DNA from: Isotricha intestinalis
Taxonomy: Eukaryota > Ciliophora > Litostomatea > Vestibuliferida > Isotrichidae
Reading direction: 5' to 3'
DNA length: 32,680 nucleotides
NCBI GenBank assembly: GCA_023807065.1
Contig: JAJJLU010003765.1
Span: 1-32,680, forward strand
Under the pieces are notes generated by a model, which was not told where the DNA came from, ran no database searches, and worked only from the letters and a program-made list of their open reading frames with translations. Shown one piece after another: positions 1 to 32,680 of this stretch (position 1 is its first letter; the number at the start of each line of letters is the position of its first letter). The position numbers were made by a program, and so were the translations under genes.

Positions 1-258
1 AATTCCTTCATACATCATTGCTTCATAGCCAAATTTTCCTAAGCCAAGAAATGTTAAGGCACCTCCCCAAACTACGTCAAATCCGCAAATTGCTAAGGCG
101 TATGCTCCAAAAGAGAATTGAATTATAGAAGAAATTTCAAAAATATTTCCTGTTAAATCATATCCTTTTAAAGCATTATTTATTTCTTCTACAGAAATAT
201 CATTTATTATTTTTATAAATTTTTTATCATTTTCTTTTTTTTGTTCTATATTATCCAT
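1..258 (-). CDS. 5' part of an unknown membrane-associated protein (cut by window start)
   Basis: An uninterrupted minus-strand frame runs from an ATG at 258-256 to the window edge, giving 86 codons with no stop. The product begins MDNIEQKKENDKKFIKIIND. A short charged N-terminal region (about residues 1-45) is followed by a hydrophobic, Gly-rich segment (about residues 46-80, including SFGAYALAICGFDVVWGGAL) that could be a membrane hairpin or the start of a transmembrane domain. The third codon positions are more GC-rich near the window edge than in most genes here. I do not recognise the family. The ATG is the first in frame after AT-rich non-coding sequence. Coding is well supported by composition and open length; function is unknown. 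Confidence 0.7.
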   Translation of the reverse strand, partial: MDNIEQKKENDKKFIKIINDISVEEINNALKGYDLTGNIFEISSIIQFSFGAYALAICGFDVVWGGALTFLGLGKFGYEAMMYEGI

Positions 259-508
259 GTTTTTTATTATATATGATTATTTTTAATTTTATTTATTAAT
301 TTTTTTGCAAATGTTCAAAATTTAGAAGCAAAAATGGGGATTGGGAATCATTACTTTTAACATCTTCATTCTTAATTTCATTTTTTTGACATCATTAATA
401 TCTTTTTTATCTATTTTATATTTTTCTTTTTTTGTTTCATTAATTACATCATTCTTTCCAATTTCTTCTTTCTTTAAATTTTTTTTACTTTAATTTTCAA
501 TTATTTTT
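259..508. other. Intergenic, nothing recognisable
   Basis: AT-rich sequence upstream of the partial gene at 1-258 and downstream of the decayed zinc-knuckle gene. Both strands carry frequent stops. I see no RNA gene or regular motif. Confidence 0.5.
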
Positions 509-920
509 TTATTGACCACATTTTGCCAATTCTTTATAGACATAATATTCCATTGGTTCATCCTCTTATTCTAAGCAGCAACAATTCTAAAAAATTTGAC
601 AAAACTAGACTTCTTCTCATGCCCTTTCTTTCCACATTCCCAACATGTAATATCAGGATAATTCCTAACAAAATGGCCTCTTTGAGCACAATATTTGAAG
701 CAAATTTCATTTCTTCTCTTCCTTTATGCGTCAATACTCTTTTTACCTCTCACATGAATATTTTTGCCATCCATTTTTTTTTAAAATTATGCTTGGACGC
801 ATCATTCCATCATAGAATTTTAGTAATAATTTTACTAGCTTTTATGGGTTTAATTCACCAGATTTAATTTGATTGCTAGAATCTATCCATTTAATTTTAA
901 ATAAATGTTTAATAAAAAAA
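509..920 (-). pseudogene. Decayed CCHC zinc-knuckle (Gag-like or nucleic-acid-binding) gene
   Basis: Minus-strand reading gives recognisable pieces in changing frames. First is a helical segment (IKWIDSSNQIKSGELNP, then a stop, then KLVKLLLKFYDGMMRPSII). Next come two zinc-knuckle-like pieces, ICFKYCAQRGHFVRNYP and TCWECGKKGHEKKSS. The last piece is EDEPMEYYVYKELAKCGQ, ending in TAA at 511-509. The knuckles are damaged: the first has C-x3-C instead of C-x2-C and Tyr where the last Cys belongs, and the second has Ser at the last Cys. There are several in-frame stops and at least two frame changes. CCHC knuckles occur in retroelement Gag proteins and in cellular RNA-binding proteins, and I cannot tell which this was. 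Base composition is less AT-rich than the surroundings. Confidence 0.6.
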
Positions 921-987
921 AATTTTAAATCATTTAATTAATTTAATTATGATTAAGATTTAATTACTGTAAATGTTATTTTATGTC

Positions 988-1116
988 TCATTCCACCCTC
1001 CCTCGTTTTTTGTCTAATTTTTTGAATTTTGGGAGGTGGAATGACCCATCCAATATGGTTTTTCCTATTTTAACAAAATTAGAAAGTAATCTTTTTGTAA
1101 TGATATTATTAAATAA
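988..1116 (-). other. Short open frame with an embedded imperfect hairpin, probable gene remnant
   Basis: A minus-strand frame of 42 codons ends in TGA at 990-988 and includes NFVKIGKTILDGSFHLPKF. It has no ATG and follows a stop, so it is probably the tail of a decayed gene, perhaps the same one as the zinc-knuckle remnant downstream. It contains an inverted repeat: the left arm at 988-1002 (TCATTCCACCCTCCC) pairs with the right arm at 1031-1044 (GGGAGGTGGAATGA), with one bulged C and a loop of about 28 nt. This is the most GC-rich patch in the first 3 kb. No target-site duplication or telomeric repeat is visible. Confidence 0.4.
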
Positions 1117-1282
1117 TTAATAATACATTTAATATTCCCTTCTTTTAATAGTTAAATGATTTATAATATTTTTTTAAAAATATGAATTAATAGGAAAAAC
1201 ATATATATAACTTTAATTTATTTAGAAAATAGGAACTAATAATTTATTCAATATTTTATAAAAATTTTTTTCGAATTTAATT

Positions 1283-3154
1283 TTATCGTAACATATGAAT
1301 TTCCTTGCAATTTTTCTATAAATATATTAAAAAAAGTTATTTACTCCCTTTTTTTATTAAAAAATTACAGCCTGATTGATTTTAATTTAATAATTTTTAC
1401 TCCCTTTTAATTAACAATTTTATTACACACTAAAATATAAATCTTTAATTACTTTCTAAAATTATAATTAAATTACAGGCTAATTTTAACTAATAATTAC
1501 ACACTAATAGGATATATTTTTTCTTTACAGGCTTAAATTAAAATAAAAAATTAACAATCTAAAATATAAATTTTTGCATTACATCCTATATATTAAAATA
1601 ATTTTACGTCCTAAAATCATATAAATAAGTTTACTTTCTATTATTTATTAGAATAAATTAAACCAACTAAATTTTCAATAATTAATTAACAATCTATAAA
1701 AATTATTCAAATGTTAACTGTCTATAATTATAAATTTTTCAAACTTCCTTTTTAAAGTTAGTTATTTGTTTACTTTCTAATAATTTTATATTCATAAATA
1801 CAGGCTATAATTCATTAAAGTCATTTATACTTTCTTTTTTAATTATAAAAATAATTAATTACAGTCTATATATTTAAAAATTTTTGAACATCCTATTAAA
1901 TCAATGATTATTTTATTTACTTTCTAATAATTTTTTATTTGTTTTCATACTGGCTGTTTTAATTAAAAAACAAATTACTCCCTATTATTAATTAATTTTT
2001 TACTGGCTTAAATGATTAGTGATTATCTAACCAACTGATTAAATATATAATTATATTTACAGGCTAAAATAAAATTATATAATATACTCCCTAAAATATT
2101 ATTATTTTAAATTAAACATCCTATTTTCTTAACAATATTTTACTTTCTTAAATAAATTAAATAAATGATACCCACTAAAGGTTAAAAATTATATTTTATA
2201 TTACTTTCTATAATTTATGAAAGTTAAAATCTTATATACTAAACATTTAAAAAATGAAATTTTACTGTCTGTTATTGTAAAATAATTGGATTTTTACATA
2301 CTAAAATAATAATTATTATTTTATATACAAACTATTTTCTATTGAAGATTATACATCCCACTAAAGAATACAATAAATAAATTTATTTACTAACTAAAAT
2401 TCTTTAGAAAATATCTTATTGTCTAAATAAATGTTAAAAATTACTCCTGTCTAAAAATTTAATATTATTATTTAACCCACTAAATCATAAATTTTTTTTT
2501 TTACTGTCTTAATTATTAATAAACCATATTTACAGGCTTTAATATTATTTATTGTTATATTCAACTTCCTGAAATATAAAGTTCTTATATTAACTTTCTT
2601 ATATATTCAAATATAATTATTTACCCACTATATTTAATAAATATATATACTGGCTATATTTTATTTGAATTTATTGACTTCCTAATAATTATAAATAAAG
2701 TTAATACATTCTAAAATTCAATAAATTCATTAATTTACTTCCTATTATTTAATTTCAATAAGTTAACTCCCTAAAATAATAATATTAATATTAAACTTTC
2801 TAAAAAAAAATAAATATATTTTTACCCACTAAATTGATAAGAAAATATATTAACAAACTATTTAATTAATAAATCTTATACTTGCTATTAAATTAGAATA
2901 TCATTATCATACATTCTTTAAAAATAAATAATTTTATTTACTCCCTTAATAATTATTTTAATTTAAAGTAACACACTAAATAATCAAAAAAAATTCACTT
3001 TCTGAAATATAAAGAAAATAATACTATCTGAGAAGAATTTATATAAAAAATACGCACTTAAATAATTTTAAAAAGATACTCTAAAAATAAAAAAAATATT
3101 ACCTAATTTCCCATTCTATCAAAAATAAATAAGTAATAGATAAATACTATCCAT
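1283..3154 (-). CDS. 80-residue zinc-ribbon-like protein encoded by 65 exons, 61 of them one or two codons long
   Basis: Reading the minus strand and removing every GT...AG segment leaves one continuous frame. Exon 1 (3154-3148, ATGGATA), exon 2 (3115-3103, 13 nt) and exon 3 (3080, a single A) spell MDKWEIR. Then 61 microexons (59 of 3 nt, two of 6 nt) add 63 codons with no stop. The last exon (1315-1283) adds ten residues and a TAA stop. The product starts MDKWEIRCIKCGNQFWKG and ends IPCPKCGAGKNCKEIHMLR. Cys8/Cys11 and Cys64/Cys67 are two CxxCG knuckles, suggesting one zinc-ribbon or treble-clef site; Cys73 and His77 are nearby. The middle is rich in Trp, Lys, Glu and Pro. Introns are 21-32 nt and make up about 87% of the gene. 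The paired knuckles and clean start and stop argue strongly against chance. I do not recognise the family. It is divergent from the EF-hand gene, with 309 nt between starts. Confidence 0.9.
1345..3056 (-). other. Array of 61 single- or double-codon exons
   Basis: Lowest coordinates of the 3-nt exons in minus-strand order: 3054, 3025, 2999, 2973, 2942, 2913, 2882, 2855, 2826, 2797, 2768, 2739, 2708, 2679, 2651, 2625, 2595, 2566, 2534, 2505, 2477, then 6-nt 2445-2450, then 2420, 2391, then 6-nt 2355-2360, then 2329, 2298, 2266, 2236, 2205, 2172, 2144, 2118, 2088, 2061, 2032, 2004, 1979, 1951, 1921, 1890, 1863, 1831, 1802, 1774, 1745, 1719, 1691, 1664, 1635, 1608, 1583, 1556, 1529, 1501, 1477, 1453, 1427, 1401, 1369, 1345. 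Each is preceded by AG and, except 2420 and 2236, followed by GT. Spacing is 24-36 nt throughout, with no gap that could hide a missed exon. All introns here are phase 0. Intron sequences differ from one another, so this is not a tandem DNA repeat. Confidence 0.85.
3080..3154 (-). other. 5' exons of the microexon gene, including a one-nucleotide exon
   Basis: Exon 1 is 3154-3148 (7 nt). Intron 1 is 3147-3116 (32 nt, GTATTT...GATAG). Exon 2 is 3115-3103 (AATGGGAAATTAG). Intron 2 is 3102-3081 (22 nt, GTAATA...TTTTAG). Exon 3 is the single base 3080 (A), followed by intron 3 at 3079-3057 (23 nt, GTATCT...TTTAAG). These introns are in phases 1, 2 and 0. Only this splicing gives ATG GAT AAA TGG GAA ATT AGA and leads into the codon-by-codon array in frame. 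Without exon 3 the downstream codons would lose register. Confidence 0.8.
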
Positions 3155-3463
3155 TGTTAAATTAAATAATTAATAATATATAATAAAAATTAAAATTTAA
3201 TATTATTTGAAATTCAAAAACCATGAAATATAAAAATTCTTAAATGATAGTAATTATTTTTATTAATAAAGTCAAATCTAATATAAATTAATTTTAATAT
3301 AATTTCTTTATTTTACATTTTCTTTTTTTTAACTCATGTTTTAAATATATTAAAGTTTTTATTGAATAATTTGAGAAAAATTTGTATGATTCTTTTGCAA
3401 AAATCATCTAAAAATATTTAAAATAAAAATATTTAATAAAATATATAAATGAATTAAAAATAA
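3155..3463. promoter_or_regulatory. Divergent intergenic region between the microexon gene and the EF-hand gene
   Basis: These 309 nt separate the ATG of the minus-strand microexon gene from the ATG of the plus-strand EF-hand gene, so both promoters should lie here or overlap it. The sequence is almost wholly A and T. I see no distinct element that I can name. Confidence 0.4.
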
Positions 3464-5455
3464 ATGTTACCTGGAAGATGTCAATATTTACTAGGAAAAT
3501 TTTTATTAGATATTTCTCAATATGAAAGACAAATAGAAAATTTAAGAGAATTAATAATTCAGAATTTAGAATTTAATTTTTCAAATGTTTATAAATATTT
3601 CGCATATGAAAATAAAAATTATATAGATGCAAAAAGTATATTTAAATTTTTAAAAAAAAATGGAATAAATTCAACATTTAATGAAATTCAATTTATAATA
3701 TTTTTTTATGACGATAATGAAGATTCAGTATTATCATTTAATGAATTAATGAATTTAATATTACCAGATAAAAATTATTCGTTAAAAAATTTAGTTGAAC
3801 CAGTAACAAAATGTTTTATATATGATAAAAAAGTAAAACTTCCTTTAAGTGTAGAATATTCATTAATATCTTTTTTTGAAAAAGAATTAGAATTAATAAG
3901 ATTAATAATAGATTTTAGAAATTATATTAAAACTTATCCTGGAATTGACGTTCATGATATTTTTCATGGAATTAAAGGATTTGATGATGGAATTACTATG
4001 AATAATTTAAATACTTTTTTAAAGAAAAATTATTTTAAATATACTGAAGAAGATTTAAGAAGTATTATCAAGAGATTAGATCTTCATAGAGATTCTATTA
4101 TTGATTTTTATGAATTTCATGAATTTTTCTGCTTTCCTGTTATTAGATGTAAATGTTGTGTTCCATGTAATAAATGTAAAGATAATTATTATGGAAATAA
4201 AAAAATAAATAATTATTTATCTTCTTCTGATTCGGATTTAAAGTCTCAAAATAATTTTATTAATAATGTTAATAATTTTTATACTGTTGTTGGGAAAGTT
4301 TCTAATAATTTAAATTTAAGGATTTCTCCTCAAAGAAATTATCCTCCTCAAAAAGATAATATTTATAATGATAATAATTCTATAGATTCTAATCAAAGAA
4401 ATTCAAATTTAGAAAATTTTGAAATTAATAATTATAATATTCAAAATAATAATATGAATAATAATTCTAACAATAAAATAATGAATAATATGAATAATAA
4501 TCATAACAATAATAATATGAATAATGATATGAATAATTATAATAACAATATGAATTATAATAAATATAATTATTCCAACAATAATATGGAAAGTAATTAT
4601 AATGATATGAATAATAATATGAATACTAATATATACAATAATTATTATAATAAAATAAATGATTATAATGTAAATAATAATTTTCAACAAAATAATACTA
4701 TTAATAATAATAAACCTTATGATCCTTGTGAATTTATATATGAAATGTATTGTAATAACCCTAATATTGAAGAAAATGAAATATTAAAAGATGGAAGAAG
4801 AAATTTTTTATTATATTTAGATGAAGTAATAGGTATAGAAAAAAAAATAGAAAATTCAAAAATAGAATTATCATGTCAAAATGATTTTAATATAGAAGAT
4901 GCTTTTAGATTATTTGAATATAAAGGAAGAGGAATTTTAACAGAAGAAGATTTAAAAATAGGATTAAATTTATTAAATTTATCAACATCTGATAAAGATA
5001 TATATTTAATATTAAAAAGAGGAGATATTCAAAATAATAATTATTTAACATATGAAGATTTTTTTGATTTAATGACTCCATTTCAAAAAGATTATAGAGA
5101 AGATATTGAAAAAAGAAAACCTTTAAATAAAAAAACAAAATATAATAAAGCAGAAATTTTTTCTAATTATACTATTAAATTAATTCAAAATTTATTTAGA
5201 TTAATTATTATTTCTGAATTAAAAATACAGAATTTAAAATTTTCTCTTATTGATACTAAAAGAAATTTACAAATTTTTTTTAATGAAATTGATAGATTTA
5301 AAAAAGGTTCTATTAATTGTTTAGATTTACAACATTATTTAAAAGTTAATGATTATAATTTTACTGAACAAGAATGTGCTTTAATTTTTATTAGAATGGA
5401 TAGAAATAGAGATGGAAAATTAGAGTTATTTGAAATTGAAAGAGAAATAAGTTAA
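3464..5455 (+). CDS. EF-hand calcium-binding protein with central Asn-rich region
   Basis: The protein has 663 residues. A degenerate EF-loop lies at residues 83-94 (DDNEDSVLSFNE) and another EF-like segment reads LDLHRDSIIDFYEF near residue 206. After a Cys cluster (RCKCCVPCNKCK) comes a long Asn/Met/Tyr-rich region (about residues 300-420). More EF-like segments follow (RGDIQNNNYLTYEDFF), and a textbook loop sits at the C-terminus, residues 646-657 (DRNRDGKLELFE, with acidic residues at positions 1, 5 and 12). Multi-EF-hand proteins of this kind are calcium sensors; the partner is unknown. The Cys-rich patch could bind zinc or be lipid-modified, which is inference. The ATG is the first in the open frame. 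No introns are needed, unlike the divergent neighbour. Confidence 0.85.
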   Translation: MLPGRCQYLLGKFLLDISQYERQIENLRELIIQNLEFNFSNVYKYFAYENKNYIDAKSIFKFLKKNGINSTFNEIQFIIFFYDDNEDSVLSFNELMNLILPDKNYSLKNLVEPVTKCFIYDKKVKLPLSVEYSLISFFEKELELIRLIIDFRNYIKTYPGIDVHDIFHGIKGFDDGITMNNLNTFLKKNYFKYTEEDLRSIIKRLDLHRDSIIDFYEFHEFFCFPVIRCKCCVPCNKCKDNYYGNKKINNYLSSSDSDLKSQNNFINNVNNFYTVVGKVSNNLNLRISPQRNYPPQKDNIYNDNNSIDSNQRNSNLENFEINNYNIQNNNMNNNSNNKIMNNMNNNHNNNNMNNDMNNYNNNMNYNKYNYSNNNMESNYNDMNNNMNTNIYNNYYNKINDYNVNNNFQQNNTINNNKPYDPCEFIYEMYCNNPNIEENEILKDGRRNFLLYLDEVIGIEKKIENSKIELSCQNDFNIEDAFRLFEYKGRGILTEEDLKIGLNLLNLSTSDKDIYLILKRGDIQNNNYLTYEDFFDLMTPFQKDYREDIEKRKPLNKKTKYNKAEIFSNYTIKLIQNLFRLIIISELKIQNLKFSLIDTKRNLQIFFNEIDRFKKGSINCLDLQHYLKVNDYNFTEQECALIFIRMDRNRDGKLELFEIEREIS

Positions 5456-7583
5456 TTTAATTATCTTTTATTATTTTTTTATTTTAAAAATATGATAAAA
5501 AATATATTCTATAAGAAAACATTTTATGAATTAATATAGAAATAAAATAATAAAAAAATGTTTTATCTTAATAAAATATTAATTATTCATTTTTATTTAA
5601 TTCATGAAATGAGGTTAATAAAAAAGTTAGAAAAAATTATAATGATTTTCAAATATTAAATTATCTAAATGATAATAAAAAGAAGATCATTCAATTTTTT
5701 CTTATTCAAGAAGGGATTTTAATCCCTTTGGAATAAAAAATTTGGAAATATTTTTAGATGATTATAATTTATTTTTTAATTAATTAATTTTAATTATTAG
5801 AAAGCAATAAATTGTAATTGTTTTTCATTCATTACACATTTAACTTTCAGTTAATTTTTAAAATTATTTTTATATAATAATTTTATTATATTTTTCAAAT
5901 TATTTATTTTTAAATAATTCAAAAAGAAATAATATAAATTCTTTTTAAAGATTGAAAAATATTTCAAATTAAATAAAGAAAGAATAAATAATGAAAGAAT
6001 TATATACAAAATAACTTTTATTATTATTATGAAAACAAAATAAGAAGCAAAAATAAAAACAGAAGAAGAATATTTAAATTTTATATTAAATAAAATCCAA
6101 ATCTTCAAATTACTCTTCAATTAGGACAATCAATTTTTATCTTTATTGATTCTGTTAAAATATTATAATAATAAAAATCACAAGAATAAATAGAAAATAA
6201 TATTATAAAATTAAATAATCATTAGATTTATCCTATATTCTGATGATATATATTTTTACAATATATTTATACTAAATCTAAATTTGAATTTAAATTTATC
6301 CTATTAGTGCAAAAGATTAGATTTATAAAAATATGATTATTATTTAAAAAAATATTGATACATTATTATATATATTTATTCCATTTTCAAATAAATTTTC
6401 TTCATTTTGATTAGATTCTAATATTGAATTATTTAAAAATATCATTTTTTAAATATATTCATTTTTTTTTCAATAAAAATTACAATTATTAGGGTAACTT
6501 TTTGAAGAATAAAAAATATATTAATATAAATTATTTTCTTTTGATAAATATTTTTAAGTTTTAATAATAAATATACTTTTATTATTTTATATTTATTAAA
6601 AACCAAATGTTTAAATTAAAAGAATTAATTTGTTTCTAATATATAATTTACAATATTTTTTTGAGAAAAATAGAAAAAAAGTTAAAATGAAAATTAATTA
6701 ATAATAAAGTAAATTGAATATTCTTGATTCAATTTTTTTCAAATTTTTAATTATCTTTAATTGATAAATATTTAATTCATCAAAAGAAAATAAAATATCA
6801 ACAATTTTTCCAAAAAATTGAGGATTAAGAATATTAACATATTTCATAATTGAATAATTAATTTACTTTAAATAAATATATTGAATGTTATTTAAAAAAT
6901 TTAATACTCATTAAACCAAAAATTCAAATTAATTAAATTTACTTTAAATTGTAAACCTGAATTTCTCATTTCATGAAATATATTTATTAAATTTAAAATT
7001 ATTATTATTTAAATCATAATTAATATCTTACATAATGAATATTTATTTTCAAATTATATACTTAATTTTTTCTAATTTTCTCTTAGAAATGTATTATCTT
7101 ATTATTTTTATTTAATTTATAAAAATTTATAATTAAAAAAGTGTTTAATCAAAGAAAGAATTGATATTAAAATAGTATTTATATAATATTATTTTCTAAT
7201 AAATTTAAAATATCTTTTTTGTATCCGTTGAAAATATTTTTAATAATTTTTATTTAATAAATAATAGAATTATTTTTTAACTTGTGTTTTAATTTGAATT
7301 TACTATTCAATGATTATTTTTGACATTAATGAAATTACATTTTATTAATTGAGTATAAACAATTAATTGATATTTTTGATTTTTATTAAAATATTTTAAT
7401 TAATCTACGTCTTTTTGTTTTTATATTAATATTATGTTAAAAAGTTTTTTCATTGAAATCATATAAATAATTAAATTTAGAAGAAAATGAAAAAATAATA
7501 TAAATAATTTCAATTAATGATTTAGTAAACTATTATGTAATTTAATATCATTACAAAATAATTCACAATTCTTATTAATATTA
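5456..7583. other. 2.1-kb gene-poor region with possible coding remnants
   Basis: No long frame is convincing. On the plus strand about 5935-6123, a frame reads KIEKYFKLNKERINNER and, after one in-frame TAA, EAKIKTEEEYLNFILNK, ending in TAG; it looks like a decayed gene. On the minus strand a 49-codon frame is open at 6847-6698 (separate entry). At 5711-5728 there is a short perfect inverted repeat (AAGGGATT, TT, AATCCCTT). The 89-codon minus frame at 5851-6120 is hydrophobic and antisense to the plus remnant, so I do not count it. No second AG-NNN-GT array is present. Confidence 0.5.
6698..6847 (-). CDS. Possible small protein or gene fragment of 49 residues
   Basis: The frame runs from ATG (6847-6845) to TAA (6700-6698) and starts MKYVNILNPQFFGKIVDILF. 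Codon use (CCT, CAA, GGA, GTT among A/T codons) resembles real genes here. Upstream minus-strand sequence also contains coding-like pieces broken by stops (for example NNNFKFNKYIS), so this may be the surviving end of a decayed gene. No family recognised. Confidence 0.3.
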   Translation of the reverse strand: MKYVNILNPQFFGKIVDILFSFDELNIYQLKIIKNLKKIESRIFNLLYY

Positions 7584-8858
7584 TTAAAAATACCAGTTCA
7601 TATCTTTAACATTTTTAGTATTAAAATTAGATAAATTTAAAGAAATTAATTTAGAACAATGAAAGAACATTCTACTCATATTTTTAACATTATTAGTATT
7701 AAAATTGAGTAAATCTAAAGAAGTTAAAGAAGAACAAACATTGAACATCCTACTCATATTTTCAACATTATTAGTATTAAAATTAGATAAATCCAAAGAA
7801 GTTAAACAAGAACAATAATAGAACATACCACTCATATCTTTAACATTATGAGTATTAAAATTAGATAAATTTAAAGAAGTTAAAGAAGAACAAAAAGAGA
7901 ACATTCCACTCATATTATTAACATTATTAGTATTAAAATTAGATAAATTTAAAGATGTTAAAGAAGAACAATTATAGAACATATAACTCATATCTTTTAC
8001 ATTAATAGTATTAAAATTAGATAAATTTAAAGAAATTAAAGAAGAACATTCAGAGAACATAAAATTAATATTATTTAAAGAATTTATACATTTAATTTTA
8101 ATTATATTTTTTCCTTCTAATTCATATTTATAACAAAACTCTATTTTATTTTCATTTAAATATATTTCACAATTATCTTTTATTTCTTTTTCATTTTCAT
8201 TCCCATTTTCATTAAACCAATTATTTCTTATAACTTCTTCATAACTATTTAATATTTGAATATTACCTTTATTTTTAATATTATATTCACATATTATATA
8301 ATTATCATGGTTATTTTTCACTTTATTATTATTGTTTAAGAATTCTTTGTGGTTTTCACTTTTTATTTTATATATATCTTCTTCTATTAAATCTTCTTTG
8401 TTTGATTCATTGTTTTCATTTATATTTTCATTTATTAATTTTTCTGATTCTTCATCATTTTTTTTTAATTTTTCCATTTTTTCTGAATCTTTTTCTTTAA
8501 TTCTTTTTTTTAATTCTTCATTTTCTTTATTTAACTTTATAATGTTTTCACGTAACATTAAAGTTCTGTTTTGTAAATTTAATTCAATATTAAAGGAAAT
8601 TAAAATAAATTTTAAATTCAAATTTTCTTCTTTAATTTCTATTTGATTCGAATCAATTAATCCAATAATAAATTCAATTATTTCTTGTGTTGAAGATATG
8701 GGTAATTCCTTAAATTGTTCATAATTAAAATTAGATTCATAAATTATATTGTTTGTTTCAATAATTATATTAATTAAATCAAAAACAGATGATAATTTAA
8801 TAAAATATTGATGATATTGTTTTTCAATTGATATATTATCTAATATCCTTAATGACAT
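7584..8858 (-). CDS. BspA-like (DUF285) leucine-rich repeat protein
   Basis: The protein has 424 residues. An N-terminal helical region (1-95) leads into a coiled coil rich in Lys and Glu (about 100-170). A bridging domain (about 185-265, IICEYNIKNKGNIQILNSYEEV and CEIYLNENKIEFCYKYEL) is typical of protist proteins that precede these repeats. Six 26-residue BspA-type repeats follow (for example NVKDMSYMFYNCSSLTSLNL), with DNA units of 78 bp. BspA repeats mediate protein-protein or surface contacts in bacteria and protists. There is no signal peptide, so an intracellular role is likely. The last repeat stops abruptly at DMNWYF. The next frame over continues for about 20 coding-like codons (GIFNNINKNCELFCND), so the C-terminus may be frameshifted and truncated. 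Confidence 0.8.
   Translation of the reverse strand: MSLRILDNISIEKQYHQYFIKLSSVFDLINIIIETNNIIYESNFNYEQFKELPISSTQEIIEFIIGLIDSNQIEIKEENLNLKFILISFNIELNLQNRTLMLRENIIKLNKENEELKKRIKEKDSEKMEKLKKNDEESEKLINENINENNESNKEDLIEEDIYKIKSENHKEFLNNNNKVKNNHDNYIICEYNIKNKGNIQILNSYEEVIRNNWFNENGNENEKEIKDNCEIYLNENKIEFCYKYELEGKNIIKIKCINSLNNINFMFSECSSLISLNLSNFNTINVKDMSYMFYNCSSLTSLNLSNFNTNNVNNMSGMFSFCSSLTSLNLSNFNTHNVKDMSGMFYYCSCLTSLDLSNFNTNNVENMSRMFNVCSSLTSLDLLNFNTNNVKNMSRMFFHCSKLISLNLSNFNTKNVKDMNWYF
7600..8070 (-). repeat. Six 78-bp tandem coding repeats (BspA units)
   Basis: Cysteines in SECSSL, YNCSSL, SFCSSL, YYCSCL, NVCSSL and FHCSKL recur every 26 residues. The DNA units are nearly identical in places, so unequal exchange can change copy number. 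Confidence 0.75.
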
Positions 8859-9838
8859 TTAAAAAATGTTTTTTTATTCTATATATTTTAATTATAAATT
8901 AAAATAAATTTTTACCTTTTATTTTAACTATAATAAATTATTTAAAAAAATAATCAAATAAATTGTCCGCACAACTTATGGAAAAAAAAGTATTAAAAAA
9001 TAAATAAATTAAAAGAAAATATAATGGTATGGAAATTGGATTTTAGAGAAGGAAATGTAATCCCTAAATTTTAGATAAAAAATAGAATTGATGAATCAAA
9101 AAATTTCAAATATATTTTAATTGAATTATAAGTGAATATGAATGTTATTATCTATTATCACCAATAATTAAAAAGAAATTCAGATATAAAAATATTCTAT
9201 ACCATATTAAATTTAGAAATAATTATAAAGAGTATATTAAAGAAGTAGGTGTTTGATTGATTTAAGAAGTTTTGTTCATATTAAGTATTAATTTAATTTA
9301 CCTATAAAACAAATTCCCTAATTTAAATAAAATTGTTGAATAATTAAATAATGAATTAATATAAATGTAAAATATTAAAGATTAAAGTAAATTTAATTTA
9401 TATTAATATAAATAAAAAATTCATTATTTACCTTAATTAATATTTTGATTAATAAAAAGCAGTAATTTTTTAAAAATTAATTAAATTTTTATTTTAAGAA
9501 AAATGAAATAATGTAATTTTTTCATTTTTTATTTTTTTACAAACAACTTATTCAAAATCACCATTCTTTTCAAGTATGGCTTCAATAATATTCAAATAAT
9601 ATATTTAAAACCAAAAATAAAATTACTTATATAAAAGTATTTCATTCTAAAAAATTGAAATAATCCAAATAACAGAAGATGATGGGAAATAAGAATTATG
9701 TTAATTAATTAATTTTTAATAATATAAAAGATACATTTATATTTTAAAATAAAAAAGAAAATATTTAAATAAAAAAATTTAAAATAAATATTTTTCCATA
9801 AAAAGTATTTCATAAGAGAAAAAAGATTAAATATATTT
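8859..9838. other. 1-kb intergenic region, one possible remnant
   Basis: On the plus strand from 9024 a frame reads MVWKLDFREGNVIPKF then TAG. Further pieces in other frames (RIDESKNFKYILIEL, YKNILYHIKFRNNYKEYIKE) run to about 9260. This looks like a small decayed gene without a recognisable family. The rest is AT-rich with no feature seen. Confidence 0.35.
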
Positions 9839-10417
9839 TTAGAATTCCTCAATTCCATAAGGAATATTAAAAGAACAAATAACAGTATCAAAATTAAACA
9901 ATTGATTATATTTTTCTTTATTATCCTTATTTAATTCATATTCATTATGAATAGCTTGAGAATCAGCAACAACAAATTTAGCATTTTGACTGATTCCATA
10001 TTCATTCCACATTTCTCTAGTACTAAATAATTCTTCACTATTATCATCTAATTCAATAGCTTGTATATTATTACAAACCCAATTATTATTTGAATAAATT
10101 TCTCTTTCAGTTCCTTTTTGAGTTTTAATATTTCCTGAACAAATGCATCCCATTTTTACATCTTGATTTTCATCTGGTGGTCTTCTTCTACGAGAAATAA
10201 CTATAGTTACTAAATCATTTTCTTGAACTTCTGTTGTTAATGTTACTTTATTAAAAAATATCCCTCTTTCTGATATTATTTCATTACCATCACTTGTTAT
10301 TTGATTTATATAATCTTGACAATAACATTTTAAAGATAATTCATATGGAAAATGATGATATCTTGGTTGTTGAAATGTAAATGACAATAAAATGAGAAAT
10401 ATAAATTTAATTATCAT
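9839..10417 (-). CDS. Secreted cysteine-containing protein of unknown family
   Basis: I place the start at ATG 10417-10415, giving 192 residues. The longer frame begins at a TTG with a low-complexity Phe/Ile run and overlaps the PP2C stop codon. From the chosen start the protein opens MIIKFIFLILLSFTFQQPRY, a good signal peptide. The mature part has Cys in KCYCQDY, GCICSG, WVCNN and VICSF, likely forming disulfides, and a basic patch ISRRRRPPDE. It lies downstream of PP2C on the same strand, 74 nt from its stop. No family recognised; extracellular or lumenal location is inferred from the signal peptide. Confidence 0.65.
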   Translation of the reverse strand: MIIKFIFLILLSFTFQQPRYHHFPYELSLKCYCQDYINQITSDGNEIISERGIFFNKVTLTTEVQENDLVTIVISRRRRPPDENQDVKMGCICSGNIKTQKGTEREIYSNNNWVCNNIQAIELDDNSEELFSTREMWNEYGISQNAKFVVADSQAIHNEYELNKDNKEKYNQLFNFDTVICSFNIPYGIEEF

Positions 10418-10491
10418 TAAAAAGACTAAAAATAATAATAAATGAATAATAAAAAAAAAAATAAAAAAAAAAAATCGTTTATTATTTAATT

Positions 10492-11496
10492 TCAATGTTT
10501 AAATTTAATAACAATACAACTCATATTATCACATCCAATTCCCATTTCATTCATTTTATCTTTAGCTAATATACTATCCATCATATCTTCTATAATAGAA
10601 CTAATATTTTTATATTTTTTTTTTTCAAATCCATTTTTAACATAATCACAAGCTTGTTGATTACTTAAACAATCCCAAATACCATCACATCCAATAATAA
10701 TAAAATCACAATTATCATCGATTTTTTCAATATTAATATCAGGAAAAGCTGAAATAATTTGTTCTTGAGGAGTTAAATTTTTATTTTGTTTATATTCTAA
10801 ATCACCTAAACTTCTACTTAAATTTAAATTTCCTTTAATTCTTCCTTCACTGACCCATCCATTTGCTTTATATATTCTATTTTTTTCAATTGATAAATCA
10901 GGTTTATGATCTAAAGACATTTGATATGCTTTTCCTTTTTTACATAATACTACTCTTGAATCTCCTGAGTTTGCAAAATATATTTTTTTATTTATTTCAT
11001 CTATTATACATATACATGATGTACATCCTGTCATTTGAGCTATATCACAATTTTCTGATGATTTTGGATCAAAAAATTTTTTATATTCATTTTCTTCATT
11101 TGATATCTTATTCTTCTTATCTTGCTCTTCATCTTCTTTTTTTGATTTCTTTGAATATTCTTTTAATTCTTTTTTACCATTTTCTGTCATTAATAATTCA
11201 TCTATTTTTAAAAATGTCTCTTCTAATGATTTTTTTATATTATCTTGGTTCGTGTTTTTATTCTTTAAAAATTCTTTCACAAAATGATTCTTTGCAAATT
11301 GACTTACTTCTTTTCCACCATGTCCATCAAACACTCCAAATATATCAAATTTATTGTTGTTGTTTAATGATGTTATATGTGCATCTTCCATTCTATAACG
11401 CCATCCTTGCATTGCTGAAGCTCCGTATTGAATGTATGAATTTTCATCATCTGAACTTTCTTTTTCTTTATTTGGAGTACTTAGGAAATCACCCAT
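10492..11496 (-). CDS. PP2C-type Ser/Thr protein phosphatase
   Basis: The protein has 334 residues from ATG 11496-11494. A frame 12 codons longer starts MFIQKKSKKKKK, but the run of Lys is the poly-T tract before the gene. MGDFLSTPN also fits an N-myristoylated start, as in many ciliate PP2Cs. Family motifs in order: GASAMQGWRYRMEDAH (25-40), VFDGHGGKEV (55-64, metal-binding Asp57 and Gly58), TGCTSCICI, ANSGDSRVVL, LDHKPD, LSRSLGDLEYK, FIIIGCDGIWDCLSNQ and GIGCDNMSCIVIKF. The metal-coordinating aspartates are all present, so the enzyme should be active. A Lys/Glu-rich insert sits in the middle (about residues 115-145). PP2Cs are metal-dependent monomeric phosphatases; the substrate is unknown. 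Confidence 0.95.
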   Translation of the reverse strand: MGDFLSTPNKEKESSDDENSYIQYGASAMQGWRYRMEDAHITSLNNNNKFDIFGVFDGHGGKEVSQFAKNHFVKEFLKNKNTNQDNIKKSLEETFLKIDELLMTENGKKELKEYSKKSKKEDEEQDKKNKISNEENEYKKFFDPKSSENCDIAQMTGCTSCICIIDEINKKIYFANSGDSRVVLCKKGKAYQMSLDHKPDLSIEKNRIYKANGWVSEGRIKGNLNLSRSLGDLEYKQNKNLTPQEQIISAFPDINIEKIDDNCDFIIIGCDGIWDCLSNQQACDYVKNGFEKKKYKNISSIIEDMMDSILAKDKMNEMGIGCDNMSCIVIKFKH

Positions 11497-11739
11497 TTTT
11501 TTTTTTTTTTTTGATTTTTTTTGAATAAACAATTATTTTTTTCTCTTTTTAATTAATAATTTTTTTATATTTATTTTATATACTTATGAAAGAAATAAAA
11601 AGTTAAAGAAAAAGAAGGATTTATTTAAAATATATTATATAAAAATAAAATATAATATTTTTAAAACAATTTTTATTATTGATATTCTTATTTATATCTT
11701 ATTCTTCATAATTCTATTTATAATAATTGAATTTATTAT

Positions 11740-12267
11740 TTATTTATTTATTTCTTTCTTTAATTTATCAATTTCTATATATAAATTTTCGACTGATTTT
11801 TCCAATGTTAAAACTCTATTTTTTAAATCTTTGATTTCTTTATCTTTATCAAGAAGAATATCTTTAATATTTATTTCTTCAAAAGATTCAATCAATAAAT
11901 TATTTAAAGGTTTTTTTATATCTCCTTGTATATCAATTATATCATAAGAACCAGTACAATATTTTTCATGTTCTCTTAATTGATTAATATGTAAATCTTC
12001 ATTACAATTATTACATTTAATTATAAAATTTTTATAAATTTCTTTTAATTCATCTGGGAAAAATAATAAATTTTTTTCACAAATAGGACAAATTAATTTC
12101 TTTTTTTCATTACAATTTTGACAAATACATTTTTTACATGATGAGCATTCACATGGAGGAAAAGAAATTTTTTTACATTTTATACATTCTATTAAAGATA
12201 TATATGATTGATAATTATCAATATTAATTATTCTTTCTTTTTCAAATCCTCCAAATAATTTTATCAT
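11740..12267 (-). CDS. RING-like and TRAF-type zinc-finger protein with C-terminal coiled coil
   Basis: The protein has 175 residues. Cysteine pairs at about residues 29-67 (IECIKCKK, CECSSCKKCICQNC, LICPICEKN) resemble a RING or related cross-brace finger. A second finger follows, CNNCNEDLHINQLREHEKYC, with the C-x2-C...H-x3-C spacing of TRAF-type fingers. The last 40 residues (LLDKDKEIKDLKNRVLTLEK onward) form a coiled coil, probably for oligomerisation. RING plus TRAF-type fingers often mark E3 ubiquitin ligases, but the RING lacks the usual His and could be a structural zinc module. ATG start and TAA stop are clear. Confidence 0.75.
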   Translation of the reverse strand: MIKLFGGFEKERIINIDNYQSYISLIECIKCKKISFPPCECSSCKKCICQNCNEKKKLICPICEKNLLFFPDELKEIYKNFIIKCNNCNEDLHINQLREHEKYCTGSYDIIDIQGDIKKPLNNLLIESFEEINIKDILLDKDKEIKDLKNRVLTLEKSVENLYIEIDKLKKEINK

Positions 12268-12508
12268 TATTTAATTTATTTTATTGATTTTAAATACATT
12301 TTTTAATTTAAAAAAACTATGATTTTTTGTTTATTTAATAATAAACTTTTTTAAATACTTAAACAAATATTAAATTATCTTCAATTAAATAATTGAAATA
12401 TGTTTCATTATATTAATTATATTTTAATATATAATTTAATTTTAATATTAATAATATATATTATGAAAAGTAAAATAATATTTAAAAAAATTTAAAATTT
12501 AAATTTTA

Positions 12509-15349
12509 ATGAAAAATTTTACAAATTCAAATAATTCAAATAGTTCATCAAAAAAAATTGAGCAGTCAATTTCAAGTATAAACACAAATAAAATAAATCA
12601 ACCAACTTTAACAATTCTTGGAGATGGGAGAACAAAACGAAAAAGATCAAAAGATTCATATATTGAAATAGCTTTAGAAAAAGAAAATTATAAAAATTCA
12701 AATTCAAATACTTTAAATCAAAGTAGAACATCAAAAAGTCATTCTATTCAAAGAAATAAAACATTAAATACTGAAAGTATTGATTCTGATAGAATACAAT
12801 TTAGAAATGATTATTTAAATTTAAATCAAAAGTTAAGAGATGATGAAAATTTAAATTTCAAGATTTTTAAAAATTATTCAGAAATATCAAAATTGAAAAA
12901 TCAGAAAAAAAAAAATGGAATTCCAATAAGTAATACTTATACATTAAATAATTCAAATTATAATATGAATCAATTTGATAATCTTTCTTTAAGTCATAGA
13001 AGAAATCAAAGAAATAATTTTAAAAGTGATTTCTTAAATTATACAATGAGAGAAATGACTTGTGAATTTAATAAGAAAAAAAACTATACTTCAATTTCTT
13101 TGAATAATAGTCAAATAGAAAGTAAAAATAATTCTAAAAGATTAAATTCTAATTATGATGAGAAAAACAAATTATATAAAGGATTAGATTTAAATTTAGT
13201 TAGTAATTCTTCTAATAAAAATAATAAAAAAAACTATAATATTAATCAAGATAATAATGATTTTTCTTTTTATAAAAATAATAATGATAGTTCTTATATG
13301 AATTTTAAAAATTATAAAAATGAATTTGAAAATTATTCCAATAGAGATTTATATGATACTCAAATTGCATCTTCAAATTCAAATAATGTTTATTCAAATT
13401 ATATTTATCCTTCTACACAAAGATATATTTTTTCTTCAAATGATAATAGGATTGATAATGAATATAATTATAATATTAATGGTAATAATATTAATAATGA
13501 TAAATATAATTATAAAAAATTATATAATATTACTAATTCTCTTTCACTTGAAGACTTATCTACAGGTAATAATAATATTGAAAAATATAATAATTTAGAA
13601 AATACTAATAATAATATTTATGATAATAATTTAAAAAAAAAATATTACTTGGATAATAAAGAAAATAATCCAAATTTAATTAATATAAATAATGAATTAG
13701 AAGATGTAAATATTTTAAACAATTATTTAAATGATGAAAAAATTTTAATAAAGTATTCAAATAATAATACTATTAATTATTTGGAAAATGGAATTAAAGG
13801 AAATATAGAAAAAAGTATTGATTCTTCAGAAAAAAAGGATAAGATAATATTTGAAATAGAAAAAGAAAAAAATAAAAAAGAAGAAAATAATTTACAATTA
13901 AATGAAAATAAAGAAATTAAAGAAAAAGAAGAATTAAAAAAAATAGAAAGAGAAATTAAAATACAAAAAGAAAAAGAAATAAATGAAAAAAAAGAAAGAG
14001 AACTAAAATTCTTAAAAGAAAAAGAAGAAATTGAAATAAGATTACAAAAAGAAAAAGAAGAAAAAGAAAAATTAGAAAAAGAAATAAGATTACAAAAAGA
14101 AAAAGAAGAAAAAGAAAAATTAGAAAAAGAAATAAAGTTACAAAAAGAAAAAGAAGAAAAAGAAAAATTAGAACAAATAAAAAAAGAAAAAGAAAAGGAT
14201 GAAATTTTATTAAATGAAGAAAAAGAAGAAAAAGAACATAAAGAGCAAAAAGAAAAGAATGAAAATTTATTAAATAAAGAACAAGAGATTATAAATTTAA
14301 AAGCAATAAAACAAATAAATTCAAATTTAAATAAAAAGAAAATTAATAAAACCGAAATTTTAGATTCAAATACAGAAACAAACATAACATCAGGAAATAA
14401 AATTCAAACAACAAATTCAAATAAAAAATCAATAATTGCTCCAAATGAATTTTTAATAGAAGAATTTAATGAAAGTGAAAATGAACAAAATAAAAAGGAA
14501 AAGTCTAATTTAAAGGATATTATTCCAATTGATATAATTAATATTAAAAATAAAAGAAATAATAATTTAAAAGGAAAATCATTATTAAAAGAAAAAAATA
14601 GTGAAAGTGAATGTTTATCTTATTCAAATGATGAAGATGATGAAAAAAAAAAATTATATATTTACTCAAATAAAAATAATTTAAGTGAATTAAAAGATAA
14701 TAAATATTATGAAAATAAAAATAAGGAAATTGATTTAACAAATAATAATAATTTAATTAATTATAATAAATTAAGTGAATTAGAATTTATTTATCAAAAA
14801 CAATTTGAAGCTTTACAAAAAACTAAAAATTTAATTGAAAATATGAAAAAAAATACAATAAAAAAAAATAATAATGAAAAAGAATTTAATAATTATTTAA
14901 AAAGTAAAAATAGAAATTATAATATTGAAAATAACTTTGATACTGTAAAAACAAAAAATCAAAATTTTAAATTTAATGAATTTTTAAAACCTTTTCTTCA
15001 TTCTCATAGAGAAATAAAAACTGATTATTTAATTAAAAAAAAAATTAATGAATATAGAAAAGAATTTAAAAGAGATATTTTTAGTGAAGATAAAATACAT
15101 AAAAATAAAAGAAAAGAAATTCTTGATGATAAAATTCCAAGTCATCATAAAACTGAAATTTATTATTATTATAATAAAAAAGATTATAATAATAAAACTT
15201 TTAGTTTTATGGAAGAATTTAAATTCAAAAAGAAAGAAAAAATTAATTATCAAAGAAAAGATAATTTACTTAAAAGAAATTTAAAAAATAATTTAATAAT
15301 GCCAAGTAATCCTTTTAATTTATCAGAAAGAAAAAACAATATTTTCTAA
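12509..15349 (+). CDS. Large low-complexity, partly coiled-coil protein
   Basis: The protein has 946 residues. The N-terminal half (1-430) is Asn/Ser/Tyr-rich and probably disordered. The middle (about 440-620) is a Lys/Glu-rich helix with three near-identical 16-residue units (EIRLQKEKEEKEKLEK). A shorter helix lies near LSELEFIYQKQFEALQKTKN, and the C-terminus is basic. No enzymatic domain or membrane segment is visible. In ciliates such proteins are often cytoskeletal or basal-body associated, but nothing here proves it. The next gene begins 99 nt downstream on the same strand and is also coiled coil. Confidence 0.8.
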   Translation: MKNFTNSNNSNSSSKKIEQSISSINTNKINQPTLTILGDGRTKRKRSKDSYIEIALEKENYKNSNSNTLNQSRTSKSHSIQRNKTLNTESIDSDRIQFRNDYLNLNQKLRDDENLNFKIFKNYSEISKLKNQKKKNGIPISNTYTLNNSNYNMNQFDNLSLSHRRNQRNNFKSDFLNYTMREMTCEFNKKKNYTSISLNNSQIESKNNSKRLNSNYDEKNKLYKGLDLNLVSNSSNKNNKKNYNINQDNNDFSFYKNNNDSSYMNFKNYKNEFENYSNRDLYDTQIASSNSNNVYSNYIYPSTQRYIFSSNDNRIDNEYNYNINGNNINNDKYNYKKLYNITNSLSLEDLSTGNNNIEKYNNLENTNNNIYDNNLKKKYYLDNKENNPNLININNELEDVNILNNYLNDEKILIKYSNNNTINYLENGIKGNIEKSIDSSEKKDKIIFEIEKEKNKKEENNLQLNENKEIKEKEELKKIEREIKIQKEKEINEKKERELKFLKEKEEIEIRLQKEKEEKEKLEKEIRLQKEKEEKEKLEKEIKLQKEKEEKEKLEQIKKEKEKDEILLNEEKEEKEHKEQKEKNENLLNKEQEIINLKAIKQINSNLNKKKINKTEILDSNTETNITSGNKIQTTNSNKKSIIAPNEFLIEEFNESENEQNKKEKSNLKDIIPIDIINIKNKRNNNLKGKSLLKEKNSESECLSYSNDEDDEKKKLYIYSNKNNLSELKDNKYYENKNKEIDLTNNNNLINYNKLSELEFIYQKQFEALQKTKNLIENMKKNTIKKNNNEKEFNNYLKSKNRNYNIENNFDTVKTKNQNFKFNEFLKPFLHSHREIKTDYLIKKKINEYRKEFKRDIFSEDKIHKNKRKEILDDKIPSHHKTEIYYYYNKKDYNNKTFSFMEEFKFKKKEKINYQRKDNLLKRNLKNNLIMPSNPFNLSERKNNIF
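14033..14176 (+). repeat. Three 48-bp tandem coding repeats
   Basis: Three copies of a 16-codon unit (EIRLQKEKEEKEKLEK; the third reads EIKLQ and ends in Gln) lie within the coiled-coil segment. Near-identity at DNA level suggests recent duplication. Confidence 0.8.
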
Positions 15350-15448
15350 AAAAAATATGAAGAGATAATATTTTTATAATTTATTTAATTTTTATTTTTA
15401 TTCAATAAAAATATTTTTTTAAAACCAAAATTTAATTTATAAAAAATA

Positions 15449-16843
15449 ATGAAAAAGAAATCAAAAGAAAGCTCAATACATAAATTATTAGGAGAATATG
15501 CGGAAAAAATAGTTATTTATATGAAAGAAAATAAATCATTAAAAAGACAATTAGAAGATTTAAAAACAACTTTATCAATAAATAAGGAAATGTTAAATAA
15601 TCAAATAAAAAATTTAACAAATAATAAAAACCATCAAATGAAAGAATTAATTAAAAGTTTACAAGATGAAAATATTCAAATTTCAAATAGAAATATGAAA
15701 TTATATGAAGATAATTTAAATTTAGAAAAAAAATTATATAAATATCAAAATGAATTAAATGATAAAATAAGATTTTATGAAGATGAAATTAGAGAAATGA
15801 GTGATAAATTATTTATATATACAAATCAAATAATTTCAAAAGATAATGAAATAAAACAATTTAAAATTGAATTATTAAATTCATATAAAGAAGATTTTTC
15901 AAAAGAAATTTATGTATATGCATCACCAAATAAATTTAATGTTGAAATGAATAATGAATTATGTGAAGCAAGACAAATAATAATTAAATATTCTCATTTA
16001 TTAAATGATGCAAATAAATTAATAAATGAATTAAATATTAAAATAGTTTCTTTAAAAGAAATGATTCAAAATATAAAAAATGGAAAAAGAGTTATGAGGA
16101 ATTTAGAAAATATAGAAAATTTTGGTTATATTTTAACCGAAGATTCAAATGAAGATAATAATGAAGGAGATAATAAAAATTTTGATAATTTTTATGTAGA
16201 TGATGGAAATGGAAATTTAATTGAAGAAATTGATATTGATGGTGATCAAAATATTTGTTGTGATTCTCCTTTAGTTCAATTACCTACTAAAATAAAACAA
16301 AAATATTATTTAACTACAACTGGGAAAAATTCTAGTTTTGATGTAATAATTCCTAAATTAGATTTATCTACTATTATTAATAAATATAAACCTGTTGAAA
16401 AAAAAGAAGAAAATAATAAAAAAGATATTAGTAATGTAACTTCTAAAAATGTTTGTGTTGAAGATAAAGAATTTATTGATAAATTAAAATTTAAATTAAA
16501 ATTTTATAGAAATATGATAAAAACTTATAAAATTAAATTCAAACAACAAAAAAAAATTATTTCAATGTTAAAGAAACATTGTTTAAAAAATAATCAAGTT
16601 TTAACTCCTAATTGTTCTACATCAGATTCAAAATTTAAAAATTATCCAAATTCAAATGAAACAAGAAGTAATAAAACAAATAATTTTAATTTAAAAAATG
16701 GTTATTCAATGGAAAATAATGTTAATTTTTCAATGGAAAGTGATTCTGATGAAAATGAATTAAATATTGTTATTAATGAAGTAAATAAAGAAGCTATTGA
16801 AATGCTAAGTGAATCTAACAGTTTTTATAACAGTAATAAATAA
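15449..16843 (+). CDS. Coiled-coil protein of unknown function
   Basis: The protein has 464 residues. A long coiled coil fills residues 15-215 (KENKSLKRQLEDLKTTLSIN, ELNDKIRFYEDEIREMSDKL). An acidic disordered stretch follows (about 225-270), then a short Pro/Thr region, a second helix near 345-380 (KLKFKLKFYRNMIKTYKIKF) and an Asn/Ser-rich tail. There is no signal peptide, membrane segment or catalytic motif. It resembles structural or centrosomal proteins only in being coiled coil. Confidence 0.8.
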   Translation: MKKKSKESSIHKLLGEYAEKIVIYMKENKSLKRQLEDLKTTLSINKEMLNNQIKNLTNNKNHQMKELIKSLQDENIQISNRNMKLYEDNLNLEKKLYKYQNELNDKIRFYEDEIREMSDKLFIYTNQIISKDNEIKQFKIELLNSYKEDFSKEIYVYASPNKFNVEMNNELCEARQIIIKYSHLLNDANKLINELNIKIVSLKEMIQNIKNGKRVMRNLENIENFGYILTEDSNEDNNEGDNKNFDNFYVDDGNGNLIEEIDIDGDQNICCDSPLVQLPTKIKQKYYLTTTGKNSSFDVIIPKLDLSTIINKYKPVEKKEENNKKDISNVTSKNVCVEDKEFIDKLKFKLKFYRNMIKTYKIKFKQQKKIISMLKKHCLKNNQVLTPNCSTSDSKFKNYPNSNETRSNKTNNFNLKNGYSMENNVNFSMESDSDENELNIVINEVNKEAIEMLSESNSFYNSNK

Positions 16844-17176
16844 TTTTATTGAAATATATTTGATTTGTTCAAAAAAAAAAATGTATTTATTATCAAAAGG
16901 AAGTTAGTCATTAAACATATATTTTAATCTAATTAGAAATATAAATGATTATAAATAGCAATTTTAAAGGATTTAATATATAATATTTTTAAATAATAAT
17001 TAGCCATCTTTTATTTTTTTTAAAAATGATTTCAACTAAAAATAATAGAATACTTTTAAGGTATTAATCTTTAAATAATTAACAATAAGACTTTTATATT
17101 CCCTTATATATATAACAATATTTTTTTAAAAATAAAAATTGTTTTTTATTAATTACTCAAAGTAATAAAAATAATA
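16844..17176. other. Convergent 3' intergenic region
   Basis: This lies between the stops of a plus-strand and a minus-strand gene. AT-rich, no feature seen; it should contain both transcripts' polyadenylation sites. Confidence 0.5.
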
Positions 17177-18157
17177 TTACTTCTTATCAATATTTTCTTC
17201 TTCAATATTAATACAAAGTTGTTTTGGATTTGCAGAATTTTTTGGAGGAGAATTTTTACTAAAATATCTTTGAGTATTATATCTAATCCAATCTTTTTCT
17301 GCATTTCTATATTCATTTATATATCTATCTCTTTTATTATATTTAGGAAATTCATAATTTAAAATTGACTTTGATTTTTCTAAATCTTTTTTCAATTCAT
17401 TTAATCTATTTTTACAAAATTTATTCGTATTATGAGTTTCTTGTTTAATTTTTTCTTTTATATGCTTTTTAATAACTTTATCTTTTTCCTTAAATAAAAA
17501 AATTTTTTGACAAATTTTATTCAATTTAATGAATTTATTATTATTAAATTTACTCAATTCCTTAATATAATTAGTAGTAATATTATTATCTTCATTTAAA
17601 TATTGAATTAAATTTCTATGATTAATTTTAATTTCACTTGAAGTTGATTTTTCAAATTTTTTAACAGGATCTTCATAATAAACACTTCTAAAATTATTTT
17701 CAGTGAGTAAAGTTTTTTTTAAATTTTCTTTTTGAATTTTGACTTCATTTTCTAATTTTTTATAAGAATTAGGATTTATAATATATTTTATTGGAAATGA
17801 AGTTCTTATTATTGGTAATATATTATTTGAACTCATTGTATTATTATCAATTGACTTATTTATTGTTGTAAAAATATTTGGAACTGAATTTATATTTTGA
17901 AACATTTCATTTTCATTATATTCTTTTTTTTTATATTTTTTCACCATTGAAGGAGGAATATTTAAATTTTTTTGATTAGTAACTTTTATTGTTTTAAAAT
18001 TTGGATTTTTTGAATTTGCTTTCTCAAAAAATATTTCTTCTTCATCTTTTGTACTTTTATTATATTTGCTATCATCATATGAATTAACTCTACGATGAGA
18101 AAATTCTGATAATTCTTTTAAAATATTTTTTCCTGAGTTTGTTATTATTATTCTCAT
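17177..18157 (-). CDS. Conserved-looking hypothetical protein, basic and helical
   Basis: The protein has 326 residues and starts MRIIITNSGKNILKELSEFS. The first 120 residues are Ser/Asn/Lys-rich. A middle region around LKKTLLTENNFRSVYYEDPV and a helical basic C-terminal half (KICQKIFLFKEKDKVIKKHI, NRLNELKKDLEKSKSILNYE) have no recognisable motif. There is no membrane segment. It heads in the same direction as PTEN, 117 nt downstream of it. Function unknown. Confidence 0.75.
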   Translation of the reverse strand: MRIIITNSGKNILKELSEFSHRRVNSYDDSKYNKSTKDEEEIFFEKANSKNPNFKTIKVTNQKNLNIPPSMVKKYKKKEYNENEMFQNINSVPNIFTTINKSIDNNTMSSNNILPIIRTSFPIKYIINPNSYKKLENEVKIQKENLKKTLLTENNFRSVYYEDPVKKFEKSTSSEIKINHRNLIQYLNEDNNITTNYIKELSKFNNNKFIKLNKICQKIFLFKEKDKVIKKHIKEKIKQETHNTNKFCKNRLNELKKDLEKSKSILNYEFPKYNKRDRYINEYRNAEKDWIRYNTQRYFSKNSPPKNSANPKQLCINIEEENIDKK

Positions 18158-18274
18158 TATTTTAATTTTTAAATAAATATTTTTTTTAAATGTATTCTAA
18201 TTAAATATTTAAATCTTTATTACTTTATTATAAAAAGAAATTAAATTAATTATTTAAATTTGAATTAATAAAAT

Positions 18275-20005
18275 TTACTTGATGGAATAATTTATTTTAA
18301 CTTTTATATTTGTAAAAGTTTTTTTTTCTTTAAATTTATCTAAATCTTTTGTTCTTAATATTAAATTCATTTGATTTTTATCAATAATTTTTTTTCCAAT
18401 TTTTTCTAAATTTTCATTAATAGAATTAACAATACCATTTAATTCACTATTATGCATAATACTTGAAGTCATTGAATTTCTATTTTCAAAAATATTTATA
18501 ATATCATTTTTAGTATTTTTATTTAATTCAATATTATTTTCTTCAATAATAAAAAAACCATTTTTAATTTTTGCTTCAATATTATCAATAAAATCACTTT
18601 TATTTTCTTTATCTTTATTAATATTTTTTGAAGTTGAAATTTCAGACATTTCAATTTCAATATTATTTGATTTATTATTATTTTTTCTATTTATATTTTT
18701 ATTATCATTATCAATTTTTACTTCTTGTTCATTTTGAATTATTTCATTATCACTTAAAAATTTATCAATTACTCTTAAAGAAGAATACCATAAATTTAAA
18801 CAAATATAAAAGTTTAATCCATTAGAAATAGATATTTTAATATCAGAATGAATAGGAAAATTTTGATCGTTTGTTTTATATATAAAATAAAGATCATTGT
18901 TTTCTCGAATAAATGTAGTACTTTCATTTATGAATTTAAATTTTTTTTTTGCAAAATTACTAACTGAAATAACTAATGTTCTTTCTTTATCTAAAGGACC
19001 AATTTTAATATAATTTAATTTAAAAAAATTAGGGCTTGTAAAATATCTACTATCATTTTGTAAATTAATTAATAAATTCTTAACGAAAGTTTTTTTTCCA
19101 GAAAAGAAAATATGTTCCTTAATAATTTTAGGAATTAAATATAAAAAAGGTTTTTCAAAATTTGCATTTAAAAAGCTTTCAAAATATTTAATATACCTAA
19201 TTTGACTGGGAATAGTTACTCCTTTTCCATTTCGAGTTCTCATTTTTCCATAATATAAAACAGCATCATTAGAATTTTTACATAAATTAGAAAAAATTAA
19301 ATATGAACATATCATTACTCCTGTTCTTCCTTTTCCTGCTTTACAATGAATAGCTGCTACAGAATTTGAATTTTGAATTAAAAATAATATTATATCTACA
19401 CAAAATTCTAATATTAATTTCACTGGAAATGGATTATGATCTAATGCTGGAAATAAGGAAACTTTTTCTTTTGGAAATAAATTTTTGTGATATATTCTAT
19501 CTTTTTCTAAACATAAATTATATATTTTAACATTTCCATTATGATAAGTATCAAAATAATTTTTTATGTCGTTTATATCGTTTCTATAAAATTTTTCACA
19601 GGAATATGAAGGAAAACCCATTGCAATTACTCTTTCAGTTATATATGATAAATCTAAATCAAATTCTCTGTTTTGAAATCTTATTTTATTTTTACTTACT
19701 AATCTTTTAAAAAAATTTGATTTGTATGCATTGTTTGAAGGTGTAAATGGGTTTTTTTTTAAATTATCTTTAAAATCATTATAGTTTATTATTCTGTTTT
19801 CTTTGTAAAAATTATCATAATAATACATTTTACAATTTAATATGTTTGATTCATCTAATTGTATATTATTTATTTCGTAATCATATATATAATTCATTTG
19901 CTCTGTTAAATGAGATAAATTTAATGTCTCAGAATCTATTTTTTCATTATTTGATTTTTGAGATATTAAATCTTCTTTATTTAAATTTGAGTTTATATTT
20001 TCCAT
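18275..20005 (-). CDS. PTEN: PTEN-type phosphoinositide 3-phosphatase
   Basis: The protein has 576 residues. An N-terminal extension (1-100) precedes the dual-specificity phosphatase domain (about 101-285), which starts RLVSKNKIRFQNREFDLDLS, close to the human PTEN start. The P-loop reads IHCKAGKGRTG with catalytic Cys221, both P-loop lysines and Arg227. The WPD-equivalent Asp189 is in ALDHNPF, and the TI-loop segment is KGVTIPSQIRY. A C2 domain follows (about 325-415, IKIGPLDKERTLVISVSNFA). The tail (about 425-576) is Asn/Lys-rich and low complexity. The family dephosphorylates PtdIns(3,4,5)P3 at the inner plasma membrane. All catalytic residues are present. The first ATG of the frame is used. 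Confidence 0.95.
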   Translation of the reverse strand: MENINSNLNKEDLISQKSNNEKIDSETLNLSHLTEQMNYIYDYEINNIQLDESNILNCKMYYYDNFYKENRIINYNDFKDNLKKNPFTPSNNAYKSNFFKRLVSKNKIRFQNREFDLDLSYITERVIAMGFPSYSCEKFYRNDINDIKNYFDTYHNGNVKIYNLCLEKDRIYHKNLFPKEKVSLFPALDHNPFPVKLILEFCVDIILFLIQNSNSVAAIHCKAGKGRTGVMICSYLIFSNLCKNSNDAVLYYGKMRTRNGKGVTIPSQIRYIKYFESFLNANFEKPFLYLIPKIIKEHIFFSGKKTFVKNLLINLQNDSRYFTSPNFFKLNYIKIGPLDKERTLVISVSNFAKKKFKFINESTTFIRENNDLYFIYKTNDQNFPIHSDIKISISNGLNFYICLNLWYSSLRVIDKFLSDNEIIQNEQEVKIDNDNKNINRKNNNKSNNIEIEMSEISTSKNINKDKENKSDFIDNIEAKIKNGFFIIEENNIELNKNTKNDIINIFENRNSMTSSIMHNSELNGIVNSINENLEKIGKKIIDKNQMNLILRTKDLDKFKEKKTFTNIKVKINYSIK

Positions 20006-20340
20006 TTGGTTTTTAAGGTTTTATTTTTTACTTATCATTTTGCAAATATTATATTTTTATTTTTATTATTTTTTTTGATTGATTATAAGAATGTAATAAA
20101 TTCATATTTAAAAATTTATAGAATCTAAGAAGTCTTTTTTCATTAAAATTAAATTTTAAAATTAAGATATTATTTCAATAAATTGAAAATAAAATTTAAA
20201 AAAATTGAAGTAATATTAATTTTTATTATAAATATGTTATTGTTAAAAAATAATAATTGCAAAATTTTTGAATTTTTTATATTCAAAATAATAATTTAAT
20301 AAAAATAAATTAGTTTTTGTTTATTTTTTTTTATTAGTTT
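20006..20340. other. Intergenic, nothing recognisable
   Basis: AT-rich stretch between the RNA-binding protein stop and the PTEN start, same strand. It should hold the PTEN promoter. No motif seen. Confidence 0.5.
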
Positions 20341-21828
20341 TTATTTATTTTTTTTTTTATTTTTTGTTTTATTTAATTTTTTCATTATTTTATCATAATA
20401 ATCTTTCATTTCTATATCATCTTCTTCTTCAGAATAATCTTCTTCTTGGTTTTTATTAAATTTTTTATCATTAATTTCTTTTTTAGCCATTTGAATTTCT
20501 TTTTTTTCTTTTTTTAAATTTTTTTTAAACTTTTTATCTTCATCTTCCAAAACAAATTGATTTTCATTCAAATAATTTCTTTGTGTTTTTTTACCAAGAA
20601 TTTCTTTTTTTTCTTTTTTTATTTTATCTTTTAATTTTTTATTCAAATTAGTTTTATTATTTTCAATTTTAATTTGTTCATAATCATTTTCATTAATAGA
20701 AATATTTTTTTCTACACTATTATTTATTTTTGTTTGTAAAGGAGGAATTGCTTTTTCATAACCAAGAGATTTTAATTTTTTTTTTATTCTTTGTCTTTTT
20801 CCTCTACTTAAAGTTAATTGATACATTTCTATTAATTTATTTATATCATTACAATCTTTTACAGAAACATTATTATTATTATTTTCTTTTTTAAATTGTT
20901 TATATTTTTCTTTTTTTTCTTTTTTTTTTTGTTTTTTATATTCTTTTATTCTTTCAATTTTTTTCTCTCTTATATTTTTTTTTCTAAAATCATCTAAGGA
21001 AAAATCAATTATTAAACCTTTATTATTTTTATCATTAAATTTATATCCTGATAATTTATCAATTATAAATTTTGCTAATTCAAAATTAAAACATTCAACA
21101 AAAGAAACACATTTACTTTTTCCTTCATCGTCTTTTAATATTTTAATTTGTTTTATTTTTTTAATGTTTTTATATTTTTTCACAATTTCTTTATTTTTAT
21201 TTAAAGAATTAACAAGTAAATTTTTTATATCATTTTCATTTATATTTTTATCAAAATTTCTTAAAGAAATTCGAGTTAATGAAACATGATAATTTGGATT
21301 TTGATAATAATTATTTTTTTTAATTTGAATTAATTTTTCTCTTTTATTATTATCTATATCATTTATTTCATTTATTAAATCACAATTTTTAATTGATTCT
21401 TTTGATAAACCATAATATAAATATTCTTTATTTCTTTTTGTTTCTTTTTTATTTTTATCTTTTGATAAATTTTTTATTTCTTCTTTTGATTTAACATCAA
21501 ATAATTTTAAATTTCTTCCTTCTAACTCAAAAGGATTTAATTCTTTTAAATTTGAAAAATTTTTTTTATTGGATTCATTATATAAATTCATTATTTTATT
21601 ATATGATTTTTCTTTTAATTTTATAAATGCTGTTCCTTTTGAATTATTTGTTTCTTTATCTTTTACAATTAAACAAAATTCAATTGAATTTTCTGGAATA
21701 AATTGAATAAAAAATTCTTTTAATTTTTCTTCTGTTGTGTTAAAATTTAAATTTCTTATAAATATTTCTTTTGAAAATTTAGAATTTTCTTTTTTCTTTG
21801 AAATTTCTTCTTTTTCTTCTTCAGACAT
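20341..21828 (-). CDS. RNA-binding protein with two RRMs, RBM28/Nop4-like
   Basis: The protein has 495 residues. RRM1 (about 22-115) has RNP2 IFIRNL at 22-27 and RNP1-like KGTAFIKL. RRM2 (about 178-275) begins VSLTRISLRNFDKNINENDI and has KSKCVSFVECF as RNP1, with an insert rich in Lys. The rest is a highly basic Lys/Glu tail with a conserved-looking SRGKRQRIKKKLKSLGYEKA block. Two tandem RRMs of this form and a basic tail match the C-terminal half of RBM28/Nop4, nucleolar proteins for 60S ribosomal subunit assembly. That match is from memory and moderate. If correct, the two N-terminal RRMs of the family are missing. Confidence 0.7.
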   Translation of the reverse strand: MSEEEKEEISKKKENSKFSKEIFIRNLNFNTTEEKLKEFFIQFIPENSIEFCLIVKDKETNNSKGTAFIKLKEKSYNKIMNLYNESNKKNFSNLKELNPFELEGRNLKLFDVKSKEEIKNLSKDKNKKETKRNKEYLYYGLSKESIKNCDLINEINDIDNNKREKLIQIKKNNYYQNPNYHVSLTRISLRNFDKNINENDIKNLLVNSLNKNKEIVKKYKNIKKIKQIKILKDDEGKSKCVSFVECFNFELAKFIIDKLSGYKFNDKNNKGLIIDFSLDDFRKKNIREKKIERIKEYKKQKKKEKKEKYKQFKKENNNNNVSVKDCNDINKLIEMYQLTLSRGKRQRIKKKLKSLGYEKAIPPLQTKINNSVEKNISINENDYEQIKIENNKTNLNKKLKDKIKKEKKEILGKKTQRNYLNENQFVLEDEDKKFKKNLKKEKKEIQMAKKEINDKKFNKNQEEDYSEEEDDIEMKDYYDKIMKKLNKTKNKKKNK

Positions 21829-22437
21829 TGAAAAAGATAAATAATAAAAAAAATTAAATTTAGTAATATTGTAAATTAAGAAATAATTATTTCATTTTTT
21901 TCTTATCCTTTTTTTTATTTAATTTCTTCTTTGATATTTATGTATTCTATAGTTAAAATTTTTTTCAATGTTCACTTTGAATATTTTCTTTATAAATTAT
22001 TATTAAATTTTGAGAGAAATTACTAAATAATTAAGAAAAAAATAAATGTTTATATTATATAAATAATAAAATATAAATATATGATAAAATTTGATATAAA
22101 GATTTTGTTGGATGATTCAATGCCATATGTTTAAAAGATATATATATCATAAATATTTATACATCAATTTGCTTAATTTTCCTTTCAATTATAAAAAAAA
22201 TCATAATTCATCTAAAAAAATAAATTTTAATTACCCATTCTAAACGAAAAATCACATTAAAAAAATATCTAATTAAAAAAAAATAATTTCAAAAAAAAAA
22301 AAAGAAATTAGGAAAAAAAAAGAAAAGAAAAAATCTCTTTTCAAAAATAAGTAATATATAAAAAAGAATTATTATTATTATTTTACAAATATAAATCAAA
22401 AGAAAAAAATAATAAGACATAAAAAAGAATTTCCAAA
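21829..22437. other. Divergent intergenic region, 609 nt
   Basis: This lies between the start of the RRM gene (minus) and the start of the membrane-protein gene (plus), so it holds both promoters. It has A-rich runs near 22276-22330. No RNA gene or array seen. Confidence 0.5.
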
Positions 22438-25149
22438 ATGAAATTATCCTTAAAGCACCTAATTCTCCTTCTATTATTGGTAGAAATATTATCATTAATC
22501 AAAACTAAAAAATCATTTAGAAAATTACAAGAAGAAGGAGAAGAAGAAGAAGAAGAATATTATGAAGATGACATAGTACCAATTGAGACATATCAAAGGC
22601 GTTCAGTTAGAATAGGAACAGAAAGAAGTTCAATATATAAAATATTTCATTACCACATTTATCCATTAGATAATCCCAAAGAAGATCCAGTTTTAATTAT
22701 TGATTTATATACAAGAGTTTTCACTGATGTTCAAATGTATATTTATACTGATTTAGAAGACATTTATTATGACCCAAGAACCAAAACTTATAAAGATGCT
22801 ATTTATGAAACTGAATTATATAATTTAGATCAAGTTATTATTACTGAAGGAGATTTTTTATCTGAAGAAAGTGATATTTATATTGTTTTCTGTGCTCCTG
22901 AAACTGAAAATTTCAGAACTTATGTTACTATTAACTTTAATAATGAATTATATGAAGTTTATAATATTTTCAGATATACTTATTACAATGAAGAACCTAA
23001 AGTTTATTATTTTCATCTTGTTTCTTCTGAAGAAAATAGATTTATGTATTTACAATTTCAATCACTTACTACTTATCCTAATTGTAATATTTCAATTTAT
23101 GAAAGTCAAAATTTTGAAGAAGAAGATCCTTATTATCAAAAAAATATGAATGTTGAACAATTTTCTAAATCTGATATTGAATTAAAAAGAAATCAAGATT
23201 ATTATGTTATATTAACTTTAGATAGAACTACAACAGCAAGTCATGGTTTTTATTTTGATGTTGCTTTTTCATTTTCAAAATATGATAAACCTATTGTTGT
23301 TAATTTTGAAGAAGGTTTCTCAGAAGAATTTCCAATAATAGTTAATCAAACTTTATTTTTCTTTACTGATGTCTCAGACAATTCAAATGATAAAATTATT
23401 ATTCGTGGAAATTCAGTTGGAGATAAAATTAAACAATATTCTTATGCCTTTTTCGATGTAAATACTGCTGATGCTGCTGCTTCAAATCATAAAAAAAGTG
23501 ATTTTAAAAAATTAAAAGAAAATGAATATACTTTTGTAGGAGGTGATGTTTATATTAAAGTTCCAAATAAAAAAGAAAAAATAATGGGATTAGCAATTGA
23601 TTTTGAATATTATCCTATAAATGCTTGGGATACTATTGAAATTTTCTATATGTTAAAAATTTTAAAAGATCCTGTTTCTTATGGAGAACATCAATTAGAA
23701 GGTGAAACTTTATTATTTATTAATCCTTCTGATTTTGAAGAAAATGATGGAAATCTTTTAATTATTTCTACTAGTTCTTTAAATGCTATTTCCTTTGTTG
23801 ATTTTGAAAAAGAAGAAACTGATGAAAGTATTTTAGAATATTTAAATATGTACAAAAGCCAATTTTATATTTTTGATAAAAATACTTTACCAAATGAAAT
23901 TTTATTAGTTATTAATGAAGAAGAAAGTTATTGTGAATTTAAATATAAATTCTTAAATGATGTTGTATTATTTTCAAATAAATTTGATTCATATGGAAGA
24001 TTATTTTCTTTAGATGATTGTTCAAAAACTTATTTAATGATATCTGAGGAAAATCCTTATAGAACAGAAGAAGATAAAACATATCTTTTCTTTAGAAAAG
24101 TGTTTGGTGATTCTCAAATATTTTTTGGAAATGTATATGAATACAATAATGAGATAGAAGCATTATTTTCAAATAAATATGTTTATGATGATTTAATAAT
24201 ATATGAAGCAAATGAAGAATTTTTCGTAAAAATGACTTGTAATACACCATCAAATGTTCATTTAATTTACTTTGATTCAACTGATTCTTTCACTGCAGAT
24301 ACTGGTAATTTTTATCCAATTTATTTAGACTCAAAGAAAAAACCATATGATGAAAGAGCTTTAGAAATGGTTGCAAGAAAATTTGATTTTGAATTAGAAT
24401 TACTTAGAGATCATAGTCAATATGTTCAAAGTTTTACTTTTGAATTCCAAGAAAGAGAATTTTACATAGATTTAAAAAATCCAAAAACATTTTTAAGTGC
24501 AACATTAACAGAACAAGAATCTTTAGAATTTTCAGATATAAAAGGAAAAAATTTAGTATTCTTTAAAATGGATCTTGAAGAAGATGAATATGAAAGATAT
24601 GAAGAATCAACAACATTAAAAGAAATTCCAGAAAATAAAGTATTAGTATTTCCTTTTTCAAATAGATTTATGGTACAAACATTTGAATTAAATAATAATA
24701 GTGGAAGAAGTGCATTAGTATGTATATATAATGATTATAGTGCAGTATATATTCATCCAAGAGGAGGATCATGTTTTTATTTACATGAAGATGAAAAAAG
24801 AACTTTAACTTTCCAATTTGGAAATTTATTTAGAACTTGGAGTATGGTAGCTGATGAAGAATATTATACTGTTATGTCTATTGATGAAAATATTGAGTTA
24901 AAATATAATATCAAAGAAGGAGAGGATCCTGGTTATGATGATTCTGATGAATTCGATGATGAAGAAGAAGAATATGATCCTGAAGAATATGAAGATAGTG
25001 ATGCTATTCAAAGTTCTGTTATGAATGTTCTTATTTTACTCTTTTTAATTGTCCTTTGCTCTGGAATTCTTGTTATTTTGAGAATTAATAAATATAATGA
25101 TTCTAATTTAGATATGAATAAATATGCACTTGATGGAGGTATTAATTAG
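22438..25149 (+). CDS. Large type I membrane or surface protein
   Basis: The protein has 903 residues. It starts MKLSLKHLILLLLLVEILSL, a clear signal peptide. An acidic stretch follows at about 32-45 (EEGEEEEEEYYEDD). The large ectodomain (about 50-855) is rich in Tyr, Phe, Asp and Glu and looks beta-rich, with scattered Cys. A second acidic stretch (DDSDEFDDEEEEYDPEEYED) precedes one transmembrane helix at about 861-881 (VMNVLILLFLIVLCSGILVI) and a 22-residue cytoplasmic tail. The topology is well supported. I do not recognise the ectodomain family. It could be an adhesion, cargo or surface coat protein; calcium binding by the acidic segments is speculation. Confidence 0.85.
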   Translation: MKLSLKHLILLLLLVEILSLIKTKKSFRKLQEEGEEEEEEYYEDDIVPIETYQRRSVRIGTERSSIYKIFHYHIYPLDNPKEDPVLIIDLYTRVFTDVQMYIYTDLEDIYYDPRTKTYKDAIYETELYNLDQVIITEGDFLSEESDIYIVFCAPETENFRTYVTINFNNELYEVYNIFRYTYYNEEPKVYYFHLVSSEENRFMYLQFQSLTTYPNCNISIYESQNFEEEDPYYQKNMNVEQFSKSDIELKRNQDYYVILTLDRTTTASHGFYFDVAFSFSKYDKPIVVNFEEGFSEEFPIIVNQTLFFFTDVSDNSNDKIIIRGNSVGDKIKQYSYAFFDVNTADAAASNHKKSDFKKLKENEYTFVGGDVYIKVPNKKEKIMGLAIDFEYYPINAWDTIEIFYMLKILKDPVSYGEHQLEGETLLFINPSDFEENDGNLLIISTSSLNAISFVDFEKEETDESILEYLNMYKSQFYIFDKNTLPNEILLVINEEESYCEFKYKFLNDVVLFSNKFDSYGRLFSLDDCSKTYLMISEENPYRTEEDKTYLFFRKVFGDSQIFFGNVYEYNNEIEALFSNKYVYDDLIIYEANEEFFVKMTCNTPSNVHLIYFDSTDSFTADTGNFYPIYLDSKKKPYDERALEMVARKFDFELELLRDHSQYVQSFTFEFQEREFYIDLKNPKTFLSATLTEQESLEFSDIKGKNLVFFKMDLEEDEYERYEESTTLKEIPENKVLVFPFSNRFMVQTFELNNNSGRSALVCIYNDYSAVYIHPRGGSCFYLHEDEKRTLTFQFGNLFRTWSMVADEEYYTVMSIDENIELKYNIKEGEDPGYDDSDEFDDEEEEYDPEEYEDSDAIQSSVMNVLILLFLIVLCSGILVILRINKYNDSNLDMNKYALDGGIN

Positions 25150-25416
25150 AATGAAATTTTTTTTCACTCTTTCTCTTTTTTTTATTTTTTAGTTTTTAAA
25201 ATGGGTTTCATGGTTAATATATTATGTTTTAATAAATGTTAATGAAGAGAAAAAATATTATTAGTTTTTAAAATTTATTTAATTTTATTTTTTTTTTAAT
25301 TATATTTTTTTATATGGTTATATTATTTTTATTATAATGTTTATTTATATATATTTATATATTTTTTCTGTTATGGAATTTAAATAAAGATTATTCGGAA
25401 TAAATATATTTATTAA
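25150..25416. terminator. Convergent 3' region between membrane protein and acylated repeat protein genes
   Basis: T-rich and A-rich sequence between two convergent stops. Polyadenylation signals should lie here but I cannot point to one. Confidence 0.3.
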
Positions 25417-26208
25417 TTATTGATTACTATCTTTTGTAAATTTTTTTTCAACTTCTTCAGCTTTTTTTATAATATTTTCATCTAAATGAATTTTTTCTTG
25501 ATTTTCTTTTTCAATTTGTCTTTTTTTTTTAGCTTTTTCTAATCTTTTTTTTAAACGTTCATCTCTTTCTTTTTTTTCTTCTTCTGAATATTTAGTATTA
25601 ACTTTTTTAAATTGAGTTTCAATTTTTATTGGTTCAGATATTTTTTCTTTATTATCATTATCATCTATTTTTTTTAAAATATCTTTTACTTTTGATTCTA
25701 TTGACATTGACATTAAAGTATTTACTGTTTTTGATTTATTTTCATTATTATTATTTAAATTTTCTAAATTCATTTCTTCTAAATTTTCTTTTTTTTCTAA
25801 ATTCATTTCTTCTAAATTTTCTTTTTTTTCTAAATTCATTTCTTCTTTATTTTCTTTTTTTTCTAAATTATATTCTTCTTTATTTTCTTTTTTTTCTAAA
25901 TTCATTTCTTCTTTATTTTCTTTTTTTTCTTTTTTTTTCTTAAAGTTATCTTCTGTTAATTTTAAATTTTCTTGAATTACATCATCATCTTCATTTATTT
26001 TTTGTGAAATTGAAGATTCATTTTTTTTTGATAAAAATATATTTTCTGTTTTTTCTTCTTCTTTTGATATATTTGAAGAAAGATCATTAAATTCAATTTT
26101 TCTTTTAATTTCATCATTTATATCTTTTTTTATATCAGGCAATTCAGTTTTTATTGTTTCTTCGTTTGGTTTTCCTTTAAAAAATTTACAACAAAATATA
26201 CTTCCCAT
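25417..26208 (-). CDS. Putatively N-myristoylated and palmitoylated repeat protein
   Basis: The protein has 263 residues and begins MGSIFCCKFFKGKPNEET. Gly2, Ser at position 3, and Cys6-Cys7 form a typical dual-acylation signal for membrane anchoring. The middle has five tandem 11-residue units (NLEKKENKEEM and NLEKKENLEEM), followed by a Lys/Glu-rich coiled coil. The C-terminal part (YSEEEKKERDERLKKRLEKA) is helical and basic. There is no enzymatic domain. Location at the cytoplasmic face of a membrane is inferred; role unknown. It resembles in style ciliate pellicle and coiled-coil scaffold proteins. Confidence 0.75.
   Translation of the reverse strand: MGSIFCCKFFKGKPNEETIKTELPDIKKDINDEIKRKIEFNDLSSNISKEEEKTENIFLSKKNESSISQKINEDDDVIQENLKLTEDNFKKKKEKKENKEEMNLEKKENKEEYNLEKKENKEEMNLEKKENLEEMNLEKKENLEEMNLENLNNNNENKSKTVNTLMSMSIESKVKDILKKIDDNDNKEKISEPIKIETQFKKVNTKYSEEEKKERDERLKKRLEKAKKKRQIEKENQEKIHLDENIIKKAEEVEKKFTKDSNQ
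25765..25930 (-). repeat. Tandem 33-bp coding repeats
   Basis: About five units of 33 bp encode NLEKKEN(K/L)EEM. The DNA units are almost identical, so copy number is probably variable. Confidence 0.8.
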
Positions 26209-26328
26209 TATATTTTTAATGTACTTTTTAATAAAAAAATTTTATTATAATAATTTTTAAAAATATTTTTTTTTCATGTTAAAAAATTGAAATTGTTTTT
26301 AATAATAATTACCTTGTTAAAAAATTTA

Positions 26329-28149
26329 TTATTTAGTGTCCAAAGATTCTAAAGTTGATTTAATAACAGAAAGCTTATTATTATTCTTTTTCCCTTTAAA
26401 ATAACTAATAGAAAGATGAAAATCTTCATATGCATTATTTATTTTTCCTAAAAGAATATTACATATACCAAGATTTAACCTTACTAATCCATTATCTTTA
26501 GAATTATCAATAATATCAGAATAAATTTTACTTGCTTTTCCATATTGATTTAATTTAAAATAACAATCACCTTCGATTTTCATAATATCATAATAACTTT
26601 TTTGATTAGTATTTAATTCATATTGATATTGGATTCTATTATTATAATTATCTAGTTCTCTTAATGCTTCTTCGTAATTATTTTGAGAATAAATTGAATA
26701 TAAATATGCAAAATATATTTTATTAAAAATATCTTTAAAATAAGATAATTGGAAAATATTTTTTAAAGAATCATTATTTATTATTAATTCATTTGTATAA
26801 TCTATAATTTTTTTTGAATAAGTTTTTATTTCCATAAAATTTTCATTTGTTTTTGATTTACTAAGAATTGATATATAATTATAAAAATATAAATAACAAT
26901 TTAAAATACTATTATTATCTAATATTTGTTTACTGTCAACTAAATCATAATAATAATTTTTTTTTTGTTCAAATAAATCATTAATTAAATCATCACTTCT
27001 GTTTTTTAAAATGAAAAAATTTAATATTACATCATCTTTTTCATTAATCTTATTTCCTAACACACTTTTATATTTTTCTAATTGATTATTTTGTTCATCA
27101 TTAGAAATTTCAGATTTAGTAATATTTTTTAATGTAATATTAATAAATTCAAATTGATTTAAATACTCAATAGAATTATTTTTATTCGTTTCATTAAATT
27201 CTCTTAAAAAAGCAATATTTTTATCAATTTTATGACTAAACCTTTTAACTTGATCAAATTTTCCAATAAGTGAATTATAATAACCTAACATAGAATTAAT
27301 ATAAATAAATTCATTAATAATATTGGGATGACTTCTTCCAAATAACATTTCTTTATGTAAAATAGTATTTAATTCTTCTAAAGTTTTAATACAATTTAAA
27401 TATTCTCCTGAACTTTGATATTCATTTAATTGTATTCCTAATTTTATTGCAACATCTTCTTTTTCTACTTTACATAATTCAAATAAACTTTCTATATTTG
27501 CAACTATTTCATGTCTACTATTTATTTCTTTATAATTTTCAAATATTTTTATTCTTAATAATATATTTCTAAATTGAATATATCTAATTAAATCATTTTG
27601 TTTGAATTGCGAATTTTTTGTTTGTTCATCTATATCTAAAATTATTTCTGTTGAATAAACAAGTGCTTTATCATATTCTTTTAAAAAATATTTTAATACC
27701 CCTAAATAATATTGAAAAAGTAAATTTTCTTCAAATGTTTTTCCTAAAGAAGAAAAAGCATTTAAAGAATGGAAAAATCTTTTTAATTCTGATTCAGGTC
27801 TTGTTCTAGTTTTAATTTCAAATTCAATTAAATTAAAAAAAAAGTATAAAATAGTTGTTTGTGTTCCACTAGAAACTTTATCATAAAGATTTGGATTTTC
27901 AGTATAATTCATATAATAATAAGTTAAAGCATTTTGATTGTATTCTGAATCAAAATAACAAAATACAAGAAGTGAATTATTCCGTTGAGGTATAGTAAAT
28001 CTTGGAATATTATTATTAGAAAAAATTGAAAAATATCTATCAAATTCATCTTTTCCTAATTTTTTTCCTTGAAAAAATTCCTTTGCCTTCAATTGTATTA
28101 TTAATGGATTATCACCAAATTGTCTCAATACACTATGGATAAATATCAT
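26329..28149 (-). CDS. TPR-like helical repeat protein
   Basis: The protein has 606 residues and is predicted to be almost wholly helical. TPR-like pairs are visible in LFQYYLGVLKYFLKEYDKAL (about 140-160) and near the C-terminus in MKIEGDCYFKLNQYGKASKI and LVRLNLGICNILLGKINNAY (about 520-585), where the W/L/G/Y...A/P pattern is good. The middle is more diverged. TPR solenoids serve as protein interaction scaffolds. The N-terminus FIHSVLRQFGDNPLIIQLKA lacks a recognisable domain. The family is not identified; a trafficking, ciliary or cell-cycle complex subunit are all possible. Confidence 0.75.
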   Translation of the reverse strand: MIFIHSVLRQFGDNPLIIQLKAKEFFQGKKLGKDEFDRYFSIFSNNNIPRFTIPQRNNSLLVFCYFDSEYNQNALTYYYMNYTENPNLYDKVSSGTQTTILYFFFNLIEFEIKTRTRPESELKRFFHSLNAFSSLGKTFEENLLFQYYLGVLKYFLKEYDKALVYSTEIILDIDEQTKNSQFKQNDLIRYIQFRNILLRIKIFENYKEINSRHEIVANIESLFELCKVEKEDVAIKLGIQLNEYQSSGEYLNCIKTLEELNTILHKEMLFGRSHPNIINEFIYINSMLGYYNSLIGKFDQVKRFSHKIDKNIAFLREFNETNKNNSIEYLNQFEFINITLKNITKSEISNDEQNNQLEKYKSVLGNKINEKDDVILNFFILKNRSDDLINDLFEQKKNYYYDLVDSKQILDNNSILNCYLYFYNYISILSKSKTNENFMEIKTYSKKIIDYTNELIINNDSLKNIFQLSYFKDIFNKIYFAYLYSIYSQNNYEEALRELDNYNNRIQYQYELNTNQKSYYDIMKIEGDCYFKLNQYGKASKIYSDIIDNSKDNGLVRLNLGICNILLGKINNAYEDFHLSISYFKGKKNNNKLSVIKSTLESLDTK

Positions 28150-28299
28150 TTTTTTTATATGAATTATTTAATTAAACTATTTTATTTTATTTTTCAACAG
28201 TATGTTTTTTACAAGATTTTTTTTTTTTTCTATATAGGAATTAAAATATTAGAAAGAATAAAATTTATTTATAATATATTAATAATATATCTACATATA

Positions 28300-28991
28300 T
28301 AACCAGAAAAATTTATATTGGGATTAGACAAGAATAATTATAGCATATATGTTAGATTTTGGTTTAAAATTACAAAAAAGAATAAGAAAAAAAGAGAATA
28401 TATAAGGTATACTGAAAATAAATTATTCACTGGATCAACACTTTATGCTTCAATTAATGCTTTAAAAGGTTGTTAACAAAATAGAAGAGATGATTTAGAA
28501 TCTCTTGGTTATCTTAAAAAAAATTTTTTTAAAAATTTATATTATGTTTTCCCTAATGAATTTAAAGATTAAAATTATTTACTTGAAATTTGGGATATGA
28601 AGATAATCCTGATTATAATTATTTGAAAGGATTATTTCATAAAGAAAATTCAATCTTTTGATTTTTAGTTTAATTGGATGAAAGATAAACCTGAAATTCC
28701 TCAGCATTTATATAATAAATATAATACAAGAAATTGTTATTTGGAAATCAAAGTATATTTTAATTATAGAAAGAGAAATTGTTTTATACAAGAATATTTA
28801 AAAATTATACTTTTAAAGAGAATATTGAAGATATTAAATTTCAAATAAACAAATATTTAACTTTTGGAAATGAAATTAAGAGAAATAAAGAAAAAAGATA
28901 TGATGATGACAAGTTATTTTAGTTCAAAGATAAAAATGAGTTCTTTATTTTTTCAAAATTTGAATTAAAAAAGTTATTGGTATTAAAATAA
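28300..28991 (+). pseudogene. Decayed casein kinase I (CK1) gene, 5' truncated
   Basis: Plus-strand pieces match the second half of a CK1 kinase in order. They are PEKFILGLDKNNYSIY (after the catalytic-loop KPEN), TENKLFTGSTLYASINALKG (activation segment; CK1 has LTGTARYAS), a TAA, then QNRRDDLESLGYLKK, FPNEFKD, EDNPDYNYLKGLFHKENSIF and NWMKDKPEIPQHLYNKYNTR. Getting through them needs at least three frame changes, and several stops interrupt. The P-loop and the start of the kinase domain are missing; the region abuts the TPR gene start at 28149. RRDDLESLGY and EDNPDYNYLKGLF are CK1 hallmarks, so the family call is firm. This copy cannot make a kinase. Confidence 0.85.
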
Positions 28992-29021
28992 AAAAGGACA
29001 AATATAAAAATATTAAGAATT

Positions 29022-29559
29022 TCATTTGTTGATTAATGAAATAAACTTTATTATATTTTCTTGTTCTTCATTTTCTAATTTTTTTAATTTATTTTCAAAA
29101 CTAATGTTTTCTTTTGTTTAAGAATTTTTAATTTTGATATTTGAAGTTTTAAATCATTCATTTCTTTTTCCTTAATCAAAGAGTTAATTTTATCTTTAAA
29201 ATAATTTTTTGCAATATCAAAATTACTTTGATTATTCTTAATATTTAATTCATTTTCTAAAATAAAATTTTTAAATGTTCTTATTTTTTTAATTCTTCTG
29301 GATTTTTATTTAATATTTTATTTTCTTCTAAATGTTTTATCATTTTATTTAAAGCAAATTTATTATATTTATCTTTTTGATTTCTTTGTAATATTTTGTA
29401 TTTTAATTTATCATTTAATTTTTATTATATTTTCATTTAATAATATTATTTCTATATCTTTAAAAGATTTTATATTTCAAACAGAATTGCATCTTTCTTT
29501 AAAAGTATTTAAACTTTGTCTCTTTAATCAATTAAATTTAAATTAGTTCGACAAGCCAT
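29022..29559 (-). pseudogene. Decayed coiled-coil protein gene
   Basis: On the minus strand an ATG at 29559-29557 begins MACRTNLNLID and then hits a stop. Coding-like pieces continue in shifting frames: SLNTFKERCNSV, NIKSFKDIEIILLNENIIKI, KMIKHLEENKILNKNPEELK, ENELNIKNNQSNFDIAKNYF and NKLKKLENEEQENIIKFISL, ending in TGA at 29024-29022. At least four frameshifts and several stops are needed, so it is a pseudogene. It was a Lys/Glu/Asn-rich coiled-coil protein with no identifiable domain. It is tail-to-tail with the CK1 pseudogene. Confidence 0.7.
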
Positions 29560-29661
29560 TTTTTATTTTTTTATTCAGTCATTTTTTCTATTTTTTTTTC
29601 TAATTCATTTTCAAGTTTTGAAATTTTTTGTAATATATATTTCTTATTGATTATTTAAAAA

Positions 29662-31248
29662 ATGGAAAATAATATAATTTACTTAAGAAAAATTTACAAA
29701 ATTCATGATTATTCTCAATTATTAATATTTATTATATTAAATATCTTAATATTATTGTATTTAATTCCAAGAAAATGTTCAAATGGTTATATAATAGATT
29801 TAATTAAAAATTGGAAAATGAGGCCAATAATAAGTTTTAATCCTGAAATTCCAAAAATAAATAATTCAAATTATTATTTAAATGAACAATTAGGTCTTGG
29901 TCAATGGGAAGGAATAGTAAATTCATGTAATTGTTTAATAAGTGTAGACACTGAATTTTCTAATCAATTATTTAGAAAAAAATGTAATAAGAAAATGTTA
30001 AAAAGTGGATGTGAAAATATAGAAAAAATTTTTCCAGTAAGTTATTCTGTTTGGAAAGGAATTTTATTAAATCCAATAATATCAAATGATAATTTAAGTT
30101 ATATAGATTATTTAAAAAATTATTCTAATTTTGATTGTGAAAAAAATTTTAATGATTGTGGTTATTTAGATTCTAATTATGGGATAAAATTATGTTTACC
30201 AAAAACAAAAAAATGTCCAATAAATCATATTTATATTGATAAAATTGCAATTCCTGAATATTCAATTTATAATTATACAAATATTAAATTAAATAATGAA
30301 TATTATTTACATTATACTAATGAAAAAAAAAATGGAATTGTACTTGTTCAATTAAAAATTTCTGAATTAATGCCTTGTGGAAATGCTTTAAATGAAAATA
30401 GAAAAGAAATGGAATATTTATTATATTCAATAGATAAATTTAAATGTGAAGATAATGTTGAAGATTATAGATTTTTTGAATTAGATTATGAAAATAAATC
30501 TGTTTTATATTTGGAAAATAAAATATTTGATATTGTTAATAATCTTCCTTTATATGAATTTAAGGATAATAATCAACAAATTTTTTATAGAGGATATATT
30601 GGATTAACTCATAAAATTAAAATTTATCATTCTCATTTAATTTTTTTTGAACATTTAAAACATAATTTAACTACTCATAATTTGATTAGATTATTAATTT
30701 TTCTTATATTGATTCTTATTATTCTTTTTTCTATTAAAGAAAATAATAAAAGAGGATATAATATTAAAATGTTTAGAAGAGATATTATTATAAGAATAAT
30801 TTTAGAAATTGGAATGTTTTTAACATTATATAATTCTTTTTATCTTTTTTTAAATAATAAAAAAATTTATTATTTATTATTTCACATTAGTCCAATTACA
30901 AGTTTAGGAACAAAAAAAATTTTTAATAATATAACTTTATTCTATTTATTAGATTTTTATATTATTTGTCTATTAATTTTCCTTTTATTTTTTAATCCTT
31001 TTTTTCTTTTAAGTGGAAAAATTGCAAAATGTTTTCCTCAAAAAAAAAATGATAATCAATTAAATAATCAAAGTTCTATTAATGTAATTGGAAATCATAT
31101 TTTAGATATTAATAATAATTCATTTGCAAAAATTAAAAAGGTAAATGATAATATTATTGTAGAAAAAAGTAATAATGAAATTATTAATAATCCAAATGAT
31201 AAAAATAAAGATATTATAATAGATGAAAAACAAAAAAATGAAATATAA
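29662..31248 (+). CDS. Ciliate-type multipass membrane protein with LGQWEG...CNC ectodomain motif
   Basis: The protein has 528 residues. A transmembrane helix at about 18-36 (LLIFIILNILILLYLIP) is followed by a Cys-rich extracytoplasmic domain (about 37-330) with IIDLIKNWKMRPI and LGLGQWEGIVNSCNC. I recognise this motif style from expanded ciliate membrane-protein families that have no functional name. After it come at least three hydrophobic segments (LIRLLIFLILILIILFSI, RIILEIGMFLTLYNSFYLFL, YLLDFYIICLLIFLLFFNPF) and an Asn/Lys-rich cytoplasmic tail. Function unknown; plasma or vacuolar membrane location is inferred. It is followed by another membrane-protein gene on the same strand, 162 nt away. 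Confidence 0.8.
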   Translation: MENNIIYLRKIYKIHDYSQLLIFIILNILILLYLIPRKCSNGYIIDLIKNWKMRPIISFNPEIPKINNSNYYLNEQLGLGQWEGIVNSCNCLISVDTEFSNQLFRKKCNKKMLKSGCENIEKIFPVSYSVWKGILLNPIISNDNLSYIDYLKNYSNFDCEKNFNDCGYLDSNYGIKLCLPKTKKCPINHIYIDKIAIPEYSIYNYTNIKLNNEYYLHYTNEKKNGIVLVQLKISELMPCGNALNENRKEMEYLLYSIDKFKCEDNVEDYRFFELDYENKSVLYLENKIFDIVNNLPLYEFKDNNQQIFYRGYIGLTHKIKIYHSHLIFFEHLKHNLTTHNLIRLLIFLILILIILFSIKENNKRGYNIKMFRRDIIIRIILEIGMFLTLYNSFYLFLNNKKIYYLLFHISPITSLGTKKIFNNITLFYLLDFYIICLLIFLLFFNPFFLLSGKIAKCFPQKKNDNQLNNQSSINVIGNHILDINNNSFAKIKKVNDNIIVEKSNNEIINNPNDKNKDIIIDEKQKNEI

Positions 31249-31410
31249 AAATTTATAATTTATTTAAAATATATTTCTAATTTTTTTATGTATTTAATAT
31301 TTAAATATTAGAATATACAATTTTCATTTTTTCAAATAAAAAAAATTTTTAATTACATGAATTATAAAATAAATTATATTTAATTTAATTTAAATTTGAA
31401 AATATAATAA

Positions 31411-32680
31411 ATGAAAGAAAATATAGAATCGAATAATTATTCTTCAAAAGAATATTTTGATATAATAAATATTCCAAAAACTTTTTATTCATATCCAATA
31501 AAAAAGTTAAATAAAAAAGGAATAACAATATGTTGGTGTTTTACAATTATTTGTTGGATTACTTTAATTATTTGTATTTTTATATGTTGTGTAAAAAAAG
31601 GTTTTGAATATTATTCTTTTGGAGTTTTTATTTTTTTTTATTTAATTTATTTAATATTGAAATAATTTACTCTTTTCCTTATTTTAAAAGTGGAATTTTT
31701 AATATAGATGATTTTATTAATTATATGAAAGAAATAATTAAAAAACCTATTCAAATTAATTTATCTATTTATTCTTTAGAAAAAAAAAAATCAATAAATA
31801 AAATAGAAATTAATTATTATTCTGTAAAAGATATTAGTGGATTATTGATTTTAAATTTAGATAAAATTAAAAAAAAAAATTTTAGTTTTTTTAAATTATC
31901 TTTTTTATTTGAAACTAATATTGCAGAAGAAATAAGTTATCATGATTATTTAATTAAAATTTTTTTATTAAGAAAAAACAAAAAATTTATTAATTATGAT
32001 ATAAACATTAAAGAAAAAATAAAGGGATTATATTTAGATAATTTTATTTATTTATCAAAAAAATGTAAAAATGTTATTCTTAATAAATTATTTTTATGTA
32101 TTTCTATAATTTTTACTTTTAGTGAAATAATAAAATATTGTATTGAATCTTATAGTTATAAACAAACTTTTAAAATAAGAAAATTAATTTCATTTAGAGA
32201 AGATTTAAATATGGATAAATATTATAATAAATATAAAAAATTTAATCCATTAATTTTAATAAATCATAATTTTGTTTCTTTTAAAAAAAATGAAACAGTA
32301 TTAAAAATTAATGAAAATTATTTAGGAGAAATTAAAGAAAAAGAAATTGAAAAATATAAAATTTTTTCTCATAAAATTAAAAAATTTGAAATTCAAGATT
32401 TTGGTTTTGAAAGTGCAATTATAAAAGATAAAATAAATAATAAAAAAGAAAAAAATGAACAAAAAAAAATTGAAGAAAAAATAAATTATGAAATTAATAA
32501 AGAAACTGATATTATTTTATGTAAAAAAGAAATTAAAAATGATAAATATTATTTAAATGGTAATATGAATATTTCTTTAAGATCTGATGATACAAAAATT
32601 GAAATTAACAACAAAGAAAAAGTTTTAATTTTTTCATATGAAGATTCTTATAATAATGATGATGATAATTTAATAAAAAA
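31411..32680 (+). CDS. TMEM151-like membrane protein with apparent frameshift in a T9 run (cut by window end)
   Basis: The first frame (31411-31665, 84 codons) opens MKENIESNNYSSKEYFD, contains a hydrophobic segment (GITICWCFTIICWITLIICI) and stops just after a run of nine T at 31631-31639. The frame one base back is open from before that run to the window end, over 1000 nt, and coding-like throughout (IIYSFPYFKSGIFNIDDFIN, YSVKDISGLLILNLDKI, LFLCISIIFTFSEIIKYCIE, YKQTFKIRKLISFREDLN). One extra T in the run would join them. The SGxF, DISGL and TFxExxK...IRKLIS...DLN segments resemble, from memory, ciliate proteins annotated as TMEM151. A 67-nt intron (31624-31690) was tested and leads to a stop. 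A sequencing indel is most likely; -1 slippage or pseudogenisation are alternatives. The lysine-rich C-terminal part is unfinished. Confidence 0.6.

Follow-up and report, generated by a model that had tools for sequence, protein, structure and literature searches.

A gene predicted to be spliced from 65 exons, most of them three nucleotides long, and its relatives across a putative litostome ciliate genome

Exon structure of the window gene

The window, by which we mean the whole 32,680-nucleotide stretch of DNA analysed, has a GC content of about 16% and carries ordinary genes that read as long clean frames under the standard genetic code (translation table 1). On the minus strand between positions 3154 and 1283 lies a gene for which a Viterbi gene model, trained on the introns returned by a chain finder and on the codon usage of those ordinary genes and starting at the ATG at 3154, predicts 65 exons, a coding sequence of 243 nt and a product of 80 residues, MDKWEIRCIKCGNQFWKGENEPWKEPTWTGTLWDFYTYKWKDGPLPGPKDTKPKETILKDDIPCPKCGAGKNCKEIHMLR, followed by the stop codon (Table 1). 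The preliminary description of this DNA had given the same numbers of exons and residues, and the model reproduces both independently. Fifty-nine of the exons are 3 nt long, two are 6 nt and one each is 1, 7, 13 and 33 nt. Three-nucleotide exons supply 177 of the 243 coding nucleotides; most of the coding sequence thus lies in very short exons, which is what sets micro-exon genes apart. The 63 array codons counted previously are right when the two 6-nt exons are included, and the two units with AT in place of GT were also recovered, but the accompanying tally of 59 AG-NNN-GT units was slightly high: the GT-flanked three-nucleotide exons number 57, and 59 is the total with the AT variants.

Table 1. 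Features of the window gene and its neighbour (positions in the window).
Feature	Positions	Strand	Description
Exon 1	3148..3154	-	7 nt, ATGGATA, start codon; model and sequence
Exon 2	3103..3115	-	13 nt, AATGGGAAATTAG: end of Lys, WEI, first two bases of Arg; model
Exon 3	3080..3080	-	Single nucleotide (A), completes Arg codon; model
First uninterrupted run, 21 three-nt exons	2477..3056	-	C I K C G N Q F W K G E N E P W K E P T W
Irregular stretch	2236..2450	-	6-nt exon ACAGGA (2450-2445), ACA, TTA, 6-nt exon TGGGAT (2360-2355), TTT, TAT, ACA, TAT; model
AT-AG intron	2394..2419	-	Starts ATAAG, not GT; alternatively a lost donor skipping one residue
Second AT-AG intron	2208..2235	-	Starts ATAAG; model
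Second uninterrupted run, 32 three-nt exons	1345..2207	-	Final residues of the run: D D I P C P K C G A G
Last exon	1283..1315	-	33 nt, KNCKEIHMLR and stop TAA; model
Neighbour gene	3464..5455	+	EF-hand pairs; one long open frame, standard code; ordinary gene, not in the array

The 64 introns of the window gene are 21-32 nt long and have the GT start and AG end of GT-AG spliceosomal introns, with GT at the start of 62 and AT at the start of the other two. Retention of a single intron would bring an in-frame stop into the message in 44 of the 64 cases. The chain finder, which requires AG-NNN-GT with 15-40 nt between units, returns two runs on the minus strand, of 21 and 32 units. When the region was shuffled 1000 times with its dinucleotides preserved, the longest chain averaged 1.2 units and went no higher than 3; the real sequence reaches 32, and neither the other strand nor the remainder of the minus strand goes beyond 1. 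On this basis we rejected chance periodicity. The absence of a stop among the 53 strict triplets (P of about 0.0016 from composition) is weaker evidence than the chain length.

The ciliate code in which TAA and TAG encode Gln (table 6) was tried and rejected, as it gave many overlapping frames. Given the clean table 1 frames of the ordinary window genes, and given that 118 of the 119 places in the genome resembling the PP2C gene of the window are free of internal stops, we conclude that the standard code applies; the stops encountered here are most likely real stops.

The two introns that start with ATAAG deserve separate comment. Searching the genome for such an intron beside a GT unit gave 33 matches as against 29 in the reversed control, which is no enrichment in number; of these 33, 32 (including both introns of the window gene) fall on contigs where other patterns place arrays. 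Either these introns are used or they cause the skipping of one residue, and in a three-nucleotide array both outcomes keep the reading frame.

Contigs C18 and C21 each carry an array, and at a distance of 2-3 kb from it the contig terminates in telomere repeats of the CCCCAAT type. Telomeres of this type have been reported for Litostomatea (PMC10978948, PMC11316547), which fits the earlier guess that the DNA comes from a ciliate. Taken together, the telomeres, the standard code, the GC content of about 16% and the small number of introns in the sampled ordinary genes point to a litostome ciliate macronucleus. The assembly includes rDNA (contig C1), and a search of this genome for ribosomal protein L3 gave no match. 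In the sampled non-array genes only 5 introns must be removed, the other 50 of the 55 modelled introns having been rejected as in-frame artefacts; we therefore set this survey aside as independent support for a habit of tiny introns.

Relatives and extent of the arrays

A pattern search for a Pro exon directly followed by a Cys exon gave 13 matches in the 57.3-Mb genome and none in the reversed control. Arrays are present at 12 of the 13 loci, the window included, the remaining locus (on contig C1621) having no convincing array. When the triplets are joined, they spell one protein family, WE(L/I)(R/K)-CxxC-xYQFWKG-xxEP ... ICxDDxPCPxCG, whose members are most variable in the loop that separates the Cys pairs. 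The end of exon 2 of the window gene, encoding W-E, has homologous counterparts in the paralogues. Some members resemble the window gene in being short, among them L014, which carries MSDKWELKC. Elsewhere the array follows a longer coding stretch: a B-box-like one in L022 (22.9 bits) and L013 (20.3 bits), both below the Pfam cut-off of 24.1, and an ART-like one in L021, also sub-threshold (15.1 against a cut-off of 22.3). In L034 a B-box and a kinase domain, both above the Pfam cut-offs, stand in front of the array; this is the only B-box above the cut-off, and the product of its array is devoid of the WELRC motif.

Conservation was assessed in 11 members with an uninterrupted run starting C-x-x-C, a start that was itself the selection rule, over the first 11 exons; the Pro-Cys pair of the genome search falls outside this block. 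With the two Cys columns excluded, exon identity was 0.620 in register and 0.277-0.338 when shifted by 1 to 4 exons (0.673 and 0.258-0.358, respectively, with the Cys columns kept). Introns at matching positions, on the other hand, were 0.670 alike, as compared with 0.658 for random pairs. The triplets have thus remained alike, while the intervening DNA no longer shows any similarity that can be measured above the random level. A Gly eleven exons in, which was not selected for, is found in all 11 members and is encoded by GGA, GGG or GGT; the first Cys is TGT in 6 members and TGC in 5, the Cys columns themselves being the selection rule. Pairwise pN/pS in this starting block was 0.92, a value that we take to carry little information, since both the changes and the introns at corresponding places are saturated. 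The preliminary description had inferred a real spliced gene, and this comparison strongly supports that inference, the protein being kept only when the three-nucleotide exons are joined.

The one-nucleotide exon is a shared feature of the family. An AG-N-GT at intron-like spacing before the first Cys is present in all 12 members of a first test, the exon base being A in 10 members and G in the other 2, with Arg or Lys encoded in frame in every case. With the inner stretch shuffled, a site of this kind turns up in 5% of cases on average (0.25% to 40% depending on the locus). Among three further members, the one-nucleotide exon with a canonical Cys exon after it is present in L018 and lacking in L022 and L042, so that overall 13 of the 15 members tested have a one-nucleotide exon completing an Arg or Lys codon.

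The two Cys pairs had been described as a coherent zinc-ribbon pair. The CxxC/CPxC resemblance stands, but all scores against Pfam zinc-ribbon families lie below the cut-offs: at best 16 bits for the window product (cut-offs 25 and 30.8) and 17.5 bits for that of L014 (cut-off 34.4). A profile search of solved structures returned weak matches, the best being ribosomal protein L37Ae (E of 0.00076 over 21 profile positions), followed by one U-actitoxin (E of 0.052) and rubredoxins (E of 0.36 and above); we rejected membership in any of these groups and read the matches as CPxC resemblance only. The cysteines of the window product may bind zinc. We infer that the product would most likely be a small binding or adaptor protein, because the same domain, here standing alone, is preceded at other loci by B-box-like and other stretches. 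The known relatives of the family are the paralogues within this genome; none turned up in the other sequence collections searched.

The window gene is one of a large class and not a single oddity. A strict pattern (TAGNNNGTAA, 14-25 nt, TAGNNNGTAA) matches the genome 629 times and the reversed control 35 times; when the first exon is restricted to GAA or to TGG/TGT, the counts are 56 and 65, respectively, against 2 and 0 when reversed, and together these two sub-patterns touch 45 contigs, some through one match only. Dividing the excess of 594 by the number of strict matches per three-nucleotide exon in the fetched loci, taken as 0.159 or as 0.30 (a ratio derived from loci partly picked by the same strict pattern), suggests a rough genome total of about 2,000-3,700 three-nucleotide exons. 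In 37 loci, the window included, runs of at least four exons of equal length comprise 1242 units of 3 nt (the longest run having 86) and 8 units of 1 nt, with none of 2 or of 4-15 nt; these loci were picked by three-nucleotide patterns, and runs of other exon sizes may occur elsewhere in the genome. Exons in the arrays are nearly all 3 nt long, occasionally 6 or 9, and across 405 array introns GTAA or GTAT starts and TAG or AAG ends prevail. Of the 61 arrays with 8 units or more, 60 have a stop-free frame. Only the longest chain (L041, 86 units) has a stop in every frame; its best frame has one, at the second unit.

The products of these arrays are diverse. In a second family (L009, L010, L024 and L030) it is a shifted frame of the triplets that is open, every codon being split after its second base, and the products terminate in a Cys-rich tail such as YCPKC, RKCSKC, CCNKC or CQHC. 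Because the three-nucleotide exons of this family split codons, the constant unit is three nucleotides and not the codon. L030, the member of this family that was scanned for domains, has a trypsin-like peptidase stretch before the array (Trypsin_2, 22 bits, sub-threshold against a cut-off of 27.6). The L036 array encodes a different Cys-rich product, MSEKYCYKCGGELKK...CDKCNVGF...CSKC, and the arrays of L027 and L041 encode charged, helix-like sequence.

Apparent intron copying and interpretation of the arrays

Introns of the window gene are about 0.64 alike, equal to shuffled introns, and since they have diverged to background the window array is likely old. Other arrays appear young. In 17 of the 61, introns are 0.82-0.94 alike, and exon identity is 0.30-0.61 in 16 of these and 0.82 in the remaining one (an array of L039). 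The L036 product is non-repetitive although most of the introns are close copies of one 27-mer, and in L043 seven adjacent units have perfectly identical 28-nt introns around the triplets TGT TAT GCA ATA AGA AGA GAA. Among 207 pairs of identical introns, the adjoining exons were identical in 17% and 15% of cases, against a background of 10%. A single intron family fills L025, L027, L036 and L039, with cross-locus identity of 0.85-0.88; neither the L027 nor the L039 product aligns with the product of L036 (L025, which is decayed, was left out of the product comparison). The arrays therefore display the near-identical introns in unrelated genes that characterize introners, whereas the window's own introns do not.

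In most arrays the two exons that flank an intron resemble each other no more than other exon pairs do, so there is no sign of a 3-nt duplication there. With identical introns flanking mostly different exons, tandem duplication of an exon together with its intron was rejected as the sole source of most young arrays. Block duplication does occur, as seen in a 12-codon block repeated in L037 and in the near-identical exons of the L039 array mentioned above. Introns appear to copy separately from exons, for which both introner-like insertion and gene conversion between introns would be able to account.

We consider it highly probable, from comparison of these sequences, that the window gene is spliced from 65 exons into an 80-residue, CxxC/CPxC zinc-ribbon-like protein; it belongs to a genome-wide class of array genes. 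The ordinary spliceosome would probably remove the 64 introns of 21-32 nt, each recognized by itself (intron definition), in which case an exon of 3 nt or 1 nt would need no exon recognition. Removal of each intron would have to be very efficient: at 0.99 per intron, 0.99 to the power 64 is 0.53, that is, 53% full-length product. Gain or loss of one exon-intron unit would mean one residue more or less and no frameshift, and the three-nucleotide length likely persists because such changes are safe for the frame. Arrays would arise or be renewed by intron copying in the manner of introners, and partly by tandem block duplication.

More tentatively, the introns may themselves be the copying unit, with families of about 27-33 nt spreading through coding sequence at three-nucleotide spacing and homogenizing within an array. 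The encoded domain would then consist of one-residue modules in series, each open to gain, loss or exchange free of frameshift. The arrays would act as an engine that diversifies, residue by residue and perhaps through exon skipping as well, the C-terminal loops of kinase, B-box-like and protease-like proteins. We put this forward as a possibility, and one somewhat less probable than its negation.

The alternative that fares best accepts splicing but makes it combinatorial: any three-nucleotide exon could be skipped and the frame kept, and one gene would give rise to many related proteins. The exons of the window array are all multiples of three except the leading one-nucleotide exon, the paralogues differ mostly in the loop noted above, and there is a precedent in the micro-exon genes of schistosomes, described as yielding variable proteins from short exons (PMC10526429). 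Conservation of the YQFWKG block in order demands faithful inclusion there, and we regard general combinatorial use as unlikely.

Ciliates remove very short segments from DNA, and the segments between the triplets could on that account be internal eliminated sequences, the assembly showing the germline form before macronuclear DNA removal. Several observations speak against this reading. The segments are bounded by GT and AG in the way that introns are; flanking exons are in most arrays no more alike than others; and telomere repeats cap the contigs of two arrays close by. Furthermore, no joined macronuclear copy, the mark of an eliminated sequence, was found in the assembly: a protein search with the domain and a pattern search for contiguous YQFWKG codons each gave 0 matches, while an 80-residue positive control from the PP2C gene found itself and 118 other places. 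DNA elimination is accordingly very improbable.

Equally improbable, in our estimation, is a minisatellite-like nature of the arrays, with repeats of about 30 bp residing in genes that are dead or not transcribed and the codons being relics. Young arrays are indeed nearly perfect repeats of about 30 bp, and some arrays (L025 and L043) look decayed, but in old arrays such as that of the window intron similarity has been lost and yet the joined codons keep a shared protein, and the one-nucleotide exon is kept in 13 of 15 members. In mitochondrial bypassing elements ribosomes skip segments during translation, and short segments at regular spacing are shared with such a system, but GT...AG ends are the signals of introns and we give bypassing here practically no credence.

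Comparison with known splicing systems

Young arrays, in which identical introns separate different codons, offer a rare view of what would be intron gain in progress, a long-standing question that they open to direct testing. Gene finders that do not allow three-nucleotide exons would miss the whole class. If our reading is true, intron recognition alone suffices where an exon is too short to separate two splice sites, and it raises the question of how the spliceosome acts with an acceptor and the next donor only 3 nt, or 1 nt, apart.

The ultra-short introns of the ciliates Paramecium and Nyctotherus, at about 25 bp, are of similar length to those described here, and the main text of the report concerned makes no mention of microexons, short exons or exon length (PMC5014332). 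Within the openly licensed literature covered by our search for arrays of single-codon or three-nucleotide exons, and for tandem or ciliate microexons, isolated microexons and micro-exon genes with long introns came up, and we found no description of comparable arrays. Introners resemble the young arrays in placing near-identical introns in many genes (PMC9860276), but here the copies stand in tandem, with 3 nt from one to the next, and most of them measure 27-33 nt. The target-site duplication of exon sequence associated with introners is not seen in most of our arrays.

The bicycle genes of aphids are reportedly linked to microexons; we know of no single-codon arrays among them. They are insect genes, unlike those studied here, and the likeness lies in their being a fast-evolving effector family found by gene structure (PMC9168663).

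Exons of 1 nt and 3 nt can be spliced, as described for Arabidopsis APC11 and Drosophila homothorax (PMC4674806, PMC7392893). Those are single exons in ordinary genes, whereas here a predicted one-nucleotide exon is followed by dozens of three-nucleotide exons; if transcripts confirm the prediction, splicing assembles this protein almost codon by codon, far beyond the known isolated microexons. Similar in overall construction are the micro-exon genes of Schistosoma mansoni, which are built largely from very short exons (3-81 bp; PMC10526429). The schistosome genes, as described there, have exons of varying size and long introns of up to 5 kbp, in contrast to the runs of up to 86 three-nucleotide exons and introns of about 25 nt seen here. 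With introns of 21-32 nt, the window gene works like a schistosome micro-exon gene and is no member of that group.

Predicted arrays of three-nucleotide exons elsewhere in the genome

We examined predicted chains of three-nucleotide exons at further loci of the Isotricha intestinalis assembly, together with other genes of the window.

Features of the fetched loci (contig and piece in brackets) and of the window
Locus	Position	Strand	Feature
L041 (C1849:9500-13300)			86 three-nucleotide exons in unbroken succession, the longest strict chain
L037 (C826:1000-3200)			12 three-nucleotide exons (DSWVKDLGDEE..) occurring as a repeated block
L043 (C2033:1-2200)	170-386		seven neighbouring units; 28-nt introns all perfectly identical, three-nucleotide exons differing
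L025 (C174:1-4000)	~640-1170		array with near-identical introns, several donors or acceptors gone
Window	7584-8858	minus	protein whose end consists of repeats of the type FxxCSSLTSLNLSNFNTNNVxxM
Window	10492-11496	minus	PP2C-type phosphatase
Window	25417-26208	minus	protein with KKENKEEMNLE repeats in tandem

The joined exons of the L041 chain, whose introns are diverged, encode a highly charged, helix-like sequence with a single stop in the best frame, at unit 2. The repeated block of L037 is evidence of duplication within the array. The L025 array looks like one in decay. Further along L043, a second array (~960-2050) has lost donors at many places and has a decayed appearance.

Ribosomal protein L3 and a telomere

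No candidate for ribosomal protein L3 (PF00297) came up in a family search of the whole genome, while 14 of 14 control genomes were positive; the gene is absent, split by introns or was overlooked by this first-pass search. At the end of contig C18 (L011, bases 1-60), the telomere units switch from CCCCAAT to CCCCAAA/CCCCAAAA beside the chromosome body.

Other genes of the window

The window's PP2C-type phosphatase belongs to a large family in this genome: an 80-residue piece of it matches 119 genome places, its own included, at E up to 10. The repeats of the protein at 7584-8858 resemble leucine-rich repeats of the BspA type.
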